Positions 1 to 64,000 of a DNA stretch of 64,000 nt are shown here, in pieces. The translations under genes were made by a program, and so were the position numbers. Below the pieces are notes generated by a model. That model did not search any database and had not been told where the DNA came from. It saw only the letters and a program-made list of their open reading frames with translations. The DNA is taken from positions 1-64,000 of the forward strand of contig NZ_JAHEBV010000013.1 of assembly GCF_024642085.1 (NCBI RefSeq). The letters run 5' to 3'. How positions within the stretch are numbered: position 1 is the stretch's first letter; the number at the start of each line of letters is the position of its first letter. The DNA is from Novosphingobium sp. GTDB taxonomy: Bacteria > Pseudomonadota > Alphaproteobacteria > Sphingomonadales > Sphingomonadaceae.

Positions 1-210
1 AAGGCGCAGCGCGTGCAGGGACTGGGCGCGGGTACCCACCATCTGGTGCTGACGGCGCCCCATCCCAGTCCGCTGTCCGCGCATGGCGGCTGGTTCGGCA
101 GCGGCCACTTTGGCAAGGCCAACGCGTTTCTTGAAGCGCGCGGCCGCGGCTCCATTGACTGGCGGCTCGGTGATGGGGCGCCGCGTTTCGACTTTTGCGC
201 TAGCAACTAG
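1..210 (+). CDS. ung: Uracil-DNA glycosylase, C-terminal fragment
   Basis: Only the last 69 codons are present; the gene begins before the window. The product removes uracil from DNA as the first step of base-excision repair. The fragment carries the family-1 UDG active-site segment [10 protein letters not shown] (residues about 21-30 of the fragment), where the His of HPSPLS contacts uracil and the Leu-bearing loop intercalates into DNA. It is followed by the conserved C-terminal pattern [17 protein letters not shown] and IDWRL. It ends in TAG with an ordinary C-terminus, so nothing suggests a broken gene. The identification rests on this strongly conserved motif block. Confidence 0.93.
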
Positions 211-282
211 CCCGGAAGAGCGATTTGTCGGGGCATCACGCCAAGCTATCGTCAGTCCACGCAACAAACGGGACTGGCAGCT

Positions 283-537
283 GTGCCGCTATGGTTGATC
301 CTTGTTGCCGCGCTGGCCGGATTGCTGGTTTGCGTAGGGCTTTCGGCGCTATTTGTGCGCTACCTTTTGCTTGCGCCCGGCGCGGACGATGACGATCTTT
401 CGTTTGATCCCCTGCAGCGCATGCCGCCGGACCGCGGCCCCTGGATCTGGAATTACCTGCATAACCGTTTCTTTGGACCCCGCCGGCTGACATACCGCCG
501 CGACGTGCGTGGCCGCTTTCGCCGCCTGCGGCGATAG
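283..537 (+). CDS. Small single-pass membrane protein, unknown function
   Basis: An 84-residue protein that I do not recognise by family. It starts at a GTG and has an N-terminal hydrophobic helix (about residues 2-29, LWLILVAALAGLLVCVGLSALFV). This is followed by an acidic patch (ADDDD, residues 34-38) and a strongly basic C-terminus rich in Arg (RRLTYRRDVRGRFRRLRR). The layout suggests an inner-membrane protein with a basic cytoplasmic tail. It lies 72 bases after ung on the same strand and converges on the ATP-grasp gene, ending 10 bases from it. Codon use fits the neighbours. GTG is chosen because it opens directly onto the membrane helix. Confidence 0.6.
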   Translation: MPLWLILVAALAGLLVCVGLSALFVRYLLLAPGADDDDLSFDPLQRMPPDRGPWIWNYLHNRFFGPRRLTYRRDVRGRFRRLRR

Positions 538-547
538 ATCTGGTCGC

Positions 548-1432
548 CTAGTCCAGCCTGCGCAGGATTGCATCGGCCAGCATGCGGCCAAATTGCGGAC
601 CCTGCTCGGGATAGAGATAGGGTTCAATCAGTTCGGCCTCGATCACCGCCAGATTTCCGCTGTCCAGCCTTACCATGTCGATCCGCGCATAGACGGGCGG
701 CTTGTCGAACGGCAGCATGGCCATGATCGCCCCGGCGGCGGCGCGGTCGGCTGGGACCGGATCAAGCGGCACCTTGCTTCCGCCGTAAAGCGACTGAATG
801 CGGTAATCCCCTGCGCTGGCGCGCTTGACCAGCGCGTGACTGAACTGGCCGTCGATGAAGATGAAGCTCAGTTCACCTTCCTGCTGGATCGCGGGCAGGA
901 ATGGCTGGATCATCGCCGCCTGGTCGATCTGCCAGTCTGCTGCGGGCGGGGCTGCGCGGGTGAAGCTGTCCTGCCCGATCGCGCCTGCGCCTACCCGGCG
1001 TTTGACCACAACGCGATCGGTCGCGAAGTGGTCGAAGGCGGCAAGCACGTCGGCTGGTCCGGCGCGGTCGGGCCACAGGGTCGGAATCGATGTCGCACCC
1101 TGCTGCGCCAGCTGCCTCAGATACAGTTTATCGGCATTCCACCGCACCACTCCGGCAGGATTGGCAAGCGATACTCCGGCGGATTCCAGCGCGTCGAGCC
1201 GGTCCAGGAACGCGTCTTTGGCATCGGTATAGTCCCACGGCGTGCCAAGATAAGCAGCGTCAAAGGCAGTAAGGCTGCCGAGCGGCGCGCGCCAGTCGAT
1301 CGCGGTGATTTCGGCGCGGCCGTCCAGCCCGGCGGACAGCGCATCGAACAGCAGGTCATGTTCGAACGCATCGGGACGGCGTGCGGGCGAGCCGGGCAGG
1401 GTTTCGGGACAGGAAAGAAAGGCGATGCGCAT
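548..1432 (-). CDS. ATP-grasp domain protein (DcsG/RimK-like)
   Basis: A 294-residue protein with an ATP-grasp layout. It has an N-terminal pre-ATP-grasp domain, an ATP-binding Lys-rich segment near residues 140-157 (VVVKRRVGAGAIGQDSF), and a C-terminal metal-binding strand-loop (ARIDMVRLDSGNLAVIEAE) followed by LIEPYLYPEQGP. The pattern resembles the family that includes the D-cycloserine cyclo-ligase DcsG and RimK-like ligases, which join a carboxylate to an amine using ATP. The substrate cannot be read from sequence. It lies 48 bases downstream of gltD on the same strand, so it may be cotranscribed with glutamate synthase; a glutamate- or amino-acid-ligating role is only inference. Confidence 0.75.
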   Translation of the reverse strand: MRIAFLSCPETLPGSPARRPDAFEHDLLFDALSAGLDGRAEITAIDWRAPLGSLTAFDAAYLGTPWDYTDAKDAFLDRLDALESAGVSLANPAGVVRWNADKLYLRQLAQQGATSIPTLWPDRAGPADVLAAFDHFATDRVVVKRRVGAGAIGQDSFTRAAPPAADWQIDQAAMIQPFLPAIQQEGELSFIFIDGQFSHALVKRASAGDYRIQSLYGGSKVPLDPVPADRAAAGAIMAMLPFDKPPVYARIDMVRLDSGNLAVIEAELIEPYLYPEQGPQFGRMLADAILRRLD

Positions 1433-1480
1433 CGCGGCCGCGGTAACGCCGCCGTCATCAAAGGCAAGCGGCGCGCGGTG

Positions 1481-2917
1481 TCAGCGTGGCAGCTCGCTCA
1501 CACCCATCAAGGCCTCATCGACCGCGCGCGCCGCCTGACGGCCTTCGCGGATCGCCCAAACCACCAGGCTTTGCCCGCGGCGCATATCGCCGCAGGCGAA
1601 GATCTGCGGATCGCTGGTGCGGTAATCGGCGACATTGGCGGCGACGTTGCCGCGTGCGTCAAGATCAACCCCGGCCTGGTCGAGCAGGCCCTGCTTGCGC
1701 GGTCCTGTAAAACCCATGGCGAGGAAAATGAGATCAGCCTTGAGCGTGAACTCGCTGCCCGGCACTTCCTGCATCTTGCCGCCGGCCCATTCGACCCGCA
1801 CGCAGTCAAGGCCGGTCACCTGACCGTCACTGCCGGCAACGCGCTTGGTCAGGATCGCCCAGTCGCGGTCGACACCTTCTTCGTGGCTGGAGGATGTCCG
1901 CAGCTTCATCGGCCAGTCGGGCCAGGTCAGCGCCTTGTCTTCCTTTTCAGGGGGCTTGGGCATGATCTCGATCTGGGTGACCGATGCTGCGCCCTGGCGG
2001 TTGGACGTGCCAACGCAGTCGCTGCCGGTATCGCCGCCGCCGATTACCACCACGTGCTTGCCGGTCGCGGTCAAGGTTCCGCGCGGAGCGGCGCGGACTT
2101 CCTCGTCGCCGGCATTGCGCTTGTTCTGCTGGGTCAGGAACTCCATTGCCAGGCGCACGCCCGGCAATTCGGCGCCAGGTATTTCAAGGCCGCGCGGCTG
2201 TTCCGCGCCGCCCGACAGAACGATCGCGTCGAAGTTTTCCCGAAGCGAAGAAACCGATATGGTTACTCCAACTTCAGTCGAAGTGCGAAACTGGACACCT
2301 TCGGCTTCCATCTGCACCAGTCGGCGGTTGATCAGGTGCTTTTCCAGCTTGAAGTCGGGTATGCCGTAACGCAGCAATCCGCCGATCCGGTCGCTCTTTT
2401 CGAATATCGTGACGGAATGACCTGCGCGGGCCAGCTGCTGCGCGGCGGCCATGCCGGCCGGGCCGGAACCGACCACCGCTACTGTCTTGCCCGTGCGCTT
2501 TTCGGGCGGCTGGGCCACGATCCAGCCATTTTCCCAGCCCTTGTCGACGATCGCGCATTCGATCGATTTGATCGTTACCGGCTGGTCGACGATGTTGAGC
2601 GTGCAGCTCGCTTCGCACGGAGCGGGGCAGATGCGTCCCGTAAACTCGGGAAAATTGTTCGTTGAATGCAGTACTTCCAGCGCATTGAGCCAATCCCCTT
2701 CGTAGACCAGGTGGTTCCAGTCGGGGATGATGTTGTTCACCGGGCAGCCGTTGTGGCAGTAGGGAATGCCGCAGTTCATGCACCGCGAAGCCTGCGCGCG
2801 CAGCGCCGGTTCGCTTTGCGGGACGACAAACTCCTTGTAATTCTTCAGCCGTTCCTGCGGATCGGCATAGGTGCGATCCAGACGGTCAAGCTCAAGAAAG
2901 CCGGTTTCCTTACCCAT
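1481..2917 (-). CDS. gltD: Glutamate synthase (NADPH) small subunit
   Basis: A 478-residue beta subunit of NADPH-GOGAT. It oxidises NADPH and passes electrons through FAD and Fe-S clusters to the large subunit. Visible features in order: an N-terminal cysteine cluster [15 protein letters not shown] (about residues 46-60) and CPAPCEASC (about 97-105) for [4Fe-4S] centres, the FAD-binding [19 protein letters not shown] (about 148-166), and the NADPH-binding [15 protein letters not shown] (about 289-303). A C-terminal [20 protein letters not shown] closes the FAD site. The length is normal. It follows gltB by 18 bases on the same strand, the usual gltBD operon. Confidence 0.97.
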
Positions 2918-2935
2918 CGTTCGTGTGACCCTATG

Positions 2936-7576
<4,641 letters not shown>

Positions 7577-7682
7577 TTAACGTGTCCATCCCTTTCGCAC
7601 CGGACATCGTGATTCGCGGCGTGAAGCACGCAAAACGCGGAAAATCCGGCAATTAAGCACAACACCCTTCGCCGCGAAACGC

Positions 7683-7698
7683 AGCAAAAATTGCGCCA
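7683..7698 (-). promoter_or_regulatory. Possible sigma-54 promoter for gltBD
   Basis: On the minus strand the 238-base gap upstream of gltB contains TGGCGCAATTTTTGCT. It matches the sigma-54 spacing rule (GG, ten bases, GC) and most of the consensus TGGCACG-N4-TTGCA. A start about 12 bases downstream would give a leader of roughly 95 bases before gltB. A short inverted repeat GGCGC-TTGT-GCGCC lies about 95 bases further upstream (7792-7805) and could be an enhancer-binding site, though it does not match an NtrC site well. The rest of the gap shows no gene. This is inference from pattern only. Confidence 0.35.
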
Positions 7699-7814
7699 AT
7701 TCTTCCCATGACGACACGAAACTGTTTTTGCAACTGCGAAAAGGGGCTGCCCGAGCCGGGCTGCTTCATGGTTTGCATGAATAGCGTTGCAGGCGCTTGT
7801 GCGCCCGTCCGGGA

Positions 7815-9791
7815 TCAAGCCGCGCCGCTGATCCGCTGCAGGTTGGACAGCGCTGTACGCAGGGCCCGCTCGGTTTCCTCGGCGTCCAATGCCGGAGCGC
7901 TGGGTGATGCAGATATCGGCAATCCGTGCCCAGCGCTGGGCGGCGCGTCAAAGCGCCGGAACTGTCCGGCGTCCTCGAAGGCTGGTGACGTCACGGGTGC
8001 GACGAACGGCTGGTTCGCCTCGGATCGCGGAGCCAATGCTACGCGGGCCGCCTGGCCGGGGAAAATGACGACCGGCTCTACCTGATGGTCCGGGATATGC
8101 GGTTCATCGATGCGGACGAAGCCCGAACGGTTGATCGGCACGCCGGCTGACAGCAGGGATGCATAGCTTTCGCCGCCAAAGCCATCGTCATCGTCATCCT
8201 CATCGCCAGCGGCTGCGGCTGCGGATTCCTGGCCGCCGTCTGGCCGTGGTTCGACAACCGGCAGCTGGACAGTCGCTGCGTTCTGCGCCGGAGCGAAAAT
8301 CTGCCGCGGCGGAAGCAAGCTGGCCATTACTTCGTCGTTGTCATCGTCCTCGTCTTCGTCGGCGAGGTCTTCGAAAGCGATCGGGCGCAGGGCCTCGGGC
8401 AGCTGCGCGGGCATCGTGGAAAGCTCGGGTTCGGCGCTGTCCGGTTCCTGCCCGGCGACCAGCAGAGGTGCGCCAGCAGCGGGCAGTCCGGCGGATTCGG
8501 CGTCCTGGGCGACCTTTGCGTCCAGCAGCACGCTGGCACGCGCGGCGCGGCGCCGCTCCATCGACTGTTGCAGACGCAGGGCCAGAGCAACCATGTCGAG
8601 GTCTTCGATCGGCGGAAACGGCTGCGCTGTGTCAGCGCTGGGGGGTGCGACCAGTCGGGGCTGCGGCGCCGGATCGGCGCGATCAGCTGGCGCTATCGCG
8701 TCAGTTTCATCCTTCGCATGATCGGCAGATTGATCAACCGCGCATGTTTCGGCGTCAAATGCTGCCGCAACCGCAGGCGCTTCGCCCGGCGTGCCAAACA
8801 GCGGATCGGCATTGAGCGGATCAAACACCGACGCTTTCAGCGTGTCTGCGGCGAACACGGCATCGATCTGGTCGCGCGCGACCTCCACAGTCTGAAACAC
8901 CTGCCGTTCTTCTGTCTGCTGCGGTTCGACAGGCCCCATTCCGAATACCTGGCGTCCGGCAAAGTTGTCTTCATCGGGGCCATCATCCGGTGCCAAGTCG
9001 GTCAGATCGCCGCCCGAGGCAAAGTGTTCGATACCAAACACCGCATGCTGGGCGCAGGCCGGTTGCGCAAGGATTTCACTGGCGGCTTCGACCCCGGCAT
9101 CTGCGTTTTCTGGCTGGCCCTCAACCTCTGCATCGACATCGCAGTAGGCGTTCAGGTCGGTTTCGGCCGCGACGGTGGGCTGCAAGTCGGGCAGAACCGT
9201 TGCGGGCACCGGCGGCTTATCAAGTTCGGTCCCGGCCAGATCGAGCACCTGCGGCAAACCGCCGGGAAGCGGTGCCAGATCGGCAGGCACAAACTTCTCA
9301 TACTGATCTTCAAGCGTAAGGGCCCTGCGCCGGCCTGGCTGGATAGGCGGGGACGGCGCCGCGAGCGAACCGGCTTCATCGCCCAGTTCTTCATGCGCGA
9401 AGATCGGACGGCGGGCGGGGGCATCGGTGTGGTTGTCGCGGCCGGCCGCCTGCGGTGCATCTGTTTCAACGCTTCGCGCATTGCGGCTGCGCTCACGCTT
9501 TTCGGATTTTGGCCTAGCGATGCGTTTGGCAATGCTGGCGCCGACCAAAGCGCCAATTGCCGCCATCAGCAGGGCGATCAGAATCCGGGCAGTCAGGCCC
9601 AGCGGCGGAGCGGCAGCCGGAACGACAAGGTCGATCATGGTCATGCGGACCAGCGATTCAATTACCGAGACACGCAGCGCGATGCTGCTGAGGCCGAACA
9701 GGGCGCCGAACCACAAGGCGGCGACCGCCGGAAACAGCGGATTCGCCGTGATTGGCTTCGAAATGGGCGCCTTGCGCTGCTGCTTGGCCAC
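7815..9791 (-). CDS. Membrane-anchored acidic low-complexity protein, unknown function
   Basis: A 658-residue protein of no family I recognise. The N-terminus is short and basic (MAKQQRKAP). Two hydrophobic helices follow (about residues 19-42, PLFPAVAALWFGALFGLSS, and about 68-90, LTARILIALLMAAIGALVG), then a basic patch AKRIARPKSEKRERSR. The remaining 550 or so residues are rich in Ala, Asp, Glu and Pro with poly-acidic runs (DEDEDDDNDE, GDEDDDDDG), so they are probably disordered. Short ordered-looking islands remain, such as LEDQYEKFVPADL, LDMVALALRLQQSMERRR and the C-terminal ERALRTALSNLQRISG. It is monocistronic between gltB and the exosortase-A patch. It could be a scaffold or divisome/envelope-linked protein, but function is unknown. 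Confidence 0.7.
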   Translation of the reverse strand: MAKQQRKAPISKPITANPLFPAVAALWFGALFGLSSIALRVSVIESLVRMTMIDLVVPAAAPPLGLTARILIALLMAAIGALVGASIAKRIARPKSEKRERSRNARSVETDAPQAAGRDNHTDAPARRPIFAHEELGDEAGSLAAPSPPIQPGRRRALTLEDQYEKFVPADLAPLPGGLPQVLDLAGTELDKPPVPATVLPDLQPTVAAETDLNAYCDVDAEVEGQPENADAGVEAASEILAQPACAQHAVFGIEHFASGGDLTDLAPDDGPDEDNFAGRQVFGMGPVEPQQTEERQVFQTVEVARDQIDAVFAADTLKASVFDPLNADPLFGTPGEAPAVAAAFDAETCAVDQSADHAKDETDAIAPADRADPAPQPRLVAPPSADTAQPFPPIEDLDMVALALRLQQSMERRRAARASVLLDAKVAQDAESAGLPAAGAPLLVAGQEPDSAEPELSTMPAQLPEALRPIAFEDLADEDEDDDNDEVMASLLPPRQIFAPAQNAATVQLPVVEPRPDGGQESAAAAAGDEDDDDDGFGGESYASLLSAGVPINRSGFVRIDEPHIPDHQVEPVVIFPGQAARVALAPRSEANQPFVAPVTSPAFEDAGQFRRFDAPPSAGHGLPISASPSAPALDAEETERALRTALSNLQRISGAA

Positions 9792-9840
9792 GATGTGAAA
9801 CCCCGTACTTGTTTGGTCCAGAGCCGTACCGGCCGAGCCT

Positions 9841-11070
9841 TCAGGCGGCGGCGCGGATACGGCTATGCAAGGGTTTGCCTAGCTGCACTTGGTAAACATC
9901 TTGATAACGATAGACGTTGCGGGCCCAGTCATGGGCCGCGGCGACGTGGGCGCGTCCCGCTGCGCGGCGGGCGTCCCATTGGGACCGATCGGCCAGCAGG
10001 CCGGCCAAAGCCATGGCGCAATCACGGGGATCATCAGGCCGGAACAAAGTCCCGTTGACCCCATCGGTAATCAGTTCGCGGTGTCCGCCCACGTCCGAGG
10101 CGGCAACGAGTTTGCCCTGCGCCATCGCTTCCAGCGGCTTGAGCGGTGTGACAAGGTCGGTCAGGCGGCTTTGTTTGCGCGGATAGGCCATGACATCGAT
10201 CAGGGCATAATACCGTTCAACCTCGCTGTGAGGCACGCGTCCGACAAAGCGGATCGCGGCGCTGGCCGCACTGGCTTCCGCTTGCGCTTTCAGCGCCTGC
10301 TCCATCGGCCCGCCACCAACCAGAAGCAGCCGTGCGTCTGGCGCCCGCTCGATCAACGCGGGCATGGCATCAATCAGATCGTCCAGGCCTTCATAGTCAT
10401 AGAAACTGCCGATGAACCCGATTACCGGGCCGGTGCCCAGATCAAGGTCCCGGGCAAGCCCCGCGTCGGGGGCGGGGCTTTTACCAAACAGTGACAAGTC
10501 GACACCGTTGGGGCTGAGTGTGATCTTGTCCGCCATAACGCCGCGCCGGACAAGATCGTCCTTTAGTCCCCGGCAGATGGTGACAACGGCGCCTGCCCTT
10601 GCCACCACACGGTTTTCCAGCGCGCGGGTCAGCCGGTATTTGACATTGCCTGCGCTGCCCGTGCCGTTCGAAACGGCGGCATCTTCCCAAAAGGCGCGGA
10701 TTTCATAAATTACCGGAATGCCCAGCCGCTTTCCGGCCAGCACTGCCGCCATGCCGCACAGCGCAGGTGAGTGGGCATGGAGCAGATCAGGGCGCCACTC
10801 GTGCGCCAGATTGACGATAGCGTCAGCCAGAATGCGGATTTCCTGCCACTCGCGCCAGCCAGGCAGTCCGGCTGAGGAACCCCGGCAGCGATGGAATATC
10901 AACCCGTCGACCTCTTCACAGTCGGGTCCACCGGCGTTGTGGCGCAGACCGGTTATTGCGCGCACGTCGAGCCCCAGCGCTTGCTGCGCGGTCAGGATGG
11001 CGCGCGTGCGAAAGGTATAGCCGCTGTGCAGCGGCAGGGAATGGTCAAGAACGTGCAGGACCCGGGTCAT
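9841..11070 (-). CDS. Glycosyltransferase, exosortase A system-associated (GT4-like)
   Basis: A 409-residue GT-B-fold glycosyltransferase. The N-terminus VLHVLDHSLPLHSGYTFR is the hallmark of the exosortase-A-associated (PEP-CTERM locus) glycosyltransferase group. The C-terminal half carries the donor-site blocks NGVDLSLF (near residue 188), GFIGSFYDYEGLDDLI (near 215) and the family-4 signature EAMAQGKLVAASDVGGHRELI (near 313-333) with its conserved Glu. It should transfer a nucleotide-activated sugar onto a lipid-linked glycan at the cytoplasmic face of the membrane. It is divergent from the O-ligase cluster across only about 52 bases. The exact sugar is not deducible. Confidence 0.88.
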   Translation of the reverse strand: MTRVLHVLDHSLPLHSGYTFRTRAILTAQQALGLDVRAITGLRHNAGGPDCEEVDGLIFHRCRGSSAGLPGWREWQEIRILADAIVNLAHEWRPDLLHAHSPALCGMAAVLAGKRLGIPVIYEIRAFWEDAAVSNGTGSAGNVKYRLTRALENRVVARAGAVVTICRGLKDDLVRRGVMADKITLSPNGVDLSLFGKSPAPDAGLARDLDLGTGPVIGFIGSFYDYEGLDDLIDAMPALIERAPDARLLLVGGGPMEQALKAQAEASAASAAIRFVGRVPHSEVERYYALIDVMAYPRKQSRLTDLVTPLKPLEAMAQGKLVAASDVGGHRELITDGVNGTLFRPDDPRDCAMALAGLLADRSQWDARRAAGRAHVAAAHDWARNVYRYQDVYQVQLGKPLHSRIRAAA

Positions 11071-11122
11071 GGCGCTTTCCCTAGGGCATCAAGGCTTAAC
11101 GCCGCGTCAACCGCCTGCTGCT

Positions 11123-11278
11123 ATGCGCCAAAGCGTGGTTGATATCTTCGCCTTGTCGGTGGCCCATGCCGCCCTGCTGGTTGCGCTGCTGCGTCTGGTG
11201 CAACGGCCCGAACTTGATCGCGAAGGCCCTGCCGAACCGGTCCGCAAACTCCGCAGCAAGGACGCGCCGCGTGCTTAA
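11123..11278 (+). CDS. Small hydrophobic-helix protein leading the O-ligase operon
   Basis: A 51-residue ORF starting at ATG (MRQSVVDIFALSVAHAALLV). It has one amphipathic to hydrophobic helix at about residues 6-27, then a charged tail ending KLRSKDAPRA. Its stop codon overlaps the GTG start of the O-ligase (GTGCTTAA), a typical translational-coupling arrangement, which is the main reason to believe it is a gene. It may be a small membrane partner of the exosortase-A glycan machinery. I do not recognise the family. Alternatively it is only a translated leader for the O-ligase. Confidence 0.5.
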   Translation: MRQSVVDIFALSVAHAALLVALLRLVQRPELDREGPAEPVRKLRSKDAPRA

Positions 11279-12632
11279 TCTGGCGCTTACCGGCTTTGTG
11301 GCATTGTTTGTCGCCTTGGGTGCGCGGCGGCCCTTTGTCTGGGTGCTGGCCTATCTCTACATCGATATCCTGGCGCCGCAGCGGATTTCATGGGGGTTTT
11401 TAAGCGCGGTTCCGGTTTCACTTGTTGCCTTTATACTGGCCTTTGCCGGCTGGGCACTGTTCGACGACAAGCGCGATAGCCGCTTTACACTGCGCCAGGG
11501 CCTGATTGTCGCTCTGCTGCTCTATTGCGGACTTACAACGCTGGCGGCCGATTTTCCGGCCGAAGCGCTGGAAAAATGGTCGTGGGTGTGGAAGGCGCTG
11601 ATTTTCGCGCTGTTCCTCCCGTTGACGCTGCGCACGCGGCTGCGGATCGAAGCGGCAGCGCTGGTCATGGTGCTGACCGTCGGGGCGATTATCATTGATG
11701 GCGGGATAAAGACGCTGGCGGGCGGCGGCGGCTATGGCACGCTGCGCCTGTTCGTCGATAACAACAGCGGCCTCTACGAAGGATCTACGCTGTCGACCGT
11801 TGCCGTTGCGGTGATCCCGCTGATCTGGTGGGTTGTCAACCACGGCACGATTTTCCCGCGTGACCGGCTGGTCTTCCTGTTCGGTCTTGCCCTGACATTT
11901 GCCGCAGTGCTGATCCCGATCGGAACGCAGACCCGCACCGGCCTGATCTGTATCGCGGTAATCGGCGTGCTGTCGCTGCGCACCGTGAAGCGGCGCGGAT
12001 TGTTCGTCGGGCTTGCCGGACTGGCTGCAGTTGTCGCAGTACCCTTTCTGCCCGCCAGCTACACCCAGCGGATGAGCACGATCGAAAACCATTCGTCAGA
12101 CCAATCGGCATCAACCCGGGTCGAGGTCTGGAAGTGGACCTTGCGTTATGTCGCGGACCATCCCTTTGGCGGCGGATTCGAAGCTTATCGCGGCAACAGC
12201 ATCCGCGTCGAAACCCGCAAAGTGCAGGGGGGCAGCGCCAACAATGTCGATTTCGAGGTCAACCATTCCTTCGACAAGGCGCGCGCCTATCACTCCGGCT
12301 ATTTCGAGATGCTGGGCGAACAGGGCTGGCCGGGCCTGACCATCTGGCTGTGGCTGATGCTGGCCGGGATCTGGCAAATGGAACGTTTGCAGCGGCGCTG
12401 GCGCCGGCGCGAAGGAGCAGAGAACATGTGGCAGGCGCCCCTGGCCGGTGCCTTGCAGCAAGCGCAGATCGTCTACATGGTTGGGGCGCTGTTCGTTGGC
12501 GTTGCCTATCAGCCCTTCATTTTCATGATAATCGGATTGCAATGCGGGCTGTGGAGCTATCTCAAGCGGACCGATCAGCCGGTGCGCAGCGCAAAAGCTG
12601 CCCGGCCGGTGATGAAGGTCAAGCCGGCGTGA
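11271..12632 (+). CDS. Putative O-glycosylation ligase, exosortase A system-associated (Wzy/WaaL-like)
   Basis: A 453-residue polytopic membrane protein with around ten hydrophobic segments. The start APQRISWGFLS, the middle block LFVDNNSGLYEGSTLSTVA and the periplasmic loop TRVEVWKWTLRYVADHPFGGGFEAYRGN identify the exosortase-A-associated O-antigen-ligase-like group. Members carry a Wzy_C domain and are thought to move a glycan from a lipid carrier to an acceptor on the periplasmic side. The GTG at 11271 is chosen over an upstream ATG at 11139 because it matches the usual N-terminus and overlaps the stop of the preceding small gene. Its stop overlaps the next start as GTGA. Confidence 0.87.
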   Translation: MLNLALTGFVALFVALGARRPFVWVLAYLYIDILAPQRISWGFLSAVPVSLVAFILAFAGWALFDDKRDSRFTLRQGLIVALLLYCGLTTLAADFPAEALEKWSWVWKALIFALFLPLTLRTRLRIEAAALVMVLTVGAIIIDGGIKTLAGGGGYGTLRLFVDNNSGLYEGSTLSTVAVAVIPLIWWVVNHGTIFPRDRLVFLFGLALTFAAVLIPIGTQTRTGLICIAVIGVLSLRTVKRRGLFVGLAGLAAVVAVPFLPASYTQRMSTIENHSSDQSASTRVEVWKWTLRYVADHPFGGGFEAYRGNSIRVETRKVQGGSANNVDFEVNHSFDKARAYHSGYFEMLGEQGWPGLTIWLWLMLAGIWQMERLQRRWRRREGAENMWQAPLAGALQQAQIVYMVGALFVGVAYQPFIFMIIGLQCGLWSYLKRTDQPVRSAKAARPVMKVKPA

Positions 12633-13789
12633 CGGGGCAATCAGGCACCGGGCCGATTGCGCCAGCAACCGGGCACCTGGCCGCGCTGACGGGTATCCGC
12701 GGGATCGCAGCCTGGGGAGTGGTGCTTTATCATTGCCGTCTTTCGCTGGCGACAATCCTTCCCGCCGCGGCCATCGATGTGCTGGCCAAAGGATATCTGG
12801 CTGTCGACCTGTTTTTCATGCTTTCGGGCTTTGTCATCTGGTACAATTATGCCCCGCGCCTGGCGGCGCAGGGCGCCAGTGCGGTGCTGCCGTTCCTGTG
12901 GCGGCGCTTTGCCCGCGTGTGGCCATTGCATGGCGCAATCCTGGCATTATTTGGCGCATTGGCTGTGCTGCTGATCGCGACCGGGCGCCCGATTGATGGC
13001 TATCCGCTGGGCGAATTGCCGCTTCATGCATTGCTGGTGCAGAACTGGGGCTTCACCGGCGCACTGTCCTGGAACCATCCGGCCTGGTCGATCAGCACCG
13101 AGTTTGGCGCATACTTGCTGTTTCCCTTGCTGGTGGCAGTGGGCGCAGTGCAAAGGCTGCGCACGGCCTTGTTGCCCGTCATTGCCGGGCTTGGCCTGCT
13201 GCTGCTGTGGGGGCTTTATGCCAGCGCCGGGCACCGGACCCTGGGGGCGGACATCACCGGCCTTGGCCTGTGGCGATGCCTGATCCAGTTCAGCATTGGT
13301 GCGGTTCTGTGCGAGTTGTACCGGCGACCATCGGGCGCCGCCCGTCAGAGCCTCGCTTGCGGCATTATGGCAGCGGTAATCTGTATGTCCGGGATCACAT
13401 TGGGCTGGGCAGAAACCGCTTTTGTCCCGGCGGTTTTGGTATTGGCCTTGTTTGCGCTGGCCACGGGGCGCGGGACGCTGATCGGTGTGCTGGCTTCGCG
13501 CCCGCTGGTCTATCTGGGCGAGGTCAGCTATGCGACCTACCTTAGCCACTTCCTGCTTTTCATTGTGTTCAAGATCGCCTTTGTCGGGGCCAACCTGCAA
13601 GTGGGCTGGACTGGACTGTTCGGCTATGTGGCAATGGTCCTGACGGCGTCGGTCCTGCTTTACCATGGGCTGGAAAAACCGGCGCAGCGCTGGCTCAATC
13701 GGCACCCGCCGCGCTGGGCTCGCGATTCGGCAAAAACACCGTCCGCTAAATCGCATCCGATCCCGGTCACCCCTGCCGCCTTGCCGTAG
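12629..13789 (+). CDS. Acyltransferase 3 family membrane protein
   Basis: A 386-residue integral membrane acyltransferase of the OafA/ExoZ type. These acylate sugars of surface polysaccharides, usually with acetyl groups. The family N-terminus LTGIRGIAAWGVVLYHCRL contains the conserved Arg and His. It is followed by VDLFFMLSGFVIWY, WSISTEFGAYLLFPL and a late helix with LGEVSYATYLSHFLLF. About ten membrane segments are predicted by eye. It starts at a GTG that overlaps the O-ligase stop, so the two are translationally coupled and it probably decorates the same glycan. A GC-rich hairpin lies over and after its stop (13774-13817) without a T-run. Confidence 0.88.
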   Translation: MTGQSGTGPIAPATGHLAALTGIRGIAAWGVVLYHCRLSLATILPAAAIDVLAKGYLAVDLFFMLSGFVIWYNYAPRLAAQGASAVLPFLWRRFARVWPLHGAILALFGALAVLLIATGRPIDGYPLGELPLHALLVQNWGFTGALSWNHPAWSISTEFGAYLLFPLLVAVGAVQRLRTALLPVIAGLGLLLLWGLYASAGHRTLGADITGLGLWRCLIQFSIGAVLCELYRRPSGAARQSLACGIMAAVICMSGITLGWAETAFVPAVLVLALFALATGRGTLIGVLASRPLVYLGEVSYATYLSHFLLFIVFKIAFVGANLQVGWTGLFGYVAMVLTASVLLYHGLEKPAQRWLNRHPPRWARDSAKTPSAKSHPIPVTPAALP

Positions 13790-13865
13790 CGGCAGGCCGC
13801 AGCGTGTTGCGCTGCGGCGCAGCTTGGGCCATGACAGCGCCTTTCCGACAGGCAGGAGAGGCCCG

Positions 13866-14315
13866 ATGACCCCCCAAGAACTGCAAGCCAAGACCGGTGA
13901 AGTGATCGGCGTGTCCGACTGGTTTGACGTCACCCAGGAACGCATCAACATGTTCGCCGATGCAACCGGCGATCACCAGTTCATTCATATCGATGCGGAA
14001 AAGGCCAAGATGACCCCGTTTGGCGGGACCATTGCCCACGGCTTTCTGACCCTGTCGCTGCTGCCCGTGCTGGGCGCGATGACCGAAGGCGCGCGGATCG
14101 ACAACGTCAAGATGGGTGTCAACTATGGCGGCAACAAAACCCGCTTCATCTCACCCGTGCGCTCGGGCAAGCGTGTGCGCAGCCATACCAAGCTGCTGGA
14201 GCTGATCGAAAAGCGCCCGGGACAGTGGCAGCAGACCAACGAAGTGACCATCGAGATCGAAGGCGAGGACAAGCCCGCGCTGATTACCGAATGGATCACG
14301 CAGCTTTTCGTCTGA
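13866..14315 (+). CDS. MaoC-like (R)-specific enoyl-CoA hydratase
   Basis: A 149-residue single hot-dog-fold hydratase. It shows the hydratase-2 catalytic motif [12 protein letters not shown] (about residues 34-45) with the Asp and His that add water to a trans-2-enoyl-CoA, then [16 protein letters not shown]. The length matches stand-alone MaoC/NodN-type proteins. An RBS-like GGCAGGAGAGG precedes the ATG. It stands 55 bases upstream of a thiolase on the same strand, so the pair may act together in acyl-CoA or polyhydroxyalkanoate metabolism. The chain-length preference cannot be read. Confidence 0.92.
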
Positions 14316-14370
14316 GCCGTGTCCTCCCCGGGATCGCTTTGACCAACGCCACATCAACGAGGAAGACTTC

Positions 14371-15549
14371 ATGTCACGTGATGCATTAATTGTCGCCGCC
14401 GCGCGCACCCCGATCGGCCGCGCCTACAAGGGCGCGTTCAACGCAACCAGCGGCGCCACGCTAGGCGCCTATAGCCTGCGCGAAGCAGTAGCCCGCGCCG
14501 GGATCGACGGCGGCGAAGTGGACGATGTGCTGTGGGGTTCGGCCCTGCAGCAGGGTACCCAAGGCGGCAACATCGCCCGCCAGGTCGCGCTGCGCGCCGG
14601 GCTGCCGGTGAGCGTTTCCGGAATGAGCATGGACCGGCAGTGCTCGTCAGGTCTGATGTCCATTGCCACGGCATCCAAGCAGGTGATCATCGACCGCATG
14701 GACGTGGTCGCCGCAGGCGGCCAGGAATCGATCAGCATGGTCCAGACCAAGGACATGCGCGTTGCCCCTGATCGGGCGCTGATGGAAATGCACGGCGCGA
14801 TCTACATGCCCATGCTGCAAACCGCCGAAGTGGTTGGCAAGCGCTATGACATCGGCCGCGACGCCTGCGATGAATATGCCTTCCAGTCGCAGCAGCGCAC
14901 CGCCGCAGCCCAGGCTGCCGGCAAGTTCGATGACGAAATCGTCGCGTGCAGCGCGACCATGGGCGTCGCCAACAAGGAAACTGGCGAAGTCACCATGCAC
15001 GACGTGACCCTTGCCAAGGACGAAGGCAACCGGCCTGAAACAACGCTTGAAGGGCTCAGCAGCCTCAAGTCTGTCCTGCCAGAAGGCATCGTTACAGCCG
15101 GCAATGCCAGCCAGCTGTCCGACGGTTCGGCCGCGGTGATCGTGATGGAAGCGGCGCTTGCCGCGAAAAAGGGGCTGACCCCGCTCGGCCGCTATGTCGG
15201 CATGGCGGTGGCGGGTACCGAGCCGGACGAAATGGGCATTGGTCCGGTCTACGCAATCCCCAAGCTGCTCAGCCGTTTTGATGTCAAAATGGACGAGGTC
15301 GGTCTGTGGGAACTGAACGAAGCTTTCGCCGTGCAGGTTCTTTATTGCCGCGACAAGCTGGGCATCCCCAATGATCTGCTCAACGTCAACGGCGGGTCGA
15401 TCTCGATCGGCCACCCCTATGGAATGACCGGCGCGCGCTGCACGATGCACGCGCTGATCGAAGGTAAGCGTCGCGGCGCCAAATATGTCGTGGTGACCAT
15501 GTGCGTGGGCGGCGGCATGGGCGCAGCAGGGCTGTTCGAAGTCCTCTGA
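14371..15549 (+). CDS. Acetyl-CoA C-acyltransferase (thiolase)
   Basis: A 392-residue thiolase with all three catalytic blocks. The acyl-accepting Cys is in [11 protein letters not shown] (about residue 91), the His is in [17 protein letters not shown] (about 350), and the second Cys is in [10 protein letters not shown] near the C-terminus. The full length is usual for degradative thiolases, which cleave 3-ketoacyl-CoA with CoA. The segment [22 protein letters not shown] is seen in sphingomonad fatty-acid thiolases. An RBS GAGGAAG precedes the ATG at good spacing. It is probably cotranscribed with the preceding MaoC hydratase. Confidence 0.95.
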
Positions 15550-15574
15550 TCTGCCGCTTGTTTTGGGCGATACG

Positions 15575-15603
15575 GGCCGCGCGATCCATCCGATTGCGCG
15601 GCC
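15575..15603 (+). terminator. GC-rich hairpin after the thiolase, weak terminator candidate
   Basis: Eight perfectly paired bases GGCCGCGC / GCGCGGCC enclose a 13-base loop, 26 bases after the thiolase stop. Only TTGCCATTT follows, not a clean T-run, so intrinsic termination is uncertain. Confidence 0.35.
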
Positions 15604-15665
15604 TTGCCATTTGCGGGGTTTGATCCCATCCTTCACCGCTAAAACGGGAAGGGGACCGGTGGCAA

Positions 15666-16292
15666 ATGGCCGAACACCTTGGTATCATGGAAATACTTGG
15701 CGTTGCGGGCAGCGTCAGCCTGCTGGCGGGGTGGCGGCTTTACCTGTGCGTGCTGGCCACCGGCCTCGCCATGCGGTTTGGCGTTTTGCCGCTGCCCGAG
15801 CATCTGGCATCTTTGCAGGTGCTGGCAAATCCGTGGGTCATGGGCGTTGCCGGCCTGGCCGCGTTTCTTGAGTTTTTTGCCGATAAGGTGATCTGGCTCG
15901 ACACTATCTGGGACACGATCCACACTCTGATCCGGCCGCTGGGCGGGGCCTTGCTGGCGCTGGCCGTTGTCGATCCGTCCGATCCCGCCACCCAGGCAAT
16001 CGCATTTATTCTGGGCGGCGGGGCATCGCTGCTTGCTCATGGCGGTAAGGCCAGCGCGCGGGCTGTGGTCAACACCAGCCCCGAACCGTTCAGTAATGTT
16101 GCGGTGTCAGCGGTTGAGGATGTGGCGACGACAGGCCTGTTGTACCTTGCCTACAGCCACCCGGTTGTCGCCGGCATGGTGGCGTTCGTGCTGCTGGTAC
16201 TGGCGGTCGCGCTGATGGTTATTGCCTGGCGGGTATTGCGCCGGATATTCCTGCGGGTGCCGCCCGAAGCAGTGGCTACGCCGTCCGGCTGA
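15666..16292 (+). CDS. DUF4126 family membrane protein
   Basis: A 208-residue membrane protein with four to five hydrophobic segments. The N-terminal MEILGVAGSVSLLAGWRLYL, the central FFADKVIWLDTIWDTIHTLIRPLGG and the Gly-rich ILGGGASLLAHGGKASARA followed by NTSPEPFSN are characteristic of DUF4126. The molecular role of the family is unknown. It lies 116 bases after the thiolase and converges on the PHA depolymerase gene with only three bases between the stops. Nothing links it functionally to either neighbour. Confidence 0.85.
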   Translation: MAEHLGIMEILGVAGSVSLLAGWRLYLCVLATGLAMRFGVLPLPEHLASLQVLANPWVMGVAGLAAFLEFFADKVIWLDTIWDTIHTLIRPLGGALLALAVVDPSDPATQAIAFILGGGASLLAHGGKASARAVVNTSPEPFSNVAVSAVEDVATTGLLYLAYSHPVVAGMVAFVLLVLAVALMVIAWRVLRRIFLRVPPEAVATPSG

Positions 16293-16295
16293 CCA

Positions 16296-17528
16296 TCAGG
16301 CGACCACCTTTAACGCCGGCCGGTCGAACCGGGCGATCCAGTCTTCCAGTACCGGGGCTATCTGGTCGCGCCAGCGGCTGCCGTTGAAGATGCCGTAGTG
16401 GCCCACTTCCGGGGCGAGCAGGTACTGTTTCTTTGTTTCAGCCAGCCCGGTGGCCAGGTGCAGCGCCGCCTTGGTCTGGCCGATCCCGGAAATGTCGTCA
16501 CGCTCTCCCTCGACCGCCAGCAGCGCGGTATCGCTGATCTTGCCCAGATCGACCAGTTTGCCGCGATGAACGAAAGTCCCGTTAGGCAGCGAATGCTTCT
16601 GGAAAACCTCTTCCACCGTTTGCAGGTAGTATGATGCGTTAAGATCGCAGACCGAGCGGTATTCGTCATAGAACGCCTTGGTCGCATCGGCGCTTTCGCC
16701 GTCGCCGGCCACCAGATGCTTGAACAGGTGATAATGGCTTTGCATGTGGTTGCCCATGTTCATGCTCATGAACCCGGCAAGCTGCATGAAGCCTGGATAG
16801 ACCCGGCGTCCGGCTCCTGGATATTGCAGCGGCACCGTTGCAATCACCGTGTGGCGGAACCATTCGATCGGCCGCTGCATGGCCAGATCGTTCACCGATG
16901 TCGGCGCCTCGCGCGTGTCAATCGGCCCGCCCATCATGGTCAGGGTCAGCGGACGGCATGCGTTCTTGGTATCGGCCATGATGGCAGCGGCGGCCAGGGT
17001 CGGGACCGAAGGCTGGCACACTGCAAGAGCATGCGCACCAGGGCCGATATGTTCGAAATAGTCGATCAGATAGTCGATGTAATCGTCCAGATCGAACTCG
17101 CCCGCGCTCAGCGGCACCATGCGCGCATCAGCCCAGTCGGTAACATAGACTTCGCAGCGCTCAATCATCCGCGCGACTGTTCCGCGCAGCAGCGTGGCGA
17201 AGTGCCCGCTCATCGGCGCGACGATCAGCAACCGCGGAGCATTGGCCGGCAAGCCCGTGTGGGTAAAGCGCAGCAGGTTGCCGAACGGCTTGTGCACGAC
17301 GATCGCTTCGGTCACCGGAAAGGTCTGACCATCGACGGTAGCGGTTTCGATGTCGAATGCCGGCTTGCCATAATTGGCCGAAGCGTGGGCAAACACTTCT
17401 AATGCTGATGCAATCACCGGGCTGAAGCCATTGTAGCCGAACGGCAGGGCTGGGTTGCCCAGCATTTCCGCCCCGATCGAGGCCCAGCTACTGGCCGCGT
17501 TCATCCACGAGCGGTTAAGTTCGTACAT
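16296..17528 (-). CDS. phaZ: Intracellular polyhydroxyalkanoate depolymerase
   Basis: A 410-residue protein starting MYELNRSWMNAASSWASIGAEM, the typical opening of the PhaZ family that mobilises intracellular poly(3-hydroxybutyrate). The alpha/beta-hydrolase core includes LIVAPMSGHFATLLRGTVARM, then AVCQPSVPTLAAAAIM, where the nucleophile elbow carries Cys in place of Ser as in intracellular PhaZ enzymes. The C-terminal APEVGHYGIFNGSRWRDQIAP holds the catalytic His. The start at 17528 is preferred to an ATG 39 codons upstream because the extension has no family counterpart. It is divergent from an ABC exporter. Confidence 0.93.
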   Translation of the reverse strand: MYELNRSWMNAASSWASIGAEMLGNPALPFGYNGFSPVIASALEVFAHASANYGKPAFDIETATVDGQTFPVTEAIVVHKPFGNLLRFTHTGLPANAPRLLIVAPMSGHFATLLRGTVARMIERCEVYVTDWADARMVPLSAGEFDLDDYIDYLIDYFEHIGPGAHALAVCQPSVPTLAAAAIMADTKNACRPLTLTMMGGPIDTREAPTSVNDLAMQRPIEWFRHTVIATVPLQYPGAGRRVYPGFMQLAGFMSMNMGNHMQSHYHLFKHLVAGDGESADATKAFYDEYRSVCDLNASYYLQTVEEVFQKHSLPNGTFVHRGKLVDLGKISDTALLAVEGERDDISGIGQTKAALHLATGLAETKKQYLLAPEVGHYGIFNGSRWRDQIAPVLEDWIARFDRPALKVVA

Positions 17529-17610
17529 CGTGTAAAGCACGGCGCTTTGGTTCCTTCCTGCGGGCCCCTTGCGGCCGTGGTGATCGGTCAACGTGGCGCG
17601 ATTCGCTGGA

Positions 17611-17645
17611 TTGTGCAATGCAATATATCGCGCCGCAGTGCACAA
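17611..17645. promoter_or_regulatory. Inverted repeat upstream of phaZ, possible PhaR-type site
   Basis: Arms TTGTGCA (17611-17617) and TGCACAA (17639-17645) face each other across 21 bases. The left arm runs into TGCAATGCA and the intervening sequence holds GCCGCAG. TGC/GCA-rich repeats of this kind are typical of the PHA regulator PhaR. The element lies between phaZ and the divergent ABC exporter gene. No phaR gene is in the window, so the assignment is inference. Confidence 0.35.
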
Positions 17646-17699
17646 AGGGTCTGCAATTGAGACTTTCCCCGCAGCGCGGCTGTGCTAGGGCGCTGGACC

Positions 17700-19532
17700 A
17701 TGAGTTCCCAGCCTCTTCCGGCCGACCCCGAAGCCCTGCCGGATAGCCCGGCGCTGCAGCCCGCCAAACCTGCGCGCACCCTGGGTCCGCTGCGCATGAT
17801 CTGGCGCGAAACGGGCAAATACCCCCGGCAGGTTCTTTTTGCCCTGCTCGCACTGCTTGTCACCGCCACCGCAACCATCGGAATCCCCGCCAGTTTTCGG
17901 CTGATTATCGATCGCGGTTTTGCAGCAGGCGGCGATGTTGATGCGATCGGGCGGTGGTTCCGTTATCTGTTTCTGCTTGTGCTGGTGCTCGGCGCCGGAA
18001 CCGCAAGCCGGTTCTACTTCGTATCCTGGCTGGGTGAGCGGGTTGTCGCTGATATCCGGCTGAAAGTGCAGGCAAACCTGCTGCGCCTGTCGCCCTCGTT
18101 CTTTGAGGCCAACAGCCCTAGCGAGATTTCCTCACGCATGACTGCGGATACAGCGCTTATCGAACAGGTGGTCGGCACCACGGTATCAGTCGCGCTGCGC
18201 AACCTGATTATGGGCACACTGGGCATCGGTTATCTGTTCGTTCTGGCGCCCAAGCTTGCGGCTGGATTGCTGATCGGCATACCACTCGTCATCCTGCCGA
18301 TCATGATTTTCGGCCGCCGCGTCCGCTCGATTTCGCGCTCCAGCCAGGACCGGGTGGCCGACATTGGCACCATCGTGGCCGAAACGCTGGGCGGCATGCG
18401 GATCGTCCAGGCCTTCAATCAGGAACACCGCGAACTTGACCGTTTTGCCGGCGCGGTTGAGCGTACGTTTGAAACCGGACGTCGCCGCATCCGTTTGCGC
18501 GCCATCATGACGGCTTTGGCGATCACCGCCATTTTCGGCTCGATCGTGATGCTGGTGTGGCAGGGCGCGATCGGCGTGGCGCACGGCACAGTGACGGGGG
18601 GAACCATTTTTGCCTTTGTGGTTACGGCCGGGATCGTTGCCGGGGCCTTTGGCGCACTGACCGAAGTTTATGGCGATCTGCTGCGCGGAGCGGGGGCGGC
18701 CAGCCGCCTCAACGAACTGCTTAACGAAAAGCCTGCGATTGCTGCGCCGGCACGCCCGCTTGATCTGCCGCAGCCACCGCGCGGCAAGCTGGCTTTCGAG
18801 CATGTATCGTTCCGCTATCCCACTCGTCTAGATACCGCGGCGCTGGCCGATTTCTCGCTGGTGGTCGAACCGGGCGAGACGGTGGCAATTGTCGGTCCTT
18901 CCGGCGCCGGCAAATCGACCCTGTTCCAGCTGGCTGAGCGGTTTTATGATCCGCAGTCCGGTGCGATCAAGCTTGACGGGGTGCCGCTGACCGCCGCCGA
19001 TCCCGCCGCAATTCGCCGCCGCATCGCGCTGGTTCCGCAAGAGGCGGTGCTGTTTGCCGCAACGGCGCGCGACAACCTGCGCTATGGCAACTGGGACGCG
19101 GACGAGGACGCGATCTGGGACGCGGCCCGCGCCGCCAATGCCGAAACGTTCCTGCGCGCGCTGCCGGAAGGGATCGATACCTTTCTGGGCGAGGGCGGGG
19201 CGCGACTGTCGGGCGGGCAGCGCCAGCGCATGGCGATTGCACGTGCCGTGCTTCGTGCCGCGCCGATCCTGCTGCTGGACGAGGCGACCAGCGCGCTGGA
19301 TGCCGAAAGCGAACGGCTGGTGCAGGACGCGCTTGACCGGCTGATGGCAGACCGCACGACCCTCGTCATCGCCCACCGCCTGGCTACCGTGCGCGCGGCT
19401 GACCGGATCGTGGTGATGGATCATGGGCGGATAGTTGAAACCGGCACCCACGACACGCTGACCGCAGCCGGCGGCCTGTATGCCAGGTTGGCCAGTCTGC
19501 AATTCGACGAACGGTCCAGCCAGACCGGCTAG
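17700..19532 (+). CDS. ABC transporter, fused permease and ATPase (MsbA-related)
   Basis: A 610-residue half-transporter with an N-terminal six-helix export domain (about residues 45-325) and a C-terminal ATPase. ATPase motifs are Walker A GPSGAGKST (near residue 403), Q-loop LVPQEAVLF, signature LSGGQRQRMAIARA, Walker B ILLLDEATSALD and the switch His in LVIAHRLATV. It resembles the MsbA-related alphaproteobacterial exporter group rather than MsbA itself. The substrate is probably a lipid or lipophilic compound. The ATG at 17700 is preferred over one six codons upstream. It is monocistronic. Confidence 0.92.
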   Translation: MSSQPLPADPEALPDSPALQPAKPARTLGPLRMIWRETGKYPRQVLFALLALLVTATATIGIPASFRLIIDRGFAAGGDVDAIGRWFRYLFLLVLVLGAGTASRFYFVSWLGERVVADIRLKVQANLLRLSPSFFEANSPSEISSRMTADTALIEQVVGTTVSVALRNLIMGTLGIGYLFVLAPKLAAGLLIGIPLVILPIMIFGRRVRSISRSSQDRVADIGTIVAETLGGMRIVQAFNQEHRELDRFAGAVERTFETGRRRIRLRAIMTALAITAIFGSIVMLVWQGAIGVAHGTVTGGTIFAFVVTAGIVAGAFGALTEVYGDLLRGAGAASRLNELLNEKPAIAAPARPLDLPQPPRGKLAFEHVSFRYPTRLDTAALADFSLVVEPGETVAIVGPSGAGKSTLFQLAERFYDPQSGAIKLDGVPLTAADPAAIRRRIALVPQEAVLFAATARDNLRYGNWDADEDAIWDAARAANAETFLRALPEGIDTFLGEGGARLSGGQRQRMAIARAVLRAAPILLLDEATSALDAESERLVQDALDRLMADRTTLVIAHRLATVRAADRIVVMDHGRIVETGTHDTLTAAGGLYARLASLQFDERSSQTG

Positions 19533-19602
19533 CGGCATTGGCCTGACGCGCAAGTATGGCTAGCCTGCGATCATAATAAAGGTCGCAAATCAGGGTGCAT
19601 CC

Positions 19603-21711
19603 ATGAAAATCCGTTACGCCGGCATCCTTGCCGCATCCGCGCTTGGTCTTACGCTGGCCGCGCCTGCTATCGCCCAAACTGCGCCGTCAGTCGATGTCGG
19701 GGTTTGGGGCTGGGGTATCCAGACTGCCAACGTTGACACCGCCGTAAGGCCGGGCAACGATTTTAACCAGTACGTCAACGGCAAGTGGCTGGCCGCGGCA
19801 GAAATTCCTGCTGACCGGACCGAAACTGGTGGCTTCATCGCTTTGCGTGATCTGTCCGAAGCGCGGATGAAAACGATCATGGATGAAGTGACGGGCACGC
19901 CGCAAGCAGCCGCCTCGCCGGGCGCGCGCGTGGCCGCAGCCTATAACGCGTTCATGAACACCGACGGCATCGAGGCAGCGGGTCTCGCTCCGGCCTATCC
20001 CGTGCTTCAGCGGATTTACGGCGCCAGGAACCTGGACGATCTGGCCGCGCTGTTCATGACCCCTGGCTTGGCGTCACCGGTGAACCTTGGTGTTGGACCG
20101 GACGGCAAGAACAGCAGCATCAACGCCTTGTCGGCACGTCAGGCTTCGCTGGGTCTGCCTGACCGCGACTATTATTTGGTCGATAGCGAGCGCAACCAGA
20201 CCATCGTTGCCAAATACAAGGAATACCTGGCATTTTTGGCGGGCGAACTGACTTACACTGATCCGAAGGCCACGGCTGAAGCGGTGTTCCAGCTGGAAAA
20301 GCGTATGGCTGCGCAGAATTGGGACAGGGCGCTGGGGCGCAACCGTGATCTGACCTACAACAAGATCTCGATTGCCGAGTTTGCCGCGCTGGCGCCCGAC
20401 GTGCCGCTGCGCCCGATGCTGGAACGCGCCGGCCTGGGCGCTGCGCAAGATATCATTGTCGCGCAGATGCCGCCGACCAGGGAAGAACTGATCGCAGCCA
20501 AGTACACCCCGGAAATGGCTGCCAAGCTGGGCGGCGGCGTACCGGCGCTGGCCCGGATGATCGCAACCGAACCGATGGCAACCTGGCAGGCATGGCTGGC
20601 CCTGCGCTTTATCGCATCCAAGGCGGCCGTGCTGCCCAAGCGGATCGATGATGCGAACTTTGCCTTCTACGGCACAACGCTCAGCGGGCAACCGCAGCAG
20701 CGTCCGCGCTGGAAACGGGCGATCGGTGCGGTTGAAGGCGCAGTCGGTGAATTGGCCGGGCAGGTCTATGCCCAGCGTTTTTTCCCGGCAGAAAACAAGG
20801 CCGCGATGGACCGTCTGGTCGGCAACCTGCGTGCGGCAATGGCGGTCAACCTGACGCAGCTTGAATGGATGGGCCCGGAAACGCGGGTCGCGGCCAAGGC
20901 CAAGCTGGACGCCTTCAATACCAAGATCGGCTACCCCGCCACATTCAAGACCTATGACGGGCTGGCGCTGGGCAGCGATGCCTTTGCCAACTCGCTGGCG
21001 GTCGATGCCTGGAACTATGCCGACAATATCGGCCGGTTGGGCAAGCCGGTCGACAAGGCGGAGTGGCTGATGTTCCCGCAAACGGTGAACGCATATTATC
21101 TGCCGACCGCGAATGAGATCGCTTTTCCCGCTGCGATCCTGCAGCCGCCGTTTTTTAACATATCGGCTGACGATGCGGTCAACTATGGTGCGATTGGCGG
21201 CGTGATCGGTCACGAGATCGGCCACGGCTTCGACGATCAGGGCGCCAAATCCGACGGGCAGGGCAACCTGCGCGATTGGTGGACCGCCAGCGACAAGGCC
21301 AATTTTGAACAGCTGACCGGAGCGCTGGTCGATCAATACAATGCGCTTTGCCCGTTCGATGACGGCAAGACCTGCGTCAACGGGCGCCTGACCCTGGGCG
21401 AAAACATCGGCGATCTGGGCGGGTTAAGCCTGGCCTATCGCGCCTACAAGATGTCGCTCAACGGCAAGGACGCCCCGGTGATCGACGGGTTGACCGGCGA
21501 CCAGCGCTTTTTCATGGGCTGGGCTCAGGCCTTTAAAAGCAAAAGCCGCGAAGCTGCCGCCCGTCAGCAGCTCAAAACCGATCCGCATTCGCCCGATGAA
21601 TACCGGATCAATGGCATCGTCCGAAATTTCGATGAATGGTACACCGCCTTCAACGTCCAACCGGGTGATGCACTTTATCTCCCCCCGGAAAAGCGTTTGC
21701 GCATCTGGTAA
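19603..21711 (+). CDS. M13 family zinc metallopeptidase (PepO/neprilysin-like)
   Basis: A 702-residue secreted endopeptidase. A signal peptide (MKIRYAGILAASALGLTLAAPAIA) is followed by the M13 N-terminal domain starting RPGNDFNQYVNGKWL. The zinc-binding motif HEIGHGFDDQG is near residue 537, and the third ligand Glu is in ENIGDLGGLSLAY about 65 residues later. NAYYLPTANEIAFPAAIL precedes the zinc site as in neprilysins. The C-terminus YLPPEKRLRIW has the family's ending. It acts in the periplasm or outside the cell on small peptides. A CATAAT hexamer about 25 bases upstream of the start codon may be part of its promoter region. Confidence 0.96.
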   Translation: MKIRYAGILAASALGLTLAAPAIAQTAPSVDVGVWGWGIQTANVDTAVRPGNDFNQYVNGKWLAAAEIPADRTETGGFIALRDLSEARMKTIMDEVTGTPQAAASPGARVAAAYNAFMNTDGIEAAGLAPAYPVLQRIYGARNLDDLAALFMTPGLASPVNLGVGPDGKNSSINALSARQASLGLPDRDYYLVDSERNQTIVAKYKEYLAFLAGELTYTDPKATAEAVFQLEKRMAAQNWDRALGRNRDLTYNKISIAEFAALAPDVPLRPMLERAGLGAAQDIIVAQMPPTREELIAAKYTPEMAAKLGGGVPALARMIATEPMATWQAWLALRFIASKAAVLPKRIDDANFAFYGTTLSGQPQQRPRWKRAIGAVEGAVGELAGQVYAQRFFPAENKAAMDRLVGNLRAAMAVNLTQLEWMGPETRVAAKAKLDAFNTKIGYPATFKTYDGLALGSDAFANSLAVDAWNYADNIGRLGKPVDKAEWLMFPQTVNAYYLPTANEIAFPAAILQPPFFNISADDAVNYGAIGGVIGHEIGHGFDDQGAKSDGQGNLRDWWTASDKANFEQLTGALVDQYNALCPFDDGKTCVNGRLTLGENIGDLGGLSLAYRAYKMSLNGKDAPVIDGLTGDQRFFMGWAQAFKSKSREAAARQQLKTDPHSPDEYRINGIVRNFDEWYTAFNVQPGDALYLPPEKRLRIW

Positions 21712-21757
21712 AGCCGCGGCGATCGGGCATGATGCGAGGCAAAGGGAGAGGACTGCC

Positions 21758-22387
21758 ATGACCCGGCCCCGCATTGAGTTGTTCTTTGACGTGACATCAC
21801 CGTGGACGTGGCTGGGCGTGTCAAACCTGGTGCCACTGGCTTTGCGACTGGGCGAAGAAATCACCTGGCGCCCGATCCTGGTCGGCGGTGTGTTTAACGC
21901 GGCAAACCAATCGGTCTATGCCGCGCGGGCCAATCCGGTCCCGGCCAAGGAAGCCTATTACGCCAAGGACTTGCTTGACTGGGCGCGGCTGGCCGGGCTG
22001 ACCATCCGCTTCCCCTCGCCCGACCATCCGGTCAATGCCGTTCTGGTGATGCGCTGCTGCGTTGCCATGGCAGCGCGCGGCAAAATCCAGCCCTTCGCCT
22101 TTGCCGCGTTCGATGCATTGTGGGCGCACTGGCGCGACCTGACCGATCCTGCCGTGCTGGCCGCGTTCATATCCGCAGCAGGTGAGGACCCCGATATGAT
22201 TCTGGCTGAAGCGTCCAGCGCCGAGGTCAAGGCGGGCTTGCGCGCCAATACCGAGGAACTGGTGGCGCGCGGCGGCTTCGGATCTCCGACGATTTTTGTC
22301 GACGAAACCGATATGTTCTTTGGTAACGATCGCCTGCCCTTGGTTGAGGCAGCGTTGCTGCGCCGCCGCAACGGTGACGCTGCTTGA
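21758..22387 (+). CDS. DsbA-like 2-hydroxychromene-2-carboxylate isomerase family protein
   Basis: A 209-residue thioredoxin-fold protein without a CxxC. The N-terminal FFDVTSPWTWLG carries the Ser at the position used to bind glutathione in HCCA isomerases. C-terminal FGSPTIFVDETDMFFGNDRLPLVE matches the same family. Such enzymes are glutathione-dependent isomerases in naphthalene-type breakdown, but many homologues sit outside those pathways, and no aromatic-degradation genes are nearby. The start ATG at 21758 has GGAGAGG upstream; longer upstream starts run through the M13 gene. It is followed 33 bases later by uppP. Confidence 0.88.
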   Translation: MTRPRIELFFDVTSPWTWLGVSNLVPLALRLGEEITWRPILVGGVFNAANQSVYAARANPVPAKEAYYAKDLLDWARLAGLTIRFPSPDHPVNAVLVMRCCVAMAARGKIQPFAFAAFDALWAHWRDLTDPAVLAAFISAAGEDPDMILAEASSAEVKAGLRANTEELVARGGFGSPTIFVDETDMFFGNDRLPLVEAALLRRRNGDAA

Positions 22388-22420
22388 CTTGCGCCGTCCA
22401 CTCGCGTTGAGCGGCAGCCC

Positions 22421-23230
22421 ATGGATCTGATCATCACCGCAATACTGCTGGGCATCGTCGAAGGGCTGACCGAGTTTATCCCTGTATCCTCGACCGGACA
22501 TCTGATCCTGGCATCCGAACTGTTCGGCTATGACGCGGCCACCTGGGCCGTGTTTAATGTCGTCATACAGCTGGGCGCGATCCTGGCTGTGGTGGTGCAA
22601 TACTGGCGGACCTTCTGGGCGGTAGGCAAGGGCCTGCTGCGGCTGGAACGGATCAGCCTTATTTTCGTGCGCAACGTCTTGCTTGGTTTTCTGCCCTCTG
22701 CCGCTCTCGGACTTTTGCTCAAGGACCAGATCCGCGCTCTTCTGGGTAGTCCGCTGGTTGTAGCTTGGGCACTGATCGCAGGCGGGATCGCAATCCTGGC
22801 GATCGAACGTCTGGCCAAAACTGGACCAGCCAGCGGCGTGGCCCAGCTGCCCATGCGCCAGGCGCTGGGTGTCGGATTGTTTCAGTGCGTAGCGATGATT
22901 CCGGGTGTCAGCCGGTCGGGCGCGACGATCATGGGCGCGCTGGCTATGGGAATAGAACGTCGAACTGCGGCTGAATTCAGCTTTTTCCTTGCTATCCCGA
23001 CCATGGTAGGCGCCACTGCGCTGGAACTGTGGGACAGCCGCGCCGAACTGATGGCCGGCGGCGGACCGGTGGGGTGGACGCATATCGCTGTCGGCTTTGC
23101 CGTGTCTTTTGTCGTCGCGCTGGCAGTGATCAAGGTGTTTGTTGCCTATGTCAGCCGGGCGGGCTTTGCGCCTTTCGCCTGGTACCGGATGGCAGCGGGC
23201 GGCCTTGCAATTTTCTTCCTGGCCCGATGA
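22421..23230 (+). CDS. uppP: Undecaprenyl-diphosphatase (bacitracin resistance protein)
   Basis: A 269-residue membrane phosphatase that converts undecaprenyl diphosphate to the monophosphate, recycling the lipid carrier for peptidoglycan and surface glycans. The two active-site blocks are clear: EGLTEFIPVSSTGHLIL (residues about 14-30) and PGVSRSGATIMGAL (about 162-175), the latter holding the catalytic Arg/Ser. Eight membrane helices can be seen. The length is typical for BacA/UppP. It probably shares a transcript with the preceding DsbA-like gene. Confidence 0.96.
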   Translation: MDLIITAILLGIVEGLTEFIPVSSTGHLILASELFGYDAATWAVFNVVIQLGAILAVVVQYWRTFWAVGKGLLRLERISLIFVRNVLLGFLPSAALGLLLKDQIRALLGSPLVVAWALIAGGIAILAIERLAKTGPASGVAQLPMRQALGVGLFQCVAMIPGVSRSGATIMGALAMGIERRTAAEFSFFLAIPTMVGATALELWDSRAELMAGGGPVGWTHIAVGFAVSFVVALAVIKVFVAYVSRAGFAPFAWYRMAAGGLAIFFLAR

Positions 23231-23238
23231 AAACATCG

Positions 23239-23263
23239 GGAACTAGTTTCCCCTTGGTTTGTT
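23239..23263 (+). promoter_or_regulatory. Possible EcfG (general stress) promoter for a small lipoprotein
   Basis: GGAAC, sixteen bases, then TGTT matches the alphaproteobacterial EcfG consensus GGAAC-N16/17-CGTT with one mismatch. It lies about 85 bases before the lipoprotein start. The same bases also form a small hairpin (GGGAA-CTAGT-TTCCC) that could instead be a weak terminator for uppP. Confidence 0.4.
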
Positions 23264-23346
23264 GATGTCCTGTTGGCGAGGGTTTGCCCGCCGCCAATGC
23301 GTTCAAGCGCACCCGATCCAGGTGGGCACCAACAAGGGATGAGATC

Positions 23347-23646
23347 ATGAAGTCATTTTACAAGAGCGTTATGCTGGCCTCGACCGCAGCCATGGCCCTG
23401 GGCCTGACGGCTTGCGACAGCGCCAAGGAAAACGCTGACGAAGCAGCGGCACAGGCTGTGCGCGAATCCGGTGAAGCCGCTGAAGCGTCGATCAATGCAT
23501 CGGCAGCTGCGATGGATGCGTCGGGTGCGACGACTGACCAGGTACAGGCCGTCGAAGCCAAGGGCGAAGCAGCAGCAGACGCTGCTGATGCCAAGGCTGA
23601 CGCCATGGAAAACAAGGCTGACAAGATGGATGCCAAGCCTGAATAA
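23347..23646 (+). CDS. Small alanine-rich lipoprotein
   Basis: A 99-residue predicted lipoprotein. The signal sequence MKSFYKSVMLASTAAMALG leads to a lipobox LTAC (Cys about residue 23). The mature part is Ala/Glu/Asp-rich with heptad-like spacing (DEAAAQAVRESGEAAEASI, AKGEAAADAADAKADAME), suggesting an extended helical or coiled-coil domain. An AAGGGATGAG RBS precedes the ATG at 23347. After the Cys it shares DSAKE(E/N)A with the lipoprotein at 43678. An envelope-stress role would fit its EcfG-like promoter, but function is unknown. It is followed by a strong terminator. Confidence 0.85.
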   Translation: MKSFYKSVMLASTAAMALGLTACDSAKENADEAAAQAVRESGEAAEASINASAAAMDASGATTDQVQAVEAKGEAAADAADAKADAMENKADKMDAKPE

Positions 23647-23681
23647 CTAGCACTTGCGCGCCCCTTCCGGGGGCACCGAGG

Positions 23682-23713
23682 GGCCGGCGGTTGCAGCGAC
23701 CGCCGGCCTTTTT
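23682..23713 (+). terminator. Intrinsic terminator after the small lipoprotein
   Basis: A ten-base perfect stem GGCCGGCGGT / ACCGCCGGCC with a seven-base loop is followed directly by TTTTT. It ends the plus-strand lipoprotein transcript. The opposite strand has no T-run, so it does not serve phhA. Confidence 0.92.
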
Positions 23714-23722
23714 CTATTCAGG

Positions 23723-24664
23723 TCAGACCGGTGCGGCGCCGCTGCCCCGTCCGCCGCGCAGGAAATATTCCAGGGTGCCGCGGTGCAGGACGTCATCAAT
23801 GTCGATTATGGCCGTGTTGGCATAAGTGAAGCCAGGGGCAAGGCTGCGGTAAAGCCGGTCGAAATCACGGTCGACAGTCTGGTGAAACAAATCGTCGAAG
23901 CTTTCGATGACGAAATAGGTCGGTTGCAGGTCATCGATCACATAGTCGGTGCGCATTACCCGGTCTACGTTGAGCATGATGCGATTGGGGCTTTGTGCCT
24001 CCAGGCAGAACACCGCCTCGGCCGGGCCGGACAGGATGCCCGCGCCATAAGCGCGCAAATCCGATCCTTCCAGAACGAGGCCGAACTCCACCGTGTACCA
24101 GTACAATGACCCCAGCGATTTCAGCCGGTTATAGCGCATCGCCTTCCAGCCGGCCCGGCCGTATTCCTGCATATAGTCGGCATAGGTCGGATCGGCCAGC
24201 ATCGGAACATGGCCGAAGACGTCATGGAACACGTCGGGTTCCTGGATATAATCAAAGGTTTGGCGCGTCCGGATGAAGTTGCCGGCGGGAAAACGCCGGT
24301 TGGCCAGATGCCAGAAGAACACATGATCGGGGATCAGCATCGGCACGGGCACCACGCTCCAACCGGTCAGTGCATTCAGCTGTTCGGACAACCGGGCAAA
24401 ATCCGGCACCCCGCTGCGTCCCAGCCCAAGCTTTTGCGTGCCAGCCAAGAAGGCGCTGGCCGCGCGGCCTGGCAGTATATCCATCTGCCGCGCGTACAGG
24501 TCGTTCCAGATGCCGTCCTCGTCGCTGGAATAGATCCGTTGCTGCGGTTCGATCCAATCTTCGCCGACATGGTCTGGCCGGTTGAGCGGCGCCGTGAATA
24601 CAGCGGGATCGCCTTGCGGCAATCGGGCAAAGTCGGGCTCGTCAAGGGCAGGGGCTTGCGACAT
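23723..24664 (-). CDS. phhA: Phenylalanine-4-hydroxylase
   Basis: A 313-residue iron- and pterin-dependent monooxygenase that converts phenylalanine to tyrosine. The facial triad is visible: two His in EPDVFHDVFGHVPML (about residues 140-154) and Glu in YWYTVEFGLV (about 190-199). Substrate and pterin-site residues include LIPDHVFFWHLANRRFPAGNF. It is a single catalytic domain of usual bacterial length, slightly extended at the C-terminus by a Gly-rich tail. The start at 24664 (MSQAPALDE) is chosen because the further upstream ATG adds an unrelated 26-residue leader. It is divergent from ppk2. Confidence 0.95.
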   Translation of the reverse strand: MSQAPALDEPDFARLPQGDPAVFTAPLNRPDHVGEDWIEPQQRIYSSDEDGIWNDLYARQMDILPGRAASAFLAGTQKLGLGRSGVPDFARLSEQLNALTGWSVVPVPMLIPDHVFFWHLANRRFPAGNFIRTRQTFDYIQEPDVFHDVFGHVPMLADPTYADYMQEYGRAGWKAMRYNRLKSLGSLYWYTVEFGLVLEGSDLRAYGAGILSGPAEAVFCLEAQSPNRIMLNVDRVMRTDYVIDDLQPTYFVIESFDDLFHQTVDRDFDRLYRSLAPGFTYANTAIIDIDDVLHRGTLEYFLRGGRGSGAAPV

Positions 24665-24768
24665 GGTTGCAGTTGTAACTTTTCCAAAGCGGGACAGCAA
24701 CGCCGTTTGCGGCCCGTTGCTAAGGGCGCGCGCTTGGCGCAAGCTGTGCGTTTAAGGGATGGCCATTC

Positions 24769-25548
24769 ATGAAACGCTTAAAGCGCAAAAAGTTCGATAC
24801 GTTCTACGCCCCGCTTGAGGAAGAACTGGTGGCGATGGCGCGCTGGGTCGCCAAGACCGGTGCGCGCGTTCTGGTCATATTTGAAGGGCGCGACACCGCC
24901 GGCAAGGGCGGGGCAATCGAAGCGGTACGTTCTCCGTTAAATCCGCGTCAATGCCGTACGGTGGCGCTGACCAAGCCGAGCGACCGCGAAAAGACCGAGT
25001 GGTATTTCCAGCGCTATGTCGCACATTTGCCAGCAGCGGGCGAAATCGTGCTGTTTGACCGCAGCTGGTACAACCGGGCCGGTGTTGAAAAGGTCATGGG
25101 CTACGCCACGGATAAAGAGGTTCAGGCTTTTTTGGCTCAGGTTCCGCGGTTTGAGGATCTGCTGATTGATGACGGGGTTTTGCTGTTCAAATATTGGCTG
25201 ACGACAGATCAGGACAAGCAGGAGGAGCGGTTCGCCGAGCGCCTCGATGATCCGCTCAAACGCTGGAAGCTGTCGCCGATCGATCTGGCCGCGCGCGAGA
25301 AGTATGCTGACTACACCAAGGCGCGCGAGGCTATGCTCAAAGCGACCCACAGCGACAAGGCGCCTTGGACGCTGGTCGATTTCAACGATCAGCGCCGGGG
25401 CCGCCTGACCCTGATTCGCGACCTGCTCGACCGGCTGCCCGACACGGCAGTTGCGCCCGATGATCTTGTTCTGGCGCCACTGGGCCACGAGCCGTTGGTG
25501 GAAGACTATGCGGTATTGCAGCCGATCGCGACCTACAGGCCCGATTGA
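24769..25548 (+). CDS. ppk2: Polyphosphate kinase 2 family protein
   Basis: A 259-residue PPK2-type kinase that moves phosphate between polyphosphate and nucleotides. Walker A is in FEGRDTAGKGGAIEAV (residues about 40-54), then LNPRQCRTVALTKPSDREKTEWYFQRYV. Walker B with the lid is in VLFDRSWYNRAGVEKVMGY (about 92-110), then KYWLTTDQDKQEERFAERLDDPLKRWKLSP. The length and the single kinase domain fit class I PPK2 enzymes, which mostly phosphorylate nucleoside diphosphates; the class is not certain from sequence alone. No associated ppk1 or ppx is in the window. Confidence 0.94.
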   Translation: MKRLKRKKFDTFYAPLEEELVAMARWVAKTGARVLVIFEGRDTAGKGGAIEAVRSPLNPRQCRTVALTKPSDREKTEWYFQRYVAHLPAAGEIVLFDRSWYNRAGVEKVMGYATDKEVQAFLAQVPRFEDLLIDDGVLLFKYWLTTDQDKQEERFAERLDDPLKRWKLSPIDLAAREKYADYTKAREAMLKATHSDKAPWTLVDFNDQRRGRLTLIRDLLDRLPDTAVAPDDLVLAPLGHEPLVEDYAVLQPIATYRPD

Positions 25549-25675
25549 GCCGCGCCGAGCCTTGACTTTCAGCCCGCGCTGACGCATTGGCGCGACCTTC
25601 CGGGGCGGCGCTTGCGTGCCGCCTCAACAGTTTCAGGGGCCTTCGCGCCCGAATCGAGAGTTCAGGACAAGAGCC

Positions 25676-25843
25676 ATGGCGAAGCCCGCAACCGTCAAGA
25701 TCCGGCTGGTCTCCACCGCCGACACCGGCTTCTTCTACGTCACGAAGAAGAATCCGCGCAACACGACCGAGAAGATGACCTTCCGCAAGTATGACCCGGT
25801 CGTGCGCAAGCATGTCGAGTTCAAGGAAGCGAAGATCAAGTAA
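25676..25843 (+). CDS. rpmG: 50S ribosomal protein L33
   Basis: A 55-residue ribosomal protein. [20 protein letters not shown], then [21 protein letters not shown] and the basic ending EFKEAKIK, are the full alphaproteobacterial L33 pattern. It lacks the zinc-binding CxxC pairs, so it is the zinc-free (C-) form. It lies alone between ppk2 and lolA, 127 bases after the former and 52 before the latter. Expression from its own promoter is likely, but no clear hexamers stand out beyond a TTGACT at 25562. Confidence 0.97.
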
Positions 25844-25895
25844 GGAACCCCGGGGTTCATTCAGAGTTCAAGCCCCGTTCCTTAACGGAGTTGGC

Positions 25896-26549
25896 ATGAA
25901 CAGCTTGATTTCCAAAACCCGCCTTATCGCATGTGCCGCCGTTTCGGCGGTGCTCGTCGTTTCCGCCAGCCAACCTTCCGCCGTGCTGGCGCAGGGTGCC
26001 GCCACACAGGGTGACCTGGCTCAGGCAGTCGGTGCGCTGCGCGGTATTTCGACCTTGCGCGCCGATTTCGTCCAGACCGATCGCAATGGCAAACGGATGG
26101 GCGGTGTGCTGACCTTGAAGCGCCCGGGCCGGATCCGGTTCCAATATGAAAAGGGCGTCCCGATCCTGGTCGTGTCCGATGGATCGGCCCTTACTTTCGT
26201 CGACTATTCGGTGCGCCAGGTGCAACGCTGGCCGATCAAGAACAGTCCGCTGGGCGCGCTGCTTGATCCGAACCGCGACGTCATGAAGTACGGAAGGCTG
26301 GTTCCGGTCGGCAATCCGAACGTGGTCGGAATCGAAGTGCGTGACAAGGGCCATCCGGAATACGGGATCATTACCCTGATGTTCGTGCGCAAGGGATCGG
26401 CGCCAGGCGGCCTTGAACTGTCGAGCTGGGCCTCGCTCGACTCGCAGAATAACCGCACCGTGATCAACCTCAGTAATCACCGGTATGGCGCGGCGGTTCC
26501 TGACAATACGTTCAAGTTCAACGACCCGCGCAGTGCCACTCGTCGATGA
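25896..26549 (+). CDS. lolA: Outer-membrane lipoprotein carrier protein LolA family
   Basis: A 217-residue periplasmic protein. The signal peptide spans about residues 1-32 and ends AVLA-QGA. The mature domain begins GDLAQAVGALRGISTLRADFVQTDRNGKRMGGVLTLKRPG in broken form, matching the LolA opening in which the first strand and helix bind lipid. QYEKGVPILVVSDGSALTF and the later LELSSWASLDSQNNRTVINL follow the LolA fold. It carries lipoproteins across the periplasm from LolCDE to the outer membrane. The ATG at 25896 follows ACGGAG. Several lipoprotein clients are encoded nearby, but that is not specific evidence. Confidence 0.93.
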   Translation: MNSLISKTRLIACAAVSAVLVVSASQPSAVLAQGAATQGDLAQAVGALRGISTLRADFVQTDRNGKRMGGVLTLKRPGRIRFQYEKGVPILVVSDGSALTFVDYSVRQVQRWPIKNSPLGALLDPNRDVMKYGRLVPVGNPNVVGIEVRDKGHPEYGIITLMFVRKGSAPGGLELSSWASLDSQNNRTVINLSNHRYGAAVPDNTFKFNDPRSATRR

Positions 26550-26583
26550 GGGCGAACGGCCCATCGTGGGCCGTGTGCTGGCT

Positions 26584-26599
26584 GCGACAAACTGCGACA
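26584..26599 (+). promoter_or_regulatory. GCGACA direct-repeat box before the candidate small RNA
   Basis: CTGCGACAAA occurs twice in perfect tandem, placing GCGACA at 26584-26589 and 26594-26599 with a ten-base period. Ten-base direct repeats are the normal layout of OmpR-family response-regulator sites. Seventeen bases after the second copy comes CATGGG (26617-26622), which could be a poor -10. The same box, with a much better -10, precedes the EF-hand/two-component operon at 61 kb. Confidence 0.55.
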
Positions 26600-26627
26600 A
26601 ATCTGGCGCGATTGTTCATGGGCCAGC

Positions 26628-26779
26628 AAGCCAAATCGGCCTAGAACCGTGAGTGACGGCGCGACCTGAGGCGGGTTTCCCCCCTGTTGCCCGCACCTCC
26701 AGTGAGGGCGCACCGTCAAAGCGTGACGAACGCACAAAGGAACCCTCGGTCCAATGCCCCCGGACCGAGGGTTTTCTTT
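26628..26779 (+). ncRNA. Candidate structured small RNA between lolA and xth
   Basis: About 150 bases with no ORF but strong structure. Hairpin 1 (26654-26718) pairs TGACGG with CCGTCA, then GCG/CGC, CCT/AGG, GAG/CTC and GCGGG/CCCGC, exposing a 14-base loop with six consecutive C. Hairpin 2 (26721-26733) is GCGT-GACGA-ACGC. Hairpin 3 is a 12-base perfect intrinsic terminator. The C-rich loop resembles the anti-Shine-Dalgarno loops of many alphaproteobacterial sRNAs. I do not recognise the family. The 5' end is inferred from the repeat box upstream. It could alternatively be an attenuator in an xth leader. Confidence 0.55.
26741..26779 (+). terminator. Strong intrinsic terminator upstream of xth
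   Basis: Perfect 12-base stem AACCCTCGGTCC / GGACCGAGGGTT with a nine-base loop, running into TTTTCTTT. It lies 66 bases before the xth start and about 190 bases after lolA, so it ends either the candidate RNA or lolA readthrough. Confidence 0.93.
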
Positions 26780-26844
26780 CGGCATGTTGACGTGCACTTG
26801 CCGCTGCCCTTGCCGCACTGCGCCTTCGCACCTAAAGCCGGGCC

Positions 26845-27636
26845 ATGGTTTCTCTAGCTACCTGGAACATCAATTCTGTCCGTCTGCGCGCCAATCAGGT
26901 GGCGCGATTTCTGATCCAGGAGCAGCCCGATGTGCTGTGCTTGCAAGAAATCAAGACCGAGGAAAAGCACTTCCCCCATGAGGTGTTCGAGGACCTGGGA
27001 TATACCCACCGCGCTGTCCACGGGCAAAAAGGCTATCACGGGGTGGCGACAGTAAGCCGCATTCCCTTTCGCGAGCTGGATCGCCATGACTGGCAAGCCA
27101 ATGGCGAGGCGCGGCATGTCGGCGTGGAGCTGCTGGGAGCCGGGCAGGGTATGGTAATTGAAAACGTCTACATCCCAGCTGGCGGGGATGTGCCGGACCG
27201 TGAGCAGAACGTGAAGTTCGGCCAGAAGCTGGACTTCCTCGAACGCATGGCCTTCTGGGCCGACAAACTGGACTGCCCGACCGTGATCACCGGCGATTTC
27301 AACATCGCCCCGCTGGATTGCGACGTCTATGATCACAAGGCGCTGCTGAAGGTTGTCAGCCACACCCCGATAGAGATCGAAGCACTCGAACGCTTTCGCA
27401 CCGCGCACGGCTTTGCCGATCTGGGCCGCAAGCACATTCCTGCTCCGGAACGGAACTATTCGTGGTGGTCGTACCGCACCTACTGGCAGGACAAGGATCG
27501 CGGACGGCGGCTCGATCACATGTGGGCCTCGCCCGATCTGGCCGCACAATCGCGCAGTCACCGGCTGGTCGAAGAAACCCGTAAATGGGAACAGCCGAGC
27601 GATCACATTCCGTTGGTGACGGAGTTTGATCTGTGA
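26845..27636 (+). CDS. xth: Exodeoxyribonuclease III
   Basis: A 263-residue Mg-dependent AP endonuclease and 3'-5' exonuclease for base-excision repair. Family blocks are all present: MVSLATWNINSVRLR with the Asn ligand, LCLQEIKTEE with the metal-binding Glu, GDFNIAPLDCDVYDHK with catalytic Asp and Asn, RRLDHMWAS, and the C-terminal SDHIPLV with the catalytic Asp-His. The length is typical. Its stop overlaps the GTG start of ribA as GTGA, so the two genes are translationally coupled. Confidence 0.97.
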   Translation: MVSLATWNINSVRLRANQVARFLIQEQPDVLCLQEIKTEEKHFPHEVFEDLGYTHRAVHGQKGYHGVATVSRIPFRELDRHDWQANGEARHVGVELLGAGQGMVIENVYIPAGGDVPDREQNVKFGQKLDFLERMAFWADKLDCPTVITGDFNIAPLDCDVYDHKALLKVVSHTPIEIEALERFRTAHGFADLGRKHIPAPERNYSWWSYRTYWQDKDRGRRLDHMWASPDLAAQSRSHRLVEETRKWEQPSDHIPLVTEFDL

Positions 27637-28691
27637 CCAGCCCGGCGCGGCGGGTGGCCATGGCGCTGGATGCGCTGCGCCATGGCTGGCCGATTGCAGT
27701 CGAAGGCGGAGCGATGCTGCTGCCGGCAGAGACCGGTTTTGCCCCAGGGGCGACCAGTGCGACCATGCTGATCAGCGCGGCGCGCGCCGGCACGCTCAAA
27801 CTGGCCAACCAGCGTGAAGCAGCCGAGCCACACGCCCCGGTGCTGATCCGCGCTGCCGAGCCATTCGACCTGGCCCAGGCGCGGGCGCTGGCCGATCCGG
27901 CGCTGGATTTGCGTTATCCCATGAAAGGGCCGTTCCGTGCCGAGCATCTTGGTTGGTCCGAAGCCGCCGCCGCGGCCATGGATCTGGCGCGGCTGGCCGG
28001 TATCCTCCCGGCCTTTCTGGTCGATCCCGGCAACGGCGGCGAGGCGCAGGGCGTGTCGGCGCAGGATCTGTCGGTTTGGCAGGACACATCTGCGCTGTCC
28101 GTCGCTGCGCGCGCGCGCTTACCTGTTGCCGCTGCCGATGACGCCGAGATCGTCGCCTTCCGTTCGGCAGACGACCTGCGCGAACATGTTGCGCTGGTAA
28201 TCGGCCAGCGCTCGGGCGACCGGGCGCCTTTGGTCCGGCTTCATTCCGAATGTCTGACTGGCGATATCCTTGGCAGCCTGAAATGCGATTGCGGCCCGCA
28301 GCTTGATGCCGCATTGGCGGCGATGGCCGAAGAGGCCACCAAGGGCGGCTGGGGTGTGCTGCTTTACCTGCGCCAGGAAGGGCGCGGCATCGGCCTCATC
28401 AACAAGCTGCGCGCTTACCAGTTGCAAGACCAGGGTTTCGATACCATCGACGCCAACAACCGTCTGGGCCTGCCGACCGAAGCGCGCGACTTTCCCGTGG
28501 CGGCAAGGATGCTTGACTTGCTCGGCGTCGGCGCGATCCGGCTGATGACCAACAATCCGGCCAAGGTCGCGGCGCTCGAAGCGGCGGGTGTCACGGTGTC
28601 CGAACGGGTTCCGCACCAGCTTCCGGCCAATCCTCACAATGTCCGCTACCTGGCCACCAAGCGCGACCGTAGCGGGCATTTGTTTAAATAG
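27633..28691 (+). CDS. ribA: GTP cyclohydrolase II with an extra N-terminal domain
   Basis: A 352-residue protein whose C-terminal half is RibA, which opens GTP in the first step of riboflavin synthesis. The zinc site is HSECLTGDILGSLKCDCG (about residues 204-221), the active-site block is RQEGRGIGLINKLRAYQLQ, and the end is MTNNPAKVAALEAAGV with a usual LPANPHNVRYLATK tail. The first 150 or so residues form an additional domain placed like the RibB part of bifunctional RibBA, but I see no RibB catalytic acidic motif, so it is probably inactive. The GTG start overlaps the xth stop. Confidence 0.94.
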   Translation: MTSPARRVAMALDALRHGWPIAVEGGAMLLPAETGFAPGATSATMLISAARAGTLKLANQREAAEPHAPVLIRAAEPFDLAQARALADPALDLRYPMKGPFRAEHLGWSEAAAAAMDLARLAGILPAFLVDPGNGGEAQGVSAQDLSVWQDTSALSVAARARLPVAAADDAEIVAFRSADDLREHVALVIGQRSGDRAPLVRLHSECLTGDILGSLKCDCGPQLDAALAAMAEEATKGGWGVLLYLRQEGRGIGLINKLRAYQLQDQGFDTIDANNRLGLPTEARDFPVAARMLDLLGVGAIRLMTNNPAKVAALEAAGVTVSERVPHQLPANPHNVRYLATKRDRSGHLFK

Positions 28692-28753
28692 AGCATTCCC
28701 GGACAGGCATCGCCGGACTGCGCAGGTTATAACGGGCCTGTCAGGAGGAAAGG

Positions 28754-29626
28754 ATGAACGCGGTTCGGAAAGCAGCTTATCTTCAGCGAATGGTGCGCGT
28801 GCTCATGCATATCGATGCGCATCTGTACGAACCGCTGAAGGTTGGGCGTCTGGCCGAGGTTGCGGCGTTTTCGCCATTCCACTTTCAGCGGCAATTTTCC
28901 GCGCTTTATGGGATCACTGTCGGCGCTTATGAGCGGGCACTGCGGCTCAAACGCGCGGGGATGCAGCTTGCGTTCCGGCAGGACACGGTCACCCAGATCG
29001 CCATCGACGCGGGCTATGAAGGCAATGAAGCCTTTGCCCGCGCCCTGCGCAACTGGCTTGATCAAACGCCAACCGGACTGCGTGATCTGCCCGATTGGGA
29101 ATCCTGGCACGCGGCACTAGCGCCGCTGGCAAATGTCAGGAGGACATACATGACTGCATCCTATTCGCTGGACGACGTGCGCATTGTCGACTTCCCCGCC
29201 ACGCCCGTGGTGATCCTTACCCACCGCGGCAGTCCGCTGCGTATCGGCGATTCGATCCGTCAGCTGATCGAATGGCGCCGCGCCAACAATCTGCCGCCGT
29301 CGAAGGCCGCGACCTTCAATATCTTTCGGGGCGATCCGGACGAGGTTCTGCCCGAGGCATTCCGAATGGACCTTGCCGTGGCAACGCAATGCCAACCAGG
29401 TGACGGAATGGTGCGCGTCGAAATCTCTGGCGGCCGCTGTGCAGTACTGCGCCAGATTGGATCAGGGGATGACTTGCGAGCAGCTTTCGCCTTTCTGTAT
29501 GGCGACTGGTGGCCTGAAAGCGGAGAAGAGGCGCGCGATGCGCCGCCCTTTGCCCAACGCATAAGCTTCTTTCCCGATGTCGCCGAACACCTGGCCGTGA
29601 CCGACCTGTTCCTGCCGCTGAAGTAA
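28754..29626 (+). CDS. AraC family regulator with GyrI-like effector domain
   Basis: A 290-residue protein with an N-terminal AraC-type double helix-turn-helix (about residues 10-115: AEVAAFSPFHFQRQFSALYG for the first, TVTQIAIDAGYEGNEAFARAL for the second). A GyrI/Rob-like ligand-binding domain follows (about 135-290, from VRIVDFPATPVVILTHRG to HLAVTDLFLPLK). This is the Rob/SoxS-like layout that senses small amphipathic molecules. A perfect AGGAGGAAAGG ribosome-binding site precedes the ATG. Targets are unknown; the adjacent convergent gene is a beta-helix protein. Confidence 0.93.
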   Translation: MNAVRKAAYLQRMVRVLMHIDAHLYEPLKVGRLAEVAAFSPFHFQRQFSALYGITVGAYERALRLKRAGMQLAFRQDTVTQIAIDAGYEGNEAFARALRNWLDQTPTGLRDLPDWESWHAALAPLANVRRTYMTASYSLDDVRIVDFPATPVVILTHRGSPLRIGDSIRQLIEWRRANNLPPSKAATFNIFRGDPDEVLPEAFRMDLAVATQCQPGDGMVRVEISGGRCAVLRQIGSGDDLRAAFAFLYGDWWPESGEEARDAPPFAQRISFFPDVAEHLAVTDLFLPLK

Positions 29627-29630
29627 CTGT

Positions 29631-30578
29631 TCAGCGTTTCTCGTAGCGCTTGAGCTTGGCGCTAAGCGTGTTGGTTCCGATCCGGGTGACTTCGCCTGAC
29701 CAGTCGGCAACGAACACGCTGGGCCAGGTCACCGCCGGGGACATGCGGGCATCGTTGGCTTCGATCACCAGACCCGAACTGTCGTGCTGGCGCCCTTCGG
29801 GTGCGACAGTGATGAAGGCCGAATGGTTTTCCTTGTCCGCGCCCTGGACAAACCAGTTGCCGGCAATCCGGCCCGATGCGCCGCCGGGCAGGTCGATCAT
29901 GTAATTGGTGCCTTTGCCGGCGCTGTCATCGAAACTGCAATTGCGCACGTCGATCCTGCCTGCCCGGCTTTTCAGGTAATGGCCGCCGTGCCCTGCTTCA
30001 AAGCGGCTTCGCGTGACGCGGACAAGGCCGTAATTGCCGGTATAGACCGCATGGGCGCAGCCGCCCGGTCCCTCGCAGGTGCCGAGCCGGGTGAACGTTG
30101 ACTTGTCGATGCTGAGTGTTGCCGATTGATCATCGCCGGTCAGGATGCCCTGTTGGCTGTCGCGGAACCAGGACTGGCTGACCGTAAGCGCGCCCTTTTC
30201 AAGCCGAATGCCGGCACCATTGAAATCGGACACTTTGATATTGGCGAAAACCAGCCCTTCGACCCGGGCGCTGCGGCCGCGCAGCACCAGTGCCGCCTTG
30301 CCCTCGCAGGCCGTCCCGTCGAACACCGCCTGGCCATTTACCGCGGCGACAAAGGCGATCTCGCCCGCGGTCTGCACCGCGCAATCGGCGTGGCGACCGC
30401 TGGCGACACGGATCGTGCCGGTGCCCTCGCCGATCGCGTTGACCGCGTCCTGCAAACGCGAAAAGCCCTGTCCGGTCTCGGCCAGCACATAGGGCGCGCC
30501 TTGCTGGGCCTGCGACATGGCGGGAAGGGCGATAGCCAGTGCCAGCGTGGCGGCGGAAAGGGTGATGGGTTTCAGCAT
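29631..30578 (-). CDS. Secreted right-handed parallel beta-helix protein
   Basis: A 315-residue protein with a clear signal peptide (about residues 1-24, ending MSQAQQ). It is followed by FSRLQDAVNAIGEGTGTIRVASGRH, the usual entry strand of pectate-lyase-type beta-helices. Repeating turns such as LVFANIKVSDFNGAGIRLEKG, LTVSQSWFRDSQQGILTG and VRVTRSRFEAGHGGHYLKS show about 22-residue coils. No pectate-lyase catalytic Arg/Asp set is evident, so it may be a polysaccharide-binding or modifying protein in the periplasm. It is at the end of a minus-strand run, 74 bases after the SPFH cassette. Confidence 0.85.
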   Translation of the reverse strand: MLKPITLSAATLALAIALPAMSQAQQGAPYVLAETGQGFSRLQDAVNAIGEGTGTIRVASGRHADCAVQTAGEIAFVAAVNGQAVFDGTACEGKAALVLRGRSARVEGLVFANIKVSDFNGAGIRLEKGALTVSQSWFRDSQQGILTGDDQSATLSIDKSTFTRLGTCEGPGGCAHAVYTGNYGLVRVTRSRFEAGHGGHYLKSRAGRIDVRNCSFDDSAGKGTNYMIDLPGGASGRIAGNWFVQGADKENHSAFITVAPEGRQHDSSGLVIEANDARMSPAVTWPSVFVADWSGEVTRIGTNTLSAKLKRYEKR

Positions 30579-30652
30579 GACCGCAGACTACCATCGGCAT
30601 GTAGATAAAGGGTAAAGCCAGTTGGGCGGTGTCCCGGCTGGGGACAGGTGGC

Positions 30653-30907
30653 TTATTCCCGATCGCCCCAGCGCCATTTCCAGCCGCCGCGCGTCTTGGC
30701 GATCATCAGCGGTAGCGGGACCATGATGATCACCAGCAGCGCGGCAACCTGCGCCGTCTCGTTGCCATCAAGAAACCATACCGCGCTTCCCGCCAGCACT
30801 ATCTGCGTTATCAACATCAGCCAGCCTTGCCAGGCAATCGGCATCCCCGCCCCAAAGCCATAGCGATGCGGGGCAAACCAGGCATTGTCGTAGCGGCGGT
30901 CATCCAT
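30653..30907 (-). CDS. Small two-helix membrane protein of the SPFH cassette
   Basis: An 84-residue protein with a polar N-terminus (MDDRRYDNAWFAPHRYGFG), two hydrophobic helices (about residues 21-45, IAWQGWLMLITQIVLAGSAVWF, and about 48-67, AALLVIIMVPLPLMIAKT), and a Trp/Arg-rich end GGWKWRWGDRE. I do not recognise a named family. Its ATG overlaps the end of the upstream Arc-like gene by eight bases, so the two are translationally coupled. With the SPFH protein it probably works at the inner membrane. Confidence 0.75.
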   Translation of the reverse strand: MDDRRYDNAWFAPHRYGFGAGMPIAWQGWLMLITQIVLAGSAVWFLDGNETAQVAALLVIIMVPLPLMIAKTRGGWKWRWGDRE

Positions 30908-31109
30908 CGGACGTCTCCTTGGGCGGGCGCCCGCGCCGCACAGGTTCGGGCAGGGCCACCTTGGTGCCGCGCCGGGCCAGCGCTTCGCGCAGCAGCACCT
31001 CGATCTGAATGTTGACCGAGCGCAAGTCCCCCGCTGCCGAACGTTCCAGCGCCGCATAGAGCGCAGGATCGAGCCGGAGCGGGAAAGCCTTGCGGATCTG
31101 CGGGGGCAC
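30900..31109 (-). CDS. Arc-like ribbon-helix-helix DNA-binding protein
   Basis: A 69-residue protein. PQIRKAFPLRLDPALYAALERSA carries the ribbon (residues about 5-13) and helix A, then DLRSVNIQIEVLLREALARRG supplies helix B of the ribbon-helix-helix fold. The basic ending VRRGRPPKETSDG contains an AT-hook-like RGRPP. Such small dimers bind inverted or direct repeats in their own promoter. It sits between the SPFH gene and a small membrane protein in one tight operon, whose promoter contains an AT-rich palindrome that is the obvious candidate operator. Confidence 0.85.
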   Translation of the reverse strand: MPPQIRKAFPLRLDPALYAALERSAAGDLRSVNIQIEVLLREALARRGTKVALPEPVRRGRPPKETSDG

Positions 31110-31118
31110 GGGTCTGGC

Positions 31119-32030
31119 TTACTGGTAAAGTGAGCCGGTGTTGACCACGGGCTGTGTATCACGTTCACCGCACAGCACGACCATCAGGTTGCTGACCATC
31201 GCAGCCTTACGCTCGTCATCCAGGTGGACGACGCCCTTTTCGGACAGCATCGCCAGCGCCATCTCGACCATGCCGACCGCGCCTTCGACCAGGGTCTTGC
31301 GCGCGGCGACCACCGCCTCGGCCTGCTGGCGGCGGAGCATCGCCCCGGCGATTTCCTGCGCGTAGGCCAGATGGGTAAAGCCGCATTCGTCAACCGTAAT
31401 CCCGGCCATCGTCAGCCGCGCGATCAGTTCCTTGCGCAGTTCCACCCCGACCTCGTCGTGATTGCCGCGAAGGGTCACTTCGGAGTGGGTGAAATCGTCA
31501 TAGGGATAGCGCGAGCCGATGGTCCGCACCGCGGCTTCGATCTGGACCATGACGAAGGCCTTGTAATCATCGACGTCGTAAAGCGCCTGGGCCGTATCAG
31601 TTACCCGCCACACCACCTGAGCCGCCATCTCGATCGGGTTGCCGCGCAGATCGTTGACCTTGATCTTGTCGGAAACCAGGTTGTTGGCGCGGACAGAGAT
31701 CTTGGTCTTGCCCATCCAGGGCCAGACCCAGCGCAAACCGGTGCTGCGATCGGTGCCGCTGTACGATCCAAACAGTGTAATTGCGGCGGCCTGGTTGGGC
31801 TGGATCATATAGAACCCGCTGGCGAGGATGATCAGGGCCAGAACGCTGAGCCCGGTCGACACCAGGAAGCCAAATACCGCGCTATCATCCGGGTTGCTGC
31901 CGGCAAAGGCTATGATCCGCCAGATGGTCAGGCCCAGCAGCGCCAGGAAGGCGACGAAGATGAGGTAACCGCTGGTGCTCCACGCTCGCCGTTCCAGGCT
32001 AGCGGTCATCGGTGCATGCGAATCGGTCAT
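31119..32030 (-). CDS. SPFH/Band 7 domain membrane protein
   Basis: A 303-residue stomatin/flotillin-type protein. It has a short polar N-terminus, two hydrophobic helices (about residues 20-46 and 52-75, [21 protein letters not shown]), and the SPFH domain from [24 protein letters not shown] to about residue 200 ([15 protein letters not shown]). A helical stretch [27 protein letters not shown] follows. Such proteins form membrane rings or microdomains and often chaperone a partner membrane protein or protease. It heads a three-gene operon with an Arc-like repressor and a small membrane protein, behind its own promoter. Confidence 0.93.
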
Positions 32031-32047
32031 CGAAGTTCCCCTTAAAT

Positions 32048-32085
32048 TGATATCATATTAATATCAGCTTAGCGGGCCTTGTCAA
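32048..32085 (-). promoter_or_regulatory. SPFH operon promoter with overlapping palindromic operator
   Basis: Read on the minus strand, TTGACA (32080-32085), a 16-base spacer and TATTAA (32058-32063) form a convincing sigma-70 promoter. The -10 is covered by the inverted repeat TGATAT-N7-ATATCA (32048-32066), unusually AT-rich against its surroundings. Transcription would begin around 32050, giving a very short leader with RBS AAGGGGAA. Repression by the Arc-like protein encoded in the operon is the natural inference. Confidence 0.7.
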
Positions 32086-32151
32086 AAGTTCTTGAAACAC
32101 GCCGGTTTCGTTCCCATTATAAGATCCGCGGGACCGGGCCCCTCTGGCGCG

Positions 32152-32220
32152 GCATTTGCCCAATTGGGAAATGCTTGCGTGATGTCGGACCGCATCGGAT
32201 GTTGCCGATGCCGTGGTCCG
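32152..32220. other. Two consecutive hairpins in the SPFH-ydcH gap
   Basis: In the 276-base gap between the SPFH promoter and ydcH, GCATTT-g-CCC-AATT-GGG-AAATGC (32152-32174) forms one near-perfect hairpin. Eleven bases on, CGGACC-GCATCGG pairs with CCGATGC-CGT-GGTCCG (32186-32220). Neither is followed by a T-run. No ORF is seen. They may be part of a ydcH leader or a small RNA; the first resembles a protein-binding palindrome. Confidence 0.4.
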
Positions 32221-32306
32221 GGTTCTTGTCCCCCTCCTTAAGCATCTGCGGCCTGGCTCGGCACATCCGATCGTACAAAAACTAAGTGCGAAAGGGATTT
32301 TGTCTG

Positions 32307-32486
32307 ATGTCTGATCGATTATTCCGCCTGATGGAGCGCCATCAGCAGCTTGATGATGCGCTGCACCGCTTGCAGACACTGCGCTGGGCCGATCCGCTGG
32401 AAATTGCCCGGCTAAAAAAACTCAAGCTGGCGATCAAGGATCGGCTGGCGCGCTTCACCATGCAATCCACGCGCGTTCGCGCCTGA
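32307..32486 (+). CDS. YdcH family (DUF465) small protein
   Basis: A 59-residue, highly charged helical protein. RLMERHQQLDDALHRLQTL followed by DPLEIARLKKLKLAIKDRLARF is the DUF465 pattern, a predicted antiparallel coiled-coil. The role of the family is not established. The ATG at 32307 is preferred to an upstream start seven codons earlier because MSDRLFRLMERH is the typical beginning, although the AAAGGG upstream could serve either. It precedes terC by 61 bases. Confidence 0.85.
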   Translation: MSDRLFRLMERHQQLDDALHRLQTLRWADPLEIARLKKLKLAIKDRLARFTMQSTRVRA

Positions 32487-32488
32487 CC

Positions 32489-32526
32489 GGGAACCCGGCG
32501 CTCTTTCAAAGGGGTAGCCGGGTCCC
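32489..32526 (+). terminator. Hairpin between ydcH and terC, possible attenuator
   Basis: GGGAACCCGGC (32489-32499) pairs with GCCGGGTCCC (32517-32526) with a one-base bulge and a 17-base loop. ACCTGTTTTA follows, a weak T-run, so it may reduce readthrough into terC. Confidence 0.4.
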
Positions 32527-32547
32527 ACCTGTTTTAGGGGCAATCGT

Positions 32548-33558
32548 ATGGAAATCCTGTTTGCCGACTGGCTCGGCACTCCGGTTTGGTTCTGGCTCTC
32601 ATTCGCCGGCATAGTGCTGACGCTGACTGCCTTCGATCTTGGCGTTCTCCATAAGGAAGACCGCGAGATGGGCATCACTGAATCGCTGAAATTGACCGCG
32701 TTTTATATCAGCGTCGCGCTGGCCTTCGGCGCCTGGGTATGGGTAGCCAAGGGCGCCGACCTGGGTATGAAATACTATACCGGCTTCTTCATTGAAAAGG
32801 CGCTGTCGATCGACAACGTCTTCGTGATCAGCCTGATCTTCACTTTTTTCGCCATCCAGCCAAAGTATCAGTACCGCGCCTTGCTGTGGGGCATCCTGGC
32901 CGTGATCGTGCTGCGCGGGGCGATGATCGCGGCGGGCGCTGCGCTGGTCGAGCAGGCCTACTGGGTGCTCTACATATTTGCCGCCTTCCTGGTATTCACC
33001 GGGATCAAGATGTTCTTCGCCGGGGACCACGCTCCCGATATCGCCAAGAACCCGGTCGTGCGCTGGATCAGCGCGCATATGCGCGTGACCAAGGGTCTGC
33101 ACGACCAGCACTTCTTTGTGAAGGTTCCCGACGACAAGACCGGCAAGCTGGTGACGGCGGCAACCCCGCTGTTCCTGGCGCTGGTAGTGATCAACCTGGC
33201 CGATCTGGTCTTCGCGGTGGACAGTGTGCCTGCAATCTTCGCGATCACCACGGACACATTCATCGTCTATACCAGCAACATCATGGCGATCCTGGGCCTG
33301 CGTGCGCTGTACTTCGCGCTCTCGGCGATGATCCACCGGTTCTATTATCTGAAGTATGCGCTGGCCGCGGTGCTGGTGTTCATCGGCAGCAAGATCTTCG
33401 TTTCCGACTTCGTGCTGGGCGGGGCCAAGTTCCCGCCGGTGCTGAGCTTGGGCGTGACCTTTGCCCTGATCGCCAGCGGGGTTGGCTATTCACTGTGGAA
33501 GACCCGCCACGGCGAGGACGCCGCGCCGCAACTGCCGCACGACGCCATCCGGCCCTAA
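32548..33558 (+). CDS. TerC family integral membrane protein
   Basis: A 336-residue protein with about nine membrane helices. TerC hallmarks are an early acidic helix FAGIVLTLTAFDLGVLHKED, the block FFIEKALSIDNVFVISLIF (about residues 82-100) and ALVVINLADLVFAVDSVPAIF (about 210-231), each with Asp residues in membrane segments that may bind a metal ion. Members are linked to tellurite resistance or to manganese export, often supporting metalation of secreted proteins. The last four bases overlap the convergent recQ end. No manganese riboswitch is evident upstream. Confidence 0.94.
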   Translation: MEILFADWLGTPVWFWLSFAGIVLTLTAFDLGVLHKEDREMGITESLKLTAFYISVALAFGAWVWVAKGADLGMKYYTGFFIEKALSIDNVFVISLIFTFFAIQPKYQYRALLWGILAVIVLRGAMIAAGAALVEQAYWVLYIFAAFLVFTGIKMFFAGDHAPDIAKNPVVRWISAHMRVTKGLHDQHFFVKVPDDKTGKLVTAATPLFLALVVINLADLVFAVDSVPAIFAITTDTFIVYTSNIMAILGLRALYFALSAMIHRFYYLKYALAAVLVFIGSKIFVSDFVLGGAKFPPVLSLGVTFALIASGVGYSLWKTRHGEDAAPQLPHDAIRP

Positions 33559-35339
33559 AACTGTCGGAGTACGGCGAGGAACGCCTCGCCAAAGGCTTCC
33601 AGCTTGCGCGCGCCGACCCCACCAACCTCACCCAGCGCGGTCAGGCTGGCAGGGCGGCGCGCGGCCATTTCGCGCAAAGTGGCGTCGTGGAAAATGACGT
33701 AGGGCGGAACGCCGCCTTTGGCTGCCAGATCGCGGCGCAGCGCGCGCAGCGCATCAAACAGCGGATCGCCAACCGGGTTGATCGTATCGCTGCGGCTGCG
33801 CCGGCTGCCTTTGCCGCCGCGTTCGCGCCTTGGGGCCAGCGCAATGCGCACGTCCGCTTCGCCTTTCAGCATAGCGCGGGCATCCCCGCCCAGTGCCAAC
33901 CCGCCATGCTCGGTCGGGACCAGCACCCCGCGCGTTTGCAAGGCACGGACGAGCGGGCGGAGCAGCGGGGCTTCGTCCGAAGGCACGATGCCGAATACGC
34001 TGAGCTGGTCATGCCCGCGTTGGGTCACGCGCTCGTCCGCCACGCCGGTCAGCACTTTCTCGACGTGACCGAAACCAAAGCTTTGCCCGGTTCGGTAGAC
34101 GGCTGACAGCACCTTGCGCGCCAGTTCGCTGGCATCAATCACGCCGGGCGCATCCAGGCAGTTGTCGCAGTTGCCGCAGACTGGCGGTGGGTCTTCGCCG
34201 AAATGTCGCAGCAGCACGGCGCGGCGGCATTCACCGGTTTCGACCAGCGCCGCGAGAGCATCTAGCCGGGCGCGTTCCCCGGCCTGGCGGTGGGCCTCGA
34301 CCTCGCCCAGGCGCAGGCGGGCGCGGGCAAAGTCCTCGGACCCCCACAGCATCAGCGCCAGCGCCGGATCGCCGTCACGCCCGGCGCGGCCGGTTTCCTG
34401 GTAATAGCCTTCGATCGATTTGGGGATGCCAGCGTGGGCGACAAAGCGCACGTCGGGTTTATCGATCCCCATGCCGAAGGCGACGGTCGCAACCATCACC
34501 ATGTCTTCCGAGGCGACGAAGGCGGACTGGTTGGCTGCGCGCACCGCAGGATCAAGCCCGGCATGATAGGGCAGCACGCGCCGTCCGGAATGAGCCGAGA
34601 GTTTTTCAGCCAGCTCCTCTACCTTCTTGCGCGTCGGCGCATAGATGATCCCCGGGCCGGGCTGCTCTGCCAGCAGAGCGCGCAGCTGCTGCACGCCGCC
34701 TTCACGCGGGCGGATGGCATAGCGGATATTGGGCCGATCAAACCCGGCGATGATCAGGCCGTCCTCGGCAATGCCCAACTGGGTCAGGATATCGCTGCGG
34801 GTATGTGCGTCGGCTGTCGCTGTCAGAGCGAGCCGCGGGACGACAGGAAAGGCATCCATTAGGGGCCGCAGCAGACGATAGTCGGGGCGGAAATCGTGGC
34901 CCCACTCGGACACGCAGTGCGCTTCGTCGATGGCAAACAGGCTGACCTGCGCCCGGCTCAGCAGCTCGCGGAAATGCGGCTGGCTGGCGCGTTCGGGGGC
35001 TACGTACAACAGATCGAGCTGGCCACCGCGGAAGGCATCGACCGCACGCTCGCGGTAGTCCTCGCTGTCGGCGCTGGTCAGGCTGGCGGCGCGGATGCCA
35101 TTGGCTTCGGCGCTGCGCAGCTGGTCATGCATCAGCGCGATCAGCGGCGATATGACCACGCAGGTGCCGTCCATGACGACGGCGGGCAGCTGATAGGTCA
35201 GGCTCTTGCCCGCGCCGGTCGGCATCACCGCCAGGGTCGACTGCCCGGCCAGGACGCGCGCCACTACCCGGTCCTGCACCCCGCGAAAGGCGCTAAACCC
35301 GAAGGTGGCGTGAAGCTGGTCGAGAAGGCGTGGCGGCAC
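33555..35339 (-). CDS. recQ: ATP-dependent DNA helicase RecQ
   Basis: A 594-residue 3'-5' helicase for recombination and replication repair. Motifs in order: FGFSAFRGVQDRVVARVLAG with the family's Gln, Walker A MPTGAGKSLTYQLPA, DEAH box FAIDEAHCVSEWGHDFRPDY, motif VI YYQETGRAGRDGDPALALM, and the RecQ-Ct zinc cysteines in CRRAVLLRHFGE then CGNCDNC (about residues 377-400). A winged-helix region and a C-terminal HRDC domain (about 520-594, [15 protein letters not shown] to VGARKLEAFGEAF) complete the protein. The length is full. It lies 17 bases after the serine hydrolase gene. Confidence 0.97.
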   Translation of the reverse strand: MPPRLLDQLHATFGFSAFRGVQDRVVARVLAGQSTLAVMPTGAGKSLTYQLPAVVMDGTCVVISPLIALMHDQLRSAEANGIRAASLTSADSEDYRERAVDAFRGGQLDLLYVAPERASQPHFRELLSRAQVSLFAIDEAHCVSEWGHDFRPDYRLLRPLMDAFPVVPRLALTATADAHTRSDILTQLGIAEDGLIIAGFDRPNIRYAIRPREGGVQQLRALLAEQPGPGIIYAPTRKKVEELAEKLSAHSGRRVLPYHAGLDPAVRAANQSAFVASEDMVMVATVAFGMGIDKPDVRFVAHAGIPKSIEGYYQETGRAGRDGDPALALMLWGSEDFARARLRLGEVEAHRQAGERARLDALAALVETGECRRAVLLRHFGEDPPPVCGNCDNCLDAPGVIDASELARKVLSAVYRTGQSFGFGHVEKVLTGVADERVTQRGHDQLSVFGIVPSDEAPLLRPLVRALQTRGVLVPTEHGGLALGGDARAMLKGEADVRIALAPRRERGGKGSRRSRSDTINPVGDPLFDALRALRRDLAAKGGVPPYVIFHDATLREMAARRPASLTALGEVGGVGARKLEAFGEAFLAVLRQF

Positions 35340-35356
35340 CCAGTGCGCCTAGCCGC

Positions 35357-36565
35357 TCAGTCCGGTTTGTAAAAGGCGCTCCGGCCGGTTCTCTCCACAA
35401 CCACCTCTTCGGCCGCGGTAAAGGCACTGCGCCCGGTGGGTGCGTCATTGGCGACTCCCGTGGTGAAATAAGCGATCCCCTTGCCGCTGGCCGGATCAAG
35501 CCACAGCCCGCTTTTGAGGCCATATGCATCGCCGGCGTGGCCAATCCGGGTGCGGGCATCGCCAAACAGGTCATCGCGGCAACCCTTTTGGTCGCTGCCG
35601 ATGGTTTGCACCGCGAGGCCATATGCGCAAAAGAAACCGTCAGGCTCGCCGTTTTCGCCAAGGCCGTTGTGGCCGTTGAAGCGCCATATTGGGCGGATCA
35701 GGCGGGCATAGCTTTGCTGCGAAAGGAATCCGGTTCCGCGCCGTGCGAGCATTTGACCGATCTTGGACAGATCGCGCATCGAAATCCGCAAGCCGCCCTG
35801 CGGGCTGAACAGCGCGCCGTTGCTGCCCGGCGTATAGCGCCACAGATCGCAGCCGCCGTCCGCGTCAGTGACGACCGGGCACGCTGGAAAGGTGCCGTGC
35901 AAGTCATCGCGCGCGACATCGCCATTGGCGCGGTAGAGCACCACTGCGCGCGCCGCCGCGCTGGCCGAACAGCCCGCACCCCAGTTGAAGCAGGCATCGA
36001 GCTTGAGCGGGGCAAGCACCAGGTCGCGCATTGCCACGTCGAAGCGCTGGCGAGTGACCTGTTCGATGATGGTGGCGACGACGGGGAAGTTGAGATTGGT
36101 ATAGTGGAACCAGCCTGATCCGGGCGCGTGGGACTGGTCCCACACCCGCGGATCGCCGAGGCGCTGCTGCAGCGTCGCTCCCAGCGGGATGAGGTACAGG
36201 TCATCGCCGTCGATCAGGCCCGACTGGTGCGACAGTAGCATGGCCAGCGTAATCGGCCGGTCAGGAAATGCCGGATGACGAAGCGTCCAGCCCAGATAGT
36301 CCGAAACATCACGGTCCAGGTCGACTTGCCCCTGGTCGACCAGCCGCATTACGCCGAGCGCCGTTACCAGCTTGGAAATACTTGCAATGCGCACCGGATC
36401 ATCGGGACCCACCAAGCGGTGTGTCGCGTGGTCAGCCTCTCCTTCAGCCAAAACCGGACGAATCGTAACCGTGTCGAAAACCACCGCGACAGCAGCCTGC
36501 GAACTTGCGAACGCTGGTATCGACCAGGCATAGGCTGCCAGTGTCAGCAGCGCCCGTCGGATCAT
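35357..36565 (-). CDS. Beta-lactamase-family serine hydrolase (class C-like)
   Basis: A 402-residue secreted protein with a signal peptide (about residues 1-21, ending AFASS). The serine active-site motif SISK (SxxK, about residue 62) is in VRIASISKLVTALGVMRL, the YTN triad (YxN) in WFHYTNLNFPVVATII, and HAGDAYGLKSG holds the HxG-like element. These are the beta-lactamase/transpeptidase-like esterase features. Its substrate may be a D-amino-acid peptide or an ester; a resistance role is not implied. The start overlaps the end of the upstream membrane-protein gene by four bases. Confidence 0.9.
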   Translation of the reverse strand: MIRRALLTLAAYAWSIPAFASSQAAVAVVFDTVTIRPVLAEGEADHATHRLVGPDDPVRIASISKLVTALGVMRLVDQGQVDLDRDVSDYLGWTLRHPAFPDRPITLAMLLSHQSGLIDGDDLYLIPLGATLQQRLGDPRVWDQSHAPGSGWFHYTNLNFPVVATIIEQVTRQRFDVAMRDLVLAPLKLDACFNWGAGCSASAAARAVVLYRANGDVARDDLHGTFPACPVVTDADGGCDLWRYTPGSNGALFSPQGGLRISMRDLSKIGQMLARRGTGFLSQQSYARLIRPIWRFNGHNGLGENGEPDGFFCAYGLAVQTIGSDQKGCRDDLFGDARTRIGHAGDAYGLKSGLWLDPASGKGIAYFTTGVANDAPTGRSAFTAAEEVVVERTGRSAFYKPD

Positions 36566-37359
36566 TCAAATACTTCGGTGAGGCCGTGGGTTCGCATCCC
36601 TTCCTTCACCAGCACGGATTCAAGATAGATTGAGGTGATCATGGATTTTAGCAGCATACCAGAAAGGCACGCCGCAGGAATCGAAAGAACCGTGCTCAAC
36701 AAACTTGCCTGTCCGTTGTTGCCCAACCCCAACGTGCCTGTGCCAAGCAGGGCGCCGAACAGAATAATTATCACCGCGTAATAGATCAAAAACAACACAA
36801 ACAGAACGCCGAAAATCGACAGACGGTTGCCGCGAGTCAGTTCGCGGCTGCGCCCGAAGCTATCGATAATCCCGCGCCCTTCCACGATCTGTGCGGGCAA
36901 GGCCACGCTCCACATGGACAGCAGGATTAATCCCGGCACAATTAAAAAGACCGTCCCCAGCCAGATGCCTAGCCACCACAATATGCTAAGGCCAATGACC
37001 GGAACCATCCGCGTCAGGCCGACTTGAAAGCATTGCGCCAGCGTTGTGCCGCCGCGTTCGGCTTGCTGTGCGAAGCCATGGATGCCGCCCGCATAGGACA
37101 AGCCAAAGCCGATCACGCTGATTAGTATGAACAACCAGGACCACCCGGTACTGAACAGCGCAGACAAGCGGGCAAGGTTCGCGGCGGGACTGGTAACATC
37201 CAGGTCACCCTGCGAACCGGCTGCAAGCGCCTGGGCCAGAAAGCCGGTCAGGGCCTGCACGACCACGACGACAAGGACAAACAATCCAACCGTACCGATG
37301 GTGTCGCGCACCAGTCCAAAACCGCGCGACAAGACGCGGCCAATACTGAATTGTTCCAT
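36562..37359 (-). CDS. Polytopic membrane protein, unknown function
   Basis: A 265-residue protein with about six hydrophobic segments (for example TVGLFVLVVVVVQALTGFL, WLFILISVIGFGLSYAGG, LSILWWLGIWLGTVFLIV, IFGVLFVLFLIYYAVIIILF). The block LIVPGLILLSMWSVALPAQIVEGRGIIDSFGRSRELTRGN is the pattern of a widespread group of uncharacterised membrane proteins, similar to the membrane domain of some glycerophosphodiester phosphodiesterases. It overlaps the serine hydrolase start by four bases (ATGA-type), so they are coupled, and follows metH by 54 bases. Confidence 0.8.
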   Translation of the reverse strand: MEQFSIGRVLSRGFGLVRDTIGTVGLFVLVVVVVQALTGFLAQALAAGSQGDLDVTSPAANLARLSALFSTGWSWLFILISVIGFGLSYAGGIHGFAQQAERGGTTLAQCFQVGLTRMVPVIGLSILWWLGIWLGTVFLIVPGLILLSMWSVALPAQIVEGRGIIDSFGRSRELTRGNRLSIFGVLFVLFLIYYAVIIILFGALLGTGTLGLGNNGQASLLSTVLSIPAACLSGMLLKSMITSIYLESVLVKEGMRTHGLTEVFE

Positions 37360-37413
37360 ACAGATAGCCCCCTATTACCAGAGGATTACCCGCAATCGGA
37401 GCAATTGCCAGCC

Positions 37414-40029
37414 CTAATCAAGGTTGGGTCGGACCCAGCGTTCCGCCAGCGATTCTTCTATTCCTCGGCGCGCCGCATAATCGGTCAGCTGATCGCGCCC
37501 GATCCGGGCGACGCCGAAGTATTCGCTCTGCGGGTGGGCGAAATAGAAACCCGAAACGGCGGCGGTCGGCCACATGGCGAAGCTTTCGGTCAGGGTCAGA
37601 CCCGCATTATCCCCGGCCCCTAGCAAGTCGAACAGCATCGGTTTCAGGCTGTGGTCAGGGCAGGCGGGATAACCTGGTGCCGGGCGTATACCGCGATATT
37701 GTTCCTTGATCAGCGCTTCGTTGGTCAGCTGTTCACCCGGGGCATATCCCCACAGGTCGGTGCGCACGCGCTGATGCAGCCGCTCGGCAAAGGCTTCGGC
37801 AAAACGGTCGGCCAGCGCCTTGAGCAGGATGTCCGAATAGTCGTCATGGCTCGCGCGGAAGCGTTCCAGATGCGGCTCGATCCCGTGGATGCCTACGGCA
37901 AAGCCGCCGATCCAGTCGCCATCGGGATCGATGAAATCAGCCAGGCAGTAATTCGCCCGGTCGCGGCTCTTGCGGATCTGCTGGCGCAGGAAAGGCAGGC
38001 GTATGCACCGTTCATCGTCTTGCGGGTACAAGACGACATCGTCGACTTCGCGCGCGCAGGGCCAGAAGCCGGCGACGCCCCTGGCGGTCAGCCACTTTTC
38101 GGAAATGATCAAGTCAAGCATCGCGCGCGCATCGGCGTAAAGCGCACGGGCGCTTTCTCCGACTACGTCATCGTTCAAGATCGCGGGGTAGACGCCCGCC
38201 AGTTCCCAGGCGCGGAAAAACGGGGTCCAGTCAAAGCAAGCCACCAGATCGGCCAGATCCCAGTTGTCAAAGACGTGCAGACCAGGCTGTTCTGGCGGCA
38301 TTGGCTTGTCGGTAAAATCGGCCTTAAAGGCGTTGGCGCGCGAATCCTCGAGGCTAAGCAGCACTGACCCTTCTTTGCCCGCTCTGACATCGCGGACGTG
38401 CTGATAGTCGCTTGCGGTCGCTTCAACGAAGCGATCGCGCTGCGTATCAGAGAGCAGCTGGCTAGCTACTCCCACCGCGCGGCTGGCATCAAGCACATGA
38501 ATAACCGGGCCGTTATAAGCCGGGTCGATCTTCAGTGCGGTATGAACCTTGCTGGTAGTCGCCCCGCCGATCAACAGCGGCAGGGTGAACCCGTCGCGCT
38601 TCATTTCTTCGGCCACGGTGACCATTTCATCGAGGCTGGGCGTAATCAGCCCGGACAGGCCGATAATGTCGGCCTGGCTCTCGCGCGCGGTTTCCAGGAT
38701 TTTGGTCCACGGCACCATCACGCCCAGGTCGATAACTTCATAGCCGTTGCACTGCAAAACCACCCCGACGATGTTTTTGCCGATATCGTGAACATCACCC
38801 TTGACTGTGGCCATCACGATCTTGCCCTTGGGCTTGGACGCGGCGGTCTTTTCCGCTTCGATGAAAGGGATCAGATGGGCGACCGCCTTCTTCATTACGC
38901 GGGCCGATTTGACCACCTGCGGCAGGAACATCTTGCCGCTGCCGAACAGGTCGCCAACGGTGTTCATGCCTTCCATCAGGGGGCCTTCGATCACCTCGAT
39001 AGGTCGGCCGCCGCGTTCAAAAATGTCCTGCCGGGCCAGTTCGGTATCAGCGACGATGTGCGCGTCGATGCCCTTCACCAGCGCGTGTTCGATCCGCCGC
39101 ACCACATCCCAGCCGCGCCACTCCTCTGCTTCCTTTTCGGCCTTGGCGTCAGTCCCGCGAAAGCTTTCGGCCAAGACAATCAGCCGGTCGGTCGCGCCGG
39201 CATCGCGGTTGAGGATAACATCCTCGCAGGCCTGGCGCAGCGCCGGATCAATGGTGTCGTAAACGTCAAGCTGGCCTGCGTTCACGATTGCCATGTCGAG
39301 CCCGGCGGGGATCGCGTGGAAGAGGAAGATCGAATGCATCGCCCGCCGAACCGGCTCGTTGCCGCGGAATGAAAATGACAGGTTGGACAGCCCGCCGCTG
39401 AAGTGGACGTGGGGGCAGCGCAGGCGGATTTCGCGAACCGCTTCGATGAAATCGACGGCGTAGTTGTTGTGTTCCTCGATCCCGGTCGCGACCGCAAAAA
39501 CGTTGGGATCGAAGATGATGTCTTCGGGCGGAAATCCGATTGACAGAAGCAGGGCGTAGGCCCGCGCACAAATCTCGACCTTGCGGTCTTTCGTGTCGGC
39601 CTGCCCCTTTTCATCAAAGGCCATGACCACCACGGCGGCGCCGTAATCCATGCACTTCTGCGCGTGGGAAAGGAACGGTTCTTCGCCTTCCTTCATCGAA
39701 ATCGAATTGACGATCGGTTTGCCTGACACGCATTTCAGGCCCGCTTCGATCACATCCCACTTGGAACTGTCGATCATCACCGGGACGCGGGCGATGTCGG
39801 GTTCGGCGGCGATCAGCTTGAGAAATGTGGTCATCGCCAGCTCGGCGTCAAGCAGGCCCTCGTCCATGTTGACATCGATCACCTGCGCGCCGTTGTCGAC
39901 TTGCTGACGCGCGACATCAACTGCTTTGGCGTAGTCTCCCGCCAGGACAAGCTTCTTGAACGCCGCGCTGCCGGTGACGTTGGTACGTTCGCCGACATTG
40001 ACGAAACGCGCGGAGGACGGGGTGGTCAT
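37414..40029 (-). CDS. metH: Cobalamin-dependent methionine synthase, C-terminal part (folate, B12 and activation domains)
   Basis: An 871-residue protein that carries all of MetH except the homocysteine domain. Order: pterin-binding domain from [19 protein letters not shown] (about residues 9-27), cap helices, B12-binding domain with the [11 protein letters not shown] loop near residue 413 (His is the lower axial cobalt ligand), and the SAM-binding reactivation domain from about 560 to the end with [15 protein letters not shown] and [14 protein letters not shown] blocks. It transfers methyl from methyltetrahydrofolate through cobalamin. It must work with the separate homocysteine half (40559-41605). 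Its start overlaps the GNAT end by four bases. Confidence 0.97.
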
Positions 40030-40559
40030 GAGGTTTCCAGAGGTTTTGCCAGGATGTAATCGTCGAACGTTTCGGTGCCGACAGTGAACGTGCGGGTGCC
40101 GACCACTTTAAACCCGCTCTTGCGGTAAAATCCCAGCGCGCGTTCATTGTCCTTGTTGGTGCCCAGCATCAGGCGGCGATAACCCGCAGCCCCGGCAACT
40201 ACGATGCCGAGCAGATCGCCGGCCAATCCCTGACCCTTGCAGCGGTCAAGCAGGTAGATCCGTTTCAGTTCGATATCGCCGGGCTGCGGATCGGGCAGGG
40301 CGGAGCGCATCAAGAGGGCAAAACCCAGCGGCGCACCGGTCTTCACCGCTTCGACCAGCCAGGCTTTTGCGCCTTCATCCAAGGCAGAGCGGAAGGCCTC
40401 TGCACTGTTTTGCGAAGCGCAGTGCGCCAGCATGTCTCCCACCTGGACAAGTCCGGCGTAAGCTTCCAGGAATGTTGCCTGCGCTACCAGCGCAAGTGCA
40501 GCGCCGTCGTCAGGCCCGGCCGGACGAATGCGCCATTCAAGCGGCCCGTCGATCCCCAT
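40026..40559 (-). CDS. GNAT family N-acetyltransferase inside the methionine operon
   Basis: A 177-residue GNAT protein. The acetyl-CoA loop is in [21 protein letters not shown] (about residues 108-128, Q/R-x-x-G-x-A/G), followed by [24 protein letters not shown], the conserved late Asn-Tyr element. It begins [19 protein letters not shown]; the start codon shares one base with the stop of the upstream metH half (TGATG), and its end overlaps the downstream half by four bases. Sitting between the two MetH halves is unusual. The substrate is unknown; an amino acid or amine in sulfur metabolism is only a guess. Confidence 0.9.
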
Positions 40560-41605
40560 CACGCTGCCATGATAAAGGGTTCGAGACCTGCCAGCCGTGT
40601 TTCGACTGGCACTTGCGGCGCCTTGCGCGGAGTAAGGCCGGCAACGGCCCGAGCCATGGCGGCGATGTGTTCGGGGGTGTTGCCGCAGCACCCGCCCAGA
40701 ATGTTGACCTGCCCGCCCGCTGCCCATTCGCCGACCAGGGTGGCGGTGGTTTCGGGCAGCTCGTCATACTGGCCCAGTTCATTGGGCAGGCCGGCGTTGG
40801 GATAGGCCATCAGCAGGGTGTCGACGATCCCGCTGAGCAGGCGGATCTGCGGGCGCAGCTGGGTCGCGCCGAAGCTGCAGTTCAGCCCCACGGTGACCGG
40901 CTTGGCATGGCGAACCGCATGCCAGAATGCCTCGACCGTATGGCCCGACAGGTTGCGCCCGGACAGGTCGGTCAGCGTCATTGACAGCATCAGCGGCACG
41001 TCGCGGCCCAGCTCGCGTTCCAGCTCCTTCACCGCCAGAATGCCGGCCTTGCAATTCAGCGTATCAAACACCGTTTCGATCAGAATGAACTGCGCACCGC
41101 CTTCAAGCAGCGCGGCCGCCTGTTCGCGGTAGACCTGCTTGACCGTGTCGAAATCAACTTCGCGGTAGCCCGGATCGTTGACGTCGGGGGAAAGCGACAG
41201 GGTCTTGTTGGTTGGCCCGATTGCGCCGACCACGAAGCGCGGTAAACCGTCCTTTGCAGTGGCTGAGTCGCAAGCTTCGGCGACTATCCGGGCCGCGGAA
41301 CGGTTGATGTCGCCGACCAGATGCTCGGCACCGTAATCGGCCTGGCTGATGCGGTTTGCATTAAAGGTGTTGGTCGCCAGCACCCGCGCCCCCGCAGCAA
41401 TATAGCGGTCGCAGATCGCGCGGATGACATGCGGCTGGGTCAGGTTGACCAGATCGTTGTTGCCCTTCTGGTCAAGGGTCAGGCCGGTGTCGCCGCGATA
41501 GGCCACCTCGTCCAGCCCCTCTGCCTGGATTGCCGTGCCATAGGGACCGTCCTTGATCAGGATCGCCTTGGCAGCTTCGGCCTGAAGCAGTTGGCGCGGG
41601 GTCAT
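40559..41605 (-). CDS. metH: Homocysteine S-methyltransferase domain (N-terminal half of MetH)
   Basis: A 348-residue protein equal to the first domain of MetH. It begins with ILIKDGPYGTAIQAEGL, where classical MetH has a DGAMGT-type motif; the Ala-to-Pro/Tyr change is mild. The zinc-binding Cys residues are at VGLNCSFGATQLRP (about residue 235) and NILGGCCGNTPEHIAAM (about residues 310-320). It binds zinc and homocysteine and accepts the methyl group. The start at 41605 overlaps metF by four bases; upstream in-frame ATGs add a leader with no family match. The split into two genes is common in sphingomonads. Confidence 0.95.
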   Translation of the reverse strand: MTPRQLLQAEAAKAILIKDGPYGTAIQAEGLDEVAYRGDTGLTLDQKGNNDLVNLTQPHVIRAICDRYIAAGARVLATNTFNANRISQADYGAEHLVGDINRSAARIVAEACDSATAKDGLPRFVVGAIGPTNKTLSLSPDVNDPGYREVDFDTVKQVYREQAAALLEGGAQFILIETVFDTLNCKAGILAVKELERELGRDVPLMLSMTLTDLSGRNLSGHTVEAFWHAVRHAKPVTVGLNCSFGATQLRPQIRLLSGIVDTLLMAYPNAGLPNELGQYDELPETTATLVGEWAAGGQVNILGGCCGNTPEHIAAMARAVAGLTPRKAPQVPVETRLAGLEPFIMAA

Positions 41606-42516
41606 TGGCTGATTTCCTTGGGGCGCAGGCCGAGCAGGTGGCAGATAGCGTATGTCTGGTCGGCGCGGTTGAGCGTGTAGAAGTGAAAATCGCGGATGCC
41701 GCCCTGGTACAGCCGGCGGCACAGGTCGGTCGCCACGGCCGCCGATATCATCGAGCGCGGGCCGGGCAGGCCGTCCAGCCCGTCAAACAGCTTGATCATC
41801 CAGCCGGGGATTTCGGTGTTTCCGCTCATCCGCCGGATCGCGGCGAAGTTGGTCACAGGCATGATCCCTGGCAGGACCGGCGCGGTGATCCCGGCAGCCA
41901 GTACCTTGTCCAGAAAGCGGAAATAGGCATCGGTCGAATAGAAGAACTGGGTGATTGCGCGCGACGCCCCGGAATCAAGCTTGCGTTTCAGGTTGTCAAG
42001 ATCGGCCTGGGCACCGGCTGCTTCGGGATGCACTTCGGGATAGGCCGCAACTGAAATGTCGAAATCGTGACGTGCCTTCAATCCCGCGACGAGGTCCGCG
42101 GCGCTGGCAAAGCCGTGGGGGTGCGGTTCAAAGCGGCCGCCGGTCTCGGGTGGCGGATCGCCGCGCAGCGCGACGATGTGCCGCACGCCGGCTTCCCAAT
42201 AGCGATCGGCAACCTCGGCAATTTCATCCTTGCTGGCGGCAACGCAGGTCAGGTGTGCGGCAGGCTTTAGCGAAGTCTCGTCGATGATCCGGGCTACGGT
42301 GGCGTGCGTGCGCTCGCGCGTTGAGCCGCCGGCCCCATAGGTAACCGACACGAAGCTGGGATCAAGCGGCGCCAGTTCGACCACAGCGTCCCACAGTTGC
42401 TTTTCCATCGCCTCGGTCTTGGGCGGGAAAAATTCGAAAGAAACCCTGAAGTCGCCGGGGATGGTGACAAACTGCGGGCGATCGGCGACGCCGCGCAGGA
42501 TCGATGAAGCGGTCAT
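41602..42516 (-). CDS. metF: Methylenetetrahydrofolate reductase
   Basis: A 304-residue flavoenzyme that makes 5-methyltetrahydrofolate for methionine synthase. It has the family start VSFEFFPPKTEAMEKQLW, the block FVSVTYGAGGSTRERTHATV, then HIVALRGDPP (with the folate-binding Asp), the block RAITQFFYSTDAYFRFLDK, and GIMPVTNFAAIRRMS. This is a TIM-barrel FAD protein of normal length. It overlaps the upstream ArsR-methyltransferase gene by four bases and the downstream metH half by four, so the operon is translationally linked. Confidence 0.97.
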   Translation of the reverse strand: MTASSILRGVADRPQFVTIPGDFRVSFEFFPPKTEAMEKQLWDAVVELAPLDPSFVSVTYGAGGSTRERTHATVARIIDETSLKPAAHLTCVAASKDEIAEVADRYWEAGVRHIVALRGDPPPETGGRFEPHPHGFASAADLVAGLKARHDFDISVAAYPEVHPEAAGAQADLDNLKRKLDSGASRAITQFFYSTDAYFRFLDKVLAAGITAPVLPGIMPVTNFAAIRRMSGNTEIPGWMIKLFDGLDGLPGPRSMISAAVATDLCRRLYQGGIRDFHFYTLNRADQTYAICHLLGLRPKEISQ

Positions 42517-43517
42517 GCGCGCGATACCTTTGTGTTGTGCGGCGTCAGGGAATGGTCAGCGCTGCTACCGCGCATGCCTGTCCAGATCTTGACGGTCAGT
42601 GGTTTGCCTGGAAGGGCTACAGGCGGCGCGGGCGCGAACCCGGCGCTACTGAGCAAGGCAAGCATCTGCTCATCGGAAAACCCAAGCCGCGCATGGGCGT
42701 GTTTTTCGCGCAATTCCTCGCGGTCATGCGCGGCGAAATCGACTATAGCCACTGTTGCGCCGGACCGTGCCACCCGCGCTGCTTCAGCCAGTACAGCCTC
42801 GGGCACCTGGGCATAGTGCAGCACCTGGTGGAACAATACCGTATCGAAGCTGTCATCGGCAAAGGGCAGGGCGGTAAAATCGCCTTGAACCAGCGCCACG
42901 CCATCAGACGGCAGGTTCTGCAGCCGGGCGCGCGCAATGCGCAACATTTCCGGGCTCTTGTCCAACCCGGTTACGTGGTCGCTGGCCGGTGCGAAGAGTT
43001 CGGCCATGCGGCCCGTGCCGGTGCCGACGTCGAGCAGCGCGCCGAGTGATCGCGTGCCCAGCGCTCTGGCCAGCGCGGCTTCCACCGGGCCGTCGGGGCT
43101 GTGGAGCCCGCGCAAGGTGTCCCATTCTTCTGCATGGCGCGAAAAATATCCTTCTGCGCTGACCTCTCGGGCGGCGCGGATCGCGGCGAGGTGGCGGCGG
43201 TCTTCGGCGCAGCGCGCGGCGAAGGTTGCATCGTCCGCTTCGGCCACATCGAGCAGACGGGCGGCGGCGGCACCCATGGGCGGGGCGCGGGTCGCGCCGA
43301 TCGCGCTGCGCAAAAACACCCAGCTGCCTTCCTTGCGCCGTTCGGCCAGCCCGGCATCGCACAGGATACGGATGTGGCGCGACACGCGCGGTTGGCTTTG
43401 TCCCAGAACCTGGGCAAGCTCTCCCACTGCCAGTTCCATTGCCGACAGCAAGCGCATAATGCGCAGCCGCGTAGGGTCTGCCAGCGCGCGAAGTGTGGGA
43501 TCGATCCGCATCGGCAT
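42513..43517 (-). CDS. ArsR-type regulator fused to a SAM-dependent methyltransferase
   Basis: A 334-residue two-domain protein. Residues 1-85 are an ArsR winged helix: RALADPTRLRIMRLLSAMEL, then ELAQVLGQSQPRVSRHIRIL as the recognition helix and ERRKEGSWVFLR as the wing. Residues about 140-300 form a class I methyltransferase with LLDVGTGTGRMAELF (SAM loop), HVTGLDKSPEMLRIAR and LVQGDFTALPFADDSFDTVLFHQ. No metal-binding Cys set is seen, so the domain probably senses SAM or SAH and represses or activates the met genes, as known for SahR-type ArsR regulators. ATG at 43517 or 43511 are both possible; both are very close to the upstream palindrome. Confidence 0.92.
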   Translation of the reverse strand: MPMRIDPTLRALADPTRLRIMRLLSAMELAVGELAQVLGQSQPRVSRHIRILCDAGLAERRKEGSWVFLRSAIGATRAPPMGAAAARLLDVAEADDATFAARCAEDRRHLAAIRAAREVSAEGYFSRHAEEWDTLRGLHSPDGPVEAALARALGTRSLGALLDVGTGTGRMAELFAPASDHVTGLDKSPEMLRIARARLQNLPSDGVALVQGDFTALPFADDSFDTVLFHQVLHYAQVPEAVLAEAARVARSGATVAIVDFAAHDREELREKHAHARLGFSDEQMLALLSSAGFAPAPPVALPGKPLTVKIWTGMRGSSADHSLTPHNTKVSRA

Positions 43518-43520
43518 ATC

Positions 43521-43540
43521 ATATAAAGAAATCTTTATAT
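43521..43540. promoter_or_regulatory. 20-bp perfect-arm palindrome, operator of the methionine operon
   Basis: ATATAAAGA-AA-TCTTTATAT has two nine-base arms around two bases and is strikingly AT-rich in a GC-rich genome. It sits only three bases upstream of the ArsR-methyltransferase start, so it also replaces any normal Shine-Dalgarno. It is the obvious autoregulatory operator for that regulator and so for metF and both metH halves. The mRNA may be leaderless or begin inside the palindrome. Family and effector are inferred. Confidence 0.75.
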
Positions 43541-43677
43541 CTATACAACCGGTTTGGCTTTATCGGTTGCCTGGCCGCCCGGTTCTGGGTTGGCAGGGAT
43601 GGCGCGCTTGGCTAGGAGGCGGTTACGGGGTCGCTCGCGCAACATGTCCATCCCGCAATATTGATGAGGCTTTACCC

Positions 43678-43905
43678 ATGAAAAAGTTCGCCGCACTCGG
43701 CTTTGCTTCTGTCGCCGCCCTTGCGCTTGCCGCTTGTGGAAGTTCGGACAGCGCCAAGGAAGAAGCCCAGCCTGAAAACGTTGAAATGCCTGCTGAAGAA
43801 GCTGTCGGCGATGTGGATGCTTCGCCGGTAGCCGATGCATCGGCCGGTGCCGTGGATGCTGCCGCTGCTTCGGACCAACGGACCGGTGACAGTCCCCGGC
43901 CGTAA
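43678..43905 (+). CDS. Small acidic lipoprotein
   Basis: A 75-residue predicted lipoprotein. The signal sequence MKKFAALGFASVAALAL leads to the lipobox LAAC (Cys about residue 20). The mature part is acidic and Ala-rich (SSDSAKEEAQPENVEMPAEEAVGDVD), with no fold I recognise. The DSAKEEA start of the mature region resembles DSAKENA of the lipoprotein at 23347, hinting at a common family. It is divergent from the methionine operon and followed by a very strong terminator, so it is probably an independently expressed small envelope protein. Confidence 0.78.
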   Translation: MKKFAALGFASVAALALAACGSSDSAKEEAQPENVEMPAEEAVGDVDASPVADASAGAVDAAAASDQRTGDSPRP

Positions 43906-43922
43906 TGCTGGTTTTGACAGGT

Positions 43923-43967
43923 AAAGACGGGCTGCCCCAATCGGGGCTGCCCGTCTTTCGCTTTTTG
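43923..43967 (+). terminator. Intrinsic terminator after the small acidic lipoprotein
   Basis: AAAGACGGGC-T-GCCCC pairs with GGGGC-T-GCCCGTCTTT around a four-base AATC loop (fifteen base pairs with one T-T mismatch), followed by CGCTTTTTG. Confidence 0.93.
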
Positions 43968-43993
43968 CACTGCCTCGCTATGATGCAAGTTCC

Positions 43994-44206
43994 ATGCGCA
44001 CAGTGATCCTTATTCCCGCCCTTGTTGCCCTTGCCGCTTGCCAAAAGGCGGACAACCAGCCTGGCCCCGGCGGAGTAACGGTGGGGGAAGCCAAGGCCTT
44101 GGACGAGGCCGCCGAAATGATCGAGGATCAGCGCCTGACGCGTGATGACTTGCCGCAGCCGTCCGCTCCGCCAGCCGCGCCTTTACCTGCCAAGCCTGCC
44201 AGTTGA
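43994..44206 (+). CDS. Small proline-rich lipoprotein
   Basis: A 70-residue predicted lipoprotein. MRTVILIPALVALAAC has a short signal and lipobox LAAC (Cys about residue 16). The mature part has a short acidic helix (KALDEAAEMIEDQRLTRDD) and a Pro/Ala-rich end (PPAAPLPAKPAS). I do not recognise a family. It lies between the terminator of the previous lipoprotein gene and the TetR-like operator of the acyl-CoA operon, so it is likely its own small transcription unit. Confidence 0.7.
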   Translation: MRTVILIPALVALAACQKADNQPGPGGVTVGEAKALDEAAEMIEDQRLTRDDLPQPSAPPAAPLPAKPAS

Positions 44207-44226
44207 TTTTCGCCGGGGCTGACCTA

Positions 44227-44250
44227 TTGACCGTTTAAACGTTCGGTTAA
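44227..44250. promoter_or_regulatory. TetR-like operator before the acyl-CoA operon
   Basis: TTGACCGTTTAAACGTTCGGTTAA is arranged so that ACCG and CGGT face each other over ten bases, with GTTTAAAC inside. TetR-type repressors of fatty-acid and acyl-CoA catabolic genes often bind such ACCG/CGGT repeats. It is 19 bases before the SDR start, with the RBS AGGAGA in between. No repressor gene is adjacent. Confidence 0.5.
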
Positions 44251-44268
44251 ATTAGGAGAATCGCCACG

Positions 44269-45183
44269 ATGGGGATGCTTGAAGGCAAGGTTGTAGCCGT
44301 AACGGGCGCAGGCCGCGGTGTCGGGCGCGAGATCGCCCTGCTTTGCGCGGCCCGCGGCGCGGCGGTAGTCGTCAACGATCCGGGCGTTGGCGGCGGTGGC
44401 GAAGGCGGTGATGCCGGGCCCGCCCAGCAAACAGCGGACGATATCATCGCGGCGGGCGGCAGGGCCCACGCCAACCTTGCCTCGGTCGCCGATCCTGTCG
44501 GCGCGGCGACAATTATCGAAGATGCCGTCATGCGCTTTGGCCGGATCGATGCTGTCGTCAACAACGCCGGCATCCTGCGCGACACGATTTGGCACAAGAT
44601 GAGCCATGAAGACTGGCGCGCGGTGATCGATGTCCACCTCAACGGTAGCTTTAACGTCAGCAAGGCGGCAACGCCCTATTTCCGTGAACAGCATTCGGGC
44701 AGCTTTATTCACTTCACCAGCACAAGCGGGCTGATCGGCAATGTGGGCCAGGCCAATTACAGCGCTGCAAAGCTGGGCATCGTCGGTCTTTCGCAATCGA
44801 TCGCGCTTGATATGGCCCGCGTCGGGGTCCGTTCCAACTGCATCGCGCCCTTTGCATGGAGCCGGATGACAGCCAGCATTCCCGCCGAAACGCCCGAACA
44901 GCAGCAACGGGTCGAGCGGCTCAAGACGATGAGCGCGGACAAGATCGCGCCGCTGGTGGTCTACCTTGCCGCCGATGCCAGCAAGGACGTATCAAACCAG
45001 ATCTTTTCGGTCCGCAAGAACGAGATCGTGCTTTATAACAAGCCGCGTCCGATCCGATCGATGACCAAGGTTGAAGGCTGGACGCCCGAAAGCATCGCGG
45101 ATGAACTGATTCCGGCCTTCCGTCCCAGCTTTGCCCGCGCGGACGAGGTTTCAGCCCACGTATTTCCCTATGACCCGATCTGA
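44269..45183 (+). CDS. SDR family dehydrogenase, 3-hydroxyacyl-CoA type
   Basis: A 304-residue short-chain dehydrogenase. The cofactor loop VTGAGRGVGREIALL (TGxxxGxG, residues about 12-26), VNDPGVGGGGEG and VNNAGILRD precede the catalytic Ser and the YSAAK Tyr-Lys (STSGLIGNVGQANYSAAKLG, about residues 151-170). The tail after residue 240 (VRKNEIVLYNKPRPIRSM, WTPESIADELIPAF) resembles the dehydrogenase part of peroxisomal multifunctional enzyme type 2, so it probably oxidises (3R)-hydroxyacyl-CoA. First gene of a five-gene operon. Confidence 0.9.
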   Translation: MGMLEGKVVAVTGAGRGVGREIALLCAARGAAVVVNDPGVGGGGEGGDAGPAQQTADDIIAAGGRAHANLASVADPVGAATIIEDAVMRFGRIDAVVNNAGILRDTIWHKMSHEDWRAVIDVHLNGSFNVSKAATPYFREQHSGSFIHFTSTSGLIGNVGQANYSAAKLGIVGLSQSIALDMARVGVRSNCIAPFAWSRMTASIPAETPEQQQRVERLKTMSADKIAPLVVYLAADASKDVSNQIFSVRKNEIVLYNKPRPIRSMTKVEGWTPESIADELIPAFRPSFARADEVSAHVFPYDPI

Positions 45184-45193
45184 GGACTTGCCC

Positions 45194-46360
45194 ATGAACC
45201 CAGGTATGGACGCCGACGTTTTCGACCAGTTCATCGAACAACTGCACCGGTATGTCCGCGAACGGCTGGTACCGGCCGAGAAGGAAATCCTCGAAACCGA
45301 CCGCATCCCTGACGATATCATGGCTGAAATGCGCGAGATGGGATTGTTCGGGATCACCATGCCCGAACAGTATGGCGGGGCTGGCATGAATGTGTCGCAA
45401 TACGCACGAACGATCCGCGAGCTTAGCTATGCGATGCCGTGCTATCGCTCGATCACGTCGATCAACATCGGCATGGTCTGTTCGGCGATCCTCAAAGGCG
45501 GGACCGAGGCACAGAAGGCCCAATGGCTCCCCCAATTGGCTGCGGGCAAGGTCGCCAGCTTTGGTCTTACCGAGCCTGGATCGGGATCGGACAGCGCGGC
45601 GATGCAGACAATGGCTGTGCGAAGCGGCAATGGCTGGGTGCTAAACGGGACCAAGCGCTACATTACCAACGCGCCTTTCGCGCATGTCGCGCTGATTATG
45701 GCCCGGACCAGCAAGGACGCCCTGCCCAAGAACGCCCACGTTTCGGCTTTTTTGGTGCCGATGGACATGCCCGGGGTAACGGTTGGCAAAAGCGACAAGA
45801 AAATGGGCCAGGCCGGCAGCCACATCGCCGACATCGTTATGGAAGATGTCTATCTGCCTGCCGACGCGCTACTGGGCGATGAAGAAGGAAAGGGCTTCGT
45901 CACCGCGATGCAAAGCCTCGACAACGGCCGCCTCTCGGTGGGCTCGGCCGCTGCCGGCTATGCCCGCCGCGCGCTCGATTCGGCGCTGCGCTATGCTAAT
46001 GAACGCAAGGCATTTGGCGAACCGATTGCCAATTTCCAGCTGATCCAGCAGATGCTGGCTGACAGCGAAATCGAGATATACGCCGCCGAATGCATGCTGG
46101 AGGATGCCTGCCGCCGTGCCGATGCCGGGGAAAAGGTTCTGCGCCAGGCCGCCGCGGCCAAGGTTTTCGCGACCGAAATGTGCGGCCGCGTGGTCGACCG
46201 CGTGGTCCAGATATACGGCGGGGCGGGCTATTTGGCCGAATACGACGCCGAACGCTTCTTCCGCGATGCGCGAATATACCGGATTTATGAAGGCACGACC
46301 CAGATCCTGCAATTGCAGATCGCCAAGCACATGCTGCGCGAATGGGCGGCGAACCAGTAA
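45194..46360 (+). CDS. Acyl-CoA dehydrogenase
   Basis: A 388-residue flavoenzyme. N-terminal helical domain, then FGLTEPGSGSDSAAMQTMA with the FAD/substrate contacts (about residues 122-140), WVLNGTKRYITNAPFAHVAL, and the C-terminal helical domain with DNGRLSVGSAAAGYARRAL and YGGAGYLAEYDAERFFRDARIYRIYEGTTQILQL in separated blocks. The catalytic base is the Glu of YEGTTQ. It desaturates an acyl-CoA; the chain is unknown. It follows the SDR gene by ten bases and is directly abutted by the CoA-transferase start (TAA then ATG). Confidence 0.95.
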   Translation: MNPGMDADVFDQFIEQLHRYVRERLVPAEKEILETDRIPDDIMAEMREMGLFGITMPEQYGGAGMNVSQYARTIRELSYAMPCYRSITSINIGMVCSAILKGGTEAQKAQWLPQLAAGKVASFGLTEPGSGSDSAAMQTMAVRSGNGWVLNGTKRYITNAPFAHVALIMARTSKDALPKNAHVSAFLVPMDMPGVTVGKSDKKMGQAGSHIADIVMEDVYLPADALLGDEEGKGFVTAMQSLDNGRLSVGSAAAGYARRALDSALRYANERKAFGEPIANFQLIQQMLADSEIEIYAAECMLEDACRRADAGEKVLRQAAAAKVFATEMCGRVVDRVVQIYGGAGYLAEYDAERFFRDARIYRIYEGTTQILQLQIAKHMLREWAANQ

Positions 46361-47593
46361 ATGTATAACCTTCTTGCCGGGCTGAAAATCATCGAGGTGT
46401 CGTCCTTCGTCGCTTCGCCAACGGTCGGGCTTTATTGTGCGCAGTTCGGCGCGGACGTTGTACGGGTGGATCACAAGGCGGGCGGGCTCGATTACGACCG
46501 TTATATGATGACCCGCGAAGGGCGCTCGCTGTCGTGGGAGAACCTCAACCGCGGTAAGAAGAGTGTCGCGCTTGACCTGCACTCTGCCGAGGGACGGGAA
46601 CTGCTGGTCGAACTGGTACGCGCCACCGGGCAGATGGTCACCAATTTGCCGGTGAACAGTTTTCTGGCCCATGACAAGGTGGCGTCGGGACGGCCTGACC
46701 TCGTCTCGGTCCGGATCATGGGCTGGCACGATGGACGCCAGGCCATGGATTTCACGGTCAACGCGGCCAGCGGCTATCCCCTGATGACTGGGCCAGAGGA
46801 GTGGGATCCAGCCGTGGCACCGCCGGTCAACCAGGTGCTTCCAGCGTGGGACTTCATTACCGGAGCCTATTGCGCTTTTGCTTTGCTGGCCGGGCTGCGC
46901 CACCGCGATTCCACCGGTAAAGGCGCTGAAATGCGTGTGCCGCTGGGCGACGTGGCGATCGGCACAATGGCCAATGCCGGTGCCATGGCGGAAATGCTTT
47001 ACCGCGGAGGGGACCGTGAACGGCTGGGCAACGCGATCTGGGGCGCATTCGGCCGCGATTTCATCAGCAAGGACGGCAAGCGTTTCATGGTCGCCGCGCT
47101 GACTGCCAAGCAATGGTCGGCCACAGTCGAAGCCTTCGGGCTGGGCAAACCCGTCGCCGCAATGGAGCGCGAACTGGGTGTCGACTTTGCCGCAAGCGAC
47201 CACCACCGCTTCGTCAACCGAGCGCAGCTGTTCGATATGTTTCAAGAGGCCGCTTCGGCCTTCGATTATGCGGAACTTGCCGTGCGCCTGAAAAACGCTG
47301 GCGCCACTTTCGAGCGTTATCGCACGATGTACGAGGCGGCCAAAGACCCCGATCTTGTCGGCAACAATCCGCTGTTTGGTCCCTCGCCCGCCAACCCCAG
47401 CGGCTTTGCCTATCCAGCCACCCGTTCTTTCGCCAATCTTCCCGGCGAGCAGCCGGGCGATCCCAAACCGGCCCCGTACCTGGGCGAGCATAGCGAAGAG
47501 ATCCTGGCCGAACGTCTGGGCCTTTCTTCGGGCCAAGTCGCACGCCTGATTGATCGAGGCGTGGTCGGCACATCTGACAAGGACAGCAAATGA
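46361..47593 (+). CDS. CaiB/BaiF family CoA-transferase
   Basis: A 410-residue class III CoA-transferase. It opens LLAGLKIIEVSSFVASPTVGLYCAQFGADVVRVDHK, a typical CaiB N-terminus in shortened blocks, with SLSWENLNRGKKSVALDLHSAEGRELL later. Members move CoA between acyl groups through an Asp-linked anhydride. The closest style is that of mesaconyl- or bile/steroid-type transferases, but the substrate is unknown. It begins at the base after the acyl-CoA dehydrogenase stop, and its end overlaps the thiolase start by four bases. Confidence 0.9.
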   Translation: MYNLLAGLKIIEVSSFVASPTVGLYCAQFGADVVRVDHKAGGLDYDRYMMTREGRSLSWENLNRGKKSVALDLHSAEGRELLVELVRATGQMVTNLPVNSFLAHDKVASGRPDLVSVRIMGWHDGRQAMDFTVNAASGYPLMTGPEEWDPAVAPPVNQVLPAWDFITGAYCAFALLAGLRHRDSTGKGAEMRVPLGDVAIGTMANAGAMAEMLYRGGDRERLGNAIWGAFGRDFISKDGKRFMVAALTAKQWSATVEAFGLGKPVAAMERELGVDFAASDHHRFVNRAQLFDMFQEAASAFDYAELAVRLKNAGATFERYRTMYEAAKDPDLVGNNPLFGPSPANPSGFAYPATRSFANLPGEQPGDPKPAPYLGEHSEEILAERLGLSSGQVARLIDRGVVGTSDKDSK

Positions 47594-48804
47594 CATCATT
47601 GCGCCGCGCCGCCATCGTCGCCCCGATCCGCACCCCGGTCGGCAAGTTCGGTGGCGCGCTGTCGTCGATCACCGCCGGACAGCTTGGTGCGGTGATCCTC
47701 AAAGCCCTGATAAAGCGCACAGGAATCGATCCCAACCGGGTCGACGATGTAGTCTTCAGTCAGGGGTACGGCAATGGCGAGGCGCCCAGCATCGGGCACT
47801 GGGCATGGTTGCTGGCGGGCCTGCCGGAACAGGTTCCAGGCTATCAGCTGGATCGGCGCTGCGGATCGGGGCTGCAAGCCGTGGTCAACGCAGCGATGAT
47901 GGTCCAGACAGGAATGAGCGATGTGGTCGTTGCAGGCGGCTGCGAAAGCATGTCCAATGTCGAGCATTACTCGACCGATATCCGCAAAGGCGTGCGCGCG
48001 GGCAACCTGACACTGCACGACAGGCTGACCCGCGGCCGCGTGATGAGCCAGCCGATCGAACGCTATGGCGTGATTTCAGGTATGATTGAAACGGCGGAAA
48101 ACCTGGCCAAAGATTGGAATATCAGCCGCGAGGCCTGCGATGAATACGCCGCGCGGAGCCATCAGCGCGCGGCTGCGGCATGGGCGGCGGGCAAGTTTGC
48201 CGATGAACTGGTCCCGGTCGAGGTCCCGCAGAAAAAAGGCGATCCGCTGCTGTTCGACCATGATGAAGGCTACCGCGCCGACGCCACAGTGGAAACCCTG
48301 GGCAAATTGCGCGCATTGGAAGGCGGCGTGGTAACCGCCGGAAATGCCAGCCAGCAGAACGATGCCGCTGCTGCGTGCCTGGTCGTGGCCGAGGACAAGC
48401 TGGAGGAAATGGGGCTTGAACCGATCGCATTCTTTCATTCCGCCGCTGCTGCCGGATGCGATCCCAGCCGGATGGGATTTGGCCCAGTGCCCGCCACTGA
48501 GCGGCTTTTCGCCAAAAACGGTTTGTCGTGGGCCGATATTGGCCTGATCGAATTGAACGAGGCCTTTGCCCCGCAGGTCCTTGCCTGTCTCAGAGGGTGG
48601 GGCTGGGCGGACGACGACAGCCGCCATGAAATGCTCAACGTCAACGGATCGGGGATTTCGCTAGGCCATCCGATTGGAGCGACCGGCGGGCGAATCCTTG
48701 CCAACCTGACCCGCGAAATGCGCCGCCGCAACGTGCGCTATGGGCTGGAAACGATGTGCATCGGCGGCGGGCAGGGCATTGCCGCGGTATTCGAAAAGGC
48801 GTGA
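47590..48804 (+). CDS. Thiolase family protein (acetyl-CoA C-acyltransferase)
   Basis: A 404-residue thiolase. The reactive Cys is in LDRRCGSGLQAVVNAAMM (about residue 91), the His in ISLGHPIGATGGRILANL (about 360), and the second Cys in TMCIGGGQGIAAVFE near the end. Other blocks such as LNEAFAPQVLACLRGWG and [19 protein letters not shown] are typical. It should release acetyl-CoA from a 3-ketoacyl-CoA. It overlaps the CoA-transferase end by four bases and the HTD2-like start by four (GTGA), so the operon is translationally coupled throughout. Confidence 0.95.
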   Translation: MTSLRRAAIVAPIRTPVGKFGGALSSITAGQLGAVILKALIKRTGIDPNRVDDVVFSQGYGNGEAPSIGHWAWLLAGLPEQVPGYQLDRRCGSGLQAVVNAAMMVQTGMSDVVVAGGCESMSNVEHYSTDIRKGVRAGNLTLHDRLTRGRVMSQPIERYGVISGMIETAENLAKDWNISREACDEYAARSHQRAAAAWAAGKFADELVPVEVPQKKGDPLLFDHDEGYRADATVETLGKLRALEGGVVTAGNASQQNDAAAACLVVAEDKLEEMGLEPIAFFHSAAAAGCDPSRMGFGPVPATERLFAKNGLSWADIGLIELNEAFAPQVLACLRGWGWADDDSRHEMLNVNGSGISLGHPIGATGGRILANLTREMRRRNVRYGLETMCIGGGQGIAAVFEKA

Positions 48805-49652
48805 GCGACTGGTCAGCCTGGATCGGGCGCGAAGAAACCCGCCACGACCACGTCGATCCAGGGCAATTCGCGCGCTGGTGCGGCACGCTGGACCGGGTTG
48901 CACCGGGTGATGGCAATGCAGCGCAAGGGTTCCACTGGTGCCTTGGCCTTCCCGATGGTCCTACCGCCAGCCTTGGACCGGATGGCCACCCGGTGCGTGA
49001 TGCCAATGCAGCCACGTTTCTGCCGCCGATACAGCTGCCGCGCCGGATGTGGGCGTCCAGCCGCGTGGAGTTTTTGGCCCCGGTGAAGGTCGATGAGGCG
49101 GTAACGCGTGTCTCGAGAATTCTGTCGGTTTCGGAAAAGACAGGCCAGTCAGGGGCACTCGCATTTGTCGATGTCGCGCATGAAACGAGCGGCAGTGCGG
49201 GCCCATGCGTGCGCGAAGTCCAGACAATCGTTTACCGGGCGCCAGCACAAGCCAGCGCGCCGCCCTCGCCGCCGCCGCCCAGTGAAGGGCTTTTCGATCC
49301 ATCGTCGTGGTCTGTTGAACGGGTTATACTGCCGACCGAGGCATTGCTGTTTCGTTATTCTGCGATCACTTTCAACAGTCACCGCATCCATTATGACCTG
49401 GCCTATGCGCGCGACGTTGAGAAATATCGCGGGCTTGTCGTTCACGGACCCTTGATGGCAACCTTGCTGCTCGACCTGGCTGGGCGCAAGCTTGGCGATA
49501 ACATGCTCAAGACATTCACTTTCCGCGGGGTTTCGCCAGCCATTTGCGGAGAAATGCTGCGCCTTGTGCTGCGCAGCAACCATGCAGCATTAGAGTTTGG
49601 CATTTATTCTGCCGATGGCCGTCAGGTGATGAGCGCCAGCGCAACCACCTGA
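48801..49652 (+). CDS. HTD2/mesaconyl-C4-CoA hydratase-like double hot-dog protein
   Basis: A 283-residue hydratase with two hot-dog regions. The N-terminal half includes LPPIQLPRRMWASSRVEFLAP, and the C-terminal half has the catalytic segment RYSAITFNSHRIHYDLAYAR followed by GLVVHGPLMATLLLDLAG, matching HTD2 and mesaconyl-C4-CoA hydratase. It would add water to an enoyl-CoA or dehydrate a 3-hydroxyacyl-CoA. It is the last gene of the acyl-CoA operon; GTG at 48801 overlaps the thiolase stop. It converges directly on arfB with no bases between the stops. Confidence 0.88.
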   Translation: MSDWSAWIGREETRHDHVDPGQFARWCGTLDRVAPGDGNAAQGFHWCLGLPDGPTASLGPDGHPVRDANAATFLPPIQLPRRMWASSRVEFLAPVKVDEAVTRVSRILSVSEKTGQSGALAFVDVAHETSGSAGPCVREVQTIVYRAPAQASAPPSPPPPSEGLFDPSSWSVERVILPTEALLFRYSAITFNSHRIHYDLAYARDVEKYRGLVVHGPLMATLLLDLAGRKLGDNMLKTFTFRGVSPAICGEMLRLVLRSNHAALEFGIYSADGRQVMSASATT

Positions 49653-50072
49653 TCAGTCGAAACGTACCTTGCCCCGTCCGGCCTTTACTGCGCCGCGTTT
49701 CTTCTTGCCGTCCAGCCGCTCACCCTTGTTTATCCGGTTGAGGCGGCTCTTTGCGCGTTTTTCAGGAAGATTGAACGCATCTTCAATGAGCGCCGACAGG
49801 CGCGAGCGGGCGTCTTCGCGGTTGGCTTCCTGCGTGCGGAATCGCTGAGCGCTCAGCAGCAGTTCGCCTTTGATCGTCATGCGGCTTCCGGCAAGGGTCT
49901 TCAGCCGCTGGAAAACCTCGACCGGCAGACGCAAGGCATAAACATCGACGCGCAATTGGACCGCCGTCGCCACCTTGTTGACGTTTTGTCCACCCGGGCC
50001 GGAAGAGGCGGTGAAGCTTTCGCTTGCCAGCGCCTGAGCCCGCTGTACCGCTTCATGTACAAGCGTCGACAT
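49653..50072 (-). CDS. arfB: Alternative ribosome-rescue factor, peptidyl-tRNA hydrolase ArfB
   Basis: A 139-residue protein of the class-I release-factor fold. ASESFTASSGPGGQNVNKVAT holds the GGQ motif (residues about 28-30) that hydrolyses peptidyl-tRNA on stalled ribosomes. The C-terminus is a long basic tail (RAKSRLNRINKGERLDGKKKRG) that fits the empty mRNA channel, as in YaeJ. The ATG at 50072 overlaps the rluA-type gene by 20 bases; longer in-frame starts run back into that gene and are not used. Confidence 0.94.
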   Translation of the reverse strand: MSTLVHEAVQRAQALASESFTASSGPGGQNVNKVATAVQLRVDVYALRLPVEVFQRLKTLAGSRMTIKGELLLSAQRFRTQEANREDARSRLSALIEDAFNLPEKRAKSRLNRINKGERLDGKKKRGAVKAGRGKVRFD

Positions 50073-50721
50073 CGCCAAAACCCAGAGCGGCGAAATCGGC
50101 GGGAATTGGCGCGCGGGCCGTAACTGCGGCCTTGCCTTCGCGCGGAACCGTAAGCGCCAGCGCGTGAAGCATGGTGCGCGCTGCGCCGCTGCCGCTACCA
50201 TAGACCGGATCTCCCAGCAGGGCCTCGCCAAACGTTTCGGCAGCGTGGACGCGAATCTGGTGGGTGCGCCCGGTTTCGGGGCGGAACTCGACCAAGGTCA
50301 GGCTGCCGTGGTCTTGCACCTTGCGCCAGTGGGTGATCGAGGGCTTACCCTTTTTCGCGGCAATCATCCGCCAGCCTTTTTCGGCGCTGCTGATTTTGGT
50401 GAGCGCAAGTTCAATTGTTCCCGCGTCGTCTCCGACTGGTCCGGCAACGATGCCGAGATAAATTTTATCCACTGTGCGCGCTTCGAACGCGGCATTGAAC
50501 CGTTTAAGCGCCTTGGGATTGCGTGCCAGCAAAAGACAGCCAGACGTATCGGTATCGATCCGGTGGACCGGAACCGGCGCGCGCTGGAAGCCGAGCTTCA
50601 AATCTTCGAGATGCGCCTCCAGGCTCAGACCTCCGGCGCGGGGACGCTCGATCGGCAGGCCGGCTGGCTTGTCGATTACCAGCGCTTCGCCGTCTTCGAA
50701 CAGGATAGGTATTGCGTTCAT
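50053..50721 (-). CDS. RluA family RNA pseudouridine synthase
   Basis: A 222-residue pseudouridine synthase. The catalytic Asp is in VHRIDTDTSGCLLLARN (about residues 52-68, HRLDxxTSG type). Others are ALVIDKPAGLPIE near the N-terminus and RPETGRTHQIRVH and LLGDPVYG in the second half. It isomerises uridines in rRNA or tRNA; the target is not clear. It lacks an S4 domain and is short for the family. The ATG at 50721 overlaps the aminotransferase end by four bases, and its own tail overlaps arfB. Confidence 0.93.
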   Translation of the reverse strand: MNAIPILFEDGEALVIDKPAGLPIERPRAGGLSLEAHLEDLKLGFQRAPVPVHRIDTDTSGCLLLARNPKALKRFNAAFEARTVDKIYLGIVAGPVGDDAGTIELALTKISSAEKGWRMIAAKKGKPSITHWRKVQDHGSLTLVEFRPETGRTHQIRVHAAETFGEALLGDPVYGSGSGAARTMLHALALTVPREGKAAVTARAPIPADFAALGFGDVDACT

Positions 50722-51884
50722 CTGAGGGCCTTTGCAAGGCGGCGGCACGCATCGTCCAGCGTTGCCTGATCGGCGGCAAAACTGATCCGGAAGCCGGCCT
50801 TTCCGCCAAATGCCGATGCCGCCACAACGGCCACTCCGTGATCGAGAAAGTGCAAACAAAGCGCCTCGTCATCGCCAAACCGCGACATATGGGGCGCGGC
50901 ATCGACCAGGCAATAGAACGCGCCATCGGGCGCCGGAGTAGACAGGCCGGGGATCGCGTTGATGGCGCTTACCACCGTGTCGCGTCGGGTGCGGAACTGG
51001 CCGCACCAGTCCGCCAGATAACCTTGCGGGCCTTCGAAAGCGGCCACGGCGGCGGCCTGGCTGATCGAACAGGGGTTGCCCGATGAATGCGACTGAAGCT
51101 TGGCCATAGCCATGATCAGCCAGCCAGGCCCGGCGCTGACACCGATGCGAAAGCCGGTCATGGCATGGCTTTTGGATACGCCGGACACGGTGAGCACGCG
51201 GTTGGCCAGGTCGGGCCGCAATGCGGCCAGCGTAACGTGACGGCCCGCCAGATAGCGCAGCGGCGCATAGATATCGTCCGACAGGACCATGACATGCGGG
51301 TGGCGATCCAGGACGTTGGCGATCTTGCCAAGGTCATCGGCCGAGTAGACCGAGCCGGTCGGGTTGCCGGGGCTGTTGAGCAGCAGCCAGCGCGTGCGCG
51401 GGGTGATCAAGGCATCAAGCTGTTCTGCCGTGATGCGGTATCCCCCTGCGGCGTCGGTTGGCACGTCGACCGGGACGCCGCCGGCAAAACGAACGATTTC
51501 GGGATAGCTGACCCACCACGGCGCCGGGATCAGCACCTCGTCGCCGGGATCAAGCGTCGCCAGCAGCGCGTGGAATATGGCCTGCTTGCCGCCCGAACTG
51601 ACGATTACGGTTTCGGGCACGGTCGCAATGCCCAGATCGCGTTGGAAATGCAGCGCCGCCGCGGTTCGCAGAGCAATGGTTCCGGCCACCGGTGTATAAC
51701 GGGTCTGGCCTTCGTCGATGGCGCGCTTGGCAGCGTCGGCCACGTGGGGCGGAGTTGCGAAATCGGGTTCGCCAACCGATAGCGAAATGATGTCGCGGCC
51801 CGCTGCGCGAAGCGCGCTGGCCCGGTCTGTCATGCCAGTGGTGCGCGACGGTGCAATTCGCGAAAGGGCAGCCGAGGTCTTCAT
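50718..51884 (-). CDS. Pyridoxal-phosphate aminotransferase, class I (aspartate aminotransferase-like)
   Basis: A 388-residue fold-type I aminotransferase. The PLP lysine is in TVSGVSKSHAMTGFRIG (about residue 232), the Asn-Pro-Thr loop is LLNSPGNPTGSVYSADDL (about 169-186), and DIISLSVGEPDFATPP is the usual opening. It resembles AspB/prephenate-type aspartate aminotransferases, though the substrate is not fixed by sequence. It overlaps the pabBC gene by four bases and the RNA-modification gene by four, so it is in the middle of a translationally coupled run with mixed functions. Confidence 0.92.
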   Translation of the reverse strand: MKTSAALSRIAPSRTTGMTDRASALRAAGRDIISLSVGEPDFATPPHVADAAKRAIDEGQTRYTPVAGTIALRTAAALHFQRDLGIATVPETVIVSSGGKQAIFHALLATLDPGDEVLIPAPWWVSYPEIVRFAGGVPVDVPTDAAGGYRITAEQLDALITPRTRWLLLNSPGNPTGSVYSADDLGKIANVLDRHPHVMVLSDDIYAPLRYLAGRHVTLAALRPDLANRVLTVSGVSKSHAMTGFRIGVSAGPGWLIMAMAKLQSHSSGNPCSISQAAAVAAFEGPQGYLADWCGQFRTRRDTVVSAINAIPGLSTPAPDGAFYCLVDAAPHMSRFGDDEALCLHFLDHGVAVVAASAFGGKAGFRISFAADQATLDDACRRLAKALR

Positions 51885-53665
51885 AGCAGCCGCGCCGGCA
51901 TCAGGCCGCGCAAGGCGTTGCCGATAAGGAAGCCCCCTTCCAGATCGTCCAGCGTCACCTCCCCTTCAATTGCGCGGCCCTCGGCAAGCTGTGACGCGCG
52001 CAGCACACCCGGTAGCAGGCCCAGTGCAATTGGCGGCGTGACCAGAAGATCGCCGCGCTGGACGAACAGGCTGGTAAAGCAGCCTTCGGTCATGAGGCCG
52101 TCGTCGCGCAGGAACAGCGCTTCGTGCGCCCCGGCCTGCTGCGCTACTTTCAGGCCCTCGTCGTAAAATCCCCGGTCGCTGGTCTTGTGCCGCAGGCGCC
52201 AGTCGCCGGTATCGACCGGCAAACGCAGCACGGCACACAGCGCCGGGTCGGGCAGCGCCGGGGGCAGCGGTGAAAGGTCGAGCGTGTAGGCGCCGCTACG
52301 CGCCACGCACAGCCGCAGCCGCGCAGACTTTTCAGCATCGAAACACAGCGCCTGAATGGCGTTGCGCACGGCATGGCGATCAAACGCGAAGCCCATCTCG
52401 GCAGCGCTGACCTTGATCCGTTCAAGATGCAGTTCGAGCAGCGGGATGCCATCATCGGGCGTGAACCGCATCGTCTCGATCAAATCGGCACCGGTGGCAC
52501 CCAAGCGAACAAATCCCCCTTTGACCAGACATTCCCGCCATTCCGGCAGGCAGTCCGAATCCGCAACAATCGCCGAGCCGACGCCCAGCACGGCACGGCC
52601 CTGGCCGTCTTCCCCCGGCGTCAGGCGCAAAGTACGGATTGCCACATTGAACGCGGTCTCGCCAGCAGGATCAATCCGCCCGATTGCCCCGCAATAGGGA
52701 CCACGCGCATCCCGTTCGTGCGCCTGGATCAGTTCCATCGCGCGGATCTTGGGAGCGCCGGTGATCGAACCGCACGGAAACAGTGCACGCACGACATCGG
52801 CCGCACTTCGCCCGGGCTGGAGCCGCGCGGTGACAGTGGTGACCATCTGATGCACCGTCGGATAGCTTTCGACCGCGAAGGGCTGATCAACCTTGACGCT
52901 GCCCGGCTGGGCGACACGCGACAGATCATTGCGGAGAAGATCGACGATCATCAGGTTTTCTGCGCGGTCCTTGACCGAAGCGGCCAGTTCATCGCGCAGC
53001 GCGGCATCCTGCGCCGCATCGCGTCCGCGCGGGCGGGTGCCTTTCATCGGCTTGACCCGGACGGCATCGTCCTTGGCCGCAAAGAACAGTTCTGGCGAGA
53101 GGCTGAGCAGCCAGTGCGACCCGTCAAACAACACCCCGCCATAGCCCGCGCCTGCCGCCGGGCGCAGCCGCGCATAGAGCGCCAGCGGATCGCCGCGGTA
53201 TGATCCGGCAAGCGGGAAGGTCAGGTTGACCTGATAGATATCGCCAGCCGTAATCGCATCTTCCACCGCAGCAAAGGCGCAGCCATAGCCGCCAGGCGAC
53301 AGAGCGGGGTCAAGCGGGCCAACGCTGGCCAGTCCCGGCGCCTGTCTGTGTAGCCAGGCCGGAACATCGGCCGCCTCGATCGGCTGGTAGCCAGCGAAGG
53401 CGGCGAACCACACCAGCGGCCCGTTCGCCCCGGTGCGCTGTGCTGCGAGGGGAGACAGCCTGTCCTCAAGCGCCAGCCCAGCCTCATAGGCCAGATAACC
53501 CGCCAGGTGATGGCCCTGCGCGCGCAGCGCTTCGATCCGCTCGAACGCTGGAACAACCTCATCCGCGCGGCGGGCAACCACCACCTCAAGCGGGCCTTGA
53601 TATAGCCGCGCGGCACTGGCCCCGTCGGGGCGGGCATCGTCAAGCAGGATGAACGGCTGGGCCAT
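51881..53665 (-). CDS. pabBC: Fused aminodeoxychorismate synthase component I and 4-amino-4-deoxychorismate lyase
   Basis: A 594-residue fusion for the two late steps of p-aminobenzoate (folate) synthesis. The PabB part (about residues 1-375) has the K-containing [10 protein letters not shown] block (near residue 205), [30 protein letters not shown] and [10 protein letters not shown]. The lyase part (about 385-594) is a fold-type IV PLP enzyme starting [18 protein letters not shown], with [20 protein letters not shown] and [12 protein letters not shown]. No PabA (glutaminase) is next to it. The start at 53665 ([10 protein letters not shown]) is preferred over the ATG 13 codons upstream. Confidence 0.95.
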
Positions 53666-53782
53666 GGCGAGGCGGCTTCTAGCCGTGCTTTTCCCGACTT
53701 GCAAAAAGCCTCTCGCTCTAGGCTTCCGGCCAGTCTATTCGGGATCAGAAACACAGGTTTGGCAGCGGGAGCTTTGGCCACA

Positions 53783-55357
53783 ATGGACGACATCTATCTT
53801 GGCCTTGGCGCCAATGGCGAACGGCAGATGCTCAAACTGGGGAAAGCCAACCGGCACGGACTGGTGGCCGGCGCCACGGGCACCGGCAAAACCGTTACGC
53901 TCCAGTGCATGGCTGAGCAGTTTTCCGTCCAGGGCGTGCCGGTTTTCCTGGCCGATGTTAAGGGCGATCTGTCAGGCATCTGCATGGCCGGCAGCGACAG
54001 CTTCGCCCATGCCGACAAGATCAAGGCACGCGCAGACGAATTGGGAATCTCTCCGTTTGAATACCATGATAACCCGGCGGTTTTCTGGGATCTTTACGGC
54101 AAGAAGGGCCACCCGATCCGCACGACCGTTTCGGAAATGGGCCCGCTGCTGCTCTCGCGCCTGCTTGGCCTTAACGAAACGCAGGAAGGTGTTCTGACGG
54201 TCTGCTTCAAGTGGGCCGACGACAACGGTTTGCTCCTCCTCGATTTCGACGATCTGCAGCAGGTGCTGATGACCTGCGGTGAACAGGCGAGCGAACTGGC
54301 AACTACCTATGGCAACATATCAAAGGCCAGCGTCGGCACGATCCAGCGCCAGTTGCTGTCATTCGAAAGCCAGGGTGCGGATCTGTTCTTTGGCGAACCG
54401 GCGTTCGAGATCAACGATTTCATGCGCTGCGATGACAGCGGCAAGGGGATAATCAACATCCTCGCCGCCGATCAGCTTATGCAGAGCCCGAAGCTTTACG
54501 CGACCTTCCTGCTGTGGCTGCTGTCCGAACTGTTCGAAGCGCTGCCAGAAGTGGGCGATCCCGAAAAGCCCAAGCTGGTGTTCTTCTTTGATGAGGCCCA
54601 TCTGCTGTTCGACGATGCCCCCCAGGCGTTGTTCGACAAGGTTGAACAGGTCGTGCGCCTGATCCGGTCGAAAGGTGTGGGCGTCTATTTCATCTCGCAG
54701 AATCCGATCGATATCCCTGAAAAAATAGCCGGACAGCTAGGCAACCGGGTTCAGCACGCTCTGCGCGCGTTCACCCCGCGCGACCAAAAAGCGATCAAGG
54801 CTGCATCGGAAACCTTCCGCATCAACAAGGATCTCGACGTCGAAACCGCGATCACCGAATTGAAGGTTGGCGAAGCATTGGTCTCGACGCTGGACGATGA
54901 TGGCGCGCCCACCGTGGTCCAGCGCACGCTTATTGCCCCGCCGCGCAGTCGCCTTGGTCCGGTGACCGACAAGGAACGGGCGATCATCCAGTCAATCAGC
55001 CCGTTCGATGGAAAGTATGATACGGCTGTCAACCGCGAAAGCGCAGCCGAGGTGCTAAGCCAGAAGGCCGCCGATGCTGCCGCTGCGGCGCATGTGGTCG
55101 AAAAGCAGGGCGAGACTGCCCAGCGCGCGCAGCCCCGCGCGACGCCCAGCATGTGGGAAAAGGCGGGCAAGGCGGCATTCGGCGCGGCAGCAGCGTCAGC
55201 CGGGACCATGGTTGCGCGCCAGATGAGCGGGCGGCGGTCCAGCGGATCGCCGGCGGCTTCGGCGGCCAGCGCGGCGGCCGGTGCGATTGGCACGGCTCTT
55301 GGCGGGGCCATGCTGGGCCGGTTCGCGCGTGGGCTTTTGGGCGGCCTGCTGCGCTGA
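53783..55357 (+). CDS. HerA/YjgR-like (DUF853) ATPase
   Basis: A 524-residue ATPase. Walker A is GATGTGKT (residues 30-37), then [31 protein letters not shown] (Walker B, about 272-286), and [30 protein letters not shown] (sensor/arginine region). These match the helicase-HerA-like C-terminal family YjgR/DUF853. The C-terminal 90 residues are a low-complexity Ala/Gly tail rich in small residues ([20 protein letters not shown]). The role is unclear; a DNA- or protein-translocating hexamer is typical of the fold. Start chosen at 53783 as [13 protein letters not shown] is the usual start. Confidence 0.92.
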
Positions 55358-55386
55358 TCGAAGTGTAAACGCGTTTCGTCGAGGCG

Positions 55387-55408
55387 GCTGGTTGCAATTG
55401 CAACCAGC
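55387..55408. promoter_or_regulatory. 22-bp perfect palindrome upstream of the M1 peptidase
   Basis: GCTGGTTGCAA is followed immediately by its own reverse complement, giving 22 bases of perfect dyad with no spacer. It lies 29 bases after the YjgR-like gene and 51 before the peptidase start. There is no T-run beside it, so an operator is more likely than a terminator. No regulator gene is adjacent. Confidence 0.55.
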
Positions 55409-55459
55409 ATCGGCTGTGTCCTGCGGGGAATTGACACGATTACCCGAGGGATTCCCAAT

Positions 55460-58126
55460 ATGCGCCGTCTGCTAGCTGCCTCTTCGCTTATAACACTTGC
55501 CTGCGCAGCACCCGCATTGGCCCAAACCGCGCCGGTTGCGGCCACCGCGCCGGTTGCGGCCCAGGGTGTTCCCAAGGGGCGTTTAAGCGATGCGGTCAAG
55601 CCGGTGACCTACCGGCTTGACCTTACGGTCAACCCTGACAACGAGCGCTTTAGCGGCAGAACTGAAATCGACGCGGTGCTCAAGTCAGCAAGCCGCTTTG
55701 TCGATCTGCACGGCCGTGATCTTGGCATAAAAAAGGCGGTCGCGACAGCGGGGGGCAAGACTTATGTTGGCACATGGGCCCAGGTCGATCCGACCGGGGT
55801 GGCCCGCCTGACCTTTGCCGAAGCGCTGCCGGCCGGCCCGGTCACGTTTGCGTTCGACTATGACGCGCCGTTCAACACCAGTCCGGCAGGTCTGTTCCGG
55901 GTCAAGGTGGGCGATGACTGGTATTCATGGTCCCAGTTCGAATCGATCGATGCCCGCGCAGCGTTCCCCTCGTTTGACGAGCCCGGGTTCAAGCAGCCTT
56001 TTACCGTCACTTTGCGCACCAAACCTGGCCAGGTTGCGGTAAGCAATGCGCCCGAGGTATCCAAGACCTTGGAAGGCGGGCTTGACGTGCACCGCTTTGC
56101 CCCCACCCTGCCGCTGCCGACCTATCTGGTGGCGATGATGGTCGGCCCATTTGCCACGGTCGAAGGCACCGTTCCGCCAACCCCGCAGCGCGCCACGCCG
56201 CTGCCGTTGCGGATTGTCACGACGCAGCAGAACAAAGACAAGATGGCCTTTGCCCTTGAAGGGTCAAAAGGCATCGTCCGGCACCTTGAAAGCTATTTCA
56301 ACCAGTCGTTCCCTTATCCCAAGCTGGATCAGATCACTTCGCCGATCATGCCCGGCGCGATGGAGAATGCGGGCGCTGATCTTTACGCCGATCCAATCCT
56401 GATTATGGACGATAACGCTCCGACCGGTCAAAAGCGCGCCTTCGGCATGGTCGTCAGCCACGAACTGGCGCACCAGTGGTTTGGCGATCTGGTTACCCCG
56501 GCATGGTGGGATGACATCTGGCTCAACGAAAGCTTTGCCAACTGGATGGGCTTTCGCATCGGCAACGAATGGCGCCCCGATCTCAATATCGGGGCGGGCG
56601 CTCTGGCCGAAGGGTTTGAAGCCATGAGCACGGACGCATTGCTGGCTGGCCGCGCCATTCATCAGCCGATCCCGACCAACGAAAAGATCGACGAAGCCTT
56701 TGACGGCATCACTTACGGCAAGGGCGGCCACGTGGTGGCGATGATTGCCGGGTACATGGGCGATACCAAGTTCCGCGATGGCGTACGCCGCTACATGGCT
56801 GCGCACCGCTATGGCAACGCCACCAGCAAAGAGTTCTTTGCGGCCATGGCCGATGCCGCGGGAGACGCACGGATAGTGCCGGCCATGCAGGGCTTTACCG
56901 ACCAGCAGGGCGTGCCGCTGATCACTTTCGCTCCAGGCAAGGGCGGCTATACCGCGACACAAAGCCGGTATGCCCGGCTGGGCACCCTCGCACCAGACAC
57001 GCGCTGGGGGGTGCCGCTGTGCGTCCGCCGGCTGGCTGTCACCAAGCAGAGCTGCCAGTTGCTGACCACCCAATCCGCCCCGGTCAAACTTGCCGGAAAG
57101 GGGCCGTTCATTCCCAATGCGGGGGGAACCGGCTATTACCGCTTCGAACTGCCAGCCCAGGACTGGGCGGCGCTGATCGCCCGCGCCAGCACGCTTCCAG
57201 GCGGCGAGGCTCAGGCGCTGGACGATTCGCTCTTCGCCAGTTTCCGAGCTGGCCGCGCCTCGCCGGAACTGCTGATCGCCTCGGCGGTCGAGCTTGCCAA
57301 GAACAAGGACAGTTATGCCAGCGACGCCGGCTTCGATTCGCTGCAGGCCCTTTATACCAGCGGCTTGATGGACGATGCCGCCAAGACCAAGTTTCGCGGC
57401 ATGTTGACCACGACGTTCAAGCCCAAGCTGACAGCAATGGGCTTCAGCCCGGCAGCAGGCGCCTATTCCAAGGAAGATCCGGAAACTTCGGAAAAGCGCG
57501 CGCAGATTGTGCGCCGCCTGACCAGTACGGCCCGTGATGCGGACCTGCGCAGGCAGATCGGCGATGCGGCCAGGGCCTACCTGGCCGGGAAGACGGAGGC
57601 ACTCGATCGTTCGTGGTTCGGCACGGGCCTGGGCATTGTCGTGGAAGAAGGCGGCATGGCGGCGGCCAAGGATCTGGTCGAACGGGCTCTGGCATCGCAA
57701 GATCCCCTGTTCCGTCCGGCCGCACTGGGTGCGGTTAGCGCAAGCGGCAAAGATGACATCGCCAAATGGGTGCTGAACGATTTGACCGACAAGCGCCTGC
57801 GCCCCAGCGAACGGCTCAGAATGGTCGGCGGTGTCGTCCAGACCGCAGAAACCCGCAACCTGGGGTTCGACTGGATCAAGACAAACTTTGATTCGCTGAT
57901 GAGCAACGGCGGCGGCATCTTCTTTGCCTCGCGGCTGCCGGCGCTGGTCGGAGGGTTCTGCTCGGCAGAACGCGCCGATGAAATCGCCGCGCTGATGCGG
58001 CCCAAACTGGCGGGCAAGACCGGCGCGCTTGAGCTGGAACGCACGATCGAGCGGGTCCGTAGCTGCGGCAAACTCAAGGTTGCGCGCACGGAAGAAGTGT
58101 CCCGTGCCTTTGCCAAACTCAAATAG
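55460..58126 (+). CDS. M1 family zinc aminopeptidase, secreted
   Basis: An 888-residue protein with a signal peptide (about residues 1-21, ending PALA-QTAP). The GAMEN exopeptidase motif is in MPGAMENAGADLY (near residue 300), and the zinc motif HELAHQWFGDLVT is near 334, with the third Glu ligand in WLNESFANWMG about 19 residues on. GITYGKGGHVVAMI carries the catalytic-Tyr region. An ERAP1-like C-terminal domain is present. The N-terminal linker includes an 18-base tandem duplication (55526-55561) encoding TAPVAA twice. It removes N-terminal residues from peptides in the periplasm. Confidence 0.97.
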   Translation: MRRLLAASSLITLACAAPALAQTAPVAATAPVAAQGVPKGRLSDAVKPVTYRLDLTVNPDNERFSGRTEIDAVLKSASRFVDLHGRDLGIKKAVATAGGKTYVGTWAQVDPTGVARLTFAEALPAGPVTFAFDYDAPFNTSPAGLFRVKVGDDWYSWSQFESIDARAAFPSFDEPGFKQPFTVTLRTKPGQVAVSNAPEVSKTLEGGLDVHRFAPTLPLPTYLVAMMVGPFATVEGTVPPTPQRATPLPLRIVTTQQNKDKMAFALEGSKGIVRHLESYFNQSFPYPKLDQITSPIMPGAMENAGADLYADPILIMDDNAPTGQKRAFGMVVSHELAHQWFGDLVTPAWWDDIWLNESFANWMGFRIGNEWRPDLNIGAGALAEGFEAMSTDALLAGRAIHQPIPTNEKIDEAFDGITYGKGGHVVAMIAGYMGDTKFRDGVRRYMAAHRYGNATSKEFFAAMADAAGDARIVPAMQGFTDQQGVPLITFAPGKGGYTATQSRYARLGTLAPDTRWGVPLCVRRLAVTKQSCQLLTTQSAPVKLAGKGPFIPNAGGTGYYRFELPAQDWAALIARASTLPGGEAQALDDSLFASFRAGRASPELLIASAVELAKNKDSYASDAGFDSLQALYTSGLMDDAAKTKFRGMLTTTFKPKLTAMGFSPAAGAYSKEDPETSEKRAQIVRRLTSTARDADLRRQIGDAARAYLAGKTEALDRSWFGTGLGIVVEEGGMAAAKDLVERALASQDPLFRPAALGAVSASGKDDIAKWVLNDLTDKRLRPSERLRMVGGVVQTAETRNLGFDWIKTNFDSLMSNGGGIFFASRLPALVGGFCSAERADEIAALMRPKLAGKTGALELERTIERVRSCGKLKVARTEEVSRAFAKLK

Positions 58127-58129
58127 AAA

Positions 58130-59581
58130 TCAGTTCAGCGGCAGCCAGATGGTCGCGACAAGGCCGATGACGTCACCGTTCTTGTCGCGGCGATTGCCAA
58201 GGTCGAGCCTGCCGCCGTGCTGTTCGGCGATTGCGCGGGCCAAAGCAAGACCAAGGCCCGCTCCGCCCGTCGCCGAATTGCGCGACGGGTCGCCGCGGCG
58301 GAACGGTTCCTGCATTGCGGCAATATCCGGTTCCGCGATCCCGGGGCCGTCGTCCGCGATCACAATTGACACCCCGCCACCGGCTCGCGCTACGGAAATC
58401 CTGGCCGCCTTGCCGTAACGCAGCCCATTTGAAACCAGGTTGCGCACTGCGCGGCGCAGCCATGTCGGGCGCAGCGGCACGACGATGCGATCGCCTTGGG
58501 CCAACAGGACGGGTTCACCCAGATCCTCGAACTCCTCGGCAACCTGCGCAACCAGGGCGGTCAAATCGGTCGGTTCGCGCGGGTCGCTCGGCCGACCGAC
58601 GCGGGCCAGTGACAGAATGTCATCAAGCGTGCGGACGATATCCTCGATCGTGGCGGCCATGCGTGCGCGTTCGGCATCGTCCTCTACGCTTTCGATACGC
58701 ACGCGCAGCGCCGCCAGCGGCGTTTTCAGGTCGTGACCAATAGCTCCGAGCATCACGTCTTTTTCGTCAAGCAGCGCGGCGATGCTGCTTTCCATCGCGT
58801 TATGCGCCACGATCAGGCGGCGCAGGTCGTCGGGACCCTGCGGCGCAAGCGGACCATCTGCGTCACGCGTCCGCGCAAAGTGCTCAACCCGAATGGTCAA
58901 TTCCTGGAGCGGTTTGGTCAATCGTCCCAGAATAAGCGCGATGACGCCAACCAGCAGGCCATAAAGCAGCAGGGTCTGCCCAAGCAGGGTCAGGCCTGGG
59001 CGAAACCCTGCGCGCGGAACCATAACCCGGCTGACAAGCCATGGTGATTGCGCATCCAGACGTATCGCGGCGAGCATCACTGCTTGCGGGCGAGGCAGGC
59101 GGCGCGCACCTTTCAGGGCGTCGCGCTGATCTAGGCGGCGCTGGGCCGCTACATCGTCACCAATTTTGCGTTGCAGGACGATCGCTTCAAGCGGCTTTAC
59201 CCCTTGGTCGAGCAGGACGCGCCGCAGTTCTGCTTCGCCTTCGCTGTCGCGCTGGTCAGTCGGCAGCAAGGGCAGCGCATCCACAATCTGCAGGCGCATT
59301 CCGCGGGGCCGGGATCGCGTAATCGGTGAACCTTCCGGGATCAGCGCAACGTCACCGCGCGCCACCGGTAGCAGACGCATTGCGGCAGTGTGGACCAGCG
59401 CTGCATTGCGGCGGTCGTTCTGCGCTGAATAAAGCAAGGTCGCGCTGATCGCCTGGGCCAGAAGCAAGGCCAGCGCCACCGCCATCAGCAGCTGCCCCTG
59501 CAGGCTGCGGGGCCATAGCCGGTGGAGCAGATTGGCGGCCAAGCGCGACTTAGCCTTGCGGTGCGGAGACGCGCCGGACAT
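58130..59581 (-). CDS. Sensor histidine kinase (EnvZ-like)
   Basis: A 483-residue membrane sensor. The first membrane helix is about residues 33-54 (GQLLMAVALALLLAQAISATLL) and the second about 190-212 (LTLLGQTLLLYGLLVGVIALIL), enclosing a periplasmic domain of about 135 residues. HAMP follows, then the phosphoacceptor His in MLGAIGHDLKTPLAALRVR (near 281), N-box LRRAVRNLVSNGLRYG, G1 DDGPGI and G2 GGAGLGLALARAIAE. The start at 59581 overlaps the response-regulator gene by 32 bases; longer starts run further into it. Convergent with the M1 gene, three bases apart. Confidence 0.94.
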   Translation of the reverse strand: MSGASPHRKAKSRLAANLLHRLWPRSLQGQLLMAVALALLLAQAISATLLYSAQNDRRNAALVHTAAMRLLPVARGDVALIPEGSPITRSRPRGMRLQIVDALPLLPTDQRDSEGEAELRRVLLDQGVKPLEAIVLQRKIGDDVAAQRRLDQRDALKGARRLPRPQAVMLAAIRLDAQSPWLVSRVMVPRAGFRPGLTLLGQTLLLYGLLVGVIALILGRLTKPLQELTIRVEHFARTRDADGPLAPQGPDDLRRLIVAHNAMESSIAALLDEKDVMLGAIGHDLKTPLAALRVRIESVEDDAERARMAATIEDIVRTLDDILSLARVGRPSDPREPTDLTALVAQVAEEFEDLGEPVLLAQGDRIVVPLRPTWLRRAVRNLVSNGLRYGKAARISVARAGGGVSIVIADDGPGIAEPDIAAMQEPFRRGDPSRNSATGGAGLGLALARAIAEQHGGRLDLGNRRDKNGDVIGLVATIWLPLN

Positions 59582-60284
59582 CGGCAGCCAGCATGTAGCC
59601 GCCGCCCCAGACGGTCTGGATAAGGGTGGGGTTTCGGTTGTCCGTTTCGATCTTGCGGCGCAGACGGCTGACCTGATTGTCGACCGCGCGGTCGAACAGG
59701 TGAGCCTCGCGGCCCTGAACCATGTCGAGCAGGCGATCCCGGTCAAGCACCTGACGGGGGTGTTCGACAAAAGCCATAAGGAGGCGGAACTCAACCGACG
59801 AGATAGGGACCAGTGCGCCATCGGGCGCTGTCAGCCGGCGTTTGAGCGGGTCGAGCATCCAGCCTTCGAAGGTAAAGACCTCATCGTTGGCCGCGGCGCC
59901 CCCGCCCTTCGCTGCGCGGCGCAGGACCGAGCGGATCCGCGCCACCAATTCGCGCGGCTCAAACGGTTTGACGATGTAATCGTCCGCACCGATCTCCAGC
60001 CCGATGATCCGGTCGGTCGATTCGCCCTTGGCAGTCAGAAGGATTGTAGGGATCGCGCGGGTTTCCGACAGATGCCGGCATAACGAAAGCCCGTCCTCGC
60101 CAGGCATCATGATGTCGAGAAGGACAATGTCAGGGCTTTCACTGCGCAGGACGCTTCGCGCCTCGGCAGCACTGGCGGCTTCGGTAACGCCAAAACCCTG
60201 GCGCGCCAGATAGGCGGCCAGGGGCTGGCGCAGGGCCTCCTCGTCATCGACGAGGAGGATGCTTGGGCTTGTACTGTCGTCCAT
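59550..60284 (-). CDS. OmpR-family response regulator
   Basis: A 244-residue regulator. The receiver domain holds the acidic pair DDEE (residues 13-16), phosphoacceptor Asp57 in VLLDIMMPG, TILLTAKGES (Thr) and the Lys of YIVKPFEPREL. The C-terminal winged helix (about residues 140-238) has VEFRLLMAFVEHPRQVLDRDRLLD and FDRAVDNQVSRLRRKIE, the OmpR recognition-helix signature. It is coded 22 bases after the EF-hand gene and overlaps the kinase start by 32 bases. It may bind the GCGACA direct repeats in the promoter of its own operon. Confidence 0.96.
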   Translation of the reverse strand: MDDSTSPSILLVDDEEALRQPLAAYLARQGFGVTEAASAAEARSVLRSESPDIVLLDIMMPGEDGLSLCRHLSETRAIPTILLTAKGESTDRIIGLEIGADDYIVKPFEPRELVARIRSVLRRAAKGGGAAANDEVFTFEGWMLDPLKRRLTAPDGALVPISSVEFRLLMAFVEHPRQVLDRDRLLDMVQGREAHLFDRAVDNQVSRLRRKIETDNRNPTLIQTVWGGGYMLAADVRRVSAPQG

Positions 60285-60306
60285 CAGTTTCCCAGGGACC
60301 GCAGGC

Positions 60307-60918
60307 TCAGTTTGCGGCCGGAGCAGCGGCGCGCTTGGCTTTCCAGGTTTCGCGCATTTTCATGAAGGACGCCTTGCGCTCGTCCGGCGTGACCGAGCCG
60401 TCCTTGTTGGCATCCATCATGTCGAAATGCTTGAGTGCTGCGGCTGTGGCTTCGGATTTGCTGACAGCGCCATCGTTGTTGGTGTCGGCCATCTTCATCA
60501 TGCCGCCCGCCATGCCGTGACGGCCGCCCCGCTTGCCCATCTTGCGGTTTTCGCCGGCCATGCCCTTCATGCCGCCTTCCCCGCGCATGCCTTCATGACC
60601 GGCATGTTCGCCGCCCATGCCCATGCGTTGGTGACCTGCTGCAAACTCTTCACGGGATAGCGAACCGTTCCGGTCCGTATCCATCTGGTCAAAGCGCTGG
60701 GCCATTTTGGCGGCCCGATCCGCTTGGTCGATCTTGCCATCATGGTTGGCGTCATGCTCGTCGAACATGGCTTCAGCCTTGGTCTGGGCCTGGGCGCGGG
60801 TCATGGTAGTCTGCGCTTGGGCACCGCCCCAGCCGCTGCGTTCCTGTGCTGCGTGGGCGATTCCGCCTACGGCCAGTGTCATTGCGGCGATCGAAAGGCC
60901 TTTTGTAATCGTCTTCAT
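60307..60918 (-). CDS. Secreted EF-hand calcium-binding protein
   Basis: A 203-residue protein with a signal peptide (about residues 1-23). Four EF-hand loops are visible: DANHDGKIDQAD, DTDRNGSLSREE, DTNNDGAVSKSE and DANKDGSVTPDE. Between the second and third lies a Met/Gly/His-rich linker (MGMGGEHAGHEGMRGEGGMKG, MGKRGGRHGMAGGMM) which might bind other metals. It should be a periplasmic Ca2+ buffer or sensor. It is the first gene of an operon with a response regulator and a kinase, so a Ca2+- or metal-related envelope signal for that kinase is a plausible inference. Confidence 0.92.
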   Translation of the reverse strand: MKTITKGLSIAAMTLAVGGIAHAAQERSGWGGAQAQTTMTRAQAQTKAEAMFDEHDANHDGKIDQADRAAKMAQRFDQMDTDRNGSLSREEFAAGHQRMGMGGEHAGHEGMRGEGGMKGMAGENRKMGKRGGRHGMAGGMMKMADTNNDGAVSKSEATAAALKHFDMMDANKDGSVTPDERKASFMKMRETWKAKRAAAPAAN

Positions 60919-61018
60919 CGCTTGGTCCTCCATCGGGAAACAGGTGAAGCCGCGGGATCCTCATCGGGAGAGAGGGAAAGAGCCCCGCGACTTCCTGATG
61001 TCGGAAGTACGGGACCAT

Positions 61019-61076
61019 TGTCGCGCGATTATGCCATTTTGATCCATAAGTGTCGCCAATTGTCGCAGCGTGACGC
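61019..61076 (-). promoter_or_regulatory. Promoter of the EF-hand/two-component operon with response-regulator repeats
   Basis: On the minus strand the order is GCGTCA-CGCT-GCGACA-ATTG-GCGACA (61051-61076), a 17-base spacer, then CATAAT (61028-61033) as -10. The repeats have a ten-base period, and the last copy occupies exactly the -35 position, the layout expected for a promoter activated by an OmpR-family regulator. A further GCGACA (61019-61024) lies at about the start point. The leader before the EF-hand ATG is about 100 bases. Confidence 0.65.
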
Positions 61077-61116
61077 GTTCGTTCATCAGTTCGTCAGCAG
61101 GCCCGGGCCCAGTCAA

Positions 61117-61488
61117 TCAGCCCATGACAAAGGCGTTAAGCTTGTTGCCATCGGGGTCGCGGAAGTACGCGGCATAAAAACCGCCATCGCCGCGCGGGCC
61201 GGGTGCCCCTTCGTCGGAGCCGCCGTTGTCGAGCGCTATCTGGTAAAGCCGGTCAACCTGTGCGGCGTCACGCGCTTCGATCGCGGCCATCACGCCGTTA
61301 CCGACCGTGGCCGCGCTGCCGTCGAACGGCTTGGTGGCAGCAATGCCGCAGCCGCCGCCCGGAGTGCCCCAGGCGATAAACGTATCAAACTCCATCATCC
61401 GGCCAGTACCCATCTCAGCCGCGATGGCATCATAGAACTGGGCGGCACGGGGCAGATCGTTTGTGCCCACGGTTACATATCCAATCAT
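61117..61488 (-). CDS. VOC family (glyoxalase/dioxygenase-fold) protein
   Basis: A 123-residue two-module VOC protein. It opens MIGYVTVGTNDLPRAAQFYDAI and ends AAYFRDPDGNKLNAFVMG; the conserved late Glu seen in metal-binding glyoxalases is replaced here by Asn (NKLNAF). The N-terminal His/Gln metal ligands are not obvious, so it may not be a metal-dependent glyoxalase. It could bind a small molecule. An AAAGGAGATGG RBS precedes the ATG. It lies between pepP and the EF-hand promoter on the same strand but is likely its own unit. Confidence 0.9.
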   Translation of the reverse strand: MIGYVTVGTNDLPRAAQFYDAIAAEMGTGRMMEFDTFIAWGTPGGGCGIAATKPFDGSAATVGNGVMAAIEARDAAQVDRLYQIALDNGGSDEGAPGPRGDGGFYAAYFRDPDGNKLNAFVMG

Positions 61489-61539
61489 GGTCCATCTCCT
61501 TTGCGAGTCGCACGGAACATTACGTGAACATAAAGGCGC

Positions 61540-63345
61540 TCACAAGGGCGCGCAGCTTGCGCGCAGCCATTCCAGTGCATCCCCTTCCAATTGCGGGGAA
61601 AGTATATCCCATACCTTTGCGTGGTAGCTGTTCCACCATTGCACTTCGTCGCGGGTTAGCAGGGTGGTATCGACCAAAGTCGCATCGATCGGTGCAAACG
61701 TGAGCGTCTCAAAGCCAAAGTATTCGCCTTCCATCCCGGCAATCTCACGCCTTTCGACCAGCACCAGGTTTTCGGTGCGGATGCCGAAATCGCCTGCCTT
61801 GTAGTATCCCGGCTCATTCGACAGGATCATCCCTGCAAGCAGTTCCTGACCGGTTCCCGGCTGACCGCCCTGGGCCTTGGCAATCCGCTGCGGTCCTTCA
61901 TGTACCGACAGGAAACTTCCGACACCGTGGCCCGTGCCGTGGGCATAATCGACCCCTGCCTGCCACAGTGCATAGCGCGCGCAGGTATCCAGCTGGCTGC
62001 CGACCGTGCCCTTGGGAAATACCGCTAGTGCCAGCATGATGTGGCCTTTGAGCACGCGGGTGAAGCGGTCCTTGTGTTCGGCGCTCGGTTCTCCCGGCCC
62101 GATCCACACGGTGCGAGTGATGTCGGTCGTTCCATCAGCATACTGTCCGCCCGAATCGACCAGATAGACCGAACCCGGCTCGATCGGGATGTTGGATGCC
62201 TCATCAACCTTGTAGTGCGGGCTGGCGGCATGGGCGCCAGCAGCGCTGATGGTGTCGAACGACAGGTCCTTGAGCAAACCGGTATCCTGGCGGAAGGCCT
62301 GCAGCCGCGCTGCGGCGGACAGTTCATCCTGCCCGCCTTTGGGCGCTTCAATGCTGAGCCAGTGGAGAAAGCGGGCGATAGCCGCTCCGTCCCGCGCTTG
62401 TGCAGCGCGCTGGCCGGCCTGCTCGACCTCGTTCTTGACCGCCTTGGCCAGCACGGTCGGATCGGTCAGTTCGATAACCTTTGCACCCGCATCGGCCAGC
62501 GCGGCGAACACGGCCTGGACCGAGCGTTCGGGATCGACCGCGACCTTCTTGCCCGCAAGAGCTTGAAGCTGGGGAACGAAATCCTCGCGCGGGCGCACGC
62601 GCACCGCATTGCCCAGATGCGTGCGCAATTCGGGCGTCACTTTTTCGTCGGCGATGAACAGTTCGGCCGTGCCATCGGCGTGGGCCAGGACAAAGCTGAG
62701 TGCGACCGGCGTGCGTTCTACATCGGCCCCGCGGATGTTGAGCAGCCATGCCACCCCGTCCAGCGCCGAGACCACGGCGGCATCCAGCCCGCGCGCGGTC
62801 AGCCATTCGGCCACCTGGCTGCGCTTGGCCTCGCTCGATTGCCCGGCATGCTCGGCTTTGTGGACCACCGCAGGCGCCAGACTGGGGGCCGGTCGATCAG
62901 GCCAGATCGCGTCGATCGGGTTGCCTTGGGTAGCGACCAGCACGGCCCCCTTGGCGTTGAGCGCTGCACTGGCGGCCTGGACCCACGGTTTGCCGTGCAG
63001 CCAGGCGTCGTAACCGATCCTTGCTCCGTCAGGCGCTTTGTCGGCGAGCCATGCGGCCATGGATGTCGAAGGGACCGATTGGTATTCGAACAGGCGGCCA
63101 TCCACCTGTTCGCGCACCTGCAGGGTATAACGTCCATCGATAAAAATTGCCGCCGTGTCCATCAGCACCGCCGCGCCGCCGGCCGATCCGCCAAACCCGG
63201 TCAGCCAGGCGAGCCGCTGGGCATAGCCGCCGACGTACTCGCTCATATGCTCGTCCGAGATCGGCACGACGAAGCCGTCGAGCCCCCGGATCTTCAATTC
63301 CTTGCGCAGCGCCTCAAGGCGCGCTTCGTGGGTGTTCATCAGCAT
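61540..63345 (-). CDS. Xaa-Pro aminopeptidase (aminopeptidase P family)
   Basis: A 601-residue three-domain M24 metallopeptidase that removes N-terminal residues before proline. Two creatinase-like N-terminal domains (DEHMSEYVGGYAQRLAWLTGF, then about residues 170-320) precede the catalytic pita-bread domain. Metal ligands are Asp in VYLVDSGGQY and TTDITRTVW (near residue 395-410), His in GTGHGVGSFLSVHEGP (about 480), Glu in LSNEPGYYKAGDFGIR and Glu in TENLVLV. The length matches eukaryote-type and alphaproteobacterial long APP. ATG at 63345 or 63339 may start it. Confidence 0.95.
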   Translation of the reverse strand: MLMNTHEARLEALRKELKIRGLDGFVVPISDEHMSEYVGGYAQRLAWLTGFGGSAGGAAVLMDTAAIFIDGRYTLQVREQVDGRLFEYQSVPSTSMAAWLADKAPDGARIGYDAWLHGKPWVQAASAALNAKGAVLVATQGNPIDAIWPDRPAPSLAPAVVHKAEHAGQSSEAKRSQVAEWLTARGLDAAVVSALDGVAWLLNIRGADVERTPVALSFVLAHADGTAELFIADEKVTPELRTHLGNAVRVRPREDFVPQLQALAGKKVAVDPERSVQAVFAALADAGAKVIELTDPTVLAKAVKNEVEQAGQRAAQARDGAAIARFLHWLSIEAPKGGQDELSAAARLQAFRQDTGLLKDLSFDTISAAGAHAASPHYKVDEASNIPIEPGSVYLVDSGGQYADGTTDITRTVWIGPGEPSAEHKDRFTRVLKGHIMLALAVFPKGTVGSQLDTCARYALWQAGVDYAHGTGHGVGSFLSVHEGPQRIAKAQGGQPGTGQELLAGMILSNEPGYYKAGDFGIRTENLVLVERREIAGMEGEYFGFETLTFAPIDATLVDTTLLTRDEVQWWNSYHAKVWDILSPQLEGDALEWLRASCAPL

Positions 63346-63384
63346 GCGCTTGCAGTCCTTCTGCCCCCAACATAGAGCCGGTTC

Positions 63385-64000
63385 ATGTCAGTTACCACAC
63401 CCCCTGTCGCCGCAAAGAAGCCGCACACACAAACTTACCATGGGATCACGATCAGCGATGACTACGCCTGGCTGCGCGATCCCGGCTATCCCGAGGTGAC
63501 CGACAAGGACGTGCTGGACCATCTCGCTGCAGAGAATACCTGGTTCGAAGGGCGCATGGCCGGGCAGAAAGAGACTATCGACAATCTGTTCAAGGAAATG
63601 CGCGCGCGCATCAAAGAGGCCGACAAGTCGGTCCCCCAGAAGGACGGCGACTGGCTATATTGGATCGAGTTTGAGGAAGGGGCCGAATATAAGAAGTGGT
63701 GGCGCAGGCCCGTGGCGGGCGGCCCTGACGAACTGATCCTGGACGAAGTCGCGCTGGCGCAAGGCCATGACTATTTCCGGCTTGGCGCGATTGCCGTGTC
63801 GAATGACGGAACAAGATTGGCATGGTCGGTCGACGACAACGGATCGGAACGTTTCACCGCGCGGGTAAAGGTGATCGCGACAGGCGAAATGCTGACGGAC
63901 GAGATTACCGGCACGCTCTCCAGCCTGGTCTGGGTGGCGCATGATCGGGGCCTGGTCTACTCGCTGGCCAACGAGCAGTGGCGCACGGATAACGCGCGGC
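63385..64000 (+). CDS. Oligopeptidase B (S9 family), N-terminal fragment
   Basis: The gene runs off the window end; 205 codons are present. The start MSVTTPPVAAKKPHTQTYHG has the usual opening. HGITISDDYAWLRDPGYPEV is followed by LAAENTWFEGRMAGQKETIDNLFKEMRARIKEADKSVP in separated blocks, the N-terminal extension and first propeller blade of oligopeptidase B. RLGAIAVSNDGTRLAWSVDDNGSERF is a typical blade. The catalytic Ser-Asp-His domain is beyond the window, so activity cannot be judged. It is divergent from pepP with 39 bases between the starts. Confidence 0.93.
   Translation, partial: MSVTTPPVAAKKPHTQTYHGITISDDYAWLRDPGYPEVTDKDVLDHLAAENTWFEGRMAGQKETIDNLFKEMRARIKEADKSVPQKDGDWLYWIEFEEGAEYKKWWRRPVAGGPDELILDEVALAQGHDYFRLGAIAVSNDGTRLAWSVDDNGSERFTARVKVIATGEMLTDEITGTLSSLVWVAHDRGLVYSLANEQWRTDNAR

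Follow-up and report, generated by a model that had tools for sequence, protein, structure and literature searches.

According to the accessible text of the reports cited here, the small RNA RusT (CCNA_R0199) of Caulobacter crescentus has its gene between lolA and xth. It is 118 nt long and has four stem-loops. Stem-loop 2 is the proposed seed, and the Hfq site lies at nt 73-84 (PMC11005374). NtrX binds and represses RusT, and iron starvation and zinc induce it. Together with Hfq, RusT represses mainly outer-membrane transporters; the repressed targets include TonB-dependent receptors, ompW and glnBA (PMC11005374).

C-rich loops that repress mRNAs with G-rich motifs are described for sX13 and RepG. 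sX13 of Xanthomonas has three stem-loops with C-rich apical loops, as has the RNA described below, and represses mRNAs that carry a G-rich motif close to the start. It differs in its lineage, in its loops of four or five C and in being Hfq-independent (PMC3771888). RepG of Helicobacter pylori base-pairs through its C/U-rich terminator loop with a G-run of the target leader, but this target is a phase-variable G-repeat and RepG sits between other genes (PMC8295292). Another small RNA of C. crescentus, ChvR, is governed by an envelope-linked two-component system. However, ChvR lies at another locus, is controlled by ChvI, has one target, is Hfq-independent and reportedly occurs in C. crescentus only (PMC6237742).

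The window, i.e., the whole stretch of 64,000 nucleotides from a Novosphingobium sp. that was analysed, holds the following features around its own lolA-xth gap:

25896..26549, +: lolA (outer-membrane lipoprotein carrier), the upstream neighbour; Pfam PF03548 with E 2e-20, NCBIfam lolA under its cut-off
26582..26601, +: perfect tandem of CTGCGACAAA (copies 26582-26591 and 26592-26601), read from the sequence
26614..26631, +: conserved promoter element GTTCAT (26614-26619) and GCAAGC (26626-26631), seen in alignments; promoter function predicted
26641..26647, +: -10-like CTAGAAC, with CCTANA conserved; predicted start near 26654
26654..26779, +: predicted small RNA of about 126 nt; covariance model match at 26650-26778 with 142.2 bits, its own sequence being among the 17 that built the model
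26654..26718, +: hairpin 1, with a covarying stem and a fixed apical loop TTTCCCCCCTGTTG (26676-26689), whose C6 (26679-26684) is the predicted seed
26721..26733, +: hairpin 2, GCGTGACGAACGC, with invariant stem and loop, exact in 77 of 80 sequences
26740..26779, +: intrinsic terminator with covarying stem, TGCCCCC loop and T-run; [TC]GCCCCCGG in 79 of 80 sequences
26845..27636, +: xth (exodeoxyribonuclease III), the downstream neighbour; TIGR00633 with 169 bits, above cut-off

The order lolA-RNA-xth is the same as for RusT (PMC11005374), and the two RNAs are similar in length (118 nt versus about 126 nt). Both have a conserved internal stem-loop as the proposed seed. Both also have a small stem-loop just before the terminator, which is the Hfq site at nt 73-84 in RusT and corresponds to hairpin 2 at nt 68-80 here, if the RNA starts at 26654. 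Two-component control would be a further common trait, although it is exerted by NtrX on RusT and is predicted for an OmpR-type regulator here. RusT has four stem-loops, and the accessible text mentions no tandem GCGACA for it, whereas the RNA here has three hairpins and the tandem. Judged by position, length, element order and two-component control, the RNA is rather likely to be the counterpart of RusT by descent, and probably one with a different regulator box. Comparing the two RNAs can directly test whether a small RNA is able to keep its locus while the controlling two-component system is exchanged.

Tandem GCGACA box and the two-component operon

The initial annotation had described a perfect CTGCGACAAA tandem upstream of the RNA, with the second GCGACA 17 bases before a CAT, and had proposed that a two-component operon has the same box. 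All three observations hold. In the RNA promoter, the half-sites GCGACA lie at 26584-26589 and 26594-26599 with a 10-bp period, and the CAT follows at 26617. The shared motif GCGACANNNNGCGACA occurs twice in the window, at 26584 (+) and 61051-61066 (-), where 0.07 copies are expected; none of 100 shuffles contained two copies. In the 2.9-Mb genome, GCGACAN4GCGACA has three exact sites, two of which are the RNA promoter and the promoter of the following operon:

61010..61066, -: operon promoter with GCGACA, GCGACA, GGCATA and GCGACA at offsets 0, 10, 31 and 42, defined by alignment and matrix
60307..60915, -: EF-hand protein, first gene of the operon, with a start that looks like a signal peptide by eye; PF13202 with E 4.9e-20
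59550..60284, -: OmpR-type response regulator; PF00072 and PF00486, OmpR equivalog with 244 bits against a cut-off of 331
58130..59821, -: EnvZ-like histidine kinase, from profile searches

The EF-hand, OmpR-type and EnvZ-type proteins were typed by profile, and calling the system an envelope system is an assumption.

The third exact site lies on contig C15 (78831-78846, -). It is flanked by purA and by a divergent gene that was named by eye as secreted esterase-like. The sequence GCGACAATCCGCGACA at this site recurs in other genomes of the genus.

The box is conserved in front of the operon. Among the 59 top-ranked operon loci, the tandem is exact in 31 and has at most one mismatch in 40 (4 of 236 shuffles). 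If the third GCGACA is included, at most 2 of 18 positions are mismatched in 53 of the 59 loci and in none of 236 shuffles. These promoters usually carry CTAGA about 9 bases past the array; that of the window is without it. We also observed that the in-phase half-sites before the operon (window 58130-61066, -) are kept across genera. From its sequence, the operon promoter looks like an autoregulated one.

The RNA promoter has GCGACA, GCGACA, TTCATG and GCAAGC at the offsets of the operon promoter, with CTAGAA one base further. GTTCAT and GCAAGC occupy the positions of GGCATA and GCGACA in the operon promoter. Hence, the upstream tandem matches the operon array well and the downstream elements match it weakly. 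Of 63 other RNA loci in the genus, 35 have the exact tandem and 53 have it with at most one mismatch, a level reached by 0 of 315 shuffles. For a matrix, we took 55 operon promoters from other genomes and left out three operon loci (L159, L186, L192) and that of the window. Within the window, this matrix ranks the operon promoter first (50.0), the RNA promoter second (-7.6) and a site at 24616 third (-12.7). This third score is near that of the RNA promoter, which was reached by 1 of 60 random windows. The GGCAT columns of the matrix are partly circular because GGCAT was used to choose the sites.

Outside the genus, the RNA box is reduced to a single half-site, sometimes preceded by GTTGTA, or to less or nothing; in many other genera the tandem is absent or only a half-site is present. 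The downstream block GTTCAT...AGNAAGC (GCAAGC)...CCTA is more widely conserved than the tandem box.

In six Sphingomonas loci (L257, L270, L271, L273, L274, L275), the RNA promoter is without the upstream tandem. All six have GCGACAGG between ATTCAT and the -10 element.

A match to the regulator was found in 76 of 79 same-genus genomes and in all 60 of those of good quality. At 1e-60, 68 of 99 family genomes have a match, the last few with 45-51% identity, which are probably paralogs. In the 26 genomes placed in both searches with a regulator identity of at least 66%, RNA and regulator lie within 35 kb of each other in 21, and within 13 kb in 18. Nine RNA-bearing genomes (G136, G138, G198, G214, G230, G249, G273, G309, G360) have no regulator match at 1e-60 when the top candidates per genome are scored. 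Two genomes of the genus (G004, G125) keep a near-exact operon box alongside a decayed RNA box, and five genomes (G004, G005, G024, G047, G056) have the regulator and the exact tandem nowhere.

The claim of a regulator shared by RNA and operon is therefore only partly sustained. Within Novosphingobium, it is supported by the box in 53 of 63 loci, the conserved operon array and the second rank in the matrix search; outside the genus, the box fades. Because this evidence is mixed, we consider regulation of the RNA by the EF-hand/OmpR-type system somewhat likely in Novosphingobium, as far as promoter sequences can tell, and unproven elsewhere.

Alternatively, the RNA could be controlled by NtrX as RusT is, and the GCGACA tandem would then be a minor addition or one specific to the lineage. 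The location of the NtrX-repressed RusT between lolA and xth (PMC11005374) agrees with this, as does the GTTCAT...GCAAGC...CCTA block, which outreaches the tandem. However, the tandem is well kept in the genus, and the putative NtrX pattern GCAN9TGC (PMC7240162; the pattern itself is unproven) is not enriched, with 1 of 64 same-genus promoters versus 38 of 1280 shuffles. We judge NtrX control to be the less likely reading and keep the OmpR-type regulator as the preferred candidate.

Other promoter classes were also considered. Sigma-54 and EcfG promoters, compared by eye with their usual motifs, do not fit. The motifs published for ChvI in the accessible text, TTGC-N3-GCAA and N-GCC-N8-GCC (PMC9731502), do not match the box.

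Conservation and structure of the RNA

Sphingomonadaceae is used here in the wide sense, with Qipengyuania and Erythrobacter included. By blastn, 65 of 71 same-genus (Novosphingobium) genomes contain the RNA region, with misses in G012, G013, G039, G041, G044 and G051, as against 0 of 47 others. The covariance model R2 matches 210 of 213 Sphingomonadaceae genomes, missing G149, G227 and G357, and 1 of 83 genomes from the rest of the order (G094, E 6e-4). For these totals, 65 unlisted matchless genomes, which come next in the order of kinship, are taken as outside the family. In the class-wide sample of 240 genomes, R2 matches three, all of them Sphingomonadaceae, and none outside the family. 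In the order-level and class-wide runs, the filters were stricter, at the cost of weak matches.

The RNA is almost always single-copy in the family, with one R2 match per matching genome except for two in G275. If it is a small RNA, it would be a core regulator of Sphingomonadaceae, to which many environmental and biotechnology strains belong. The RNA is missing from Rfam: in Rfam 15, no family exceeds the gathering threshold for the predicted RNA, and a permissive threshold gives only two chance-level matches, snoZ178 and STnc450 (E 2.6 each). Our literature search, which did not extend to supplements, found no report of the RNA in Sphingomonadaceae. Likewise, the word lolA is absent from the accessible text of two Zymomonas small RNA papers, supplements excluded (PMC6970203, PMC7064620). 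The family is thus new relative to Rfam, and we did not find it described before.

In the best 80 of 275 lolA relatives, the RNA lies beside lolA on the same strand in all 80 loci and starts at a distance of up to about 400 bases from where the lolA match ends; in one of them (L260), it overlaps this match. These 80 loci span Novosphingobium, Qipengyuania, Erythrobacter, Pelagerythrobacter, Blastomonas and Sphingomonas. The overlapping copy, which is also L029 of genome G037, has lolA-coding-like sequence upstream of the C-run, either through a real truncation or through an assembly error. As L029, it was left out of the same-genus alignment and the promoter-box count; as L260, it stayed in the 80-locus alignment.

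A long hairpin with a C6 loop, a short hairpin and a terminator had been proposed from the single sequence, and each is found in its place. The loop of the long hairpin is UUUCCCCCCUGUUG, and the short invariant hairpin is GCGUGACGAACGC. The region folds better than its shuffles (z -3.1; 2 of 200 shuffles were as good). Owing to misalignment, the outer stem was missing from a first RNAalifold consensus on a MAFFT alignment and from model R1 built on it. A subset of 17 sequences was picked for its aligned outer stem and gave the structure of model R2. In this subset, 97.1% of the cells pair, with 50 compensatory cells versus 17 in shuffles. An earlier alignment of R2 matches, which contained 11 weak matches on the other strand, was left out.

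The covariation check across relatives that the initial annotation had suggested was run on the 80 loci, which were chosen by lolA and not by the RNA, many from genomes already used. In the 79 distinct sequences, 94.0% of the cells are paired and 27 of 37 pairs show two-sided change. There are 400 compensatory cells versus 111 when shuffled, none of 500 shuffles reaches this number, and slid controls have at most 63. These counts lean towards structure because the alignment was fitted to R2. On hairpin 2, covariation is uninformative because it hardly varies. The loop of hairpin 1, CCCCCTGTT, is exact in 79 of 80 sequences, i.e., it presents a conserved unpaired C-run. When the 65 same-genus sequences were folded singly, 60 of them left 8 or more of the 10 loop bases unpaired. 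Drifting stems with fixed loops are the pattern expected of an RNA that would act by base-pairing.

Taken together, conservation, covariation and synteny strongly support the proposal that the element is a small RNA gene, and we are highly confident that it represents a real RNA family. Its proposed length of about 150 bases needs correction. The RNA should be nearer to 126 than to 150 nt because its start is placed at about 26654.

The element could instead be the 3' end of the lolA mRNA, i.e., a stable terminator region, perhaps with a processed 3'-UTR-derived RNA, which needs no promoter of its own. Its position beside lolA on the same strand in all of the best 80 of 275 loci would follow from this. 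However, a conserved promoter block separates lolA from the RNA, the stem-loop begins right after the -10-like element, and a bare terminator has no need of the fixed-loop hairpin 1 or of hairpin 2. An RNA without its own promoter is thus improbable. Even more doubtful is a cis-acting leader that attenuates xth. The RNA precedes xth in the window, but its terminator ends 65 bases upstream of the xth ATG. Moreover, among 88 xth loci of the class, only 14 have lolA in the stretch that was fetched, whereas the RNA is beside lolA in 80 of 80 loci (best 80 of 275). A small protein gene is highly improbable: mechanical ORFs do overlap the region, contrary to the claim that it contains none, but conserved coding is absent, since the distances from one invariant block to the next fall into all three residues of 3 in a set of 64 sequences, the longest closed ORF within the RNA varies from 0 to 24 aa, and the stems show compensatory changes.

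Predicted action and candidate targets

In our preferred explanation, to which we incline with reservation on the sequence evidence, the family-wide element at 26654-26779 would be a trans-acting small RNA that the EF-hand/OmpR-type system switches via the tandem GCGACA and that represses mRNAs by pairing of its C-loops with G-rich ribosome-binding sites. The phosphorylated regulator would bind the boxes of the RNA promoter as it would those of its own operon. RNA polymerase would start near 26654, and the 3' end would form at the terminator. By analogy with RusT, Hfq may hold the RNA around hairpin 2 and the U-run. The loops CCCCCCUGUU and UGCCCCC would then cover the G-runs of Shine-Dalgarno sequences and lower translation. 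The P-II gene glnB/glnK, with AACAGGGGG just before its ATG, is a candidate target.

From the fixed C-loop follows a target rule that can be tested. The complement of the loop, AACAGGGGG, has 16 sites in the genome, one of which is the other strand of the RNA locus itself, compared with 9 for the reversed control. Three of the 16 lie directly upstream of a start, namely those of the P-II gene (glnB/glnK), a secreted protein and a glycosyltransferase-like protein. The P-II gene is preceded by a putative sigma-54-like promoter. AGGGG stands before its start in 29 of 30 same-genus loci read, out of 56 genomes with a match. For the glycosyltransferase, the G-run site is absent from all 7 relatives with a readable start, of 13. 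Support for G-run targets is weak, and G-runs are ribosome-binding sites anyway. Action of the RNA on G-run ribosome-binding sites is, in our estimate, evenly balanced between true and false. With glnBA among the confirmed RusT-regulated fusions in the accessible text (PMC11005374), the analogy to the P-II candidate is suggestive and no more.

A wider evolutionary reading is speculative, and we consider it unlikely to hold in full. The lolA-xth gap could be an ancient alphaproteobacterial small RNA locus, in which the effector was kept and the signal rewired, with NtrX in Caulobacter and the EF-hand/OmpR-type system in Novosphingobium. The RNA would then be a general C-loop brake on mRNAs whose ribosome-binding sites are pure G-runs, and an envelope protein that binds calcium or metal would thereby be coupled to the control of the outer membrane and of nitrogen (P-II). 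In other families, eight loci (L347, L348 with two copies, L356, L357, L358, L359, L362, L405) have C-rich stretches and terminator-like stems near lolA or xth and fit this reading; they were picked by eye and with a loose pattern, with no background count, and four of them were folded. They come from 87 other-family xth loci of the class (L341-L427), few of which keep lolA in the fetched stretch. The motifs CGTGACGAACG and CCCCCTGTTG of the window RNA were not found in these loci. Five more loci (L343, L345, L346, L352, L372) matched the loose pattern and were rejected by eye as coding or plain terminators.

Two side observations concern other RNA elements. Upstream of xth in other families, CCTCCCTGTTGG is followed by terminator-like stems in L348 (at about 1201 and about 1354, -) and in L358 (at 331, +). 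This motif shares CCCTGTTG with the window RNA, and the elements resemble anti-Shine-Dalgarno small RNAs. In the window itself, a terC RNA (RF03067) lies at 32126-32197 (+) with 53.7 bits, which is over the gathering score.
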